From the NCBI RefSeq assembly GCF_000426685.1, contig NZ_AUFV01000007.1, forward strand, positions 62,001 through 126,000: a stretch of 64,000 nt of DNA, read 5' to 3'. Below the pieces are notes generated by a model. The model worked only from the letters and a program-made list of their open reading frames with translations. It did not search any database and was not told the DNA's origin. The translations under genes were made by a program, and so were the position numbers. Source of the stretch: Solimonas flava DSM 18980. GTDB taxonomy: Bacteria > Pseudomonadota > Gammaproteobacteria > Nevskiales > Nevskiaceae. Position 1 is the first letter of the stretch. The number at the start of each line of letters is the position of its first letter. Shown here piece after piece: positions 1-64,000 of the stretch.

Positions 1-68
1 GCGGCGGTTCGCAGCCTTTTTTGTTCGGGTCGCCCGGCTTGCCGGCGGCCGCTTTTTTCGGAGTTGCC

Positions 69-947
69 ATGTTTCGTTTCGCGAAGTTGATTGCCCCGGC
101 TCTGCTGCTGTCACTGGCGGCCTGCGCCAGTCCTCAGCTGCGTCTCTACGAGGGCGCGGCCAAGCCGGCCGCCCAGGTCGCCGTCATCACCATGCCCGAG
201 CAGCTGGAGGTCGCCAGCATCAACGGCACCGAGGTGCCGGGCGCCAAGGGCATGTGGAGCAAGGGCGACAAGCGCCTCGAAGTCCTGCCCGGCCGCTACG
301 AGGCCCTGATCTACTACCGCGAGGTCTGGCAGAGCGGCGACAACAGCGACGTGCTGCGTTCGCGCAGCCCGGCGCTGTTCGTGATCGATGCCCAGGCCGG
401 GCACCAGTACCGCATCGGCTATCCGCAGCCGGCGAACTACGAGGGCGCCAAGCGCCTGGCCCAGGATTTCCAGGGGTGGGTCGATGACCAGACCGGCGGT
501 ACGCGCACGGCGTCGGTCGACAGCGGCGTGAAGTTCAAGGAAGGCGTGCTGGCCCAGGTGAGCGGTGACGGCGGCTTGGTCGCCGACCGCGGTGCGGAAG
601 GTCCGCGCGCCGTCCAGCCGGTGCGGCCGCTGCCGCCCGCGCCGACGGTGGCGCCGGTCGCGCCGCCGGTATCGGCGGTGGCAGTCCCGTCCGTTGCGGC
701 GTCCACTGCCGCGGGATCGGTCGCTCCGGCGGCGGGCGCCGCCGGGCGTGATTGGGTGAGTCTGATGAAGGGCTGGTGGAAGCAGGCGAGCGCCGACGAG
801 CGCCGCGGGTTCCTGCGCTGGGTCGGCGGCGAGGACGGCAAGACCGTTGCCGGCGGCGACTGGCTGGAGACGATCAAGACCTGGTGGGCGCAGTCGGGCG
901 ACAGCCAGCGGCGCGAATTCCTGCGCTGGGTCGGCGAACAACCCTGA
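69..947 (+). CDS. DUF2057-like lipoprotein with duplicated C-terminal WW/FLRWVG module
   Basis: 292-residue predicted lipoprotein. The signal peptide ends in a lipobox (L16-A-A-C19). A DUF2057/YccT-like domain covers about residues 35-150, followed by an Ala/Pro/Val-rich linker (about 175-225). The C-terminus carries two copies of a roughly 26-residue module (228-253 and 264-289) that are identical at 14 of 26 positions, sharing D-W, K-x-W-W, R-R and F-L-R-W-V-G. I chose ATG 69 over an upstream TTG at 21 because GGAG at 60-63 sits five bases before it and the signal peptide starts there. Function is unknown; envelope location is inferred. A terminator follows, so it appears to be monocistronic at its 3' end. 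Confidence 0.75.
   Translation: MFRFAKLIAPALLLSLAACASPQLRLYEGAAKPAAQVAVITMPEQLEVASINGTEVPGAKGMWSKGDKRLEVLPGRYEALIYYREVWQSGDNSDVLRSRSPALFVIDAQAGHQYRIGYPQPANYEGAKRLAQDFQGWVDDQTGGTRTASVDSGVKFKEGVLAQVSGDGGLVADRGAEGPRAVQPVRPLPPAPTVAPVAPPVSAVAVPSVAASTAAGSVAPAAGAAGRDWVSLMKGWWKQASADERRGFLRWVGGEDGKTVAGGDWLETIKTWWAQSGDSQRREFLRWVGEQP
750..935 (+). repeat. Tandem coding repeat in the DUF2057-like lipoprotein
   Basis: Two diverged in-frame copies, 750-827 and 858-935, encode the D-W...K-x-W-W...R-R-x-F-L-R-W-V-G module. They are separated by a short Gly-rich spacer. Confidence 0.7.
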
Positions 948-1023
948 GCGCCGGCGGACGGCGCGAGTCCGACAAGGGCGGGTAAGCCGCGCTGAATCTC
1001 GGCTTTCGCGGCCTTCACGAACC

Positions 1024-1054
1024 AAGCCCCGGCATGCCCGGGGCTTTGTCATTT
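1024..1054 (+). terminator. Rho-independent terminator after the DUF2057-like gene
   Basis: Perfect 9-bp stem (1024-1032 with 1038-1046), a 5-nt loop and a short T-containing tail. Confidence 0.7.
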
Positions 1055-1232
1055 AAGCGTCACAAAGCTGCAAAGATTCAGTCACCAGCCGTCCCCATAC
1101 TGCGCGCCGTCCGCAGAGCCATGTCGCAACGCACCTGCGCCGTGGTGCGAGGGCCGCAGGGAGTGCGGCCGAACCTGCGATGCAGTGAGCTGCGTCCAAA
1201 TTCTTAATCGATATCCTGAAGGAGATGTTTGC

Positions 1233-2327
1233 GTGAACAAGAATCTGCTTGCGATCGCTGTGGGGGCCGTTTTCGCCATTCCGAGCGCGGCGTTCGCTGA
1301 CACCAAGGTGTACGGCAAGTTCAACATCGGTCTGGACAGCCAGAAGGACGAGATCGGTCTCGACTTCAACAAGGACAAGACGGTTGCCGGCAAGGACAAC
1401 ACCTGGAAGTTCCGCGACAACAACAACTCCTCGCGCCTCGGCTTCAAGGGCGACCAGGATGTCGGCCTCGGCGATCTGAAGGTCATCTACCAGCTCGAAT
1501 ACGGCATCGATCCGGATGGTTCGGAAAACACCCCGTTCTCGGAGCGCAACATCTTCGTCGGCCTGAAGGGCGGCTGGGGTACGGTCAAGTTCGGCAAGTA
1601 CGACACGCCGGTGAAGGTCGCCGGTGAGAAGGCCGACCAGTTCAACGACACGATCGGCGACGACACGAACCTGATGTCGGGTGAGACGCGCGCCAACAAC
1701 ATGATTCAGTACACCTCGCCGACGCTGGGCGACATGTTCTCGTTCAACGTTGCGGTCGCTCCGGGCGAAGGCCGCGCCGCTGCCGACGACAACAGCGACG
1801 TCGACAACGGTCTGGCCGACACGTACTACGCCTCGCTCGTGTTCGACATGAAGATGGTCTACGCCTCGCTCGCCTACGCCGGCAACGAAGTGTCGGGCCT
1901 GAAGGTCGACGGCTCGCCGTACGCGATCGACATCCTGCGCGCCACGGTCGCCGTCAAGCCGATCACCGACCTCGAGATCGCCGCGCTGTACCAGCAGGCC
2001 CAGGGCGTCGATCGCAAGGTCGGCGGCGTCAGCGACAACGCCAGCGACAAGCAGGACAACACCTGGATGGCGTCGGTCGGCTACTCGATCAGCGCCTTCA
2101 AGCTCAAGGCCCAGTACGGCCAGACCAAGGGCGACGCTTCGGACTACAAGCGCAAGGAAATGGCGTTCGGCGTCGACTACAAGCTGAGCAAGTCGCTCGT
2201 CTCGCAGCTGTACTACGTCGCCTACGAGCAGGACAAGCCGGTCACGCTCGGCACCGCGCCGGCGACCGAGACCATCAACAAGCCGAAGACCGACACGGTC
2301 GGCGTCGCGCTGGTCTACACGTTCTAA
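1233..2327 (+). CDS. Gram-negative general porin, outer membrane
   Basis: 364-residue outer-membrane beta-barrel porin of the trimeric diffusion-porin type. A GTG start at 1233 has a strong SD (AAGGAGA, 1219-1225) at 7-nt spacing. It gives a clean 22-residue Sec signal peptide ending A-F-A, followed by D-T-K-V-Y-G-K-F-N, the typical first strand of proteobacterial porins. An upstream ATG at 1185 would put a non-signal-like extension before this and is rejected. Alternating amphipathic strands run throughout, and the protein ends in Y-T-F, the C-terminal aromatic recognised by the BAM assembly machinery. It is followed by a strong terminator. The solute specificity cannot be read from the sequence. 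Confidence 0.9.
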   Translation: MNKNLLAIAVGAVFAIPSAAFADTKVYGKFNIGLDSQKDEIGLDFNKDKTVAGKDNTWKFRDNNNSSRLGFKGDQDVGLGDLKVIYQLEYGIDPDGSENTPFSERNIFVGLKGGWGTVKFGKYDTPVKVAGEKADQFNDTIGDDTNLMSGETRANNMIQYTSPTLGDMFSFNVAVAPGEGRAAADDNSDVDNGLADTYYASLVFDMKMVYASLAYAGNEVSGLKVDGSPYAIDILRATVAVKPITDLEIAALYQQAQGVDRKVGGVSDNASDKQDNTWMASVGYSISAFKLKAQYGQTKGDASDYKRKEMAFGVDYKLSKSLVSQLYYVAYEQDKPVTLGTAPATETINKPKTDTVGVALVYTF

Positions 2328-2360
2328 GCAACGCGCAGTTCCCAAGTGGTAGCAGCTCGG

Positions 2361-2390
2361 AGCCCGGCGCAAGCCGGGCTTCTTTTTTTT
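2361..2390 (+). terminator. Strong rho-independent terminator of the porin gene
   Basis: 8-bp stem AGCCCGGC/GCCGGGCT closed by a GCAA tetraloop, followed by a T-run (2381-2390). Confidence 0.92.
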
Positions 2391-2477
2391 CTGAATGGAG
2401 CCTGAATCACGAGCTTGCGGCGGTTCGCCGCGGGCGGGGCGCGAAGGCCGGTCCGAATCCTCTAAACTTGCGGGCTT

Positions 2478-4778
2478 ATGGCCGTCTCCTTCCGCTCCGT
2501 CAAAATCGTCGCGATTTCGGCGCTCGTGCTGCTGCTCAGCATCGGCGGCGTCTTCTTCGCCGGTTATCTCATCAAGCTCGACCGCGAAATCCGCGATCGC
2601 TTCGCCGGCGCGCGCTGGGCGCTGCCGGCCCAGGTCTACGCCGCGCCGCAGGAGCTTTACGTCGGTCTGCCGCTGAACGCCCGCGATCTGGTGCACGAGC
2701 TGTCCCGCCTCGGCTATCGCGAGGACGCCGAGCTGGGCATGACCGGCACCTACAGCGCCGGCGCGCAGCGCGTCGATCTGTACGCGCGCGCTTTCAGCTT
2801 CTGGGACGGCCCGCAGCCGGCGCAGAAGCTCAGCGTTACCTTCAGCGGCGACATCGTCTCGGCCGTCACCGATGCGAGCAGCGGCGAGGCCCGCGATATC
2901 GTGCGCCTCGACCCGATGCTGATCGGCAGCATCTATCCGAAGCAGGGCGAGGACCGCGTGCTGGTGCGGCTCGCCGATCTGCCGCCGCTGCTGCCGAAGG
3001 GCCTGGTCGCGGTCGAGGACCACGACTTCTACTCGCATTCCGGCGTCAGCCTCAAGGCGATCCTGCGCGCCAGCGTCGCCAATCTGCGCGCCGGGCATGT
3101 CGTGCAGGGCGGCAGCACGATCACCCAGCAGCTGATCAAGAACTTCTTCCTCAACAGCCGGCAGACCTGGAACCGCAAGTTCAACGAAGCGTTCATGGCG
3201 CTGCTGCTGGAGAGCCACTACAGCAAGGACGAGATCCTCGAGGCCTATCTCAACGAGGTGCACGTCGGCCAGGACGGCAACCGCGCGGTGCATGGCTTCG
3301 GCCTCGGCGCGCAGTTCTATTTCAACAAGCCGCTCAACGAGCTGCGCCCGCACGAGATCGCGCTGCTGGTCGGCATCGTCAAGGGGCCGTCGTACTACAA
3401 CCCGCGGCGCAATCCGAAGCGGGCGACCGAGCGCCGCAATCTGGTGCTCGGCGTGTTCCGCGACGAGGGCCTGATCAGCGACGCCGACTACCAGCAGTAC
3501 GTGCAGATGCCGCTCGGCGTGGTCGGCGGTCGCGGCGGCGGTGTCGAGCGCTATCCGGCGTTCGTGCAGCTGGTGCGCCGCCAGCTGGAGGCCGACTACA
3601 AGGAAGAGGATCTCACCAACGAGGGTCTGCGCATCTTCACCACGCTCGATCCGCGCGCGCAGGAGGCGCTGGAGACACGCGTCCTCGAACAGCTGCCGCT
3701 GATCGAGAAGATGCGCAAGATCAAGCCCGGCCTGCTCGAAGCCGCCGGCGCGATCACCAGCGCCGACCGCGGCGAGGTGCTGGCGCTGGTCGGCGGCCGC
3801 GACGTGCGCTTCCCGGGCTTCAACCGCGCGCTCGACTCGCGGCGTTCGATCGGCTCGCTGGCCAAGCCCTTCGTCTACCTGACGGCGCTGCAGCAACCGG
3901 ACCAGTACAACCTCGAAACCGTGCTCGAGGACGAGCCGATCGAGCTCAAGCTGCCCGGCGCCGCGCTGTGGGCACCGAAGAACTACGACCGCCAGTTGCA
4001 CGGTCCGCAGCATCTCTATATGGCGCTCGCGCAGTCGTACAACCTGCCGACCGTGCGCCTCGGCCTCGCGCTCGGCCCGGATGCGGTGCTCAAGACCATG
4101 CGGGCCGCCGGTTACCAGGGCGAGGCCAAGGCGCTGCCGTCGATCTTCCTCGGCGCGCTCGACGCCTCGCCGCTGCAGGTCGCGCAGATGTACGGCACGA
4201 TCGCCTCCGGCGGCTTCCAGGCGCGGCCGTCGGCGATCCGCGAGGTGCAGACCAAGGAAGGCCAGCCGCTGCAGCGTTTCCCGCTGGAAGTGAAGCAGAC
4301 GATCGCCGAGGGGCCGGTTTATCTGCTGACCTGGGCCATGCAGAAGGTCATGACGCTCGGCACCGGTCGCGCGGCGTACACGCAGCTGTCGCCGGACGTG
4401 GTCGTGGCCGGCAAGTCGGGCACCACCGACGACTACCGCGACGCCTGGTTCGCCGGCTTCGGTGCCGATCGGGTGACGGTGATCTGGGTCGGCCGCGACG
4501 ACAACCAGTCGACCGGCCTGTCGGGCTCGTCCGGTGCGCTGCCGATCTGGTCGCGGGTGATGAAGGACCTGCACGTGCGCAGCATCGAGCCGATCCCGCC
4601 GGGCTCGGTCGAGGAAATCCTCATCGATCCCGACAGCGGGCTGCGCGCCGACGAGCACTGCTACAACGCCGTCACCGTTCCTTACCTGCGCGGCTCCGGT
4701 CCGCAGGACTGGGCGCCGTGCGCGGCGCAGGCGGAGCAGGGGCCGCTGCAATGGCTCAAGGACATTTTCGGGCACTGA
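2478..4778 (+). CDS. mrcB: Penicillin-binding protein 1B (bifunctional peptidoglycan glycosyltransferase/transpeptidase)
   Basis: 766 residues. Class A PBP that polymerises lipid II and cross-links peptidoglycan in the periplasm. It has a short cytoplasmic N-terminus, one membrane helix (about residues 10-31), a UB2H-like region (about 50-140), and a GT51 domain with catalytic Glu180 (V-E-D-H-D-F-Y) and the GGSTITQQ motif. The transpeptidase domain has S460-L-A-K, S-Y-N and K646-S-G-T motifs, all intact. The next gene downstream encodes a TPR lipoprotein, as for the Pseudomonas ponB-lpoP pair. Confidence 0.96.
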   Translation: MAVSFRSVKIVAISALVLLLSIGGVFFAGYLIKLDREIRDRFAGARWALPAQVYAAPQELYVGLPLNARDLVHELSRLGYREDAELGMTGTYSAGAQRVDLYARAFSFWDGPQPAQKLSVTFSGDIVSAVTDASSGEARDIVRLDPMLIGSIYPKQGEDRVLVRLADLPPLLPKGLVAVEDHDFYSHSGVSLKAILRASVANLRAGHVVQGGSTITQQLIKNFFLNSRQTWNRKFNEAFMALLLESHYSKDEILEAYLNEVHVGQDGNRAVHGFGLGAQFYFNKPLNELRPHEIALLVGIVKGPSYYNPRRNPKRATERRNLVLGVFRDEGLISDADYQQYVQMPLGVVGGRGGGVERYPAFVQLVRRQLEADYKEEDLTNEGLRIFTTLDPRAQEALETRVLEQLPLIEKMRKIKPGLLEAAGAITSADRGEVLALVGGRDVRFPGFNRALDSRRSIGSLAKPFVYLTALQQPDQYNLETVLEDEPIELKLPGAALWAPKNYDRQLHGPQHLYMALAQSYNLPTVRLGLALGPDAVLKTMRAAGYQGEAKALPSIFLGALDASPLQVAQMYGTIASGGFQARPSAIREVQTKEGQPLQRFPLEVKQTIAEGPVYLLTWAMQKVMTLGTGRAAYTQLSPDVVVAGKSGTTDDYRDAWFAGFGADRVTVIWVGRDDNQSTGLSGSSGALPIWSRVMKDLHVRSIEPIPPGSVEEILIDPDSGLRADEHCYNAVTVPYLRGSGPQDWAPCAAQAEQGPLQWLKDIFGH

Positions 4779-4862
4779 GGATGGCACTCCGGCGCGCGCG
4801 GCCGCGCGCCGGGGTCCGCCGGCTACAATAGCGACGTCGACCGCTCCCCCGGATTGCTTCCC

Positions 4863-5435
4863 GTGCGTTCAAAGCTGATCGTTGCCGTCGCCGCCCTCGT
4901 CCTGGCGGCCTGCCAGACCACGCAGGGTACCCACCAGATCTATCCGCCGGCCTCGGGGCCGCAGGCCGAGCCCTTGCCGCCGCCGCCGGCACAGCCGGAG
5001 CCCAAGCCGCTCGAAGCGCCGGCCGTGGTCGAGCCGCCGGCGCCGCCGCTCGCCAGCTTTCCGAAGAGCGCCGAGCAGATCAGCGGCAGCGCCGTCACCG
5101 CACTGATGAAGCAGGCGCGCCAGTACCGCAGCGCCGGCCAGCCGGACCGCGCCGCCGGCGTGCTCGAACGCGCACTGCGCATCGAGCCGCGCAACTACTT
5201 CGTCTGGTCGGCACTCGGCCAGGCCTATCTCGCCCAGAAGAACTACCTGCAGGCCGAGTCGGTCGCGCAGAAGTCGAACGCGCTGGCGCGCGGCAACGTT
5301 TACGTCGCCGTCGAGAACTGGAAGACGATCGCCGCCGCCCGCGACGCGCGCGGCGATGCCATCGGCGCGCTGCAGGCTTCGGCGCAGGTCGAGGCGCTGC
5401 AGGCGCAGCTGAGCGCGGCGCCGGGCACGCCGTGA
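4863..5435 (+). CDS. TPR lipoprotein, putative LpoP-type activator of PBP1B
   Basis: 190 residues from a GTG start; a TTG at 4854 adds only three residues. The signal peptide has lipobox L14-A-A-C17. A long Pro/Glu/Ala-rich disordered stretch (about 30-75) follows, then two to three TPR-like helical hairpins (about 80-175). Lipid anchor, proline-rich spacer, TPR domain and position directly after mrcB all match LpoP of Pseudomonas, the outer-membrane activator of PBP1b. The activator role is inferred from architecture and position. It is not similar in layout to E. coli LpoB, whose periplasmic domain is not TPR. Confidence 0.75.
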   Translation: MRSKLIVAVAALVLAACQTTQGTHQIYPPASGPQAEPLPPPPAQPEPKPLEAPAVVEPPAPPLASFPKSAEQISGSAVTALMKQARQYRSAGQPDRAAGVLERALRIEPRNYFVWSALGQAYLAQKNYLQAESVAQKSNALARGNVYVAVENWKTIAAARDARGDAIGALQASAQVEALQAQLSAAPGTP

Positions 5436-5469
5436 CGGCCGGCCGGCCGGTCGCGCCGGCGGCGCGCGC

Positions 5470-7413
5470 GTGACGCCGGAGGAGATCGCCGGACTGCTCG
5501 GCGACGGCGGTCCGTTCTCGGGCCTGCCCGGCTTCGCGGCGCGCGAGCCGCAGCAGCGCATGGCGGCGGCGGTCGCCGACGCCTACGAGCGCGAGGCCGC
5601 GCTGGTCGTCGAGGCCGGCACCGGCACCGGCAAAACCTATGCGTACCTGGTGCCGGCGCTGCTGTCCGGCAAGCGCACGCTGGTCTCGACCGGCACGCGC
5701 ACGCTGCAGGACCAGCTGTTTCATCGCGATCTGCCGCGCGTGCGCGATGCGCTGCGCGCGCCGGCCCGCGTCGCGCTGCTGAAGGGCCGCGCCAACTATC
5801 TGTGCCTGTACCGCATGAAGCGCGCGCGCGGCCTGCCGGCGCTGCGCTGGGCCTGGGACCGGCTGCGCGCGATCGAGGACTGGGCGCGGCGCACCGACGC
5901 CGGCGAACTGGCGGAGCTCGGACCGGTCATCGGCGAGGCGCGCGAGGACGACGGCCTGGTGCGGCAGATCACCTCGACCGCCGACAACTGCCTCGGCAGC
6001 CGCTGCGACGACTTCGAGCAGTGCTTCGTCGCGCGGGCGCGGCGCAACGCGCAGGCCGCCGATCTCGTCGTCGTCAACCACCATCTGCTGCTCGCCGACT
6101 TCGTGCTGAAGGACCAGGGCTTCGGCCAGATCCTGTCCGGCAGCGACGCCATCATCATCGACGAGGCCCACCAGCTGCCGGAACTCGCGGCCGAGTTCTT
6201 CGGCCGGCGCGTGTCGACGCGCCAGCTGCAGGAGCTCGCGCGCGACGTGCAGGCCGAGGCGCAGTTGCAGCCGGACCTGTCGGCGCTGGTCGAGGCGGCG
6301 CAGGTCTTCTCAGGCGACGTCACGCGCTTCGAGCAGCTGTTCGCCGGCCTGCCGCAGCGCCAGCCGCTGACGGCCTTCCTCGCCGACGACGAGCGCCGCC
6401 GCGTCGCCGAGCAGGTCGGCGATTCGCTGGCCGGTCTGCGCCAGATGCTGTCGCCGCTCGAGGAACGCGATGCCGAGTTCGCCGCCGCACTGGAGCGCGC
6501 CGTCGGGCTGCTCGAACGCTGGACGCATGTGCTGCGCGAGCCGCCGCCGCCCGCCGAGGCGGAGGCGGCGGCGCTGCACGAAGTGCGCTGGGTCGAGGCG
6601 CTGATCCGCGGCGGCAGCGTCAACGCGACGCCGATCGAAGTCGCCGACGATTTCCAGCGCATGCGCGAGACCTATCCGGGCACCTGGCTGTTCACTTCGG
6701 CGACGCTCGCGGTCGGCGAGGACTTCGGGCACTTCAGCCGCGCGCTCGGGCTCGACGACGCGCAGACGCTGCGCCTCGACAGCCCCTTCGATTACGCGCG
6801 GCAGGCGCGCCTGTACCTGCCGTCCGGGCTGCCGGAGCCGAACGATCCGCGCTATCCGCTGGCGGTCGCCGCCGCCGCGCAGCCGGTGATCGAGGCCGCC
6901 GGCGGCGGCGCCTTCGTGCTCTGCACCAGCCATCGCGCGCTGCGCCAGATCGCCGAGCGCCTGCGCGCCCAGCTCAAGCTGCGCGTGCTGGTGCAGGGCG
7001 ATGACAGCCGCTCGGCGCTGCTCGACGCCTTCGCCGAGGACGGCAATGCCGTGCTGGTCGGCACCAGCAGCTTCTGGGAGGGCGTCGACGTCAAGGGCAG
7101 TGCGCTGCGCTGCGTGATCATCGATCGCCTGCCGTTCGCGGCGCCCGGCGATCCGGTATTCGAGGCCAAGCTCGACGCGATCCGCCGCCGCGGCGGCACG
7201 CCGTTCTTCGACCTGCAGTTGCCGGAGGCGATCGTGATGCTGCGTCAGGGCGCCGGCCGCCTGATCCGTGATCCGTCCGACCGCGGCCTGCTGATGCTTT
7301 GCGATCCGCGCATCAGCTCGAAAGCCTACGGCCGCCGCGTGCTGGCGAGCCTGCCGCGCATGCCGGTGCTGCGTGAGCTCGACGCCGTGCGAGAATTCCT
7401 GTCCACGCTATGA
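5470..7413 (+). CDS. yoaA: YoaA/DinG-family ATP-dependent DNA helicase (XPD-like, Fe-S)
   Basis: 647-residue superfamily 2 helicase. Walker A G50-T-G-T-G-K-T56, DEAH box at 231-234, and a C-terminal helicase domain with the Q-G-A-G-R-L-I-R motif. Four cysteines (112, 174, 179, 185) have the spacing of the XPD/DinG 4Fe-4S cluster. It lacks the nuclease extension of long DinG proteins, and its length fits YoaA, which is linked to tolerance of stalled replication. GTG start; the stop overlaps the start of tsaB by four bases, an arrangement that matches the yoaA-tsaB neighbourhood of E. coli. Confidence 0.9.
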   Translation: MTPEEIAGLLGDGGPFSGLPGFAAREPQQRMAAAVADAYEREAALVVEAGTGTGKTYAYLVPALLSGKRTLVSTGTRTLQDQLFHRDLPRVRDALRAPARVALLKGRANYLCLYRMKRARGLPALRWAWDRLRAIEDWARRTDAGELAELGPVIGEAREDDGLVRQITSTADNCLGSRCDDFEQCFVARARRNAQAADLVVVNHHLLLADFVLKDQGFGQILSGSDAIIIDEAHQLPELAAEFFGRRVSTRQLQELARDVQAEAQLQPDLSALVEAAQVFSGDVTRFEQLFAGLPQRQPLTAFLADDERRRVAEQVGDSLAGLRQMLSPLEERDAEFAAALERAVGLLERWTHVLREPPPPAEAEAAALHEVRWVEALIRGGSVNATPIEVADDFQRMRETYPGTWLFTSATLAVGEDFGHFSRALGLDDAQTLRLDSPFDYARQARLYLPSGLPEPNDPRYPLAVAAAAQPVIEAAGGGAFVLCTSHRALRQIAERLRAQLKLRVLVQGDDSRSALLDAFAEDGNAVLVGTSSFWEGVDVKGSALRCVIIDRLPFAAPGDPVFEAKLDAIRRRGGTPFFDLQLPEAIVMLRQGAGRLIRDPSDRGLLMLCDPRISSKAYGRRVLASLPRMPVLRELDAVREFLSTL

Positions 7414-8120
7414 ACCTGCTCGCGCTCGATACCGCCACCGAAGCCTGCTCCGCCGCCCTGCATGTCGGCGGCCGTACGCTGGTGCGCTTCGAGGCGACCG
7501 AGCGCGGCCATACCGCCAAGCTCGCGCCGATGGTGCAGGCGTTGATGGCGGAGGCCGGGCTCGGCTTCGCGCAGCTCGACGGCTACGTCTGCGGCGTCGG
7601 TCCCGGCAGCTTCGCCGGCGTGCGCATCGGCGTCAGCTTCGTCAAGGGACTCGCGCTCGCGCACGAGCGGCCGGTGGTCGGCGTCAGCTCGCTGGCGATG
7701 CTCGCGCAGCCGGCGATCGCCGCCGGCGCCGGGCGGGTGCTCAGTGCGATCGACGCGCGCATGAACGAGGTCTATGTCGCCGCCTATACGGCCGATGCCG
7801 ACGGCCTCGCGCAGCCGCTCGGCGCGCCGCGGGTCTGCGCCCCGGCCGAGGTCGCGCCGGCCGACGCGCCGCTGGTCGCGGTCGGCACCGGCTGGCGCTA
7901 CGAAGCGCTGCGTGCTGCGGTCGGCGAAGCCTGGCTGCAGTCGCTCGACGATGCGGCGTTGCCGCGCGCCGCCGATGCGCTGACGCTGGCGCTGCCGGCG
8001 TTTCGCGACGGCGGCACGATCAGCGCCGCGCAGCTGCTGCCGGTCTATCTGCGCAACAAGGTGGCGCTGACGCTGCGCGAGCAGCGCGAAGCGCGCGCCG
8101 CCAAGGCCGCCGCCGGTTGA
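7410..8120 (+). CDS. tsaB: tRNA t6A37 biosynthesis protein TsaB
   Basis: 236 residues. ASKHA-fold partner of TsaD in forming N6-threonylcarbamoyladenosine at position 37 of ANN-decoding tRNAs, in the cytoplasm. The N-terminus reads L-A-L-D-T-A-T-E-A-C-S-A-A, then the G-P-G-S-F-A-G-V-R-I-G motif, both diagnostic of TsaB/YeaZ. The start overlaps the yoaA stop (ATGA), implying translational coupling. Length is normal for the family. Confidence 0.95.
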   Translation: MNLLALDTATEACSAALHVGGRTLVRFEATERGHTAKLAPMVQALMAEAGLGFAQLDGYVCGVGPGSFAGVRIGVSFVKGLALAHERPVVGVSSLAMLAQPAIAAGAGRVLSAIDARMNEVYVAAYTADADGLAQPLGAPRVCAPAEVAPADAPLVAVGTGWRYEALRAAVGEAWLQSLDDAALPRAADALTLALPAFRDGGTISAAQLLPVYLRNKVALTLREQREARAAKAAAG

Positions 8121-8205
8121 GCGCCGGCGCGGCTGGCAGCGCCGCGTCGAATCAGGCACACTTCGCGTCCCTCGCAGGGACCTGCGGTCCGCGCGAGGCT
8201 TCGAT

Positions 8206-8315
<110 letters not shown>

Positions 8316-8549
8316 GCCTTCGATCGCCGAAAGCTGCTTTCAGGCTTGGCGCGTTCGGCAGGCTTCTTCTGCTACGTCCTCTTCATGCTTCGGATGCTCG
8401 CCGGCAGCCGTGCTCGTCCGGGCAACGGCAGGGCGACTGGCCGTCGGCGCAACGCCGCCCGGCACTCGATCAGGCGCTCGCTTTCCTTGACTCGTGTCCG
8501 GAAAAACCGGCGCAGCAAGGCTGCTTTCTGCGCCGCGGCTACGGGACGA

Positions 8550-11500
8550 TCAGGGCGCTGCGGTGGCGCCCGCGGCCTTGTTGGTCTTGCGCCGCTGCCA
8601 GCGCTCGCTCAGGCCCTCCATCGTCAGATAGAACGCCGGCGTGATGTAGAGCGTCAGCATCTGCGAGGTCAGCAGGCCGCCGACCACGGCGATGCCGAGC
8701 GGCTGTCGTGATTCGGCGCCGGCGCCGAGACCGAGCGCGATCGGCAGCACGCCGAGGATCGCCGCCAGCGTCGTCATCATGATCGGCCGGAAACGCACCG
8801 TGCAGGCTTCGAGGATCGCGTCGCGCGCGCTGACGCCTTCGCGGCGCCGGGCGATCGCGAAGTCGACCATGATGATGCCGTTCTTCTTGACCAGGCCGAC
8901 CAGCAGGATCAGGCCGACGAAGCTGAACACGTTCAGTTCCGAGCCGAACAGCCCCAGCGCCAGCAGCGCGCCGATCGCCGCCAGCGGCAGCGCCGTGAGG
9001 ATCGTCAGCGGGTGGATGAAGTGCTCGTAGAGGATCGCCAGCACCATGTAGATGACGGCGATGCTGAACAGCAGCAGCACCGGCAGGTCGACCAGCGATT
9101 TCTGGAAGGTCGCCGCGGTGCCGGCGAAGGTGCCGTTGACGTTCTCGGGCAGCACTTCGGCGGCGAGCCGCTCGATCGGGCCGGTGACGTCGCCGAGCGA
9201 AACGCCCGGCAGCAGATCGAAGCCGATCGTCACGGCCGGCAGCTGCGCGTAGTGGTTGACGGCGACCGGGCCGACGCTGCGCACCATCGTCGCCACGCTG
9301 CCGAGCGGCACGAGCCCGCCGGCGGCGGTCGGCACGTAGAGCGTGCTCAGCGCTTCGGCGTCGCGCTGGTAGCGCGGCTCGACCTGGACGATGACGTCGT
9401 ACTGGTTGGTGCTGGTGTAGATCGTGCTGATCTTGCGCGTGCCGTAGGCGGCGTAGAGCGTGCGCTGGATGTCGGCGACCGAGACGTTCAACGCCGCGGC
9501 GCGGTCGCGGTCGATGCGCACGTCGATCTGCGGGTTGTTGAACTGCAGATCGCTGTTGACGTCGCGGATGCCCGGCACGCCGCCCATCTTCGCCTGCAGC
9601 TCGCGCGAGGCGGCGCCGAGCGTGTCGAAGTCGTTGCCCTGCAGCACGTACTGGTAGTTGCCGGAACCGCCGAAGCCGCCGATGCGGATCGCCGGGCGGT
9701 TCTGCAGATAGACGTGCAGCAGCGGCACCGCGCGCAGCGACTGGCGCAGCTGGGCGATGACCTCGTCGGCCGTCGCGTCGCGATCGTGCAGCGGCTTGAG
9801 GCGGATCATCAGGCGGCCGCCGTTGCTGCTCGATACGCCGCCCTGACCCTGGCCGACCGAGGATTGCACGCCCTGCACGTTCGGATTCTTCAGCACGATC
9901 GCGGCGACCTGGCGCTGCAGCTCCATCATCTCGTCGAAGGTGATGCCGTCCGGCCCCTCGACGTCGCCGGAGAACAGGCCGATGTCCTGGGTCGGGATGA
10001 AGCCGGTCTGCACGATGCGGAACGCGAACACCGTCGCCACCAGCGTCGCCGCGGCGATCACCAGCATCAGGCGGTAATGCTGCAGCGCCCAGCGCAGCGA
10101 GCGCGCGTAGACGCCGAGCGCGGCGTCGAAGGCACGTTCGGTGATGCGGTAGAAGCGCCCTTGCGGCTGCGCATGATGGTCGCCGAGGAAGCGCGCGCAC
10201 AGCATCGGCGTCAGCGTCAGCGAAACGAGCGCCGACAGCAGGATGGCGATCGCCACCGTCATCGAGAATTCGCGGAACAGGCGGCCGATGATGCCGCCCA
10301 TGAACAGAATCGGGATGAACACGGCGACCAGCGACAGCGTCATCGAGATCACCGTCGGGCCGATCTCGGCGGCGCCGACGCTCGCCGCGCGCGCGCCCGG
10401 CATGCCGTGCTCGCGATGGCGCGAGATGTTCTCGAGCACGACGATGGCGTCGTCGACGACGAAGCCGACCGACAGCGTCAGCGCCATCAGCGACAGATTG
10501 TCGAGCGAGTAGCCGAACAGGAACATCAGGCCGAAGGTGCCGAACAGCGAGGCGGGCAGCGCCAGCGCCGCGATCAGCGTGGCGCGGCCGTCGCGCAGGA
10601 ACACGTAGATGACGCCGATGACCAGCACGATCGACAGCAGCAGCGTCAGCTTGACGTCGTCGATCGATTCCTCGATGAACTCGCTGCGGTCGAACATGAT
10701 GTCGACCTTGGCGTCGCCCGGCGCCTGCTTCTCCAGCTCCGGCAGCAGCGCGCGCACCGCTTCGGCGATCGACACGGTGTTGGTGCCCGGCTGGCGCGAA
10801 ACGGCGACGACGATCGACGGACGGCCGTTGAATTCGGTCGCCTGCTTGTCGTTGGCGATGCTGTCGACCGCGCGGCCGACGTCGCGCAGGCGCACCGGCG
10901 CACCGTTGCGGTAGGCGAGCACGGTGTCGTTGTAGGCGGCGGCGTCGCGCAGCTGGCCGTCGGCCTGCACCGTGTAGCTGCGCTGGGCGCCGTACAGAGT
11001 GCCGCTCGGCTGGTTGCTGTTGGCGCCGGCGATCGCGTCCGAGACCTGCAGCAGCGACAGGCCGCGCGCATTGAGCGCCTGCGGGTTGAGGTAAAGGCGC
11101 GCCGCGTATTTCTTGGAGCCGTAGACGACCACCTGGGCGACGCCGTCGACCTGCGACAGGCGGTCGGCGACGCGCGTCTCGGCGAATTCGTCGAGCTGCG
11201 TCATCGGGATCGTCGTCGCGCTCATCGCGATGAACATGATCGGCGAGTCGGCCGGGTTGACCTTGCGCAGCGTCGGGTCCTGCGGCATGTCGCTCGGCAG
11301 CTGGCGGCGGGCCTGGGCGATCGCCGTCTGCACGTCCTGCGCGGCGGCGTCGATGTTGCGTTCGAGCGCGAACTGCAGCGTGATGCGCGTGCTGCCGACC
11401 GTGCTGCTCGAGGTCATCGAGTCGATGCCGGGAATCTGCGTGAACTGGCGTTCGAGCGGCGTCGCGACCGTCGCCGCCATGGTGTCCGGATCGGCGCCGG

Positions 11501-11654
11501 GCAGCGAAGCGCTGACGCTGATCGTCGGGAAGTCGACATTCGGCAGTTCGGCGACCGGCAGCGAGCGGTAGGCGAAGATGCCGAACAGCACCAGCGCCAC
11601 CATCAGCGTGGTGGTGGCGACCGGCCGGCGGATGAAGATTTCGGAGATGCTCAC
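8550..11654 (-). CDS. RND multidrug efflux pump, inner-membrane transporter (HAE1 family, MdtB/MdtC/MuxB-like)
   Basis: 1034 residues, normal for a proton-driven RND exporter. The N-terminus reads S-E-I-F-I-R-R-P-V-A-T-T, with twelve predicted helices and two large periplasmic loops. The TM4 proton-relay pair D401-D402 is intact (V-G-F-V-V-D-D-A-I-V-V-L-E-N). The N-terminal F-I-R-R-P-V-A-T-T-L style resembles MdtB/MdtC rather than AcrB. The GTG start overlaps the adaptor stop (GTGA). The substrate cannot be inferred. No tetR/marR regulator is adjacent. Confidence 0.93.
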   Translation of the reverse strand: MSISEIFIRRPVATTTLMVALVLFGIFAYRSLPVAELPNVDFPTISVSASLPGADPDTMAATVATPLERQFTQIPGIDSMTSSSTVGSTRITLQFALERNIDAAAQDVQTAIAQARRQLPSDMPQDPTLRKVNPADSPIMFIAMSATTIPMTQLDEFAETRVADRLSQVDGVAQVVVYGSKKYAARLYLNPQALNARGLSLLQVSDAIAGANSNQPSGTLYGAQRSYTVQADGQLRDAAAYNDTVLAYRNGAPVRLRDVGRAVDSIANDKQATEFNGRPSIVVAVSRQPGTNTVSIAEAVRALLPELEKQAPGDAKVDIMFDRSEFIEESIDDVKLTLLLSIVLVIGVIYVFLRDGRATLIAALALPASLFGTFGLMFLFGYSLDNLSLMALTLSVGFVVDDAIVVLENISRHREHGMPGARAASVGAAEIGPTVISMTLSLVAVFIPILFMGGIIGRLFREFSMTVAIAILLSALVSLTLTPMLCARFLGDHHAQPQGRFYRITERAFDAALGVYARSLRWALQHYRLMLVIAAATLVATVFAFRIVQTGFIPTQDIGLFSGDVEGPDGITFDEMMELQRQVAAIVLKNPNVQGVQSSVGQGQGGVSSSNGGRLMIRLKPLHDRDATADEVIAQLRQSLRAVPLLHVYLQNRPAIRIGGFGGSGNYQYVLQGNDFDTLGAASRELQAKMGGVPGIRDVNSDLQFNNPQIDVRIDRDRAAALNVSVADIQRTLYAAYGTRKISTIYTSTNQYDVIVQVEPRYQRDAEALSTLYVPTAAGGLVPLGSVATMVRSVGPVAVNHYAQLPAVTIGFDLLPGVSLGDVTGPIERLAAEVLPENVNGTFAGTAATFQKSLVDLPVLLLFSIAVIYMVLAILYEHFIHPLTILTALPLAAIGALLALGLFGSELNVFSFVGLILLVGLVKKNGIIMVDFAIARRREGVSARDAILEACTVRFRPIMMTTLAAILGVLPIALGLGAGAESRQPLGIAVVGGLLTSQMLTLYITPAFYLTMEGLSERWQRRKTNKAAGATAAP

Positions 11655-12793
11655 GGCCGGCCGCCCGGCTTGCCGTCCGTGTGCTGGCCGATGCCGATCA
11701 CGGCAGTGCCCGGCTGCAGGTTGTGCGGGATCTTGGCGACGATCGTCTCGCCGGCTTTCAGGCCGTGCGTCACGACCAGTTCGCCGCCGACCTGGCGATC
11801 GATCGTGACGGTGCGCAGCTGGGCCTTGCCGTCGGCGTCGACCACGAACACGTACTGGCCCTCGGCGCCGGGCTGTACCGCCGATTCGGGCACCAGCAGG
11901 GCGCCATCCTCGACAGCGAGCTGCAGACGCACGGTGACGAAGGTGCCCGGCCAGAGACGGTGATCGGCGTTGTCGATCAGCGCCTTCAGCGCGACCGTGC
12001 CGGTGCTCGGATCGACGGCGTTCTCGATGAAATTGAGCCGGCCGCGCGCCAGCGGATGTTCGGCGTCGTCGCCGAGCACTTCGACCGGGACTTCGCCGCG
12101 CGTCAGTGCCTGCTGGACGTCGGCGAGCTGGCTCTGCGGCAGCGCGAACTGCACCTGCACGGTGTCGATCTCGTTGATGACGACCAGCGGCGTGCCGTCG
12201 CTGGCGCTGACCAGATTGCCGGTCTTGGCGGCGACGCTGCCGGTGCGGCCGGCGATCGGCGAGCGGATCAGCGTGTAGCCGAGATTGATCTCGGCGGTCT
12301 GCACCGCGGCCTCGTCGGCGACGACGCGGGCGGCGGATTCCTCGGCGGCGGCGCGCGCGTCGTCGTATTCCTGCGAGGTCACGTAGTCCTTCTCGGCGAG
12401 CGGCTTCATGCGCTCGAACTGCGCGCGCGCCGCCGACAGCGAGGCGCGATCGACGGCGAGCTGCGCGCGCGACTGCGCCAGCGCCGCCTGGTACGGGGCC
12501 GGATCGATCAGGAACAGCTTCTGGCCGGCGGTGACGCTGTCGCCCTCGCTGAAATAGATTTCCTTGAGCGTGCCGGCGACCTGCGGCCGCACGTTGACCG
12601 TGTGCGGGCTGACGACGTTGCCGACTGCGCCGAGCAGCACCGGCGCGGTGCCGCTGCGCACGGTCGCCAGCGCGACGGTGGCCGGCTCGTTGCCGTGCGG
12701 GCCGTGCGCGTTGCCGGTGTGGCGCGTGCGCCAGACGATCGCGGCGACGATGAGGACGAGGACGGCGACGAGCGCCAGGCGGCGAAGACTCAA
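11651..12793 (-). CDS. RND efflux periplasmic adaptor (membrane fusion protein)
   Basis: 380 residues. N-terminal membrane anchor (about 5-20), lipoyl halves flanking an alpha-helical hairpin (Q-S-R-A-Q-L... to about 160), then beta-barrel and membrane-proximal domains, ending in a Gly/Pro tail. MdtA/AcrA family; it bridges the pump and the outer-membrane channel. It starts at TTG 12793, overlapping the upstream stop by four bases, with a GGAG SD at good spacing. No better ATG exists before the membrane anchor. Confidence 0.9.
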   Translation of the reverse strand: MSLRRLALVAVLVLIVAAIVWRTRHTGNAHGPHGNEPATVALATVRSGTAPVLLGAVGNVVSPHTVNVRPQVAGTLKEIYFSEGDSVTAGQKLFLIDPAPYQAALAQSRAQLAVDRASLSAARAQFERMKPLAEKDYVTSQEYDDARAAAEESAARVVADEAAVQTAEINLGYTLIRSPIAGRTGSVAAKTGNLVSASDGTPLVVINEIDTVQVQFALPQSQLADVQQALTRGEVPVEVLGDDAEHPLARGRLNFIENAVDPSTGTVALKALIDNADHRLWPGTFVTVRLQLAVEDGALLVPESAVQPGAEGQYVFVVDADGKAQLRTVTIDRQVGGELVVTHGLKAGETIVAKIPHNLQPGTAVIGIGQHTDGKPGGRP

Positions 12794-14145
12794 GGCAACG
12801 CTCCGGTGTCGGGGCTGTCGACGGCGGCATGCAGGCCGCCGGCATCGTGGGCAAGGGTGGCGAGGGCCAGATACCAGTCGAGGAAGGCCTGGATGCGCGC
12901 GACGCGCGCCTGCGCCAGGGTCGATTCGGTGGTCAGCACTTCGAGGATGCTCGACAGGCCGTTCTTGTAGCGGGCCCGGATCGCCTCGGCGGCGCGTTCG
13001 GCGGATTCGAGCTGCACGCGGCTGGCGTCGAGGTTGCCGTACGCGGTATCGACCGCCTGATAGGCGCTCCAGACCTGCTGTTCGACCGTCAGGCGCAAGG
13101 CTTCGGTCGAGGCGCGGGCGCTGTCGAGGCTGGCGCGCGCGTCGTCGATCGCCGCGCGCAGCGCGAAGCCCTGGAACAGCGGCACGCTCAGGCTCAGGCC
13201 GGCGCTGTATTGCTCGCTGGAGCCGCGATCGACGATGCGCGTCTGTCCGGCGCTGCCGTTCAGGCGCAGCGTCGGCAGCGCGTTGCCGCGTGCGGCGCGG
13301 ACCGCGGCCGAAGCGGCCTGCTCGCTGGCCTGCGCGGCGAGCAGTTCCGGACGCGCGCGGCGCGCGCGATCGAGCAGTTCGCCGAGCGACTGCGCCGGCC
13401 GCTCGATCGCGGCCTGCTCCGGGACCCAGTCGACGAGTTGCAGCGGCGTCGCCGGCGAGTAGCCGAGCGCGCCGGCGAGCGCGCCCTGGGCGATGCGATA
13501 GTCACCCTGCGCGCGTTGCTGCGTCAGCTGTGCGGCGGCGCGCGCCGCCTCGGCCTGATAGACGTCGGCGATCGTCGCCAGGCCGGCGGCGTGCTTGGTG
13601 CGAGCGGCGTCGAGATTGGCCTGCGCCTCGTCGAGCGCCTGCTGGCTGGCGTCAGCCAGCGCGGCGCTGCCGATCACGGTGTAGTAGCTGGACTCCACCG
13701 CCAGCACCACGTCCTGCAGCGTCTGGTTGAGACTGAATTCGGAGGCCATGCGCTCGGCGGCGGCGCGCTCGATGCTGCCGCCGCGCGTGCCGAAGTCGAA
13801 CAGCAGATAGCTGAGGCTCACGCTCGGTCCGTAACGCGTCTGCGCCGGCACTTCGGTGCCGCCTGATGCGATCGAGCGCGAGCGCTGCGCGCTGTAGCTG
13901 GCGGTGATGGTCGGCCACCAGCCGGCGCGGGCGATGCGCTCGGCGGCCTGCGACTGCGCGAGCGTGGCCCAGGCGATGCGCGTGTCCGGATGATTGCGCA
14001 GCGCGATCGCCGTCAGTTCGGGCAGCGACAGCGGTCGCGCCGGCGGAGCCTCGGCGGCGGCCGCGGCACACGCGATGCACACGCCGATCAGGCCGGCGAG
14101 CCAGTAGGGGATCGTTTTCACGGCAGCGCGTGCAGGGAAGGTCAT
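12790..14145 (-). CDS. TolC/NodT-family outer-membrane efflux channel
   Basis: 451 residues from ATG 14145; a GTG at 14172 would add nine residues. Signal peptide to about residue 30 (A-C-A-A-A-A-A-E-A), then two OEP repeats with the expected long helical hairpins (S-L-P-E-L-T-A-I-A-L-R-N-H-P start; second repeat from about 230). There is no N-terminal lipobox cysteine at the cleavage site, so it looks TolC-like rather than OprM-lipidated. It is the first gene of the pump operon, followed by adaptor and transporter with 4-bp overlaps. Confidence 0.9.
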   Translation of the reverse strand: MTFPARAAVKTIPYWLAGLIGVCIACAAAAAEAPPARPLSLPELTAIALRNHPDTRIAWATLAQSQAAERIARAGWWPTITASYSAQRSRSIASGGTEVPAQTRYGPSVSLSYLLFDFGTRGGSIERAAAERMASEFSLNQTLQDVVLAVESSYYTVIGSAALADASQQALDEAQANLDAARTKHAAGLATIADVYQAEAARAAAQLTQQRAQGDYRIAQGALAGALGYSPATPLQLVDWVPEQAAIERPAQSLGELLDRARRARPELLAAQASEQAASAAVRAARGNALPTLRLNGSAGQTRIVDRGSSEQYSAGLSLSVPLFQGFALRAAIDDARASLDSARASTEALRLTVEQQVWSAYQAVDTAYGNLDASRVQLESAERAAEAIRARYKNGLSSILEVLTTESTLAQARVARIQAFLDWYLALATLAHDAGGLHAAVDSPDTGALP

Positions 14146-14358
14146 TCTGCGAATAGCCCCGGACGATAGCACCGCCGCGCGAACCGGAGGATAAAAGCTT
14201 TGTCAGCTTGCGGACGTGTTCGGAACCCTGGCCGGTGCGCACGCGCCGGACATGGGGCGTTCGACGGAGGGCCGGCGGCGCGCTGGTATCCCGCCCGCCG
14301 ATCCGGGACAATCGGGGGCCGATTTTCTCCGTCCCGCTGTCGATCCGGACATTTCCCG

Positions 14359-16125
<1,767 letters not shown>

Positions 16126-16175
16126 AGGCACCGCCGCGCGGCGGGGCCGACTCTCAAGACTTTGGAGCCAAGACG

Positions 16176-16502
16176 ATGATGAAAGGTGCGATGGGCAATC
16201 TGATGCGCCAGGCGCAGCAGATGCAGGAGAACATGAAGCGCGCGCAGGAAGAGATCGCGCGCATGGAAGTGACCGGTGAAGCCGGCGCCGGCATGGTCAA
16301 AGTCACGATGACCGGCCAGCACCAGGCACGCAAGGTCGAGATCAGCCCGGACGCGCTGAAGGAAGACAAGGAATTCGTCGAGGATCTCGTCGCTGCGGCG
16401 ATCAATGACGCGGCGCAGAAGGTCGACGCGGCATCGAAGGCCAAGCTCGCCGCGGTCACCGCCGGCATGCAGCTGCCGCCGGGCATGAATCTCGGCCTCT
16501 GA
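16176..16502 (+). CDS. ybaB: YbaB/EbfC nucleoid-associated protein
   Basis: 108 residues. Small dimeric DNA-binding protein. [28 protein letters not shown] and G-M-Q-L-P-P-G-M are diagnostic of the family. The second Met (16179) is an equally good start. It lies 50 bp after dnaX as in most Gammaproteobacteria, with SD TTTGGAG. The usual third gene, recR, does not follow; a phospholipase gene on the other strand begins instead. Confidence 0.95.
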
Positions 16503-16583
16503 GCCGCGGCTTCTGAGCCGGCCGCAGCCCGAAAGCGCGCCGCCGCCCCGGACTGCCGGCCGCGGCGGCGCGCTCCGTTTGCT

Positions 16584-18713
16584 TCAGGCGGCCGGGTCGC
16601 TGACCGAATGTGCGCCGGTCTCGATGCGGCCGGCGAAGCGGCGTGAGAATCCGCTGTCGGCGTGCGTCACGCTGAAGTCGTACCAGCGGAAGCTGTCGGC
16701 CAGCCCCCAGAGCCGGGTCTGCGTCTGGCCGGCCGCGACGTCGAGGCTCCAGCGTTCGGCGCCGAAATAGGCGTTCGGCACGATCTCGAAGCGCAGCGCC
16801 TGCGTGCCGCGGTTGTGCAGATCGAGCTGTACGCCGCCGAGCGCGAGGTCGTAGCAGACGCGGATTTCCGGGTCGACGCCGTTGCGGATCGCACGCGCGT
16901 CGCCGGCGAAGGCGCGATGCCAGCCGTTCGGGCCGAGCACCCACAGATCGTAGCGGCCGTCGTCGGCCGAGAGATCCCAGTCGTCCTGCAGGGTCTTGCC
17001 CGGCTCGACGCCGTAACGGCGCGGGATGCGGTCGAGGTGCAGGCGGTCGTAGACGTGGAACACCGCGGCGACGCGGCCGGTGTTGGCGAACAGCACCGTC
17101 AGGCGGTTGCGGATGACGTCGGCGCGTGCGGTCGCGTGCAGCTCGTAGGGCAGTGCGCGCGAGAAGCGCAGACTCTTGGGCTGTGCCGGCAGCTGCTGCT
17201 CGGTCTCGGCCGGCACCGGCACCTGCGACTTGAACTCCTGGCTGATGCGCAGGATGTCGGCGTCGGACTTGCTGCGCGTCGGCAGCGGCGGCAGGTCTTC
17301 GTCGTTCGGGTTGACGAAATTGAAGGCGGAGGTGAGGTCGCCGCAGACCGCGCGGCGCCAGGGGCTGATGTTGTCCTCGCGCACGCCGAAGCGCGCTTCG
17401 AGAAAACGCAGCACCGAGGTGTGGCTGAAGGTCTCGCTGCAGACCCAGCCGCCGCGGCTCCACGGCGAGATCACAAACATCGGCACGCGCGGGCCCGGGC
17501 CGTAGATGCGGCCGTCGCTGTGCGTCTCGCCGGCGAGGTCGATCGTCGACAGGCCGGCACGGCTGCCGTCTTCGTTCAGCGACGGTGCGCACGGCGGCGG
17601 CACGTGATCGAAGAAGCCGTCGTTCTCGTCGAAGTTGACGAGCAGCACCGTCTTGCTCCAGATCTCCGGATTCTCGGTCAGCGCATCGAGCACTTCCTGC
17701 AGGTACCAGCCGCCCTGCACCGGGCTCGACGGTCCGGGATGCTCGGAATAGCTGTCCGGCGCGACGATCCACGACACCTGCGGCAGCTTGCCGGCGTCGA
17801 TGTCCTTGCGGAAATCGCTGAGCAGGTTCGGATTGGCGACGTTGCCGGCCGGCAGGGTGTTGGCGATGCCCTTGTACAGCGGATTGCCGTCGTTGTCGGC
17901 GTCCTTGTAGGCGGGGTAGGGAAAGCCGCTTGCCGCATTGCCGCGCGTTTCGTTGGCCTGCCGGTAGGTCTTGAAGCCGGCGAGCGGGTTATCGGTGAAG
18001 TTGTTCGGCAGGTTCTGGTAGAGCTTCCAGCTGACGCCGGCCTCCTCGAGACGCTCGGGATACGTCTTCCACGTATAGCCCTCGCTCGAGGCGTCGAGCG
18101 AGTCCCACTGATTGTTGATCGCCGGTCCGCCGTGCTCGCCGGCCGGGTCGTTGCTGCCGGTCCAGTGGAACAGGCGGTTCGGGTTGGTGCTGCTGTGGAT
18201 GCCGCAGAAATAGGCATCGCAGATCGTGAAGGCGTTCGCGAGCGCGAACTGGAACGGCAGTTCGGCTTCCTGGTAGTGGCCCATCGACTGCGGCTGCTTG
18301 TAGGTGGGCCAGCGGCCGAGGCGGCCGTCATCCCAGGCGCCGTGCGCGTCGTCCCAGCCGTGCGGCGTGCCGTTGACGCGCTGCGCGTTGCCCTGGGTCT
18401 GATCGAGATGGTACGGCACGATGATGCGGGTGCTGCCATCCGCCTCGTAGCGTTGTTCCCAGACGCTGCGTCCGCCGTCGAGCGGTACGGTGATGCGGTC
18501 GCCGAAGCCGCGCACGCCGGGCAATGTGCCGAAGTAATGGTCGAACGAGCGGTTTTCCTGCATCAGGATGACCACGTGCTCGACGTCGCGGATGGTACCG
18601 GTGCGATTGTTGGCCGGGATCGCCAGCGCGCGGCGGATGCTGGCCGGCAGCGCGGCGAAGGCGACGGCGCCGCCGGCGAGGCGCAGGAAGCTGCGGCGGT
18701 CGGTGCGGCTCAT
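16584..18713 (-). CDS. Tat-exported bacterial phospholipase C (PlcN/PlcH family)
   Basis: 709 residues. Twin-arginine signal R-R-S-F-L-R-L at the N-terminus and cleavage near A-L-A. The phosphoesterase domain starts V-E-H-V-V-I-L-M-Q-E-N-R-S-F-D-H-Y-F-G-T, the hallmark of the PlcC/acid phosphatase AcpA superfamily, with G-G-W, S-E-H-P and N-F-D-E-N-D-G-F-F-D-H metal/catalytic motifs. Two C-terminal beta-sandwich repeats of the DUF756 type (about 510-590 and 605-690) follow. Hydrolysis of phosphatidylcholine-type lipids is inferred from family. The start is coupled (ATGA) to an upstream 69-codon lipoprotein gene. There is no plcR-type chaperone gene downstream. Confidence 0.92.
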   Translation of the reverse strand: MSRTDRRSFLRLAGGAVAFAALPASIRRALAIPANNRTGTIRDVEHVVILMQENRSFDHYFGTLPGVRGFGDRITVPLDGGRSVWEQRYEADGSTRIIVPYHLDQTQGNAQRVNGTPHGWDDAHGAWDDGRLGRWPTYKQPQSMGHYQEAELPFQFALANAFTICDAYFCGIHSSTNPNRLFHWTGSNDPAGEHGGPAINNQWDSLDASSEGYTWKTYPERLEEAGVSWKLYQNLPNNFTDNPLAGFKTYRQANETRGNAASGFPYPAYKDADNDGNPLYKGIANTLPAGNVANPNLLSDFRKDIDAGKLPQVSWIVAPDSYSEHPGPSSPVQGGWYLQEVLDALTENPEIWSKTVLLVNFDENDGFFDHVPPPCAPSLNEDGSRAGLSTIDLAGETHSDGRIYGPGPRVPMFVISPWSRGGWVCSETFSHTSVLRFLEARFGVREDNISPWRRAVCGDLTSAFNFVNPNDEDLPPLPTRSKSDADILRISQEFKSQVPVPAETEQQLPAQPKSLRFSRALPYELHATARADVIRNRLTVLFANTGRVAAVFHVYDRLHLDRIPRRYGVEPGKTLQDDWDLSADDGRYDLWVLGPNGWHRAFAGDARAIRNGVDPEIRVCYDLALGGVQLDLHNRGTQALRFEIVPNAYFGAERWSLDVAAGQTQTRLWGLADSFRWYDFSVTHADSGFSRRFAGRIETGAHSVSDPAA

Positions 18714-18919
18714 GACAGCGCCTCCGGGGTGGGTGGGCAGGCGGTGGCCGGTACCGCTGCGCGCGAGGTGGCGCCGGCAGTGGGCTCCGGAGCGCAGTGC
18801 AATGTCGGCGGGACGGGCGCCGGCGTTTCGTCGACGTCGGAATGGCCGCCGCACGCCTGCAGCGTGCAACCGAGAACCGCGAGCGCAAGCCAGCGCTCCG
18901 GCGAATGCCGGGTCTTCAT
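18710..18919 (-). CDS. Small lipoprotein translationally coupled to phospholipase C
   Basis: 69 residues. ATG 18919 is preceded by an AAAGGAAG SD. The signal peptide has L-Q-A-C lipobox (cysteine at about residue 23), then a Pro/Thr/Ala-rich mature part of about 47 residues with two further cysteines (C-A-P-E-P ... A-C-P-P-T-P-E). The stop overlaps the plc start by four bases. I do not recognise a family. Its position suggests a role in phospholipase export, folding or retention at the outer membrane, but that is inference. It is easily missed because a longer ORF begins at 19018. Confidence 0.65.
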   Translation of the reverse strand: MKTRHSPERWLALAVLGCTLQACGGHSDVDETPAPVPPTLHCAPEPTAGATSRAAVPATACPPTPEALS

Positions 18920-19011
18920 GGGATTCGCTTCCTTTCGAATGAGGCTGTGGCGCCGGCACCGCCGCCGTGGTGGTAGCGGTGCCGGAGGGCCGCGCAGTGT
19001 GCGTCCGGCGC

Positions 19012-19029
19012 ACGGCAATTCGATGACAG
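19012..19029 (-). promoter_or_regulatory. Candidate PhoB box upstream of the lipoprotein-phospholipase operon
   Basis: On the minus strand CTGTCAT-CGAA-TTGCCGT. The first half-site matches the PhoB consensus CTGTCAT at 7/7, the second at 4/7, with the canonical 4-bp spacer. It sits about 93 bp before the lipoprotein start. Phospholipase C genes are PhoB-controlled in Pseudomonas, which fits, but the second half is weak. Confidence 0.35.
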
Positions 19030-19103
19030 CTTGTCAGGCTGCGAGGCCACTGGCGCCCTGGATGGTGACAAGTGTCAAAAAAATGGCGGATTCTGCTGGA
19101 ATC

Positions 19104-19119
19104 CTTAAGAATTCTTAAG
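19104..19119. repeat. 16-bp perfect palindrome in the AT-rich region
   Basis: CTTAAGAATTCTTAAG is identical on both strands. It could be an operator for a dimeric regulator; no T-run follows that would make it a terminator. Confidence 0.6.
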
Positions 19120-19377
19120 ATTTCCTTCTTTTCTTGCGGTCTTGAAATGTTCCTCGTGATCCGGGTGGCGGAGTTCTGACGAAGTTGCGCCGTGACGGTC
19201 GGCAGTGACGGAATGCCGTCGCGGCGAAGTGCCGTGTCGCTGAAAAAATAAGGTATTCAGAGCAGAAAACGGCCGTTTTTCTACGGCAATAAATAATTTT
19301 TGACGTACTATGTGCGCCATCGGACGCAGGCTGCGTGCGTCCTGCCTTTTCCCCCAATCACATCGGCGGCTGATGTC

Positions 19378-19506
19378 GTGCCTTTACGCTATTACGATCA
19401 AGTCGGTAACAGGTGGCGGATCAAGCGGCGCTATGTATGGGCATTCTGGTCCGGTGCCTTCTTTCTGGTGACCGGCATCGCGCTCGGCGCAACGCTGTTC
19501 CGCTGA
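19378..19506 (+). CDS. Possible small single-pass membrane protein
   Basis: 42 residues from GTG 19378, in a frame open from 19300. There is a basic, aromatic N-terminal half (R-Y-Y-D..R-W-R-I-K-R-R) and one clear membrane helix (about 22-41: V-W-A-F-W-S-G-A-F-F-L-V-T-G). The positive-inside arrangement is convincing for a membrane protein, but the SD is weak and no family is recognised. Convergent with pgm. Confidence 0.4.
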   Translation: MPLRYYDQVGNRWRIKRRYVWAFWSGAFFLVTGIALGATLFR

Positions 19507-19580
19507 GCGGCAGACGCGCATGGCCCCCTGCGCGCGGCCGGTGCCGCCGCTGAGGGCGACGGGCTCGGCCCCGGATTCGC

Positions 19581-21212
19581 TCAGGTGATGACGTCGGGCG
19601 TCCGTCGCCCGGTCAGCTCGCTGATCCGCGCCAGCTCGTCGATCGCCTTGGTCAGCGGTGCCAGCGCTTCGGCGGGGTCCCAGTGCAGACGGCCGGCATC
19701 GCGCTGATAGCGTTCCAGGTACACGCGCAGCGTCGCGCCCTTGGTGCCGGTGCCCGACAGGCGCAGCACCGCGCGGGCGTCGTCGCCGCAGACGATGCGC
19801 AGGCCTTGCGCGGTGGCGATGCTGCCGTCGGTCTTGTCGTGATAGCTGAACTCGTCGGCGAGCGTGACCGGCAGCTCGGCGAAGCTGCGCCCGGGTAGCG
19901 TCGCCAGTTCCGACGATACGCCCTGCATCACTGCCTCGGCCTGCGGTGCGGCCAGCTCCTCGTAGTCGTGGCGCGCGAAGTAGTGGCGGCCGAAGTGCAG
20001 CCAGTGCTGGTCGGCGATCTCGCGTACCGACTTGCCGGTCGCGGCGAGCACGTTGGCCCAGGCCAGCACCGCCCACAGGCCATCCTTCTCGCGCGCATGC
20101 GACGAGCTGGTGCCGAAGCTTTCCTCGCCGCAGATCGTGACGTCGCCGGCGTCGAGCAGGTTGCAGAAGAACTTCCAGCCGGTCGGCGTTTCGTACAGGG
20201 GCACGTGCAGCGCCTTGGCGACCTGATCGGCGGCGCGGCAGGTCGGCATCGAACGGGCGATGCCCCTGACGCCGTCGCGATAGCCGGGCAGCCGCTGCAG
20301 GTTGGCGGCGAGCATCGCCAGCGAATCGCCGGGCGAGACGAACAGGCCGCGGCCAAGGATCATGTTGCGATCGCCGTCGCCGTCGCTGGCGGCGATCAGG
20401 TCCGGCGCGTCGTCCTGATAGGCGAGGTCGGCGAGATGTTTGGCGTAGATCAGGTTCGGATCGGGGTGGCCGCCGCCGAAGTCCTCGAGCGGCACGGCGT
20501 TCATCACGCTGTTGCCCGGCGCGCCGAGCATTTCGACGAAGATGCGTTGCGCGTACGGGCCGGTGACGGCGTGCATGGCGTCGAAGCGCAGGCGCGCGCC
20601 GCGCTTGAGCCAGTCGCGCAGGCGGTCGAAATCGAACAGCTGCTGCATCAGGCGGGCGTAGTCGTCGACGCTGTCGACGATCTCGACCACGCAGTCGCCG
20701 AGCGTCTGCTCGCCGCGACGATCAATGTCGATCGGCGCGGCGTCGAGCACGCGGTAGCGCGCGATCATCTTGCTGTACTCGAAGATGCGTGCTGTCAGAC
20801 CTTCGCTCGCCTGGCCGCCGCCGGCGACGTTGAATTTGAGGCCGAAGTCGCCGTCCGGGCCGGCCGGGTTGTGGCTCGCCGTCAGCAGCAGGCCGCCGGC
20901 GGCCTGGCGCACGCGAATCAGGTTCGAGGCCGCCGGCGTCGACAGCAGGCCGCCCTGGCCGATGATCAGGCGGGCGATGCCGTTGGCCGCGGCGATCGCG
21001 GCGGTGGTCTGGATCGCGGCGCGGTTGTGATAGCGTCCGTCGCCCCCAATGACGAGGGTGCCGCCCCGGAGTTCGGGTACGCAGTCGAAGATCGACTGCA
21101 GATAGTTCTCCAGGTAATGCGGCTGCTGGAACACGGCGACTTTCTTGCGCAGACCCGCGGTACCGGCCTTCTGGTCGAGGTAAGGCTTGGTCTGGATGTC
21201 GCGGATCGCCAT
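19581..21212 (-). CDS. pgm: Phosphoglucomutase (alpha-D-glucose phosphate-specific)
   Basis: 543 residues. It interconverts glucose-1-P and glucose-6-P, feeding glycogen or UDP-glucose synthesis. The active-site serine loop T-A-S-H-N-P-A-G (about residue 115), metal loop D-G-D-G-D-R (about 280), sugar-binding loop G-E-E-S-F-G-T-S-S (about 370) and phosphate loop R-L-S-G-T-G-T-K-G are all present. T-K-P-Y-L-D-Q-K-A-G-T-A-G-L-R-K-K at the N-terminus is typical of eukaryote-like PgmA. No glycogen genes flank it. Confidence 0.95.
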   Translation of the reverse strand: MAIRDIQTKPYLDQKAGTAGLRKKVAVFQQPHYLENYLQSIFDCVPELRGGTLVIGGDGRYHNRAAIQTTAAIAAANGIARLIIGQGGLLSTPAASNLIRVRQAAGGLLLTASHNPAGPDGDFGLKFNVAGGGQASEGLTARIFEYSKMIARYRVLDAAPIDIDRRGEQTLGDCVVEIVDSVDDYARLMQQLFDFDRLRDWLKRGARLRFDAMHAVTGPYAQRIFVEMLGAPGNSVMNAVPLEDFGGGHPDPNLIYAKHLADLAYQDDAPDLIAASDGDGDRNMILGRGLFVSPGDSLAMLAANLQRLPGYRDGVRGIARSMPTCRAADQVAKALHVPLYETPTGWKFFCNLLDAGDVTICGEESFGTSSSHAREKDGLWAVLAWANVLAATGKSVREIADQHWLHFGRHYFARHDYEELAAPQAEAVMQGVSSELATLPGRSFAELPVTLADEFSYHDKTDGSIATAQGLRIVCGDDARAVLRLSGTGTKGATLRVYLERYQRDAGRLHWDPAEALAPLTKAIDELARISELTGRRTPDVIT

Positions 21213-21262
21213 GTTCGTCGTTCTGTTTGGTTTGCTTTCGGCCGGTATCTTATAGTCCTCTC

Positions 21263-21739
21263 ATGCAGGCTACTACGCATCTTTGCCCGTGCTGCGGCAA
21301 GCCGCGGCGCATCGCGCATCTGCTCGAGCTCTACGAGCGGAACTACCGCATGTTGCAGCGGCTGCTGCCGGCGCTCGACGGTCATGCGCCGCGCCAGCGC
21401 GTGGTCTCGCGCAGCGAGCGCGACTGTCCCCTGCATCTGGAGATTGTCGAGCGCGATCGTTACACGCAGACCTTGCGTCTGACTTACGAATTCGTCGACG
21501 AGGCCGGCGTGCGCCGGCAGCCGGACCTGTGGGTGCGCCTGTATCGCGACGCATCGGTCGCCGAAGCGCTCGAATGCAGCCAGCGCCCGCCGTGGGAGGC
21601 CGAGGACGACGCTGATCCTGCGGCGCATGCCTTCCTCTCGGCGCAGTGGCGTCGCAACCTGCTGCTCAACAAGTGGCTCGACTACCTGCTCGATCGCGGC
21701 CACGCCTTCGACGCCGCGCCGCTGCCGGAGCCGGCCTGA
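21263..21739 (+). CDS. DUF1249 (YqiB-like) protein of unknown function
   Basis: 158 residues from ATG 21263; a GTG-type extension to 21227 overlaps the pgm upstream region and is unlikely. The N-terminal C-P-C-C-G motif is followed by H-L-L-E-L-Y-E-R-N-Y and, further on, L-H-L-E-I-V-E-R-D-R-Y-T-Q-T-L-R-L-T-Y. The C-terminal half ends in an L-N-K-W-L-D-Y-L-L-D-R-G-H segment. These match the DUF1249 family (E. coli YqiB), whose biochemical role is not established. Divergent from pgm with only 50 bp between starts. Confidence 0.8.
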   Translation: MQATTHLCPCCGKPRRIAHLLELYERNYRMLQRLLPALDGHAPRQRVVSRSERDCPLHLEIVERDRYTQTLRLTYEFVDEAGVRRQPDLWVRLYRDASVAEALECSQRPPWEAEDDADPAAHAFLSAQWRRNLLLNKWLDYLLDRGHAFDAAPLPEPA

Positions 21740-21826
21740 GCGGATCGTTGCCGGCGCTGCCGTGCCGCGTCGGTTTGCGGAATCTCGCGGCGGCGTCCTG
21801 TTGATGCCGGAGGATGCGCGCCCGGC

Positions 21827-22324
21827 TCAGTCACGCAGGCGTTTCGGGAACTGGTAATCGCGCAGCGCGCCGTCGTGCTCCACCAGCTGCGCCCAATGTT
21901 CGATCGGTAACGCGATCTGCGCGACCGCGCAGGTCGGCAGATCGTCGAACGGGCAGCGTGCCAGGGCGTGCGCAAGTTCGCTGAGCCCCGGGTTGTGGCC
22001 GAACAGCATGACGTGACGATCCGCGTCGTCGAAGCCGCGCACCAGGCGCAGCAGCGTCGGCAGTGCGGCTTCGTAGACGCGGGGCTGGATCAGCAGTTGA
22101 TGGCCGTCGATGCCGAGGGCGTCGGCGAACAGGCGCGCCGTCGTGATCGCGCGCAGCGCCGGGCTGCTGACGATGCGGTCCGGCACGCCGAGCGCCTGGC
22201 GCGCCCACGCCGCCATGCGCGGCGCGTCACGGCGACCGCGGTCGTTGAGCGGGCGTTCGAAATCGCTGAGTTCGGGATTGTCCCACGACGATTTGGCGTG
22301 GCGGACGAGAGTGAGCAGGTGCAT
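21827..22324 (-). CDS. sixA: SixA-like phosphohistidine phosphatase
   Basis: 165 residues. Histidine-phosphatase superfamily: catalytic L-V-R-H-A-K-S-S-W at residues 6-14 (the nucleophile is the His after Arg), a second Arg in the R-P-L-N-D-R-G segment, and the distal G-H-N-P-G motif. In E. coli SixA dephosphorylates the HPr-like domain of PTS-Ntr proteins and ArcB. The substrate here is not evident. Confidence 0.85.
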   Translation of the reverse strand: MHLLTLVRHAKSSWDNPELSDFERPLNDRGRRDAPRMAAWARQALGVPDRIVSSPALRAITTARLFADALGIDGHQLLIQPRVYEAALPTLLRLVRGFDDADRHVMLFGHNPGLSELAHALARCPFDDLPTCAVAQIALPIEHWAQLVEHDGALRDYQFPKRLRD

Positions 22325-22418
22325 GGATGCGAGTATTCCGCATCGGTGACGCGCGCATCCACCGCGGCGGCGCGGAAGATCCGGTCGGCCCGGATCCGCC
22401 GCGCGGCTCGCGTTGTGC

Positions 22419-24818
22419 CTAGAACTGCCAGCTCAAGGTTGCGCTGACCCCGCGCGGGGCCGCGTAGTAGGACTGCGACCAGTACAGGCTGGTCAGGTAC
22501 TTTTCGTCGGTGACGTTATTGAGGTTCACCGTCAGATCCATGAACTCGGTAATGCGGTAGGCGCCCATCAGGTCGAGCACCGCGTAGGCGTCCTGGCGGG
22601 TCTTGACCGGCGCGCCGCTGTACAGCGTGTCGATGCGGTAAATCTCGTCCTGCCAGCGCACGCTGGCGCCGAGCCGGAGCGCGTTGAGCATCGGCAGGCG
22701 GTAGCGGGTCGTCAGGCGCGCGGTCTTGCGGGGCACGAAGGTGCGTGCGTCTTCGCCATCCGGGCCTTCGATCTTCATCTGCGTGTAGCCGGCGCTGAGC
22801 GACCAGCCGGGCAGGATCTCGCCGACGACGTCGACTTCGAAGCCGGTCGAGGTCGCATCCCGGGCGACGTAGAACTGCCGGCCGTAGCTGTCGTAGCCGC
22901 CGGCTTCGGCGGTGTTGTTCTGTTCGACGCGGAACACCGCGAGGCTCGCGTTGAGGCGCCGGTCGAGCCACTCGCCCTTGACACCGCCTTCGAGGTTGCT
23001 GCCCTCGATCGGTTCGAGCACCTGGTGCTGCTCGTCGACTTCGGTCTGCGGATTGAAGATCTGCGCGTAGCTGGCGTACAGCGAGTAGTGCGGCGCCACG
23101 TCCCAGACGATGCCGACGTAGGGGCTGAGATCATCGGCCTGATACTGGTGCTGTACGTTGTAGCTTTCGCCCGACGTCTCGGCGTGCGTGAAGTTGGCGC
23201 CGGTCAGCAGCTTCAGCGCGTCGGCGAGGTTCCAGCGCGCTGCGGCGTAGAGGCTCTGACGGCGGTTCGCGAATTCGGCGCCGATCGAGGAGGCATCGTA
23301 GGCGTAGTGCGGGAAGCTGCCGTCCCAGCTCGCGAGATCCGGCACCGCGTCGCCGATGTGGGTGTTGTACTTCGACAACTGGCTGTTGTCGTCCTTCGAC
23401 CAGCTGGCGCCCAGCATGAGATCGTGGCGGCGGCCCAGCAGCGTGAACGGGCCGCCGGCATAGACGTCGCCGATCCATTGCGTTTCGGTCGAGCTGAACT
23501 GCGAGGGGTAGCTGAACAGACCCGTGCCGTCGTTGGGGTCGGGTTCGCCGTAGACGTAGAAAAGATCGGAGTCGGCTTCCAGGCGTCGGCGCGTCAGCAC
23601 GGCGGACGCCTTCCACTCCTCGCCGAGTCGCCGGCTCAGTTCGGCGAAGGCCGTCTGGTCGCTGTTGTCCCAGTACGACCAGTCGGCGGATGTGCTCGTC
23701 GAGCGATCGTAGTGGGTCGGCGTGCCGTCGCTGTGCCACAGCGGCAGCGCGCCCCACATCGGGCTGTCGGCATGCAGGCTCTGCTGCGAGAAGCCGAGCG
23801 TCAGCATCGTATCCGGAGCGAGGTCGGCTTCGACGATGCCGTAGCCGACGGTCTTGTCGCGCGAGTAGCGGTCGAGATACGAGTCCTTGTGCTCGGCGAC
23901 GCCGACGATGCGGCCGCGCACGTGGCCGCCGTCGTCGAGCGCGCCGGAGACGTCGACGTCGAGGCGGCGCTGTCCCCAGGAGCCGAGCGTCGCGGCGATG
24001 TCGCCCTGCAGGCCCGCGGTCGGACGCTTGCGCACGAAGTTGATCGTCGCCGACGGGTTGCCGGTCGAGGACTGCAGGCCGTTGGCGCCGCGCAGCGCCT
24101 CGACGCGGTCATAGATCGCGACGTCGACGTCGCCCCACTGGTTGCCGTTGGCGAACGGCACGCCGATGCCATCGACCTGGAAGTTGGTGATGTCGAAGCC
24201 GCGTGCCGTGTAGTAGGTGCGGTCGGTCTCGACGCGTTCGACGTTGATGCCGGTCGCGTGCGTGAGTAGATCGTTGACGCTTTGCAGCGCGAAGTCCTGG
24301 ATCTCCGCCTGTGTGATCACGCTGATCGACTGCGGCGTCTCGCGCAGCGACAGCGGCAGGCGGGTCGCGGCGCTGCTCGAACGCACGGCGTACTGATCGC
24401 CGAGGCGCCGGCCGGTGACGTGCACGACGGCGATGCCGTCGGCGTCCTCGCCGAGCTGCAGCCGATAGCTGCCGTCCGGCTGGGCGTAGGCCTGGAGGCC
24501 GGAGCCGGCGAGCAGTCGCGCCAGGTCCTCGTCCGGCGCATGACGGGCGGCGAGGCCGGCGCTTCTGCGCCCGGCGACCAGCGCAGGCGTGTACTGCAGG
24601 CGCAGGCCGGTGCTCGCGGCGTAGCGCTCCAGCGCCGTGCCCAGCGGGCCGTCAGCGATCGCCGGGCTCGCCGTCTCGGCGCCGTTTGCCGCCGGCGGTG
24701 CGGCGACGGCGATCGTCGGGATCAGCCCGATGCCGACGCTCAGCAGCAGGCCGCGCGCGGCGTCGGCCAGCGGAGCGGGGGCGAAGGTGCGGGCGGAGGC
24801 GGGGAAGGTTTGCGGCAT
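22419..24818 (-). CDS. TonB-dependent ferric-siderophore receptor with N-terminal STN domain
   Basis: 799 residues. Signal peptide to about residue 40, then a secretin/TonB short N-terminal (STN) domain (about 55-125) of the FecA/FpvA type. The plug domain (about 150-270) contains L-R-E-T-P-Q-S-I-S-V-I-T and D-G-I-G, and the 22-strand barrel ends in S-A-T-L-S-W-Q-F with terminal Phe. An STN domain usually contacts an anti-sigma factor, yet no FecI/FecR-like genes are adjacent. A Fur-box-like sequence lies 28 bp before the start, so iron control is likely. Confidence 0.92.
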   Translation of the reverse strand: MPQTFPASARTFAPAPLADAARGLLLSVGIGLIPTIAVAAPPAANGAETASPAIADGPLGTALERYAASTGLRLQYTPALVAGRRSAGLAARHAPDEDLARLLAGSGLQAYAQPDGSYRLQLGEDADGIAVVHVTGRRLGDQYAVRSSSAATRLPLSLRETPQSISVITQAEIQDFALQSVNDLLTHATGINVERVETDRTYYTARGFDITNFQVDGIGVPFANGNQWGDVDVAIYDRVEALRGANGLQSSTGNPSATINFVRKRPTAGLQGDIAATLGSWGQRRLDVDVSGALDDGGHVRGRIVGVAEHKDSYLDRYSRDKTVGYGIVEADLAPDTMLTLGFSQQSLHADSPMWGALPLWHSDGTPTHYDRSTSTSADWSYWDNSDQTAFAELSRRLGEEWKASAVLTRRRLEADSDLFYVYGEPDPNDGTGLFSYPSQFSSTETQWIGDVYAGGPFTLLGRRHDLMLGASWSKDDNSQLSKYNTHIGDAVPDLASWDGSFPHYAYDASSIGAEFANRRQSLYAAARWNLADALKLLTGANFTHAETSGESYNVQHQYQADDLSPYVGIVWDVAPHYSLYASYAQIFNPQTEVDEQHQVLEPIEGSNLEGGVKGEWLDRRLNASLAVFRVEQNNTAEAGGYDSYGRQFYVARDATSTGFEVDVVGEILPGWSLSAGYTQMKIEGPDGEDARTFVPRKTARLTTRYRLPMLNALRLGASVRWQDEIYRIDTLYSGAPVKTRQDAYAVLDLMGAYRITEFMDLTVNLNNVTDEKYLTSLYWSQSYYAAPRGVSATLSWQF

Positions 24819-24845
24819 GACGGGTCCGGATTCTTTGTGAATTTA

Positions 24846-24864
24846 AATAATAATAATTATCATT
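24846..24864 (-). promoter_or_regulatory. Fur box upstream of the siderophore receptor
   Basis: Matches the 19-bp Fur consensus GATAATGATAATCATTATC at 14 of 19 positions, in a short AT-rich patch otherwise unusual for this GC-rich DNA. It lies immediately upstream of the receptor start, where it would block its promoter under iron-replete conditions. Confidence 0.75.
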
Positions 24865-25318
24865 TGAATTAATGAAAAGGGTGACCGGACGTCCGGCTTG
24901 GCGAAGGCTGAGAACGGCCGCAGCGCTCAGCCGGATGTCAACGGGAGGAATCGGCCGGCAGTTGGCGCCGGCGTCGGGAATGCCGCGGGTTGGGGATTGG
25001 CCCTGTTCACGCCCATCGCGTCGTTGAGGCCGGCCCCGTTCCGCCACAGCGCAAAGAACGGGGAGCGACATGTACCGGGCATCCCTGAGCAACGGAGTCG
25101 TTCGCGCAGTGCACGGCCCCGCGAGGTGGCCACCGTCGTTTCATGGGGGGCTGCAGGGATGCCGTCCGGCGAGCCGCCGGGCGTGGGGCGGCCGTGCAAA
25201 GGGAAGGCGCGGGCCGCGCCGCCGGGCGATTCCCGAGAAACAGTCCGCAACGCCGCATCACGGCCAGCCAGACGAACCCGCGGCGACGCTATCGGCGTTG
25301 CTGTCGGCGTAACGGGCC
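24865..25318. other. Gap without a supported gene between the receptor promoter and rsmJ
   Basis: About 450 bases. Open frames exist on both strands (for example 24927-25250 minus) but have no SD, no family resemblance and arginine/proline-rich composition typical of chance frames in GC-rich DNA. I see no RNA gene or terminator; a CGGACGTCCG palindrome lies near 24888. Confidence 0.5.
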
Positions 25319-26011
25319 CTAAGCCTCGGGCAGATAGACGTCGTAGCGCGCCTGCGTGCCGCTGATCTGGAACGCCGGCTTGCGGTCGGCGAGGAATGGC
25401 GCGGCGCTCGGTCGCTTGACGACGACGCGCAGGCGCGCGCAGGCGAGCGCCGGGGCGAGCAGCGCCGAAGCATCCGGATCGCTGCCGGTCAGCTCGCGCA
25501 GCAGCTGCATTTCCTTCTGCGGCAGGGCCTGCTTGCCGCGGTGCGGATACATGGGGTCGAGGTGTACGACATCCCAGCGCCGTCCGCTGCGCATCAGTGC
25601 GACGGCGTCGCCGGCGATCAGCTCGATGCGCGCGGCGGCCTCGTGCCAGTGCGGATCGGCGAGGGCGCGTGTGCGGGCATCCTCGAGGAGTGCGGCGAAC
25701 AGGGGCTGGCGTTCGGCCATCGTCACCCGCGCGCCGAGCGCGGCAAGCGTGAAGCCGTCGCGGCCGAGTCCGGCGGTGGCGTCGAGCACCTCGGCCTGCG
25801 GATGCTTGTGCAGGCCGATCGCGCGCGGCAGCAGCTGCTTCTTGCCGGCGGCGACGCGGCGCGTCAATTCGGCGTCGGTCCAGTCACAGCGCACCGGCTT
25901 GAACTCGGGATGGTGGCGCGCGTGCAGTTCGAGCCCGCTGCTGCCGCGCTCCAGCGCAAACGAAAAACCCCGGGCCTCGGGGCCCGGGGTCGTGTCCTGC
26001 GTGTCCGACAA
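25319..26011 (-). CDS. rsmJ: 16S rRNA m2G1516 methyltransferase RsmJ
   Basis: 230 residues. SAM-dependent guanine-N2 methyltransferase of the YhiQ family. Motif I is V-L-D-A-T-A-G-L-G-R-D-G-F (about 72-84), motif IV is H-L-D-P-M-Y-P-H, followed by K-Q-A-L-P-Q-K-E-M and V-V-V-K-R-P. The only start upstream of the conserved N-terminal region is TTG 26011, three bases after the stop of the SCP2 gene and without an SD, so reinitiation is likely. A strong terminator hairpin lies inside codons 8-16 of this frame. Confidence 0.9.
   Translation of the reverse strand: MSDTQDTTPGPEARGFSFALERGSSGLELHARHHPEFKPVRCDWTDAELTRRVAAGKKQLLPRAIGLHKHPQAEVLDATAGLGRDGFTLAALGARVTMAERQPLFAALLEDARTRALADPHWHEAAARIELIAGDAVALMRSGRRWDVVHLDPMYPHRGKQALPQKEMQLLRELTGSDPDASALLAPALACARLRVVVKRPSAAPFLADRKPAFQISGTQARYDVYLPEA
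25963..25989 (-). terminator. Rho-independent terminator of the SCP2 gene, embedded in rsmJ codons
   Basis: On the minus strand a perfect 9-bp stem (CCCCGGGCC/GGCCCGGGG, 25981-25989 with 25968-25976) has a 4-nt loop and is followed by TTTTT (25967-25963). Confidence 0.85.
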
Positions 26012-26014
26012 GAC

Positions 26015-26329
26015 TTAGAGCTTGCTGGAGTCGAACAGGGCCGGCAGGCGCTGCGCGAGCATCAGGTCGCCCTCGACCTGCAGCTTGCCGGTCATGAACG
26101 CGGTCATGCCATTGAGTTCGCCCTTCATCAGCGCGACGAGATCGTCGTCTTCCATCGTGATCGTCACATCGGCGGTGCTGGACACGCCGTCGACGATCGA
26201 GCACGCGCCGTTCTTGACGACGGCATGGACCGGCTGCGAGCAGTTGAACTGGATCGTGCAATCGGTGCCGCTCGCCTCGGCGGCGTTGAAGGCGGACGGC
26301 AGGTTCTTCAGCAGTTCAGCAGCAGACAT
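26015..26329 (-). CDS. SCP2 sterol-carrier-like domain protein
   Basis: 104 residues, a single SCP2 domain: F-N-A-A-E-A-S-G-T-D-C-T-I-Q-F..., V-T-I-T-M-E-D-D-D-L-V-A-L-M-K-G-E, then A-F-M-T-G-K-L-Q-V-E-G-D-L-M-L-A-Q-R-L. Family members bind lipids or acyl-CoA in the cytosol; the ligand is unknown. ATG 26329 has a GGAGC SD. The terminator that ends this transcript lies within the next gene. Confidence 0.88.
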   Translation of the reverse strand: MSAAELLKNLPSAFNAAEASGTDCTIQFNCSQPVHAVVKNGACSIVDGVSSTADVTITMEDDDLVALMKGELNGMTAFMTGKLQVEGDLMLAQRLPALFDSSKL

Positions 26330-26420
26330 GAAACGCTCCGGAAATAGTGTGAGGAGGGCGCATCGTAAGCCCAGCCCGCCGCGCCGTACAACCCAAGAAT
26401 GGACGAGATGGAAAGCCCGC

Positions 26421-26699
26421 TTACTGGTGCTGCGGCGGGGCGTCGCGCAGCGACGCCAGCAAGGCCGTGGCGAAATCGGGCGCGAGCAGCACGACGTTGA
26501 TGCTGTTGCCGTGGATGCGACCCTGCGTGCGCAGCGTTGCGATCTCGGATGTGGCCAGACGATGATCGAGCACGCGGTAGTCGACGCCTTCCTCGCGCAG
26601 CGCCGCGAGCTGCTTGAAGCGGCGGAACGCGTGGCCCTTGGCGAGCCCGGCGGCGGCGTCGATCTCGCGCAGCGTCAGCCAGCCTCGGTAAGGATTCAT
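26421..26699 (-). CDS. Small HTH-like protein coupled to a thioesterase gene
   Basis: 92 residues, unrecognised. The N-terminal half (T-L-R-E-I-D-A-A-A-G-L-A-K-G-H-A-F-R-R-F) reads like a helix-turn-helix or MerR-like recognition segment, followed by E-E-G-V-D-Y-R-V-L-D and a C-terminal part G-R-I-H-G-N-S-I-N-V-V-L-L. ATG 26699 overlaps the preceding thioesterase stop (ATGA), so it is the third gene of a coupled set. A DNA-binding role is only suggested by the helical pattern. Confidence 0.6.
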   Translation of the reverse strand: MNPYRGWLTLREIDAAAGLAKGHAFRRFKQLAALREEGVDYRVLDHRLATSEIATLRTQGRIHGNSINVVLLAPDFATALLASLRDAPPQHQ

Positions 26700-27142
26700 T
26701 CCGACGTCGACAGCAGGAAATGAGCGCGCGCGATGGCGATCGGCCGCGCCGGATCGCTTTGCCAGCAGCGGATCTGCGTCTGCGCGACACGACTGCCGAG
26801 ACGCGTGATCTCGCAATCCGCATACAGGTCCTCGGGGCGGCCCGACAGCAGGTAGTCGACCGCGAAGTCGATGCTCTTCGGCATGCGCTCGGCGTCGAGC
26901 TGCAGCAGCAGGTGCAGCAGCGCGGTGTTTTCCATGAACGCTGCGGTCACGCCGCCGTGCCATGCCGGCAGGCGCGGGTTGCCGACCAGACTGTCGCGGA
27001 ACGGCAGGCGCAGGCGCGGCCGCTGCTCGTGCGTCTCGACCCGCATGCCGAGAAAGCGCGCGTACGGAATCAGCGCGACCAGCGGCGCGTAGTCGCCGCG
27101 TTCGCGCGCCGCGCGCCGGGCTTCAATCCAGGCGCCGCTCAT
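26696..27142 (-). CDS. Hotdog-fold thioesterase, PaaI-like (second of pair)
   Basis: 148 residues from ATG 27142; a 276-codon frame reaching 27526 is an overlap artefact. Hotdog signature: P-A-W-H-G-G-V-T-A-A-F-M-E-N-T-A, then S-I-D-F-A-V-D-Y-L. Acyl-CoA thioesterase activity is inferred from fold. Overlaps both neighbours by 4 bp. The catalytic acidic position is a Glu (M-E-N-T) rather than the Asp of its upstream partner, suggesting different substrates. Confidence 0.8.
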   Translation of the reverse strand: MSGAWIEARRAARERGDYAPLVALIPYARFLGMRVETHEQRPRLRLPFRDSLVGNPRLPAWHGGVTAAFMENTALLHLLLQLDAERMPKSIDFAVDYLLSGRPEDLYADCEITRLGSRVAQTQIRCWQSDPARPIAIARAHFLLSTSE

Positions 27143-27594
27143 GGCGCACCGCCGTGGCCGGGGCGCGGGGCGTTCGAGCGCATGAAGACCAGCTGCGCGC
27201 TGGCGATCGGCTGCCCCTCGTCGTGCTGCCAGACGGTGGCGCGGACGAAGGCGATGCTCTGCGTCAGGCGAAAGCAGCTGGTGCGGCAATGCACGGCCGC
27301 GCCGCGAAACGCCGGCCGCAGGTAATCCATGCGCAGATCGAGCGTGGCGATCGGCTCGCGCTGGCCGACGCGGGCCAGTACCGCGAGCCCGGCGGCGCTG
27401 TCGACCAGCACGGTGATGACGCCGGGATTGATGCGACCGCTCTCGCTGTCGCCGAGCCAGTCCTCGCGCCAGGGCAGGATCAGGACCGCGGCGTCGGCGC
27501 TGAGCGCGCCGACCTGCATGCCGCATTCGGCCATGTGCGGGGACAGCGCGAGATAGCGCTCGCGCAGCGCGTCGATGAAGTCGGGGTCGCTCAT
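27139..27594 (-). CDS. Hotdog-fold thioesterase, PaaI-like (first of pair)
   Basis: 151 residues. PaaI/YdiI-type hotdog: I-N-P-G-V-I-T-V-L-V-D-S-A-A-G-L-A-V holds the catalytic Asp, followed by P-I-A-T-L-D-L-R-M-D-Y-L-R-P-A. First gene of a three-gene unit (thioesterase, thioesterase, HTH-like protein) joined by two ATGA overlaps. Divergent from the Nudix gene with about 47 bp between starts. Confidence 0.85.
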   Translation of the reverse strand: MSDPDFIDALRERYLALSPHMAECGMQVGALSADAAVLILPWREDWLGDSESGRINPGVITVLVDSAAGLAVLARVGQREPIATLDLRMDYLRPAFRGAAVHCRTSCFRLTQSIAFVRATVWQHDEGQPIASAQLVFMRSNAPRPGHGGAP

Positions 27595-27641
27595 GGCCGC
27601 GATTCTAGGTCGAGCCCGGCGGCTCCGCTAAACTGGCGGCG

Positions 27642-28292
27642 ATGAATGCTCCCGAACCGAACCGGCCCGTGTCTTCCCCTGAGCTTGAGCGGCGCCTGCG
27701 CGCGGCGCTGGCCGACACGCATCTGGAGACGCCGCGGCCGATCGCCACGCTCGAGACGCCGCTGCTCGACAAGCTGATTCCGGCGGCGATGCGCGCGACG
27801 CTGCGCCCGGCGGCGGTGCTGGTGCCGATGATCCGCCGCGGTGCCGATCTGCATGTGCTACTGACGGTGCGCGCGCCGAACCTGCGCACGCACGGCGGCC
27901 AGATCGCCTTTCCGGGCGGGGCCAAGGATGCCTCCGACATCACCGCCGTCGACAACGCGCTGCGCGAAGCGCAGGAAGAGGTCGGCCTCGATCCGGCGAG
28001 CGTGGAGATCGTCGGCTATCTCGACGATTTTCCGACGCTGAGCCGCTTCCTGGTCACGCCGGTGGTCGGCATCGTCGATCCCGAGCCGATGCTGTCGCTG
28101 CAGCAGGATGAAGTCGCCGAGGTCTTCGACGTGCCGTTCTCAGTGCTCGCCGATCCGGCGAGCTTCGAGCGCAAGCTGTTCGAGCGCGCCGGTTTCAAGG
28201 TTCCGATCTACGAGGTCAACTGGCAGGGTCGCCGCATCTGGGGCGCGACCGCCGGCATGCTCTGGGATCTCGCCGGGAGGATGCGCCGATGA
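27642..28292 (+). CDS. Nudix hydrolase, probable coenzyme A pyrophosphatase (NudL type)
   Basis: 216 residues. The Nudix box starts G-G-A-K-D-A-S-D and ends R-E-A-Q-E-E-V-G-L (about 88-110); the upstream L-R-T-H-G-G-Q-I-A-F-P-G-G is the NuDiX-CoA signature of YeaB/NudL proteins. It would cleave CoA and its degraded forms to phosphopantetheine. The stop overlaps the mazG-like start (ATGA), pairing two housecleaning pyrophosphatases. Confidence 0.88.
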   Translation: MNAPEPNRPVSSPELERRLRAALADTHLETPRPIATLETPLLDKLIPAAMRATLRPAAVLVPMIRRGADLHVLLTVRAPNLRTHGGQIAFPGGAKDASDITAVDNALREAQEEVGLDPASVEIVGYLDDFPTLSRFLVTPVVGIVDPEPMLSLQQDEVAEVFDVPFSVLADPASFERKLFERAGFKVPIYEVNWQGRRIWGATAGMLWDLAGRMRR

Positions 28293-28669
28293 GCGCCGAC
28301 GCCGGCAAGGACGCGCTCGCCGAGGCGCTGCGCCTGCAGCGCGAGGCCGCCGGACTCGGCTTCGACTGGCGCCAGCTCGACGAGCTCTGGGACAAGCTCG
28401 ACGAGGAAGTGGCCGAACTCAAGGAAGCGGCGACCCAGGGCCGCATTCGCACGCAGGAGGAACTCGGCGACGTGCTGTTCATGGCGGTGAACCTCGCCCG
28501 CCACCTCGGCGTCGACGCCGAGGCTGCGCTGGCCGGCACCAACGCCAAGTTCGCGCGTCGTTTCGAGTACGTCTGCGCCGCGCTTGAACAGCTGCCGCCG
28601 ATCGGCGATCCTCGTCGACTCGACGCGATGGAAGCGCGCTGGCTCGAAGCCAAGCGCCGCGAAAAATAG
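28289..28669 (+). CDS. Single-domain MazG nucleotide pyrophosphohydrolase
   Basis: 126 residues. One MazG helical domain: L-G-F-D-W-R-Q-L-D-E-L-W-D-K-L-D-E-E-V-A-E-L-K-E-A and E-E-L-G-D-V-L-F-M-A-V-N-L-A-R-H-L give the E-x2-E plus E-x2-D metal site. It aligns with only the C-terminal half of the roughly 260-residue E. coli MazG; the first domain is absent. NTP pyrophosphohydrolysis is predicted. Translationally coupled to the Nudix gene. Confidence 0.85.
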   Translation: MSADAGKDALAEALRLQREAAGLGFDWRQLDELWDKLDEEVAELKEAATQGRIRTQEELGDVLFMAVNLARHLGVDAEAALAGTNAKFARRFEYVCAALEQLPPIGDPRRLDAMEARWLEAKRREK

Positions 28670-28723
28670 AAAGCGTCGGTCACGGGCCGTCTTCGGCCCA
28701 CTTGCGAGGGAGGAGGGAGCCTC

Positions 28724-29668
28724 ATGCGCATCGGCCTTGTCGTCGATTCGGCCTGTGATCTGCCGCCGGAGTTCATCGCGCGGCACAAGATCCAGATCCT
28801 GCCGATCACCATCCACCTGGACGGTCAGGATCTGGTTGACCAGCGTGATCCCGAAACCACGCTGCGCTTCTATCGCGAGCGGCTCGGCGCCAGGGGCGAC
28901 GCCGGCTCGTCGCCGTTCTCGGTCGAGCAGATCCGCGACGTGTTCCTGCGCAAGCTGGTGCTCGATTACGACTTCGTGTTCTGCCTGACCATCGCCAGCA
29001 GCCGCAGCCCGATCCACGCCAACGCCACGCAGGCTTCGTTCGCGATTCTGCGCGACTACAAGCCGATCCGTGCCCAGGCCGGCATTCCGGGGCCGTTCGC
29101 GCTGCGCGTGATCGACACGCAGAACCTGTTCGTCGCGCAGGCGATCAGCGCGGTCGAGATCGTGCGCCTGATCGAGGCCGGCACGGCGAACCCCAACAAG
29201 ATCCGCGAGCGCGCCGAGTTCATCGTGCAGAACACCTATGGCTACATGGTGCCGCGCGATCTGCACTATCTGCGCGTGCGGGGCCAGAAAAAGGGCGATC
29301 GCAGTGTCGGCTGGGTCGGCGCGGCGCTCGGCACCATGCTCGACATCAAGCCGATCGTGCGCGGCTATCGCAACGAGACGGGACCGGTCGCCAAGCTGCG
29401 TCACTTCGACGACGCCTGCGCACGGCTGTTCGCCTACGCCGAGGAGCGCGTCCGCGCCGGCCTGCTGACGCCGACGCTGGGCCTGTGCTACGGCGGCGAC
29501 CTTGCCGAGATGCGCGCGCTGCCGGGCTACGAGAATCTGGTGCGGACCTGCAGCGAGCACGGTGTCGAGCGCATCGAGAGCATGATGAGCGTGACCGGCG
29601 GCATCAACGTCGGGGCCGGTGCTCTGGGCCTGGCGTTCGCGGCCGAGCCGCACGAGGCCGAAATCTAG
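28724..29668 (+). CDS. DegV family fatty-acid-binding protein
   Basis: 314 residues. DegV/EDD fold: N-terminal I-G-L-V-V-D-S-A-C-D-L-P, the Y.R-L-G-type helix and the T-I-A-S-S-R-S-P segment that lines the acyl pocket, and the C-terminal S-V-T-G-G-I-N-V-G-A-G-A-L-G. In Gram-positives such proteins (FakB) deliver fatty acids to a kinase. No fakA homologue is in this window, so the partner is unknown. Strong purine-rich SD before ATG 28724. Confidence 0.88.
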   Translation: MRIGLVVDSACDLPPEFIARHKIQILPITIHLDGQDLVDQRDPETTLRFYRERLGARGDAGSSPFSVEQIRDVFLRKLVLDYDFVFCLTIASSRSPIHANATQASFAILRDYKPIRAQAGIPGPFALRVIDTQNLFVAQAISAVEIVRLIEAGTANPNKIRERAEFIVQNTYGYMVPRDLHYLRVRGQKKGDRSVGWVGAALGTMLDIKPIVRGYRNETGPVAKLRHFDDACARLFAYAEERVRAGLLTPTLGLCYGGDLAEMRALPGYENLVRTCSEHGVERIESMMSVTGGINVGAGALGLAFAAEPHEAEI

Positions 29669-29742
29669 ACCGGCGAGCGCGGCAGGCGGCCGCGCAGGGG
29701 ATGGCGCCGGGCCGTGCTGCGGACGGCGCGGCGCGCCGCTAA

Positions 29743-30563
<821 letters not shown>

Positions 30564-30564
<1 letters not shown>

Positions 30565-31058
30565 TGGCGACGATCACGATCCGCCCGGCGAGCGTCGCCG
30601 ACACGGCACTGCTGCTGGCGCTGATCCGCGCGCTCGCCGAGTACGAGAAGCTCGCGCACGAGTGCGTCGCCAGCGAGGACAGCCTGCGCGAGCACCTGTT
30701 CGGCGCGCGGCCGTACGCCGAGGCGATCATCGCCGAGGCCGACGGCCAGCCGGCGGGGTTTGCGCTGTTCTTCCACAATTACTCGACCTTCGTCGGCAAG
30801 CCGGGCATTTACCTCGAAGATCTGTTCGTGCAGCCGGCGCGGCGCGGGCTCGGCGTCGGCAAGCGCCTGCTCGCCGAGGTCGCGCGCATCGGCGTCGAGC
30901 GTGGTTGCGGACGTTACGAATGGACCGTGCTTGACTGGAACGAGCCGGCGATCCGCTTCTACCAGAGCCTCGGCGCCGAAATGAAGCGCGAGTGGATCAT
31001 CAATCGCGTCAGCGGCGCAGCCCTGAACCGGCTGGCGCAACTCGCCGGGCCGCGGTAG
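30564..31058 (+). CDS. GNAT N-acetyltransferase
   Basis: 164 residues from ATG 30564. Acetyl-CoA loop R-R-G-L-G-V-G-K-R-L-L (about 90-100) and the C-terminal W-N-E-P-A-I-R-F-Y-Q-S-L-G-A segment. I-R-P-A-S-V-A-D and L-A-E-Y-E-K-L resemble the diamine/spermidine acetyltransferase-like subgroup (SAT1-like), so a polyamine or diamino acid substrate is possible. Coupled to dapB by a one-base overlap. Confidence 0.85.
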
Positions 31059-31101
31059 AACGGCAAAGCCGCCGTCCGGCGGTCCCGATTCCGGAGTCGC
31101 C

Positions 31102-32427
31102 ATGCCGCGCCAGCGTCGCTTTGCCCTTTACGCCGCTTTCGTCGCGTTCGGTCTGGCTGCCACGGCCGCGGCGGCCGACGACGGCCTGGACGACGGTCTG
31201 GCGGCATTGATCGATCGCGCCGCGCCGGGCGTGATCGCCGACCGTCGCTGGCTGCACCAGCATCCGGAGCTGTCGAACCGCGAGTTCGAGACGGCCAAGT
31301 ACGTCGCCGGCAAGCTGCGCGCGCTGAAGCTCGACGTGCAGACCGGCGTCGCCCACACCGGCGTCGTCGCCGTGCTGCGCGGCGGCCGGCCCGGTCCGGT
31401 GATCGCGCTGCGTGCCGACATGGACGCACTGCCGGTCGTCGAGGACGTCGACGTCCCGTTCAAATCGACCGTGCGCACCACCTACGACGGCCAGGACGTC
31501 GGCGTCATGCACGCCTGCGGCCACGACGGCCACATGGCGATCCTGCTCGGCGTCGCCGAGGTGCTGGCGGCGCGGCGCGGCGAGCTGCCGGGCACCGTCA
31601 AGTTCATCTTCCAGCCGGCCGAGGAAAGCGCGCCGCCCGGCGAGGAGGGCGGTGCCGAGCTGATGGTCAAGCAGGGCGTGCTGTCGCGCGAGCCCCGGCC
31701 CGAAGCGATCTTCGGCCTGCACCTGTTCGCCGGCTACGAGGTCGGCAAGGTCGGCTATCGCGCCGGCGGCATCATGGCCAGCTCCGACGATCTGCGCATC
31801 GTCGTCGACGGCAAGCAGACGCACGGCGCCGCGCCGTGGGCCGGCATCGATCCGATCGTTGCCGCCAGCCAGATCGTGCTCGGCCTGCAGACGATCGCCA
31901 GCCGGCAGATGGATGTGACCGAAGCGCCGGTGATCGTCACGATCGGCAAGATCGAAGGCGGCGTGCGCAACAACATCATTCCGGACCGTGTCGAGATGAA
32001 AGGCACGCTGCGTGCACTCGACGAGGACATGCGCCGGCAGTTGCACGAGCGCGTGCGGCGCACGGCCGAATCGACCGCCGCCGCCTCGGGCGCGCGCGCC
32101 AGCGTTCACATCGCCGAGACCCACGCCTACCCGGTGACCTGGAACGATCCGGCGCTGACGCAGCGCATGCTGCCGAGCCTGCAGCGGCAATTCGGCGCGC
32201 GCCTGTTCGAGGCGCGGCCGATGCTCGGCGCCGAGGATTTCTCGTTCTACCAGCAACAGATTCCGGGCCTGTTCCTGTTCGTCGGCGTGCGGCCGAAGGG
32301 CGCTGATCCGGCGACGTTCGCGTCGAACCACTCGCCGCGCTTCACGATCGACGAGTCGGCGCTGAAGACCGGCGTCGAGGCGCTGACGCGCCTGGCCTGG
32401 GACTACCTGCAGGGCCGCACGGCCTGA
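31102..32427 (+). CDS. Secreted M20D-family metallo-amidohydrolase/peptidase
   Basis: 441 residues. Sec signal peptide ending T-A-A-A-A (about residue 24), so periplasmic. Metal-binding H137-A-C139-G-H141-D-G-H and P-A-E174-E175 motifs, the dimerisation domain (about 200-310), and C-terminal M-L-G-A-E-D-F-S-F-Y. Family members hydrolyse hippurate, N-acyl or IAA-amino-acid conjugates; the exact substrate is unknown. SD GGAG before ATG. Convergent with the GGDEF-EAL gene. Confidence 0.88.
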   Translation: MPRQRRFALYAAFVAFGLAATAAAADDGLDDGLAALIDRAAPGVIADRRWLHQHPELSNREFETAKYVAGKLRALKLDVQTGVAHTGVVAVLRGGRPGPVIALRADMDALPVVEDVDVPFKSTVRTTYDGQDVGVMHACGHDGHMAILLGVAEVLAARRGELPGTVKFIFQPAEESAPPGEEGGAELMVKQGVLSREPRPEAIFGLHLFAGYEVGKVGYRAGGIMASSDDLRIVVDGKQTHGAAPWAGIDPIVAASQIVLGLQTIASRQMDVTEAPVIVTIGKIEGGVRNNIIPDRVEMKGTLRALDEDMRRQLHERVRRTAESTAAASGARASVHIAETHAYPVTWNDPALTQRMLPSLQRQFGARLFEARPMLGAEDFSFYQQQIPGLFLFVGVRPKGADPATFASNHSPRFTIDESALKTGVEALTRLAWDYLQGRTA

Positions 32428-32443
32428 GCCGGCGCAGTGCGAG

Positions 32444-34591
32444 TCAGCCGGCTTGCTCCAGACGGGCGACCAGGGCCGCGAAATCCGCGGCGGGCACCGC
32501 TTCGCCATACAGGAAGCCTTGGGCGTGATGGCAGCCGCGCTCCTGCAGCATGCGCTGTTGCCGCATCGTTTCCACGCCCTTGGCGGTGACGTGGACCCCG
32601 GTGCTGTAGCCGAGCGCGATGATGGCATCGACCATCCGGTGTGCGTCGCGATCGTCGGCCATCGCGCGCACGAAGCTGCGATCGATCTTGACGTGATCGA
32701 CGCCGAGTCGGGTCAGCATCGACAGACTCGTCGGCCCGGTGCCGAAGTCGTCGATGCCGAGTGTGACGCCGCAGGCGCGCAGCTTTTGCAGCACGGCGGC
32801 GCTGGCCTCCGGATTCTGTAGCAGGCTGGATTCGCTGACTTCGAGCGTCAGGGCCGCTGCCGGCAGGTCGCTGCCGTGCAGTGCCTGCCGGACGAGCGCT
32901 GGCAGCGCGTGGTGGTGGAGCTGGCGCGCCGACAGATTGAGCGTCAGCCGCAGCGGGCGCTGCATGGCCTTGCGCAGCGTCGCCGCTTCGCGGCAGGCCG
33001 TATCGATCACCCACTGAAGCAGCGGCAGCGAGAGCTGGCAGTCCTCGATGCAGTCGATGAAGGATTCGGGCATCAGCAGACCGCGCTGCGGATGCTGCCA
33101 GCGCAGCAGCGCTTCCATGCCCTCGGCGTGGAGGGCGCCGAGCGAGATCTCCGGCAGGTAGTGCAGCCGCAGCTGATGTCCGTCGATCGCGCGCTGCAGT
33201 TCATCGCGCAGGGATTCGTGCCGTTGCGACGGCTGCAGCATCGCCGGCCTGAACCATTGCGCGCCGGCGCGTCCCAGGTGCTTGGCGCGGAACATCGCGG
33301 CGTCGGCATGCCGCAGCAGCAGTGCGGCACTTTCGCCGTCCTCCGGAAACAGGGCGGCGCCGATGCTCGGCGTGACCTGGACCTGGCTGCCGTCGATCAT
33401 CAGGGGCGTCGACACCGTGCGCACCAGTTCGGCGAGCATCGGGTCGAGTGCGTCGCGACCTTCGACTTCATTGAGAACCAGCACGAACTCGTCGCCGCCG
33501 AGGCGGCCGACGGTATCGGTGTCGCGCACCCCGCCGGCCAGACGCCGCGCGATGGCGACCAGAAGGTGGTCGCCGGCGGCGTGACCGAGCGTATCGTTGA
33601 TGTGCTTGAAGCGGTCGAGGTCGAGCATCAGCACGGCCAGTTGGCGCCGATGCCGTTTCGCCTGGCGGATCGCGCCGTCGAGGCGCTCCATCAGCAGGGT
33701 GCGATTGGCGAGGCCGGTCAGCGGATCGCGGCTGGCCATCTGCCGAATGAAGGCTTCGCTGCGCTGGCGTTCGCTGCCGTCGTCCGCCATGTGCAGGTAG
33801 CCGATGAGGTCGCCGTCACGGCCGTGGATGGCGGCGACGCCGATGTTGACCTGCAAGGTGCTGCCGTTCTTGCGGACGTAGGTCCAAGCACCGTGTTCCG
33901 GGTGGGCGGTGACGATGTCGAAACCGGTCGGCGGCGCGTCGGTATGCGCGGCCAGTTCGGCACTGCGGCGTGCGAGGTCGTCGGGCGCGAGCAGCATCAG
34001 GTACGAATGACCGAGCAGCTCCTGGTTGTCATAGCCGAGCAGGCGCTGCGCCGCCAGATTGCAGCCGGTGATCAGTCCGTGTTTGTTGGTGGCGATCGCC
34101 GAGAACGGCAGGGTATCGAGCATGGCCTGGCGCAGTGCGCAGGCCTTGCGCAGCTTCAACGCCGATGCATGGCTCTGGCTGCGGGCGAGGTCGCAGGCGG
34201 AGATGACGGCGTAGCGTTTCGTCCCGAGCTGCAGGCGGCTGAACTGGATCTCGGTCGGTATTTCATGGCCATCCCGGTGCAAGCCGACTGATTCGACGAC
34301 GCGATCGTTCGGATCAGCGCCGCGCTCATTCATGAAGCGCTCGAGCCGTTGCAGGGCTTCGGCCTGGGACCGCGGCGGAATCAGCTGCGTGATCGACTGG
34401 CCGCACAGTTCCGCAGCAGGGTAGCCGAACAGTTCGCTCAGGCGCCGATTGATCATCGTGATCTGCCCATGTCGGTCGACGATCAGTTTCGCTTCCGGCA
34501 GGGCATCGAACAGCCGCTGCAGGTCCGCTTGGCCGAGGCCGGCGGTGTCTGTCGAACGGGCACGATTTTTGTCGTGCGTCTCGGCTGTCAT
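32444..34591 (-). CDS. PAS-PAS-GGDEF-EAL cyclic-di-GMP signalling protein with altered EAL site
   Basis: 715 residues from ATG 34591, chosen for the AGGGGGG SD; ATG 34672 adds 27 residues. Two PAS domains (about 25-145 and 150-280) precede a GGDEF domain with intact G365-G-D-E-F and an RxxD inhibitory site five residues before it. The EAL domain has E493-A-L-L-R, N-L-S-A-R-Q, L-E-V-S-E, D-D-F-G-T-G and K-I-D motifs, but the A-E-G-V-E-T signature reads A-K671-G-V-E-T. Y-S-S after D-D-F-G-T-G is also changed to P-T-S. No membrane segments. Predicted cytosolic diguanylate cyclase with doubtful phosphodiesterase activity. Confidence 0.9.
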   Translation of the reverse strand: MTAETHDKNRARSTDTAGLGQADLQRLFDALPEAKLIVDRHGQITMINRRLSELFGYPAAELCGQSITQLIPPRSQAEALQRLERFMNERGADPNDRVVESVGLHRDGHEIPTEIQFSRLQLGTKRYAVISACDLARSQSHASALKLRKACALRQAMLDTLPFSAIATNKHGLITGCNLAAQRLLGYDNQELLGHSYLMLLAPDDLARRSAELAAHTDAPPTGFDIVTAHPEHGAWTYVRKNGSTLQVNIGVAAIHGRDGDLIGYLHMADDGSERQRSEAFIRQMASRDPLTGLANRTLLMERLDGAIRQAKRHRRQLAVLMLDLDRFKHINDTLGHAAGDHLLVAIARRLAGGVRDTDTVGRLGGDEFVLVLNEVEGRDALDPMLAELVRTVSTPLMIDGSQVQVTPSIGAALFPEDGESAALLLRHADAAMFRAKHLGRAGAQWFRPAMLQPSQRHESLRDELQRAIDGHQLRLHYLPEISLGALHAEGMEALLRWQHPQRGLLMPESFIDCIEDCQLSLPLLQWVIDTACREAATLRKAMQRPLRLTLNLSARQLHHHALPALVRQALHGSDLPAAALTLEVSESSLLQNPEASAAVLQKLRACGVTLGIDDFGTGPTSLSMLTRLGVDHVKIDRSFVRAMADDRDAHRMVDAIIALGYSTGVHVTAKGVETMRQQRMLQERGCHHAQGFLYGEAVPAADFAALVARLEQAG

Positions 34592-34819
34592 TGCCCCCCC
34601 TGGTGCTGCCCTGAGCCCTGAGCCAGAGAACGTCGGATGCCGCCCCGGCTGCAAGCCGGTGGCCGTTTTCATCGCGAACCGCCGGTGATCGCGCAGGCCC
34701 CGCGCCGCGCGACCGACTGTTTTTCAGCATAGGCCTGCAGGAGCCCCGGTGCGAACCCGCTGCATGGGTAAGAACTACTGAGCGGAGCTCATGAGCCGCC
34801 CAGCGGTGGGCTGGGCGAA

Positions 34820-37800
34820 TCAACCGGGCGCGCGTTTGCCGATGGTTTCGGTCGCGGTCCAGATCAGGAACTTAGGATGTCCCTGGTGATCGGAGGCGCT
34901 GCTTTCGGACCATTGCAGCTGCAGCACGGCTCCATCACGGTGACGCCAGCCGCCGCCGCGCCGGTAAACCGTGCCGGGCCGCCGTGCAGCGAGCGCCGCG
35001 TGCAGGCTCGTCTGTTCGGACGCCGGAATCAATGGAAGATCCCAGACGCTGTGACCGTAGACTTCCTCAAAGCTGTAGCCGGAGGTTTGTTCGCAGCGCC
35101 GGTTGAAGCGCAGGATGCGCCCGTCGGGTGTCGTGATCATGATCAGCGCGTCGACGGCGTCGACGGCCGCCTGGGTCTGCTCGAATTCTTCCTGAAGCCG
35201 TTCGGTGCGCTCGGAGACCCGAAGTTCCAGCTCGCCGTTGAGCTGTTGCAAGCGCGCTTCGGCCTTCTTCTGTGCGCTGATGTCGGTGAAGGTCAGCACC
35301 GCGCCCTCGATGCGGTTGTCCGTCGTGCGGTACGGGGTGATCCGGCGCAGGTACCAGTGCTCGCTTTCGACCTGGACTTCCTTCTCGCGTGCGGCCAGCG
35401 ATTCGATCGCCGCGGCCACGTCGGCGCTCAGGTCCTCATCCTCGAAGCGCCAGACGATATCGGTCAACGGCCGGCCGATATCGCCGGCGATGACGCGGAA
35501 CAAGCGCGTCGACGCGCGCGTGAAGCGTTTGAGCGTGAGGTCGGCGCCGAGGAACAGGGTGGCGGTGTCGGTGCTCGCGAGCAGGTTGCCAAGATCATTG
35601 TTGGCATCTTCGAGCGAGGCCAGCTTTTCCTGCAGCTGGCTGTTGACGGTCGACAGCTCTTCGTTCAGTGACTGCAGCTCCTCGCGCGAGGTTTCGAGCT
35701 CCTCGTTGGCGGCCTGCAGTTCCTCGTTCATCGACAGGATTTCCTCGTTGGAGCCGCGCAGCTCCTCGTTGGCGTTCTCCAGCTCTTCGACGGTGATCTG
35801 CAGCTCTTCGCGCGCGCTCATGAGCTCGGTCTTGAGCTGCGCGACCAGGCCTTCATCGGCCGGGTCGGTGGCAGCCGTGCGGTGGCGCCGCGTCGCGCCC
35901 TCCGGCGGGTTGCGGAAAGTGACCAGAACCAGGTTTTCCGGCGATGGTGTCCCGACCAGCGGACGAGCGGACACCGTGACTTTCGGCAGCCCGGAGGCGC
36001 GCGTGCCGCGGCCGCTGCCCAACTCGATGCGCCGATGCTCTCGGATCGCCTTGTTGACGGCCGTGCGCACGTGGGCGCGCAAGCCGTCGCTGCACAAGGC
36101 CAGCAGATCGCGCGTCGGCTGTCCGCTCGGTTGCCGAAGGTAAGTGCCGGTGTTTCCGTGGAAATACAGCACCTCGAAATTCGGCCGCACCAGCACCGCT
36201 GCCGGCGCGTAGTCTTCGATCAGCGCGGCACGGGTCATCTCCGCGGCCGAGATCGCCGGCAACTGCGCCGCCGCCGGCAATGTGATGCGGGAGATCGGTG
36301 CCGGCGCGACCGGGAGTTCCAGGCGCAGTCGCTGGCGGTCGTACGGGCGTCGGCGGTATATGCGCCAGCGCTTGGCTACCGCTTCGAACAGATCGGCGCG
36401 GGCGCCGACCGTTTCGGACGGCCCGAGCAGCAGGTAGCCGCCGTCGTTCAAGGCGAAATGAAAGATGCCGACCAGTTGCTGCTGTACGTCGGGCTCCAGA
36501 TAGATCAGGAAGTTGCGGCAGCTGAGCAGGTCGATGCGCGAGAACGGCGCGTCGCTGAGCAGGTTCTGCTGGGCGAACAGCACGGACTCGCGCAGATCTC
36601 TGCTGACCTGGTAGCGATGTTCGTCGATCTTGACGAAGTGTTGGGCCAGCCGCTTGGGGCTGATGTCGGTCAACTCGGTGTCGAGGTAGATGCCACGACG
36701 GCCGACATCGAGTGCGTCGGTTTCGAGGTCGGTGGCGAACACTTGCAGCGGATTCGAGCGCCCGGCGGCGGTGAGCTGTTCCTGCATGACGATGGCCAGC
36801 GAATAGGCCTCCTCTCCAGTGGCGCAAGCCGGCACCCAGATCCGCAGCGGCGCGTCTGCGGGTTTGTTGCGTAACAGCTCCGGGATGACCTGCGTCTCCA
36901 GCTGGCCGAACATTTCCGGGTCGCGGAAGAACTGCGTGACGGAAATCAGCAGGTCCTTGGCCAGCAGCCGCGCCTCTTCCGGCTTTTGCTGCAGCAGTGT
37001 CAGGTAGTCGGCGCCGTTGCGCAGGTGATGAAGCCCCATGCGCCGCAGCAGCCGGCGCCGCAGCATGCCCTTGCGATAGCCGCGAAAATCCAGCCGTGTC
37101 TGAGAGCGCAGCAGCGCAAGCACCTGCAGCAGCAGGTTGATGCCGACCGCAGCCTCCTTGGTGCCGTGCGCCCGGTCGGCGAACCGGTGCGCGGTATAGT
37201 CGAGCAGGGCCTTCGGCATCGCTTCCGGAGGCAGCACGTAGTCGGCGAGGCCGGTGGCGATCGCATTTTCCGGCATGTCCTTGTGCTCGGCGCTGTCCGG
37301 GGACTGCACGAGGATGACGCCGCCCTGGGCCTTGACCGCCTTGATGCCGCTGACGCCGGCGTTGCTGGTGCCCGAAAGGACGATGGCGATCGTCTGGTCC
37401 TGCAGGTCGGCGGCCAGCGAGCGAAAACCTTCGTCGATGACATTGTGCGGCCCGCTGCGCTCGATCGGTCCGTCGAGCCGCAGGATGCCGGCGCTGCTGG
37501 AGACATAGCGATTCGGCGGAATCACGTAGACATGGTTGGCGACGAAGGGCTCGCCGTCGCGCACCTCGGTAACCGGCATGCGCGTGTGCTTCTTGAGCAC
37601 TTCCGACATCAGGCTTTCACGGTTCGGATCGAGATGCGGAATCAGCAGGAACGACATGCCGCTGTCGGGGGGCATCGCCTCGAAGAAGCGGATGTAGGCG
37701 CTCAGGCCGCCGGCGGACGCGGCGATGACGACCAACGGCAACGCAGTGGAGGCATCGGCATCGGATGCGGATGTGTGGGGGCTGGCCTCGGCCGGCGTGG

Positions 37801-37876
37801 CGCTGGCAGTCTCCGCTGGTTTCCCCAGGGCTTTCTTGCTGCGCGTTGAGGCTGGCGGTTTTTTGTTTCCGCGCAT
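34820..37876 (-). CDS. CheB-CheR-PAS fusion sensory protein with degenerate CheB triad
   Basis: 1018 residues. A disordered Ala/Ser/Thr-rich head (1-45) precedes a CheB-like methylesterase domain with Ser54 (A-S-A-G-G) and His81, but the catalytic Asp position reads Ala173 (S-G-T-S-N-A-G). Then comes a CheR methyltransferase domain (about 245-500) with C-A-T-G-E-E-A-Y-S, and PAS-like segments. A long coiled coil of repeated E-E-L-x3-N-E-E-L units (about 660-745) leads to two C-terminal PAS domains. No histidine-kinase or GGDEF domain is attached. Same strand as, and about 230 bp upstream of, the GGDEF-EAL gene. GAGGT SD. Confidence 0.92.
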   Translation of the reverse strand: MRGNKKPPASTRSKKALGKPAETASATPAEASPHTSASDADASTALPLVVIAASAGGLSAYIRFFEAMPPDSGMSFLLIPHLDPNRESLMSEVLKKHTRMPVTEVRDGEPFVANHVYVIPPNRYVSSSAGILRLDGPIERSGPHNVIDEGFRSLAADLQDQTIAIVLSGTSNAGVSGIKAVKAQGGVILVQSPDSAEHKDMPENAIATGLADYVLPPEAMPKALLDYTAHRFADRAHGTKEAAVGINLLLQVLALLRSQTRLDFRGYRKGMLRRRLLRRMGLHHLRNGADYLTLLQQKPEEARLLAKDLLISVTQFFRDPEMFGQLETQVIPELLRNKPADAPLRIWVPACATGEEAYSLAIVMQEQLTAAGRSNPLQVFATDLETDALDVGRRGIYLDTELTDISPKRLAQHFVKIDEHRYQVSRDLRESVLFAQQNLLSDAPFSRIDLLSCRNFLIYLEPDVQQQLVGIFHFALNDGGYLLLGPSETVGARADLFEAVAKRWRIYRRRPYDRQRLRLELPVAPAPISRITLPAAAQLPAISAAEMTRAALIEDYAPAAVLVRPNFEVLYFHGNTGTYLRQPSGQPTRDLLALCSDGLRAHVRTAVNKAIREHRRIELGSGRGTRASGLPKVTVSARPLVGTPSPENLVLVTFRNPPEGATRRHRTAATDPADEGLVAQLKTELMSAREELQITVEELENANEELRGSNEEILSMNEELQAANEELETSREELQSLNEELSTVNSQLQEKLASLEDANNDLGNLLASTDTATLFLGADLTLKRFTRASTRLFRVIAGDIGRPLTDIVWRFEDEDLSADVAAAIESLAAREKEVQVESEHWYLRRITPYRTTDNRIEGAVLTFTDISAQKKAEARLQQLNGELELRVSERTERLQEEFEQTQAAVDAVDALIMITTPDGRILRFNRRCEQTSGYSFEEVYGHSVWDLPLIPASEQTSLHAALAARRPGTVYRRGGGWRHRDGAVLQLQWSESSASDHQGHPKFLIWTATETIGKRAPG

Positions 37877-38031
37877 GAGTTTTTACCTCAAGTGAAGGTC
37901 GGCAGCGTACGCTCCGGCCCGATGCTTGGACAAGCGTGGGTCCGGGGTTTGTGAACGCCGTTGGCGGCGCTGCGCGGCTGGCCGCGAGGCTCGATCGGGA
38001 CGACAATGGCGCCGGTCGGGATGCAACGAGC

Positions 38032-39105
38032 GTGGACAAGATCATCAAGGGCAGGGGTACCGCGGCGCGACCGGAGGGGCGTTTCGAATCGCGGCGCGTC
38101 GAACGCTTCGACGACGGCTGGCTGCTCGACGAAGAAGCGCTGCCGCGGCTGGCGACGACGCTGCATGCCGAGCAGGCGCGCACGATCATCGCGCGCAACG
38201 ATTCGCCGGACCTGCCGTTCGCGCAGTCGATCAATCCGTATCGCGGTTGCGAGCACGGCTGCATCTATTGTTATGCGCGGCCGACGCATGCCTACCTGAA
38301 TCTGTCGCCGGGCCTCGATTTCGAAACGCAGCTGTTCTACAAGCCGAACGCCGCGGCGCTGCTGGAGGCAGAGCTGCGCCGGCCCGGCTACCGCTGTTCG
38401 ATGATCTCGCTCGGCGCCAACACCGATCCTTACCAGCCGATCGAGCGGGACTTGCGCATCACGCGCAGCCTGCTCGAGGTGATGGCGCGCTTCCGCCATC
38501 CGGTCGGCATCGTCACCAAGGGCACGCTGGTCGAGCGCGATGTCGATCTGCTGCAGGATCTGGCGCGCGACGGCCTGGCGATGGTCGCGGTCTCGATCAC
38601 CACGCTCAAGCCCGAGCTCAAGCGCACGCTGGAGCCGCGCGCCGCCTCCGGCGCGGCGCGCCTGCGCGTGATCAAGACCTTGGCCGACGCGGGCATTCCG
38701 ACGATGGTGCTGTATTCGCCGGTCATACCCTTCGTCAACGATGCCGAGCTCGAAAGCATCCTCGCCGCGGCGCACGCGGCCGGCGCGCGCCAGGCGGCGC
38801 ATATCCCGCTGCGCCTGCCGTACGAGGTGAAAGACCTGTTCCGCGAATGGCTGGAAGCGCATCTGCCGCTGAAGGCCGCGCACGTGATGAGCCTGGTCCG
38901 GCAGATGCGCGGCGGCCGCGACAACGACCCGGCCTTCGGCAGCCGCATGACCGGGCAGGGCGAATACGTGCGCATCATCCACCAGCGTTTCGATCTGGCC
39001 TGCCGGCGTCTGGGCCTGAATGTCGGCGAGCGCAGCGCCTGGCTGTCGACGACGCAGTTCCGCGTACCGCCGCAGGCCGGCGATCAGCTGGACCTGGCGT
39101 TCTGA
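38032..39105 (+). CDS. PA0069-family radical SAM protein (spore photolyase-like)
   Basis: 357 residues from GTG 38032. The radical SAM cluster is N-P-Y-R-G-C-E-H-G-C-I-Y-C-Y-A-R-P (CxxxCxxC). I-K-G-R-G near the start and F-E-T-Q-L-F-Y-K-P-N match the PA0069/Rv2578c family related to SplB, for which DNA-repair or other roles are proposed but not established. The start was chosen at the conserved K-G-R-G-T; an in-frame extension to 37936 has no such conservation. Divergent from the CheB-CheR gene. Confidence 0.88.
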   Translation: MDKIIKGRGTAARPEGRFESRRVERFDDGWLLDEEALPRLATTLHAEQARTIIARNDSPDLPFAQSINPYRGCEHGCIYCYARPTHAYLNLSPGLDFETQLFYKPNAAALLEAELRRPGYRCSMISLGANTDPYQPIERDLRITRSLLEVMARFRHPVGIVTKGTLVERDVDLLQDLARDGLAMVAVSITTLKPELKRTLEPRAASGAARLRVIKTLADAGIPTMVLYSPVIPFVNDAELESILAAAHAAGARQAAHIPLRLPYEVKDLFREWLEAHLPLKAAHVMSLVRQMRGGRDNDPAFGSRMTGQGEYVRIIHQRFDLACRRLGLNVGERSAWLSTTQFRVPPQAGDQLDLAF

Positions 39106-39151
39106 AGCGGGGCGCCCCTTATACTGGCTGCCTAAACGGGAAGGGGCTGCT

Positions 39152-40597
39152 ATGACGGATCGCGGCAGTGTCAGGGTTCAGAATACCGGTGCGTTCTACG
39201 ACGATCTGGAAAAGCTGTTGCTGCGCCAGATCGCCAGCCAGCCCACGGTCCTCGACCTGCGGCTGAAGCTGGCCGAGCTGTACTACGAGACGCGTCGGGT
39301 CGAAGCCTTTGTCAAACTGGCGCGGCAGGTTCAGACGATGATTCCGAATCTGCGACGCTCCCCGGACTGGGGGCGCATCGTCAGCATGGGGCGCATCATC
39401 GCGCTCGACGATCCGATGTTTCTCGAGGCCGAAGTCGCCGACAGGGTCGAGTACATCACCGCCAAGGCGTCCGTGGTGCGCGACTACAAGCGCATCGGCG
39501 AGGAAGAGCGTTTCCGCAAGCCGCTCGCCGCGGTCGCCGAGGCCTATGAGGCCGTGCGCAAGGATCCGCGCTTCATCGCCGAACTCGACGCCGAGTTGAT
39601 CCAGAGTGCCGGCCACCCGACCTCGTTGCAGTTCGCGGCCGCGCTGTCGCGCCATGCCGGCGGCGCTCGCATCTATCTGAAGCGCGAGGATCTCAGTGCG
39701 CAGTCCTCGCATCTGCTCGCGGCGATCTACGGCCAGGCGATGCTTGCCAAGCGCATGGGCAAGAAGACCCTGGTCGGCTTCAGCACCAACGGCCGCAGCG
39801 GCGTGGTGCTCGCCTCGGTGGCGGCGCGGCTGGGACTCGATGCCGTGGTCTACATGGACAGCGGCCAGATGCAGCTGCAGGCGAGCAATCTGTTCCGCAT
39901 GTGGATGATGGGCGCCCAGGTTCTGGAGGCCGGCACCGGGCCGAGCAAGACCGGCGACATCCGCAAGGAGGCCTGGGGGCACTGGGTTGCCAATCTCGGC
40001 GAATGTTTTCTGGTGATGGGACTCGATGCGGCGCCGCACCCGTATCCGATGCTGGCGCTGGAAATGGCGTCGGTGGCGGGGCGTGAATGTCGCCGCCAGC
40101 TGTATGCGATCAACAAGAAGGTTCCGGACCTGCTGGTCGCGCGCGCCGGCGACAATGCCGATGCGGTCGGCCTGTTTCCGCCATTCCTGCGCGCGACCGG
40201 CACGCGGCTGGTTTGCGTTGAAGCGCGCGACCATCTCGATGCGGCCGCCGAACGCGGCAACGGCGGGCCGCAGGCCTTGACGCTGCAGGAGCAGCAGCGC
40301 GCGGCGGTGATCCTCGAAGGCATGGATTACCCGCGCACGACGCGCGAACACGCCTGGCTGAAGGCCAGCGGCCGCGTCGAGTACGTGAAGGGTTCGTCAG
40401 CCGCGGCCAAGCGCGCGGTCTACGACCTCAGCAAGCACGAGGGCGTGATTCCGGCGATCGAGACGGCGTACGCGCTCGGCTGGGCGCTGCAGGAAGCCGC
40501 CAAGATGAGTGCCGAGCAGTCCGTCATCGTGATGGTCTCCGAGCAGGTCGACAAGAACATCTGGCAGATCGGCCGGGCCATGGGCGTGCCGCTGTAG
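39152..40597 (+). CDS. TPR-TrpB fusion protein lacking the PLP lysine (tryptophan synthase beta-like pseudoenzyme)
   Basis: 481 residues. Residues about 15-60 form helices with a FimV/TPR-like L-R-L-K-L-A-E-L-Y-Y-E pattern. From about 118 to the end the protein follows TrpB closely: A-E-A-Y-E-A-V-R-K-D-P-R-F, I-Y-L-K-R-E-D-L, P-H-P-Y-P-M, Y-P-R-T-T-R-E-H-A-W-L-K. However, the catalytic His-Lys pair is H187-L188, the catalytic Glu position (Glu109 of Salmonella TrpB) is Phe210, and the G-G-G-S-N phosphate loop reads G-D-N-A-D. It therefore should not form the PLP Schiff base. No trpA is adjacent. ATG 39152 has an AAGGGG SD, and a TATACT -10-like element sits at 39120-39125. Confidence 0.85.
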   Translation: MTDRGSVRVQNTGAFYDDLEKLLLRQIASQPTVLDLRLKLAELYYETRRVEAFVKLARQVQTMIPNLRRSPDWGRIVSMGRIIALDDPMFLEAEVADRVEYITAKASVVRDYKRIGEEERFRKPLAAVAEAYEAVRKDPRFIAELDAELIQSAGHPTSLQFAAALSRHAGGARIYLKREDLSAQSSHLLAAIYGQAMLAKRMGKKTLVGFSTNGRSGVVLASVAARLGLDAVVYMDSGQMQLQASNLFRMWMMGAQVLEAGTGPSKTGDIRKEAWGHWVANLGECFLVMGLDAAPHPYPMLALEMASVAGRECRRQLYAINKKVPDLLVARAGDNADAVGLFPPFLRATGTRLVCVEARDHLDAAAERGNGGPQALTLQEQQRAAVILEGMDYPRTTREHAWLKASGRVEYVKGSSAAAKRAVYDLSKHEGVIPAIETAYALGWALQEAAKMSAEQSVIVMVSEQVDKNIWQIGRAMGVPL

Positions 40598-40604
40598 TCC
40601 GGCT

Positions 40605-41135
40605 TCAGGGGCTTCGCGCCGCGCGGCCCGACGCTTTTCCGGCCACCCGCGATCCTGCGGGCTGGCCGGCCGGCGGGGCGGATTCGGCGCGCGGCAGCTG
40701 CAGCGCAGACTCAAGCCGTTCCAGTGCTTCGAGAAAGGCGGCGGCGAGGGCGGGTTCCAGCACGGCGAGCAGCTCGCGCTCGCGTGCCAGCGCCAGTGGC
40801 ACCAGGGTCTCGTAGAGGCGGCGCCCGCGCGGCGTCAGTTGCAGCTGCGTCTCGCGGCCGTCGGCGGCGCCGGCCGCCACGCGTACGTGTCCCGATTCCC
40901 GCAGGAAGGCGACCGCGCGGCTGACGCGCGTCTTGTGCATGCGCGTCGAGGCGGCGATCGCCTGCGCCGTGCAGCGGCCCTCGGCGCCCAGCGTGGCGAG
41001 GATGCGCCATTCGGGAACGTCGATGCCGTAGCGCTGCCGGTAGATCTGCGCCAGATTCTGGCTGACCTCGGCGGCCAGCCGGTTGAGGCGGAACGGCAGG
41101 AAGCGCAGCAGGTGCAGTTCGGCGGCAGCGGACAT
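40605..41135 (-). CDS. MarR-family transcriptional regulator of the homogentisate operon
   Basis: 176 residues. Winged helix-turn-helix: V-P-E-W-R-I-L-A-T-L, T-A-Q-A-I-A-A-S-T-R-M-H-K-T-R-V-S-R-A-V (recognition helix) and wing D-G-R-E-T-Q-L-Q-L-T-P-R-G-R-R-L-Y. The last 30 residues are a Pro/Ala/Gly/Ser-rich tail. Divergent from hmgA-fahA with a palindrome between them, so repression of hmgA with an aromatic-acid inducer is the likely role (inference). Confidence 0.88.
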   Translation of the reverse strand: MSAAAELHLLRFLPFRLNRLAAEVSQNLAQIYRQRYGIDVPEWRILATLGAEGRCTAQAIAASTRMHKTRVSRAVAFLRESGHVRVAAGAADGRETQLQLTPRGRRLYETLVPLALARERELLAVLEPALAAAFLEALERLESALQLPRAESAPPAGQPAGSRVAGKASGRAARSP

Positions 41136-41153
41136 CCCGGGGTTTCTCCGGTC

Positions 41154-41182
41154 TTGACCCGGTCAGGGTCGCTTTCTACGAT
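41154..41182 (+). promoter_or_regulatory. Sigma-70-like promoter of hmgA-fahA
   Basis: TTGACC (41154-41159), a 17-bp spacer and TACGAT (41177-41182). The -35 box matches 5/6 and the -10 box 4/6. Confidence 0.6.
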
Positions 41183-41183
41183 G

Positions 41184-41197
41184 GTTGCGATCGCAAC
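41184..41197. promoter_or_regulatory. Palindromic operator candidate for the MarR regulator
   Basis: GTTGCGATCGCAAC is a perfect 14-bp palindrome. With flanking bases it extends to 20 bp with one mismatched pair. It covers the expected transcription start of the hmgA promoter. Confidence 0.7.
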
Positions 41198-41268
41198 TAT
41201 AGGAGCGACGCAGCGACCCGTCGAGCTCGACGAGGAGCGGCGCTGACGTCGACCGCCGGAGGAGATTC

Positions 41269-42573
41269 ATGCCCATCGCCAGCGGTGCGCCGTACCAGAG
41301 CGGCTTCGGCAACGAGTTCGCGACCGAGGCCTTGCCCGGCGCGCTGCCGCTCGGACGCAATTCGCCGCAGCGCTGCGCCTACGGCCTTTACGCCGAGCAA
41401 CTGTCCGGCACCGCCTTCACGGCGCCGCGCCATGCCAATCGCCGCTCGTGGCTGTACCGCATCCGGCCGGCGCTGGCCCATGGGGCATTCATGCCGCTGC
41501 CGCATGCCGGCATCGAGGCGCTGGCCGACGGTTTGGCCACGCCCGAGCCGTTGCGCTGGAGTCCGCCGCCGCTGCCGTCCGCAGCTACGGATTTCGTCGA
41601 CGGACTCGTCGCCTACGCCGGCAACGGCGGGCCGGCGGGGCAGAGCGGCTGCGCGATCTATCTCTATGCGGCCAACCGCTCGATGCACGAGCGCTGGTTC
41701 TACGATGCCGACGGCGAGCTGCTGATCGTGCCGCAGCTCGGACGCCTGCGGCTGGCGACCGAGCTGGGCCGCATCGAGCTCGAGCCGCAGCAGGTCGCGG
41801 TGATCCCGCGCGGCGTGCGCTTCGCCGTCGAACTGCTCGACGAGGCGGCGCGCGGCTACCTCTGCGAGAACTTCGGCGCGCCGCTGAAGCTGCCGGATCT
41901 CGGCCCGATCGGCGCCAACGGCCTTGCCAATGCCCGCGACTTCGAGACGCCGGTCGCGGCCTACGAGGATCGCGAGGTCGACGGCGAGCTGATCGCCAAG
42001 TATCAGGGCCGCCTGTGGCGCGCGCCGATCGATCATTCGCCGCTCGACGTCGTCGCCTGGCACGGGCGCCACGCGCCGTATCGCTACGACCTGCGACGCT
42101 TCAATGCGATCGGCTCGATTTCCTACGATCATCCCGACCCGTCGATCTTCCTCGTGCTGCATGCGCCGAGCGACAGCGAAGGCGTCAGCAACCTCGATTT
42201 CGTGATTTTTCCGCCGCGCTGGCTGGTGATGCAGGACACGTTCCGCCCGCCGTGGTTCCACCGCAACGTCGCCAGCGAGTTCATGGGCCTGATCCACGGC
42301 GTCTACGACGCCAAGGCCGACGGTTTCGTGCCCGGCGGCGCCTCGCTGCACACCTGCATGAGCGGCCACGGCCCCGACGCGGCGACGTTCGAGCGGGCGA
42401 GCCACGCCGACCTGTCGCGCCCGGAGCGCATCGCCGACACCATGGCCTTCATGTTCGAGTCGCGGCTGCCGCTCCTGCCGGCGCGCGCCGCCGTCGATGC
42501 CCCGCATCGGCAGCGTGATTACCGCGCCTGCTGGCAAGGCCTGCGCAAGCACTTCGATCCCGCACATTGCTGA
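41269..42573 (+). CDS. hmgA: Homogentisate 1,2-dioxygenase
   Basis: 434 residues. Fe(II) enzyme that opens the ring of homogentisate to maleylacetoacetate in tyrosine/phenylalanine degradation. N-terminal Y-Q-S-G-F-G-N-E-F and the iron ligands His331, Glu337 and His367 ([10 protein letters not shown] and S-G-H-G-P-D) are present. GGAGGAG SD. First gene of a two-gene unit with fahA; maiA and hpd are not in the window. Confidence 0.97.
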
Positions 42574-42578
42574 TCTCC

Positions 42579-43886
42579 ATGCTCAACGAAACGCACGCGC
42601 CGTCGCTGCGCAGCTGGGTGCCGGGCGCGCAGGCGCCCGACGGCGATTTTCCGATCCAGAACCTGCCGTTCGCGATGTTTCGCCGCCGCGGTACGGACGC
42701 GGCGTGGCGCGGCGGCGTGGCGATCGGCGAGCGGATCGTCGATCTGGCGGAGCTCGCCGCACGCGCACCGTTCGAAGGCCTTGCGGCGCAGGCCTTGCAG
42801 GCCGGCGCGCAGGCGACGCTGAACGCGCTGATGGCGCTCGGCGCGCCGGCCTGGTCGGCGCTGCGCCTGGCGTTGTCGCGCGCGCTGCGCGAGGGCTCGT
42901 CGCTGCGCGCGACGCTCGAGCCCTGCCTGCTCGCGCAGGCCGAGGCCGAGTACGCCCTGCCGGCGACGATCGGCGACTACACCGATTTCTATACCTCGAT
43001 CCACCACGCGACCAGCGTCGGCCGCCTGTTCCGGCCTGACCAGCCGCTGCTGCCGAACTACCGATGGGTGCCGATCGGCTACCACGGGCGCAGCTCGTCG
43101 ATCGGCGTATCCGGCCAGCGCTTCGCGCGGCCCTGCGGGCAGACGCTAGCGCCGGGCGCGGCGGCACCCACCGTCGGGCCGTCGAAGAAGCTCGATTACG
43201 AACTTGAGCTGGGCGTGTTCGTCGGCCCCGGCAATGCGCCGGGGCAGGCGGTGCCGATTGCTGAGGCCGAGTCGCACATCTTCGGGCTTTGTCTGCTCAA
43301 CGACTGGTCGGCGCGCGATCTGCAGGCCTGGGAATACCAGCCGCTCGGTCCGTTTCTCGCCAAGAATTTCGCGACCACGATTTCGCCGTGGATCGTGACG
43401 CTGGAGGCGCTGGCGCCGTACCGCAGGCCGTTCATGCGCGCGGACGGCGATCCGGCGCCGCTGCCGTATCTTGATTCGGCGGCGAACCGGGCCGCGGGCG
43501 CCCTTGACATCCGCCTGCAGGTGCTGATCGAGACGGCGGCGATGCGCGCGCGCGGCGAGCCTGCGCAGGCGCTGTCCGAGACCAGTTTCCGGCATGCGTA
43601 CTGGACGATCGCGCAGCTGGTTGCCCATCACAGCGTCAACGGCTGCAATCTGCGCCCCGGCGATCTGCTCGGCACCGGCACGCAGTCCGGGCCGACGCCG
43701 GGCGAAGCCGGCTCGCTGCTCGAACTGACGGCGGGCGGGCAGCGGCCGCTGACGATCGGCGGCGAGGCGCGCAGCTTCCTGGCCGATGGCGATCGCGTCG
43801 TGCTGCGCGGCTGGTGCGTCGGCGAGGGCGCGGCGCGGATCGGTTTCGGCGAGGTCGAGGGGATGGTGCTGCCGGCGCAGGGCTGA
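42579..43886 (+). CDS. fahA: Fumarylacetoacetase
   Basis: 435 residues from ATG 42579, five bases after the hmgA stop; a TTG at 42567 would overlap. It hydrolyses fumarylacetoacetate to fumarate and acetoacetate. D-Y-T-D-F-Y-T-S-I-H-H-A-T carries the catalytic His, and L-D-Y-E-L-E-L-G-V-F and L-N-D-W-S-A-R-D are the Ca/Mg ligands. Length is that of the full two-domain FAH, not the short FAHD type. Confidence 0.96.
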   Translation: MLNETHAPSLRSWVPGAQAPDGDFPIQNLPFAMFRRRGTDAAWRGGVAIGERIVDLAELAARAPFEGLAAQALQAGAQATLNALMALGAPAWSALRLALSRALREGSSLRATLEPCLLAQAEAEYALPATIGDYTDFYTSIHHATSVGRLFRPDQPLLPNYRWVPIGYHGRSSSIGVSGQRFARPCGQTLAPGAAAPTVGPSKKLDYELELGVFVGPGNAPGQAVPIAEAESHIFGLCLLNDWSARDLQAWEYQPLGPFLAKNFATTISPWIVTLEALAPYRRPFMRADGDPAPLPYLDSAANRAAGALDIRLQVLIETAAMRARGEPAQALSETSFRHAYWTIAQLVAHHSVNGCNLRPGDLLGTGTQSGPTPGEAGSLLELTAGGQRPLTIGGEARSFLADGDRVVLRGWCVGEGAARIGFGEVEGMVLPAQG

Positions 43887-43941
43887 AAGGGCGGCTGCGC
43901 GGATTGCGGCCGGTCTGGGGGATTTTTTCGCGAAGTTTCGA

Positions 43942-43970
43942 TAGACCTTGCGGCGCTGCACCAATATAAT
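43942..43970 (+). promoter_or_regulatory. Sigma-70 promoter of carA
   Basis: TAGACC (43942-43947), 17-bp spacer, perfect TATAAT (43965-43970). Confidence 0.7.
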
Positions 43971-43987
43971 GCCGGCCTAATCCAGTA

Positions 43988-44021
43988 CGGGGGCGCTAGA
44001 CGCACGACACGCCCCCGTTTT
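43988..44021 (+). terminator. Terminator-like hairpin in the carA leader (possible attenuator)
   Basis: Perfect 8-bp stem CGGGGGCG/CGCCCCCG (43988-43995 with 44010-44017), 14-nt loop, then TTTT. It lies between the promoter and the start codon of the gene it would regulate. Confidence 0.6.
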
Positions 44022-44051
44022 CGTGTCCGCCTCCCAGGATTAGATCCGCCG

Positions 44052-45188
44052 ATGACCGACTTCAAACCGGCCCTGCTTGCCCTCGCCGATGGTTCCATCT
44101 TCAAGGGCGTTTCCATCGGAGCCGATGGTCTAACGGTCGGGGAAGTCGTTTTCAACACGGCGATGACCGGCTACCAGGAAATCCTCACGGATCCTTCGTA
44201 CCGCGAGCAGATCGTCACGCTGACCTATCCGCACATCGGCAACGTCGGCACCAATGCCGAGGACGCGGAGTCCGAGCGCGTGCATATCGCCGGCCTGGTG
44301 CTGCGCGAAGTGCCGCGCCGGCACAGCAATTTCCGCTCGACGCAGGATTTCCGCGAATACCTGAAGGCCAACAAGACGGTCGCGATCGCCGGCATCGATA
44401 CGCGCCGCCTGACGCGCATCCTGCGCGACAAGGGCGCGCAGAACGGCTGCATCCTCGCCGGCAGCCGCATCACCGAGAAGAAGGCGCTCGACGCCGCGCG
44501 CGCGTTTCCCGGCCTGAAGGGCATGGACCTCGCCAAGGTCGTGTCGGTGACCAAGCCGTATGCGTGGACGCGCGGTTCGTGGACGCTCGAGACCAACCGC
44601 GAGACGGTGCGCGAAGGCGGCCGCTTCCACGTCGTGGTCTACGACTACGGCGTCAAGTCGAACATCCTGCGCATGCTCGCCGACCGCGACTGCCGCGTCA
44701 CCGTGGTGCCGGCGCAGACCAGCGCCGCCGAGGTGCTCAAGCTCAAGCCGGACGGCGTCATGCTGTCGAACGGCCCCGGCGATCCGGAGCCCTGCGATTA
44801 CGCGATCGCCGCCGCGCGCACGTTCCTCGCCAAGAAGACGCCGCTGTTCGGCATCTGCCTGGGCCATCAGATCCTTGGTCTGGCGCTGGGCGCGCAGACG
44901 CTGAAGATGAAGCTCGGCCATCACGGCGCCAACCATCCGGTCCAGGATCTGGAAACCGGCCGCGTGATGATCACGAGCCAGAATCACGGCTTCGCGGTCG
45001 ACGAAGCGACGCTGCCGAAGAATGTCGTCGCCACGCACCGCTCGCTGTTCGACGGTTCCAACCAGGGTCTGCGCGTGCTCGATGCGCCAGCCTTCAGCTT
45101 CCAGGGCCACCCCGAGGCCAGCCCCGGCCCGCACGACGTCGCCGAACTGTTCGACCGCTTCGTGGGCCTGATGGCGGAAAAGCGGTAA
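44052..45188 (+). CDS. carA: Carbamoyl-phosphate synthase small subunit (glutaminase)
   Basis: 378 residues. It releases ammonia from glutamine for arginine and pyrimidine synthesis. N-terminal L-A-D-G-S-I-F-K-G, central T-R-R-L-T-R-I-L-R, and a GATase class I triad with Cys269 in F-G-I-C-L-G-H-Q and H-P-E near the C-terminus. A terminator-like hairpin lies in its leader. A LysE-type exporter gene separates it from carB. Confidence 0.97.
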
Positions 45189-45193
45189 GCCCA

Positions 45194-45841
45194 GTGCTCG
45201 GAATCACCGACATCGCCACTTACGTGATCGGAGTGGTGATCATCGTCCTGCTGCCCGGCCCGAACTCGATGTTCGTGCTCAGTGTGGCGGCGCGCGACGG
45301 CGTGCGCGCCGGCTATCGCGCGGCCTGCGGCGTGTTCGTCGGCGATTTCATCCTGATGCTGCTGGCGGCCGCCGGCGTCGCCTCGCTGCTGCGCGCCTAT
45401 CCGCAACTGTTCTTCGCGCTGAAGTGGGCCGGCGCCGCGTATCTGGGCTGGCTCGGCCTGGCCATGCTGCGCGCGGCCTGGCGGACCTGGCATCGCGAGT
45501 CGCAGCCGCCGAGCGCAGCGCTCGCCGAGCCGGCGACGGCGCGACCGTTCCGGCGGGCGCTGGCGATCAGCCTGCTGAACCCGAAGGCGATCCTGTTCTT
45601 CATGTCGTTCTTCATCCAGTTCGTCGATCGCAGCTATCCGTATCCGGCGCTGTCGTTCGCCGCGCTCGGTGCGATCGTGCAGATCGCGAGCTTTGCCTAT
45701 CTGAGCACCCTGATCCTCGCCGGTAACCGCCTCGCGGCGGCGTTCCGCGCGCGCCGGCGCTTGAGCGCCGGGGCGACCGGCGGGGTCGGTGCCCTGTTCC
45801 TGAGTTTCAGTGCCCGGCTGGCAACGGCCGCGGCCAACTAG
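45194..45841 (+). CDS. LysE/RhtB-family amino-acid exporter (LeuE-like)
   Basis: 215 residues from GTG 45194, five bases after carA. Six predicted membrane helices. The family signature [22 protein letters not shown] sits after helix 1, and [13 protein letters not shown] in the second half. Its place inside carAB suggests co-expression with carbamoyl-phosphate synthesis; the substrate is unknown. Confidence 0.88.
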
Positions 45842-45861
45842 CCCGTCAGACGAGTCGCAAG

Positions 45862-49110
<3,249 letters not shown>

Positions 49111-49256
49111 TCCGCCGGCTGTGGCCCGGGCGCGCCGCCCCTGCGGGGTGGGCGGGCCCGGGCCGTGATGGTATCTTTGCGTATCCCCAGTCGGACCGAA
49201 GGTCGGCTAGCCGCCGACACGCGGTCCTTTTGTCCATTCGAAATAACGGGATAGAG

Positions 49257-49733
49257 ATGAACAAGACCCCGATGACGCTGCGCGGCGCCGAGAAGCTGCG
49301 CGAAGAACTCCGGCACCGCAAGAGCGAACTGCGGCCGACGATCATCGCTGCCGTCGAAGAGGCGCGTTCGCACGGCGACCTCAAGGAGAACGCCGAGTAC
49401 CATGCGGCCCGCGAGCAGCACGGCTTCAACGAGGGGCGGATCCAGGAGATCGAGGCCAAGCTGTCGAATGCCCAGATCATCGACCCCAAGCAGGTTGCGG
49501 CGCGCGGCAAGATCATCTTCGGCGCGACGGTGCAGCTCGCCGACGCCGACAGCGGCGAGGAAATGAACTACCAGATCGTCGGCGAGGATGAGGCGGACGT
49601 GAAGGCGGGTCTGCTGTCGGTCAACAGCCCGATCGCCAAGGCCCTGATCGGCAAGGCCGAAGGGGACTTCGTGCAGGTCGCGACGCCGCAGGGCGTGCGC
49701 GAGTTCGAGGTCGTCGGCGTGCGTTACCTCTGA
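49257..49733 (+). CDS. greA: Transcript cleavage factor GreA
   Basis: 158 residues. The N-terminal coiled coil carries the acidic tip D-L-K-E-N-A-E-Y that enters the RNA polymerase secondary channel, and a C-terminal FKBP-like domain contains [26 protein letters not shown] is the usual start. It follows carB after a GC-rich inverted repeat without a T-run. Confidence 0.97.
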
Positions 49734-49806
49734 AGGTCTTTCAGGCCCGGGCCTTGAAGCTGGCGATTTCGCCCGCATCTCGGCGGGCATGACTGCCGCC
49801 CCATCC

Positions 49807-50436
49807 ATGACGCAGAAACGCCGCCCCAGTTCCGCCCGCTGGCTCGCCGAGCACGAGTCCGACCCTTACGTCCAGGAAGCGCGGCGGCTGGGCTATCGTT
49901 CGCGGGCGGTTTTCAAGCTCAAGGAAATCCAGGAAAAGGACAAGATCCTGCGGCCCGGCCAGATCGTCGTCGACCTCGGCGCCGCACCGGGCGGCTGGAG
50001 CCAGTACGCCCGGCCGCTGCTCGGCGCCAAGGGCCAGCTGTTCGCGCTCGACATCCTGCCGTTCGATCCGATCCCGGCCGTCGACATCATCGTCGGCGAC
50101 TTCCGCGAGGACGCGGTCCTGCACCAGCTGGAGGCCAAGGTTGGCGATCTGTCGGTCGACGTCGTCCTCAGCGACATGGCGCCGAACCTGTCCGGCGTCG
50201 ACGCCGCCGATCAGGCCGGCAGCATCCATCTGTGCGAACTGGCGCTCGAGTTCGCCAAGGCGCATCTGAAGCCGCGCGGCACGCTGCTGGTCAAGGCGTT
50301 CCAGGGCGAGGGCTTCGACGCCTACCTCAAGACGATGCGCGAGGCGTTCGAGACCGTCAGCATCCGCAAGCCCAAGGCTTCGCGGGCGCGTTCTAGTGAA
50401 GTTTATTTGCTGGCGCGCAACTTCCGTGCGGTGTAA
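49807..50436 (+). CDS. rlmE: 23S rRNA 2'-O-ribose U2552 methyltransferase
   Basis: 209 residues from ATG 49807, which aligns with the E. coli start; ATG 49789 would add six residues. SAM site [23 protein letters not shown] near the N-terminus, D-M-A-P-N-L-S-G, and [11 protein letters not shown] at the end. Heat-shock gene paired with ftsH, as in E. coli. Confidence 0.95.
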
Positions 50437-50472
50437 GGTGCAATCGTCCGTAATTCCGACAGGTCTCCGACG

Positions 50473-52413
<1,941 letters not shown>

Positions 52414-52420
52414 CAAAGAC

Positions 52421-52448
52421 AAGAAGGCCGGCGAGAGCCGGCCTTCTT
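52421..52448 (+). terminator. Hairpin after ftsH
   Basis: Perfect 12-bp stem AAGAAGGCCGGC/GCCGGCCTTCTT with GAGA loop; the T-tail is short, so termination may be partial before folP. Confidence 0.7.
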
Positions 52449-52476
52449 CGTTGCCTCCCCGATCCGCGAAGAACAG

Positions 52477-53313
52477 ATGGTGCTGCAACTGCCGCGACGC
52501 ACGCTGTCGCTCGACGCTCCGGTCGTCATGGGCATTCTCAATGTCACGCCGGATTCTTTTTCGGATGGCGGCCGGCACCGGACCGTCGGGGCCGCGCTGC
52601 AGCGTGCCCGCGAAATGATCGGGGAGGGCGCCGGCATCATCGATGTCGGCGGCGAATCGACGCGGCCCGGTTCGGCAGCTGTTGGCGAGTCCGAGGAAAT
52701 CGACCGGGTCGTGCCGGTCGTCGAAGCGATCCGCCGCGAACTCGATGTCGTGATCTCGATCGACACGATGAAGCCGGCGGTCATGCGCGCTGCCTGCGCG
52801 GCCGGTGCCGAGCTCATCAACGATGTCTACGCCTTGCAGGCGCCGGGCGCGCTCGATGTCGCGCGCGAGGCGGGTGCCGCGGTGTGCCTGATGCACATGC
52901 AGGGGCAGCCCAAGACCATGCAGCAGGCGCCGCACTACGATGATGTGCTGGCCGAGGTCCGGGACTTTCTGGCCGAGCGCGTCGCCGCTTGCGAGCAGGC
53001 GGGCATCCCGCGGTCGCGGCTCTGCGTCGATCCGGGCATCGGTTTCGGCAAGCGGCTTGAACACAATCTCGCACTGCTGGCGCGCGTCGACGCGCTCGCT
53101 GCGGGGCTGCCGGTGCTGATCGGCGTGTCGCGCAAGACGATGTTCGGCGAACTGCTCGGCCGGCCGGTCGGCGAGCGCCTGCCGGGTGCGCTGGCGGTCG
53201 CGGCCATTGCCGTCTGGCAGGGGGCCGCTATAGTGCGCGTCCACGACGTCAGGGCCACGGCGGACGCGATTCGCGTCGCTCAGGCCCTGCGCGAATTCAG
53301 GAAGGCGAAGTGA
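52477..53313 (+). CDS. folP: Dihydropteroate synthase
   Basis: 278 residues. Folate enzyme joining pABA to the pterin diphosphate. [25 protein letters not shown] and the C-terminal G-V-S-R-K-T-M-F are present. The stop overlaps the glmM start (GTGA). Confidence 0.96.
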
Positions 53314-54647
53314 GTCGTCAGTATTTCGGAACAGATGGAGTGCGCGGTCGGGTCGGTGTGGCGCCGATGACGCCCGAGTTCGCGCTCAAGCTTGGCTGGG
53401 CGGCGGGGCGGGTGCTCGCCGACGGGCACGGCGCGCGCGTGGTCGTCGGCAAGGACACACGGCGTTCCGGCTATCTCTTCGAGTCGGCGCTCGAAGCCGG
53501 ATTCGCCGCGGCCGGTGTCGAAACCGATCTGCTCGGACCGCTGCCGACGCCGGGCGTCGCCTATCTGACGCGTGCGCTGCGCGCGCAGGCGGGGGTCGTG
53601 ATCTCGGCTTCGCACAACCCGCACCACGACAACGGCGTGAAGTTCTTCGGGCCGGACGGCGGCAAGCTCAGCGACGAGGTAGAGCTCGAAATCGAGCGGC
53701 TGATCGACGCGCCGCTCGAGTGCGTCGCGCCCGAGCGCCTGGGCCGTGCCAAGCGTATCGACGACGCAGCCGGCCGTTACATCGAATTCTGCAAGGGCAC
53801 GTTCGGCGAGAAGAACCTCAACGGCCTCAAGCTGGTCGTCGACTGCGCCAACGGGGCGGCCTATCGCGTCGGCCCGGCGATCTTCGAGGAACTCGGCGCC
53901 GAGGTCGTGGCGATCGGCGATCACCCGAACGGGCTCAACATCAATGCCGGCTGCGGCTCGACGCATCTGGGCGCCGTGAAGGCCGCGGTTCATCAGCACG
54001 GCGCCGATCTCGGCATCGCGCTCGACGGTGATGCCGACCGCTGTCTGATGGTGGATGCAGCCGGCAACGAGATCGACGGCGATCAGATCCTCTATGTCAT
54101 TGCGCGCGCGCGGCTCGCGGCCGGTGAGCTCAGCGGGCCGGTGGTCGGCACGCAGATGTCCAATCTCGGACTCGAACGCGCGCTGCTTGCGCTGGGTGTC
54201 GAATTCCGTCGCGCGAAGGTCGGCGATCGCTACGTCATGGAGCTGTTGCGCGAGACGGGCGGCATGCTCGGCGGCGAAGGGTCCGGGCACACGATCTGCC
54301 TCGACAAGACCTCGACCGGCGACGGTCTGGTGACGGCACTGCAGGTGCTGGCGGCCGTCGTCGGCCAGAAGAAGCGCCTGGACCAGCTCGTCGCCGGCAT
54401 GGCGAAATTTCCGCAGGTCCTGATCAACCTTCCGGTGCAGGGACGCGCGGCCGACGTGCTGGCGCAGCCCGCCGCGCGCGCGGCCGAAGCGGCCGCGCTC
54501 GAACGACTGGGGACGCATGGCCGCGTCCTGCTGCGCGCCTCGGGTACCGAGCCGCTGATCCGGGTCATGATCGAAGCTGACGACGACGCGCTGGCGCAGC
54601 GCGAAGCCCGCGCCCTGGCGGCGGCGATTGAAGCGGTGCAGGCATAA
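53310..54647 (+). CDS. glmM: Phosphoglucosamine mutase
   Basis: 445 residues. It converts glucosamine-6-P to glucosamine-1-P for UDP-GlcNAc. Phosphoserine loop S-A-S101-H-N-P-H-H-D-N-G, metal loop D-G-D-A-D-R, G-E-G-S-G-H and [13 protein letters not shown] start coupled to folP. Confidence 0.97.
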
Positions 54648-54679
54648 AGGCATATACGCGAAAGTTTGGGAGCAAGAAG

Positions 54680-55450
54680 ATGGCGCGTCGCAAGATGGTG
54701 GCGGGAAACTGGAAGATGAACGGCTCGCGGGATGCCAATGCGAATCTGGTGCACGATGTGGTGTTCGACTCGAAGCGTTATCCGGACATCGATATCGTTG
54801 TCTGCCCGCCGGCGGTTTACATCGAATCGGTCGGCGCAGGGCTCAACGGCAGCAGCGTGCAGCTCGGCGGACAGAATCTCAGCGAGCAGGAAAAACCCGG
54901 CGCGTTCACGGGCGAAATTCACGGTGGCATGCTCAAGGACGTCGGCTGCTCGCATGTGATCGTCGGTCATTCCGAGCGCCGTTCGCTCTACGGCGAAAGC
55001 GACGCGCTCGTGGCCCACAAGTTCAAGACGGCGCAGGCGTGTGGCTTGCAGCCGATCCTCTGCGTCGGCGAGACGCTGGCGGAGCGGGAGGCCGAGCAGA
55101 CCGAAGCGGTGCTCGCGCGCCAGCTCGGCGCAGTGCTCGAACTGGTCGGCGCCGAAGCTTTCAAGAACGCGATCATCGCCTATGAGCCGGTCTGGGCGAT
55201 CGGCACCGGACGTACCGCCAGTGCCGAGCAGGCGCAAGCGGCGCATGCCTTCCTGCGTGGCCAGCTGGCGGCGGCGAATGCTAAAATCGCCAATTCAACC
55301 CGTATTCTCTACGGCGGCAGCGTCAAGGCCGACAACGCGGTGTCGCTGTTCGCGAACGCCGATGTCGATGGCGGTCTGATTGGCGGTGCGTCGTTGAAGG
55401 CGGCGGAATTCCTTTCGATCTGCGCGGCTGCGCAGTCGCTGTGTCAGTGA
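54680..55450 (+). CDS. tpiA: Triosephosphate isomerase
   Basis: 256 residues. Glycolysis/gluconeogenesis enzyme. N-W-K-M-N-G carries the catalytic Lys, G-H-S-E-R-R the catalytic His, Y-E-P-V-W-A-I-G-T-G the catalytic Glu, and Y-G-G-S-V is the phosphate-binding segment. It lies 32 bp after glmM and 7 bp before secG. Confidence 0.97.
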   Translation: MARRKMVAGNWKMNGSRDANANLVHDVVFDSKRYPDIDIVVCPPAVYIESVGAGLNGSSVQLGGQNLSEQEKPGAFTGEIHGGMLKDVGCSHVIVGHSERRSLYGESDALVAHKFKTAQACGLQPILCVGETLAEREAEQTEAVLARQLGAVLELVGAEAFKNAIIAYEPVWAIGTGRTASAEQAQAAHAFLRGQLAAANAKIANSTRILYGGSVKADNAVSLFANADVDGGLIGGASLKAAEFLSICAAAQSLCQ

Positions 55451-55457
55451 GTCAAGC

Positions 55458-55814
55458 ATGTATACGATTTTGGTCATCATCCAGGTGCTGGTCGCGGTCG
55501 CGCTGGTCGGTCTGATCCTCATCCAGCACGGCAAGGGCGCCGATGCCGGCGCCGCCTTCGGCAGCGGCGCGTCGGGCACCGTGTTCGGTTCGCGGGGTTC
55601 AGCGAACTTTCTGTCGCGGACCACGGCGTGGCTGGCCACAGTGTTCTTCTGCGTGAGCCTGGCACTTGCCTATCTGGTGCACGGCCAGCGCGATCCGGGC
55701 AGCAGCTCGGTCGTCGACCGCGTGCCGGCGGCCACCAGCGAGATTCCGGGCGCCGCTCAGCCGGCTGCGCCGGTGACCGGCGAAGAAAAGAAGGCGCCGG
55801 TGGTTCCCGAGTAG
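55458..55814 (+). CDS. secG: Preprotein translocase subunit SecG
   Basis: 118 residues. Two membrane helices (about 3-21 and 54-74) around the G-K-G-A-D-A-G-A-A-F-G-S-G loop characteristic of SecG, with a Pro/Ala-rich C-terminal tail. Followed by tRNA-Leu as in E. coli. Confidence 0.95.
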   Translation: MYTILVIIQVLVAVALVGLILIQHGKGADAGAAFGSGASGTVFGSRGSANFLSRTTAWLATVFFCVSLALAYLVHGQRDPGSSSVVDRVPAATSEIPGAAQPAAPVTGEEKKAPVVPE

Positions 55815-55869
55815 AGACAAATCGAAAACGAGGCGCTAGAATTCGCGCCCCGTTGTCGTCCCTGCGTTA

Positions 55870-55954
55870 GCCCACGTGGTGGAATTGGTAGACACACTAC
55901 CTTGAGGTGGTAGCGGCGAAAGTCATGGGAGTTCGAGTCTCTCCGTGGGCACCA
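55870..55954 (+). tRNA. leuU: tRNA-Leu(GAG)
   Basis: 85 nt including encoded CCA. Acceptor GCCCACG/CGTGGGC, anticodon stem CTACC/GGTAG with GAG at 55904-55906, a long variable arm as expected for class II Leu tRNA, and TTCGAGT in the T loop. Same place as E. coli leuU. Confidence 0.97.
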
Positions 55955-55957
55955 AAG

Positions 55958-55992
55958 CAGGTCGGTTGAAGCAGTGCCGACCTGAAGTTTTT
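55958..55992 (+). terminator. Terminator after tRNA-Leu
   Basis: 8-bp stem CAGGTCGG/CCGACCTG (55958-55965 with 55977-55984) followed by AAGTTTTTC. Confidence 0.75.
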
Positions 55993-56040
55993 CAAAGGGC
56001 GCGCCGACCCGTTTTTTTCGGCTCGGGACAGTCGTTTGGC

Positions 56041-56069
56041 TTGCATACATGAGCTGGTACGGCTATACT
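56041..56069 (+). promoter_or_regulatory. Promoter of the initiator tRNA gene
   Basis: TTGCAT (56041-56046), 17-bp spacer, TATACT (56064-56069), 14 bp before the tRNA 5' end. Confidence 0.6.
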
Positions 56070-56083
56070 TTTTGTCTGTCTGG

Positions 56084-56160
<77 letters not shown>

Positions 56161-56173
56161 ATGATTTGGCTTG

Positions 56174-56199
56174 AAAAAGGCCCCTTGCGGGCCTTTTTT
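56174..56199 (+). terminator. Rho-independent terminator after initiator tRNA
   Basis: 10-bp stem AAAAAGGCCC/GGGCCTTTTT (56174-56183 with 56189-56198), 5-nt loop, T-run. Confidence 0.9.
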
Positions 56200-56246
56200 A
56201 TTGGTTTTTTGGTTTTTATCCTGTTCGCTGATTTTGGAGCGTGCCT

Positions 56247-56711
56247 TTGGCGGCAATGCAAGAGCGTTTAGAGCAGATTCTGGAGCCGGTGATCGAAAGC
56301 ATCGGCTATGAACTGCTGCTGCTCGAGTACAGCCCAAGCCCTCGTAACGCCATGCTGCGTCTCTACATCGACGCTCCCGCCGGCATCACCATCGACGATT
56401 GCGAGCGCGTCAGCAAGGAGGTCGCCGGCGTTCTCGACGTCGAGGACCCGATCCGCAGCGCCTATCGCCTTGAAGTCTCGTCGCCGGGACTGGATCGCCC
56501 GCTCGTAAAGCCGGCGCACTTTCTGCGCTTCGTCGGTGAGCAGGCGCGTGTCCAGCTGATCGCGCCGCTCAACGGGCGCCGCCGCTATGTCGGATTCATC
56601 CGCGGCCTTGAAGGCGACACGCTTCGTCTGGAAACCAAAGAAGGCTTGGCCGAAATTCCGCTGTCCGAGATCGAACGGGCGCGGCTCGTACCGGATTACG
56701 ATCAGGAGTGA
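56247..56711 (+). CDS. rimP: Ribosome maturation factor RimP
   Basis: 154 residues from TTG 56247. It assists 30S assembly. L-E-V-S-S-P-G-L-D-R-P-L is diagnostic, preceded by A-G-V-L-D-V-E-D-P-I. GTG 56241, TTG 56247 and ATG 56256 are all in frame. TTG is chosen because only it has proper spacing (7 nt) from the GGAG at 56236-56239. First gene of the nusA-infB operon. Confidence 0.93.
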   Translation: MAAMQERLEQILEPVIESIGYELLLLEYSPSPRNAMLRLYIDAPAGITIDDCERVSKEVAGVLDVEDPIRSAYRLEVSSPGLDRPLVKPAHFLRFVGEQARVQLIAPLNGRRRYVGFIRGLEGDTLRLETKEGLAEIPLSEIERARLVPDYDQE

Positions 56712-56719
56712 AGCAAGGC

Positions 56720-58210
56720 ATGAACAAGAACATCCTGCTGATGGTCGACGTCGTTTCCAACGAGAAGGGCGTCGAAAAAGAGCTGATCTTCCAGGCTCTC
56801 GAGGCTGCGCTCGCGTCCGCGGCCAAGGAACAGTACGGTGATGAGGCTGAGCTGCGAGTCGCGATCGATCGCGAAACCGGCGAGTACGAGACGTTTCGCC
56901 GCTGGACGGTCCTTGAGGACGACAGCGAAGACTTCGAGTTCCCCGAACGGCAGATCAAGCTGTCGTACGCGCAGAAAGAAGAAGCCGACGCGCAGCCGGG
57001 CGACGTCATCGAGCGCAAGGTCGATTCGGTCGACTTCGGTCGTATCGGCGCGCAAAAAGCCAAGCAGGTCATCGTGCAGAAAGTGCGCGAGGCGGAGCGT
57101 GCGCAGATCGTCGCCGCGTTCAAGGATCGCGTCGGTGAGCTGATCTCGGGGCAGGTCAAGCGACTGGAGCGCGGCAGCGTGATCGTCGATCTCGGCTCCA
57201 ATGCCGAGGCGATCATCCTGCGCGATCACCTCATCCCGCGCGAACCGGTCCGTCCCGGCGACCGCATCCGTGGCTACCTCTATGAGGTGAGCCCGCAGGT
57301 GCGCGGACCGCAGCTGTTCCTGTCGCGCACGATGCCGGAATACCTGATGGAGCTGTTCAAGCTCGAGGTGCCGGAAATTGCGCAGGGGCTGATCGATCTC
57401 AAGGGGGCGGCTCGCGATCCGGGGCTGCGCGCCAAGATTGCGGTGCAGGCCAAGGACAAGCGTATCGATCCGGTCGGCGCCTGCGTCGGCATGCGCGGCT
57501 CGCGCGTGCAGAGCGTGTCGAACGAGTTGGCCGGCGAGCGCGTCGATATCGTGCCGTGGGACGAGAACGTTGCGCAGTTCGTCATTAATGCGATGGCGCC
57601 GGCGGAAGTCGAGACGATCGTGGTCGATGAGGAATCTCATGCCATGACGATCGGCGTCGCCGAAGAGAAGCTGGCGCAGGCGATCGGTCGTGGCGGCCAG
57701 AACGTCCGGCTGGCATCCGAGCTGACGGGCTGGGTACTCAACGTCATGACGACCGCCGAGGCGGAGTCGAAGAAGGAAGAGGAAAACCAGTCGGTGCTGC
57801 AGATGTTCATGGAGCATCTGGATGTCGACGCCGAGGTCGCGAGCGTGCTTGTCCAGGAAGGCTTCACGACGCTCGAGGAAGTCGCCTACGTGCCTGCTCA
57901 GGAAATGATGCAGATCGACGAGTTCGACGAGCAGATCGTCGAGGAACTCCGCAACCGTGCGCGCGACGTACTGCTGACCAAGGCGATCGCCAAGGCCGAG
58001 CAGCGCGCCCACGCGCAGCCGTCGTTGGATCTGCTGGCGGTCGAGGGCATGGACGAAGATACGGCTTACCAGCTTGCCGAGGCCGGAGTCGCGAGCTGCG
58101 AGGCGCTGGCCGATCTGGCGACCGACGAGCTGCTCGAGACGCTGCCGGAATTCGGCGAGGAACGCGCGTCGAAACTCATCATGGCCGCCCGCGCCAAGGC
58201 TTACGCCTGA
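56720..58210 (+). CDS. nusA: Transcription elongation/termination factor NusA
   Basis: 496 residues. N-terminal RNA polymerase-binding domain, S1 domain (about 135-200), two KH domains (G-A-C-V-G-M-R-G and A-I-G-R-G-G-Q-N-V), and two C-terminal acidic AR2 helix-hairpin-helix repeats (about 365-420 and 440-490) as in enterobacterial NusA. AAGCAAGG SD. Eight bases after rimP. Confidence 0.97.
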
Positions 58211-58250
58211 TCCGAATCAGGAAATCTGGGCTCGCGCCCGGGGAATACGG

Positions 58251-60980
58251 ATGTCAACCGTAACTGTTCAAGATTTTGCGAAAGAGCTCAATCGTCCGGT
58301 CGACGAACTGCTCTCTCAGTTTCATGAGGCCGGCGTGTCCGTGAAGGACGCGCAGTCGGCGATCTCGGGCGACGACAAGGTTGCCCTGCTGAACTACCTC
58401 AAGCAGAAGACTGGCTTGGCGAGTGCCGCCGAGCCGCGTCGTATCACGCTCAAGCGCAAGGAAACCACCGAGCTCAAGCTGGGTGGCGGCCGTGGCGCGC
58501 CGTCGAAGACGATCAGCATCGAGGTGCGCAAGAAGCGCACGTTCGTCAAGTCGGACGAGTTGCCGGAAACGCCGGTGACGGTACCGCCGATCGCCCCGGC
58601 GGCGGCGCCGAGCCCGGTCGAAGTGGCGGAAGCGGCGGTCGAGATCGATCCGGAAGCGCAGCGCCGCGCCGAAGAAGCGGTTGCCGCTGAGAAGGAACGC
58701 CGCGAGGCGGCGGAGCGCGTGGCTGCTGAGGCGGAAGCCAAGCGGCAGCAGGAAGATCTCGAACGCAAGCAGCTTGAGGAGGCCGAGGCGCGCAAGCGGG
58801 CCGAGGCTGAAGCGGCTGCGCTGGCCAAGCGCACCGAGCACGAGCGCCTGCTCAAGGAAGATACGCTGTATCGCGAGAAGTGGGAGCGCGAGCAGGCCCG
58901 TATGCGCGCCGCCGAGAATGTGCGTCGAGCGTCCGAAGCGGCGCGCCAGATGGCAGCCCAGCAGCGTACGACGCCGCAGGCGCCGCCGGCGCGTGGTGAC
59001 CGCCCGGCGGCACCGGCCGCGGCACCTGCGCCGGCGGCGCCGGGCGCCGATCGCGGTCGCGGAGGTCGTGACGACCGCGTGCACCGGCAGGAGCTGCATC
59101 TGTCGGAAGGCAAGGGCGGCAAGCGCGACAAGAAGCAGAAGAAGCCGTCGGGCCGTATCAGGATCGACAACGTGCACGGCTTTGAAAAGCCGGTTGCGCC
59201 GATCGTTCGCGAAGTGGAAGTGCCGGAAGCGATCACCGTCGGCGAACTTGCCAACCGCATGGCGGTCAAGGCGGTCGAGCTGATCAAGGTCATGATGAAG
59301 AACGGCATCATGGCGACGATCAACCAGACGCTGGACCAGGACACGGCCGCGCTGATGGTCGAGGAAATGGGCCATAAGGTGCGCATGGTCAAGGCTTCCG
59401 ACTTCGAGGAAAGCCTCGAGCAGGCCGTGACCGGCGAGCAGGCCGATGGCGAGCGCGAAACGCGTCCGCCGGTCGTGACCATCATGGGCCACGTCGACCA
59501 CGGCAAGACATCGCTGCTCGATTACATCCGCAAGACCCGCGTCGCGGCAGGCGAGGCGGGCGGCATCACGCAGCATATCGGCGCCTATCACGTCGAGACG
59601 CCGAAGGGGATCATCACTTTCCTCGATACGCCGGGCCACGCAGCGTTCACGCGCATGCGCGCGCGCGGTGCGCAGGTCACCGATATCGTCATCCTGGTCG
59701 TTGCCGCCGACGATGGCGTGATGCCGCAGACCAAGGAAGCGATCCAGCACGCCAAGGCCGCGAACGCGCCGATGATTGTCGCGATCACCAAGATCGACAA
59801 GCCGGAAGCTGATCTCGACCGCGTGAAGAACGAGCTGTCGAAGGAAGGCGTCATCCCTGAAGATTGGGGTGGTGACACGCAGGTGGTCGGCGTTTCGGCG
59901 TTCACCGGTGCCGGCATCGACGAACTGCTCGATGCGATCCTCGTGCAGGCGGAGGTTCTGGAGCTGACGTCGCCGGTCGATGCGCCGGCGCGCGGCAACA
60001 TCCTCGAAGCTTCGGTCGAGAAGGGGCGCGGTCCGGTCGCGACGGTGCTGGTACGCGCCGGCACGCTGCGCCAGGGCGACGTCATCCTCACCGGCCCGCA
60101 TTTCGGCCGCGTGCGCGCGATGTTCGACGAAGCCGGCAAGCCGGTGAAGGAAGCGGGTCCGTCGATTCCGGTCCAGGTGCTCGGCCTGTCCGGCGCGCCG
60201 GACGCGGGCGACGACGTCGTCGTGGTCGCCGACGAGCGCAAGGCGCGCGAGCTCGCGCTGCTGCGCGAGCAGAAGCTGCGCGAGCAGAAGCTGGCGCAGA
60301 ATCAGGCCGTGCGCATGGAGCAGGTCTTCGCCAACATGGGCCAGGGCGAGCAGAAGTCGCTCAACATCATGGTCAAGGCCGACGTGCAGGGTTCGGCCGA
60401 AGCGATCACCGAAGCGCTGCGCAAGATCCCGAGCGAAGAGGTCAAGGTCAACGTGCTGTCGACCGCGATCGGCGGCATCAACGAGTCGGACATCGATCTG
60501 GCGATGGCATCGAAGGCGATCATCATCGGCTTCAACGTCCGCGCCGACGGCGCCGCGCGCAAGCGCATCCAGGATACGGGTGTCGACGTCCGTTACTACT
60601 CGATCATCTACGACATCATCGACGACGTCAGCAACGCGGTGTCGGGCCTGCTGGGCACTGAAACGCGTGAGCAGATCGTCGGTATCGCCCAGGTGCGCGA
60701 GGTGTTTCGCAGCTCCAAGCTCGGCAATATCGCCGGCTGCCTCGTCATCGAAGGCTCGGTGCAGCGCAATCTCCCGATTCGCGTGCTGCGCAACCAGACG
60801 GTGGTCTACGAAGGCGTGCTCGAGTCGCTGCGCCGTTTCAAGGACGACGTCGCCAAGGTCGAGGCCGGCACCGAATGCGGTATCGGCGTCAAGGACTACA
60901 ACGACGTCAAGGCGGGCGATCAGATCGAGTGCTTCCAGCGCATCGAGGTTCGCCGCACGGTGCAGGCCGCAGCGGCGTAA
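58251..60980 (+). CDS. infB: Translation initiation factor IF-2
   Basis: 909 residues from ATG 58251. The IF2N domain (1-50) is followed by a long Glu/Ala/Arg helical region (about 120-240) and an Ala/Pro/Gly-rich linker. The second IF2N segment comes next, then the GTPase G1 loop G413-H-V-D-H-G-K-T420, D-T-P-G-H and T-K-I-D, and domains II-IV with D-V-Q-G-S-A-E-A. In-frame extension to 58074 overlaps nusA and is rejected. Confidence 0.97.
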
Positions 60981-61027
60981 GATCAGTGCGGAGCCGGCCG
61001 TAAAACAGCCGGTTCCGCCGCCTTTCG

Positions 61028-61393
61028 ATGAAAGAGTATCCCCGCAAGCTTCGCCTCAATACCCAGCTCCAGAGCGAGCTGGCCTTGCTGATCCGCAACG
61101 AGCTTTCCGATCCGCGCGTCGCCGGCGTCACCGTGACGCGCGTCGATGTGTCGCCGGATCTGCGCAATGCCCGGGTCTCGGTCAGCCTCCTCGGTTCCGA
61201 CGAGCAGCTCAAGGACGCGATCAAGGGGCTGGCCCATGCGGCGGGCAAGCTGCGCCACGAGCTCGGTGAGCGCCTGAGCGTCCGCTATGTCCCGCAGCTG
61301 CATTTCACGGCCGACCTCGCGATGCGCGAGGGTGATCGCATCAGCGCGCTGATCCGCGACGCCGTGCGCCGCGACGAACATCACGGCGAGTAA
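61028..61393 (+). CDS. rbfA: Ribosome-binding factor A
   Basis: 121 residues. 30S maturation factor of KH-like fold: N-T-Q-L-Q-S-E-L-A-L-L-I-R-N-E-L, V-T-V-T-R-V-D-V-S-P-D-L-R-N-A-R-V and R-Y-V-P-Q-L-H-F. Located between infB and truB as in E. coli. Confidence 0.96.
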   Translation: MKEYPRKLRLNTQLQSELALLIRNELSDPRVAGVTVTRVDVSPDLRNARVSVSLLGSDEQLKDAIKGLAHAAGKLRHELGERLSVRYVPQLHFTADLAMREGDRISALIRDAVRRDEHHGE

Positions 61394-61402
61394 GCGACCT
61401 TC

Positions 61403-62329
61403 ATGGCAGTTTCAGCGCGCCTGCCGCGGCGGCGCATTTCCGGTGTTCTGCTGCTCGACAAGCCGCTCGGGCTCAGCTCCAACGACGCCTTGCAGCGGGT
61501 CAAGCGCCTGTTCCGCGCCGAGAAGGCGGGGCATACCGGCAGCCTCGATCCGCTGGCGACCGGCCTGCTGCCGATCTGCCTCGGCGAGGCGACCAAGCTC
61601 AGCGGCGTGCTGCTCGAGTCGGACAAGCGTTACCGCGCGCGCGTTCGTCTGGGCGCGCAGACCTCGACGGGCGACGCCGAGGGCGAAGTGATCGCGGTTT
61701 CGGATCCCGCTGGGCTGACCGAAGCGCAGCTGCGCGAGGCGATGCGCGGGCTGCGCGGCGATCTCCGGCAGATTCCACCGATGCACTCGGCGCTCAAGCG
61801 CGATGGCCGGCCGCTTTACGAGCTGGCGCGACAGGGGCAGAGCGTCGAGCGCGAGCCGCGCCCGATCACGATCACCGAGCTCGAACTGCTCGATTTCAGC
61901 GGCGCCGAATTCGAGTTCGAGGTGCTGTGCTCGAAGGGCACCTACGTGCGGACGCTGGCCGAGGACATTGCGGCTGCCGTCGGACAGAAGGCCCATCTGC
62001 AGGCGCTGCGGCGTACCGGCGTGGCGCCGTTCTGGGATCGTCCGATGCTGACGCTCGAAGCGCTGCAGGCGCTCGCCGAGCAGCCCGCGGCGCTGGATGC
62101 CCACCTGCTCGGCCTGGCCGAGGCGCTGAGGCATTGGCCGGCCATTGTCGTCGATGAGGTCCGCGCCGGCGCATTGGCGCACGGCCAGCCGCAACGTATG
62201 GCGGGGCTGGTGCGCGGGCAACGTGTGGCGGTGCTCGACGGAGCCGGGCGCTTGCTCGGCCTGGCTTGCACGGATGAGGAGGGCTGGTTGCGTCCGCAGC
62301 GCTGGCTGCAGACGGACCAGGGCGGTTAA
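61403..62329 (+). CDS. truB: tRNA pseudouridine-55 synthase
   Basis: 308 residues. Catalytic Asp49 in [24 protein letters not shown] at the N-terminus, the thumb loop, and a PUA-like C-terminal domain. Nine bases after rbfA. Confidence 0.97.
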
Positions 62330-62330
62330 C

Positions 62331-62360
62331 TTGTGAGAAAGCCGCCAGAAAAGCTAATAT
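62331..62360 (+). promoter_or_regulatory. Promoter upstream of rpsO
   Basis: TTGTGA (62331-62336), 18-bp spacer, TAATAT (62355-62360), in the truB-rpsO gap. Confidence 0.6.
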
Positions 62361-62406
62361 ATTGGACTTTGTAAAGATCGAAGAATTGTTCCCGGAGTTG
62401 AAGGCA

Positions 62407-62676
62407 ATGACGTTGACGGTTGAACGCAAGGCGGACGTGGTCAAGAAGTACGCCCGCGGCAAGAATGATACGGGCTCTCCCGAAGTCCAGGTGGCGCTGC
62501 TGACGGAGCGCATCAATGTGCTGGCACCGCATTTCGAAGCGCACAAGAAGGACAATCACTCGCGCCGCGGCCTGCTGAAGATGGTCAACCAGCGTCGCCA
62601 GATGCTGGACTATCTGAAGGGGAAGGACGAAGCCCGCTACAGCAAGCTCATCGCTGAGCTCGGTCTGCGCCGCTAA
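62407..62676 (+). CDS. rpsO: 30S ribosomal protein S15
   Basis: 89 residues from ATG 62407, which gives the universal S15 length; the ORF extended to 62362 is rejected. [25 protein letters not shown] and the terminal L-G-L-R-R are typical. It has its own promoter, and the stop lies in the terminator stem. Confidence 0.97.
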
Positions 62677-62695
62677 CAAGCGGCGCAGTCGTTTT
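62665..62695 (+). terminator. rpsO terminator/attenuator before pnp
   Basis: Perfect 10-bp stem (62665-62674 with 62679-62688), 4-nt loop, then TCGTTTT. It overlaps the rpsO stop codon, like the t1 site between these genes in E. coli. Confidence 0.8.
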
Positions 62696-62721
62696 GACCG
62701 CCAGAATTCAGGGGTAGACCC

Positions 62722-64000
62722 ATGGCAGTACCTGCCACTCCAGCCGTGCCCGTCAAAAAGACGTTCCGCTACGGCAAGCACAATGTGACGTTCGAAACCG
62801 CCGCCATCGCCCGTCAGGCGACCGCGGCGGTCATGGTGCATGTCGACGACACGGTCGTCTTCGTCAGCGTCGTCGGCAAGAAGGAAGCCAAGCCCGAGCA
62901 GGACTTCTTCCCGCTGACCGTCGACTACATGGAGCGCTTCTACGCCGGCGGCCGCATCCCCGGTGGCTTCTTCAAGCGCGAAGGCCGTCCGACCGAGAAG
63001 GAAACGCTGACCTCGCGCCTGATCGATCGTCCGCTGCGCCCGCTGTTCCCGGAAGGCTTCTACAACGAAGTCCAGATCGTGGCGATGGTGATGTCGCTGA
63101 ATCCGGAGATCGACGGCGACATTCCGGCGATGCTCGGCGCCTCGGCGGCGCTGGCCCTGTCCGGCATCCCGTTCCAGGGCCCGATCGGCGCCGCCAAGGT
63201 CGGCTACAAGGACGGCAACTACATCCTCAACCCGACGGCCACGGAACTGGAGACTTCGGATCTCGAACTCATCGTCGCCGGCACCAAGGACGCCGTGCTG
63301 ATGGTCGAGTCGGAAGCCAAGATGCTGTCCGAACCGGTCATGCTTGGTGCCGTCCTGTTCGGCCACGAGCAGATGCAGGCCGCGATCCAGGCGATCAACG
63401 AGTTCGCCGCTGAAGCCGGCAAGGCGAATTGGGACTGGCAGCCCGCCGACCGTTCGGTCGTCAAGGCTTTCGTCGCCCAGTTCGAAGCCGAGATCGCCGA
63501 CGCCTACGGCATCACCGAGAAGCAGGCGCGCTACGCCAAGCTCGACGAGGTGGCCAAGAAGGCCAAGGCCGCCCGCGCCGCCGATGCGCCGTTCACCGAG
63601 AATCAGCTCAAGGCTGAGCTCGATGAGCTGAAGGCGAAGATCGTCCGCAACCGTATCCTCGACGGCGCGCCGCGTATCGACGGCCGCGATCGCTTCACGG
63701 TCCGTCCGCTGGCGATGTCGGCCGGCGTGTTGCCGCGTACCCACGGCTCGGCGCTGTTCACGCGCGGTGAGACGCAGGTGCTGGCGGTGACCACGCTGGG
63801 CACCGGCAAGGATTACCAGATCATCGACGCCGTCGAAGGCGAGTGGCATGAGCACTTCATGTTCCACTACAACTTCCCGCCGTACTGCGTCGGCGAGACC
63901 GGCCGCCTGAACGCGCCGAAGCGCCGCGAGATCGGCCACGGCCGCCTCGCCAAGCGCGGCGTTGCCGCCGTGATGCCGGATCTCGACAGGGAGTTCCCGT
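62722..64000 (+). CDS. pnp: Polynucleotide phosphorylase, N-terminal part (runs off the window)
   Basis: About 426 codons visible, open at the right edge. It starts at ATG 62722 (M-A-V-P-A-T-P). First RNase PH-like domain: [33 protein letters not shown] and [12 protein letters not shown]. An all-helical linker (about 235-315) leads into the second RNase PH domain with [18 protein letters not shown]. The KH and S1 domains lie beyond the window. Confidence 0.97.

Follow-up and report, generated by a model that had tools for sequence, protein, structure and literature searches.

A single gene of Solimonas flava DSM 18980, located in the 64,000-nucleotide stretch of DNA analysed here (the window), raises the question of what a tryptophan synthase β-chain (TrpB) homologue may be used for once its catalytic residues are gone and a TPR-type head has been fused to it. 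Plants are known to have catalytically dead TrpBs, and variants of FimV are known as well. The cell poles of bacteria are organised by FimV and HubP, whose roles are decided by what their cytoplasmic parts bind.

Gene and Domain Layout

Position, reading frame and translation of the gene agree with those in an earlier, sequence-only reading of the window. The features to which the following sections refer are listed by window position, all on the forward (+) strand; the assignments of His187-Leu188, Phe210, and GDNAD were made by alignment to solved TrpBs.

37936..39105 (+): gene for a PA0069-family radical SAM protein, on the same strand as the fusion gene, which begins 46 bases further downstream
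39138..39146 (+): GGGAAGGGG, a likely ribosome-binding site (inferred assignment), with the ATG 5 bases downstream
39152..40597 (+): whole gene, 481 aa, FimV-type TPR head and catalytically dead TrpB
39185..39436 (+): residues 12–95, helical TPR head, homologue of the internal cytoplasmic TPR of FimV
39437..39487 (+): residues 96–112, linker of low model confidence (pLDDT <50 at 98–111)
39488..40594 (+): residues 113–481, TrpB fold, pseudoenzyme domain
39710..39715 (+): His187-Leu188 where TrpB has His-Lys; the Schiff-base lysine is gone
39779..39781 (+): Phe210 at the position of the catalytic Glu
39938..39991 (+): residues 263–280, segment with Gly268 and Gly276 where TrpB bears the Lys and Arg that contact TrpA
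40142..40144 (+): Arg331, directly before the former phosphate loop; 21/21 clade I proteins, Cys in 32/33 canonical TrpBs
40148..40162 (+): GDNAD (333–337) at the position of the GGGSN phosphate loop
40232..40333 (+): residues 361–394, loop of mostly low confidence (pLDDT <50 at 361–376 and 378–394)
40343..40345 (+): Arg398, 31/31 fusion proteins, Pro in 33/33 canonical TrpBs
40541..40543 (+): Glu464, 21/21 clade I proteins, Gly of the canonical SGRGDKD motif

In the predicted structure model, the TPR head consists of helices at residues 11–29, 34–47, 50–61, 71–83, and 88–91. The TrpB homology that had been proposed for the C-terminal part is borne out by a match of residues 123–475 to TIGR00263 (trpB; E 4e-74), the score of which (249.9 bits) lies below the curated cut-off of 392.45, and by a Pfam PALP match of 73 bits, which exceeds its cut-off of 35. 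The TrpB fold is present as a whole, TrpB is the best match among solved structures, and identity to the host's own TrpB amounts to 40 % across residues 119–480. Neither a FimV_N match nor a membrane helix was found in the window protein, and the C-terminal FimV domain (TIGR03504) is absent among its 20 NCBIfam matches (E up to 1). The gene product is probably a soluble, FimV-derived adaptor that carries a C-terminal TrpB devoid of enzyme function.

Loss of the Catalytic Apparatus

Alignment to solved TrpBs confirmed what had been read from the sequence alone, namely that the Schiff-base lysine, the catalytic glutamate and the phosphate loop are replaced by Leu188, Phe210, and GDNAD, respectively; in Salmonella TrpB numbering, the lost lysine and glutamate presumably correspond to K87 and E109. 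After removal of duplicates and of matches shorter than 300 residues, 31 fusion proteins were compared with 33 canonical TrpBs, of which 23 come from the order, 7 from other bacteria, and 3 belong to a second TrpB type. In the fusion proteins, Lys at position 188, Glu at position 210, and GGGSN are each kept in 0/31 cases, so that the lysine has not survived in any close homologue checked, whereas all three elements are intact in 33/33 canonical TrpBs of the same alignment. In two fusions (L021 and L022) a lysine sits one residue earlier, but these proteins likewise lack Glu and GGGSN. Seven of the loci L074–L081 are ordinary TrpBs in which none of the three elements is missing, L080 having been dropped as too short, and L039, L040, and L046 represent the second, lysine-bearing TrpB type, which forms its own branch and lacks the usual TrpA-contact Arg.

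The loss is no accident of a single strain, since at least 31 fusion genes occur in at least 26 of 85 Nevskiales genomes. Moreover, the fusion gene is under purifying selection: in comparison with S. variicoloris, dN/dS of the window gene is 0.12 overall (0.21 for residues 1–112 and 0.09 for the TrpB part), and the values range from 0.06 to 0.27 across seven pairs. Together with the missing lysine in 31/31 proteins, this supports the earlier suggestion of a TrpB-fold protein that is selected for a non-catalytic role.

The losses extend past the active site. When retention was scored on columns nearly invariant in the 23 canonical TrpBs of the order, the fraction kept by the clade I proteins was 0.31 for the lysine loop, 0.27 for the glutamate loop and 0.42 around GGGSN, as compared to 0.52–0.61 in residues 113–177, 219–262, 281–326, and 399–460. 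Low values were also obtained for the segment meeting TrpA (0.30) and for residues 343–385 (0.20). The Lys and Arg of the segment 263–280, which we take to be the TrpA-contact residues, are found in only 1/31 and 4/31 fusions, respectively, versus 33/33 and 30/33 canonical TrpBs; the loop 361–394 takes the place of a conserved TrpB segment that is presumably close to the TrpA face. Clade I has gained residues in the segments from which TrpB builds its PLP site: like Arg331 and Glu464, Asp337 of the GDNAD motif occurs in 21/21 clade I proteins, and none of the three is found in any of the 33 canonical TrpBs. The 10 distant fusions, a bin rather than a demonstrated clade, have neither Arg331 nor Glu464, and 3 of them have Asp337. 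The new clade I residues may fill the emptied cleft or bind something else.

The FimV-Type Head and Its Variable Architectures

A profile of the clade I head (residues 12–122) matches canonical FimV in 6/6 fetched genomes, with E-values of 9e-16 to 1e-13 that come from a small database of fetched frames, and the TPR head can accordingly be called FimV-like, as had been proposed. The profile lands on the internal cytoplasmic region of FimV; in the host FimV, the matched residues are 584–660 of an 859-aa frame, the strongest hydrophobic stretch of which lies at 430. A comparable layout is described for P. putida FimV, with a membrane helix at residues 388–408 ahead of a second, internal TPR at 487–556 that exists besides the C-terminal one (PMC12918733). 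Among solved structures, the head profile matched TPRs of RanBP2 and of the 131 kDa subunit of transcription factor tau, and no FimV.

In several relatives, FimV_N (PF25800) and PALP lie in one frame (L041, L042, L044, L045, L119, and L120, with the PALP score of L119 being below the cut-off), and in some of them, such as L041, L042, and L045, FimV_N is accompanied by a membrane helix. L043, L047, and L023 have a membrane helix near their start, yet no Pfam FimV_N match, while a start-proximal helix of this kind is absent in nine other clade I proteins examined. This mixed occurrence of FimV_N and membrane helices shows that the TPR and the dead TrpB are kept as one unit, whereas the periplasmic and membrane parts are variable.

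Ordinary FimV is retained alongside the fusions: TIGR03505 and TIGR03504 match in 19/20 genomes checked, the exception being a genome that is 79 % complete, and in the host genome ordinary FimV is the sole match of TIGR03504. Five genomes (G015, G032, G043, G045, and G049) have extra FimV_core matches beyond ordinary FimV, some of them below cut-off; one of those in G015 is the fusion L119.

Distribution and Origin

A search with the window protein yielded matches at E 1e-30 or better in 58/61 genomes (host included), mostly via canonical TrpB. Fusions were told from canonical genes by a profile of the junction at which the head runs into TrpB. Among the matches listed for the 85 genomes, this profile was matched from columns 2–4 to 169–172 in 30 fusion genes (31 with a split copy, which is also included in the count of at least 31), while each of the others is confined either to its leading FimV part or to its trailing TrpB part. 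The split copy (L019/L071) belongs to the Nevskia MAG HOG36 (G023) and has a frameshift between the head and the TrpB part, due to either an assembly error or a real loss. Fusions occur in at least four families of the order, and their occurrence in the host's genus is patchy (at least 6/11 genomes). In sparse samples of the class and the phylum, the junction profile was found in 1/369 and 1/398 genomes, respectively, in both cases the host itself; the limit of the class search (1e-25) would miss the weakest known fusion (8.8e-25 in G078), and that of the phylum search (1e-22) is hardly looser. The fusion family is so far known from one bacterial order only. In a plasmid collection, 119 records match, and the annotated ones among the 20 listed are named trpB.

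A plausible route to the fusion is suggested by the closeness of fimV and trpB in the host, where the canonical genes are adjacent on one strand in the order fimV, truA, trpF, trpB, with fimV ending 1.5 kb ahead of the start of the trpB frame (L082). An extra copy of this fimV-truA-trpF-trpB array may have lost its middle, that is, the end of fimV, truA, and trpF; such a deletion would have joined the FimV TPR to TrpB, which would then have replaced the acidic tail and the C-terminal FimV domain. A tree that has all 31 fusions on the same side of a fully supported branch (100/100), and that has several long branches prone to false grouping, is consistent with a single origin of the fusions.

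Genomic Neighbourhood

In five Solimonas genomes (host included), the PA0069-family radical SAM gene upstream of the fusion gene recurs together with a downstream gene that we take to be carA, as named from its ORF. In the host and in S. variicoloris, marR and hmgA lie between the fusion gene and carA. The sequence-only reading had stated that neither trpA nor any other amino-acid gene is located nearby. The former holds, as host trpA is on another contig (G000:C1); the latter does not, since hmgA and fahA (tyrosine breakdown) as well as carA flank the gene. The window also encodes a CheB-CheR-PAS fusion protein (34820–37876, − strand).

In other lineages, ppsA adjoins the fusion at three loci and what are presumably a helicase gene and mnmG at two, further neighbours being genes for methionyl-tRNA synthetase, starch synthase, and thiolase or aconitase; a thiolase gene adjoins L043, L047, and L119, which are fusions of the membrane or FimV type. 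Upstream of the FimV-dead TrpB gene of L044 lies a gene for a LuxI-type autoinducer synthase (806–1426). Among the loci compared, no neighbour gene common to the whole family was seen beyond Solimonas, and gene neighbourhood was rejected as a clue to function.

In Stenotrophobium (L052), a gap of about 44 bases separates a PAS-GGDEF-EAL gene (2949–5936, + strand) from the fusion gene that follows it on the same strand (5980–7449), and GGDEF-type genes are located near three other fusion copies. HubP and FimV reportedly interact with GGDEF proteins (PMC9061725, PMC7033161); as c-di-GMP enzymes are numerous, however, this proximity is no more than a lead. Nor did the fusions co-occur with FlhF, a polar flagellar GTPase, which is over cut-off in 17/26 fusion genomes versus 37/59 others, and PilQ, which is over cut-off in 84/85 genomes, is uninformative in this respect.

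Proposed Function and Alternatives

Like the sequence-only reading, we infer a role of the window protein in ligand sensing or scaffolding, and of the two we favour an adaptor with a docking module. Loss of the active site in 31/31 fusions, the FimV-homologous head, the frames that combine FimV_N, TPR, and dead TrpB, and purifying selection all point to a FimV-derived scaffold in which the dead TrpB is the part that binds partners, a reading to which we assign a probability of roughly 0.6. Accordingly framed as a sequence of events, a polar landmark protein may have used the dead TrpB as its docking module for client proteins; copies that arose later, the window gene included, would have discarded the membrane anchor along with the periplasmic part and would now act as cytosolic TPR-dead TrpB adaptors. 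Polar action in the host species is conjectural, because the window protein lacks both the membrane anchor and the periplasmic part, through which FimV gets to the pole; in P. putida, polar placement of FimV requires its LysM and Ig-like domains (PMC12918733). The missing association with FlhF and the lack of family-wide neighbours among the loci compared speak against any polar role. The patchy occurrence of the gene in the host's genus likewise weighs against the adaptor reading.

The main rival is a ligand sensor, in which the former PLP cleft of clade I would have been rebuilt for another small molecule, perhaps an anion or an amino acid, and in which binding would be read out via the TPR head; both parts of this proposal are possible, but tentative. 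The invariance of Arg331, Asp337, and Glu464 in clade I (21/21, as compared to 0/33 canonical TrpBs) indicates that the emptied site is not random, and the stronger constraint on the TrpB part than on the head (dN/dS 0.09 vs 0.21) would also fit. However, Arg331 and Glu464 are missing from the distant fusions (n=10), which have Asp337 in only 3/10 cases, and the Arg–Glu pair could equally represent packing that fills an empty cleft. A more specific variant, in which the rebuilt cleft of the Solimonas clade, with Arg331, Asp337, and Glu464 as the new ligand site, links a metabolite to the network of polar organisation around FimV/HubP, appears doubtful; if true, it would mean that a sensor has been made from two neighbouring genes, fimV and trpB. 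A changed enzyme, whose chemistry is independent of the TrpB lysine or whose PLP is held by another residue, could be reconciled with the whole and strongly conserved fold and with the lysine that lies one residue away in two members. It is nevertheless quite unlikely, since the changes also affect the phosphate loop, the SGRGD glycine (Glu464 in clade I), and the larger part of the glutamate loop. Moreover, only two lysines, K177 and K468, reach a retention of 90 % or more in clade I; both are present in canonical TrpB as well, and K468 is found in 0/10 distant fusions.

It is similarly hard to envisage that the dead TrpB docks on TrpA and induces TrpA to give off free indole, as plant TSB-like does, and we consider this highly improbable. 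A TrpA match does exist in 25/26 fusion genomes (the remaining one is 79 % complete), but the contact Lys and Arg are rarely kept (1/31 and 4/31 fusions, as against 33/33 and 30/33 canonical TrpBs), clade I retains a mere 0.30 of the invariants of the contact segment and 0.20 of those in 343–385, the FimV head occupies the TrpB N-terminus, and trpA of the host lies on a different contig. By sequence, a conserved TrpA interface like that of plant TSB-like is not found in the fusions; such low retention argues against a TrpA activator of this type, as TSB-like keeps 69 % of the interface (PMC12727527). That the gene is a decaying pseudogene or a sequence error can practically be dismissed: one copy is indeed split by a frameshift (G023), but 30/31 copies are open, the seven dN/dS values do not exceed 0.27, and the same losses recur in at least 26 genomes. 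The adaptor with a dead TrpB as docking module hence remains the reading that we favour.

Comparison with Known Systems

With canonical TrpB (TIGR00263), the window protein has fold and length in common, but it differs by the lack of the Schiff-base Lys, the catalytic Glu, GGGSN, and the TrpA-contact Lys and Arg, and by the fused TPR head. The relation to FimV/HubP (PF25800 FimV_N, TIGR03505, TIGR03504) rests on the internal cytoplasmic TPR, which is homologous to the window head, and on those fusion relatives that combine FimV_N and a membrane helix in a single protein; on the other hand, the window protein has a dead TrpB in place of the C-terminal FimV domain, and the host genome has an ordinary FimV as well. 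In the literature searched, which covered few subscription journals or bioRxiv preprints, no description of a FimV-dead TrpB fusion was found.

The closest parallel on the TrpB side is plant TSB-like, likewise a TrpB paralogue without catalytic activity; it originated from a duplication, has two key residues changed, and activates TSA (PMC12727527). In contrast to TSB-like, the window family has lost the PLP site together with most of the TrpA-contact segment and has gained a FimV TPR, and it makes a bacterial dead TrpB available for comparison with the indole-releasing plant protein. Here, a dead metabolic enzyme, seemingly derived from a neighbouring operon gene, has replaced the cytoplasmic part of FimV, and the fusion family represents a natural test of the change from an enzyme to a binding module.
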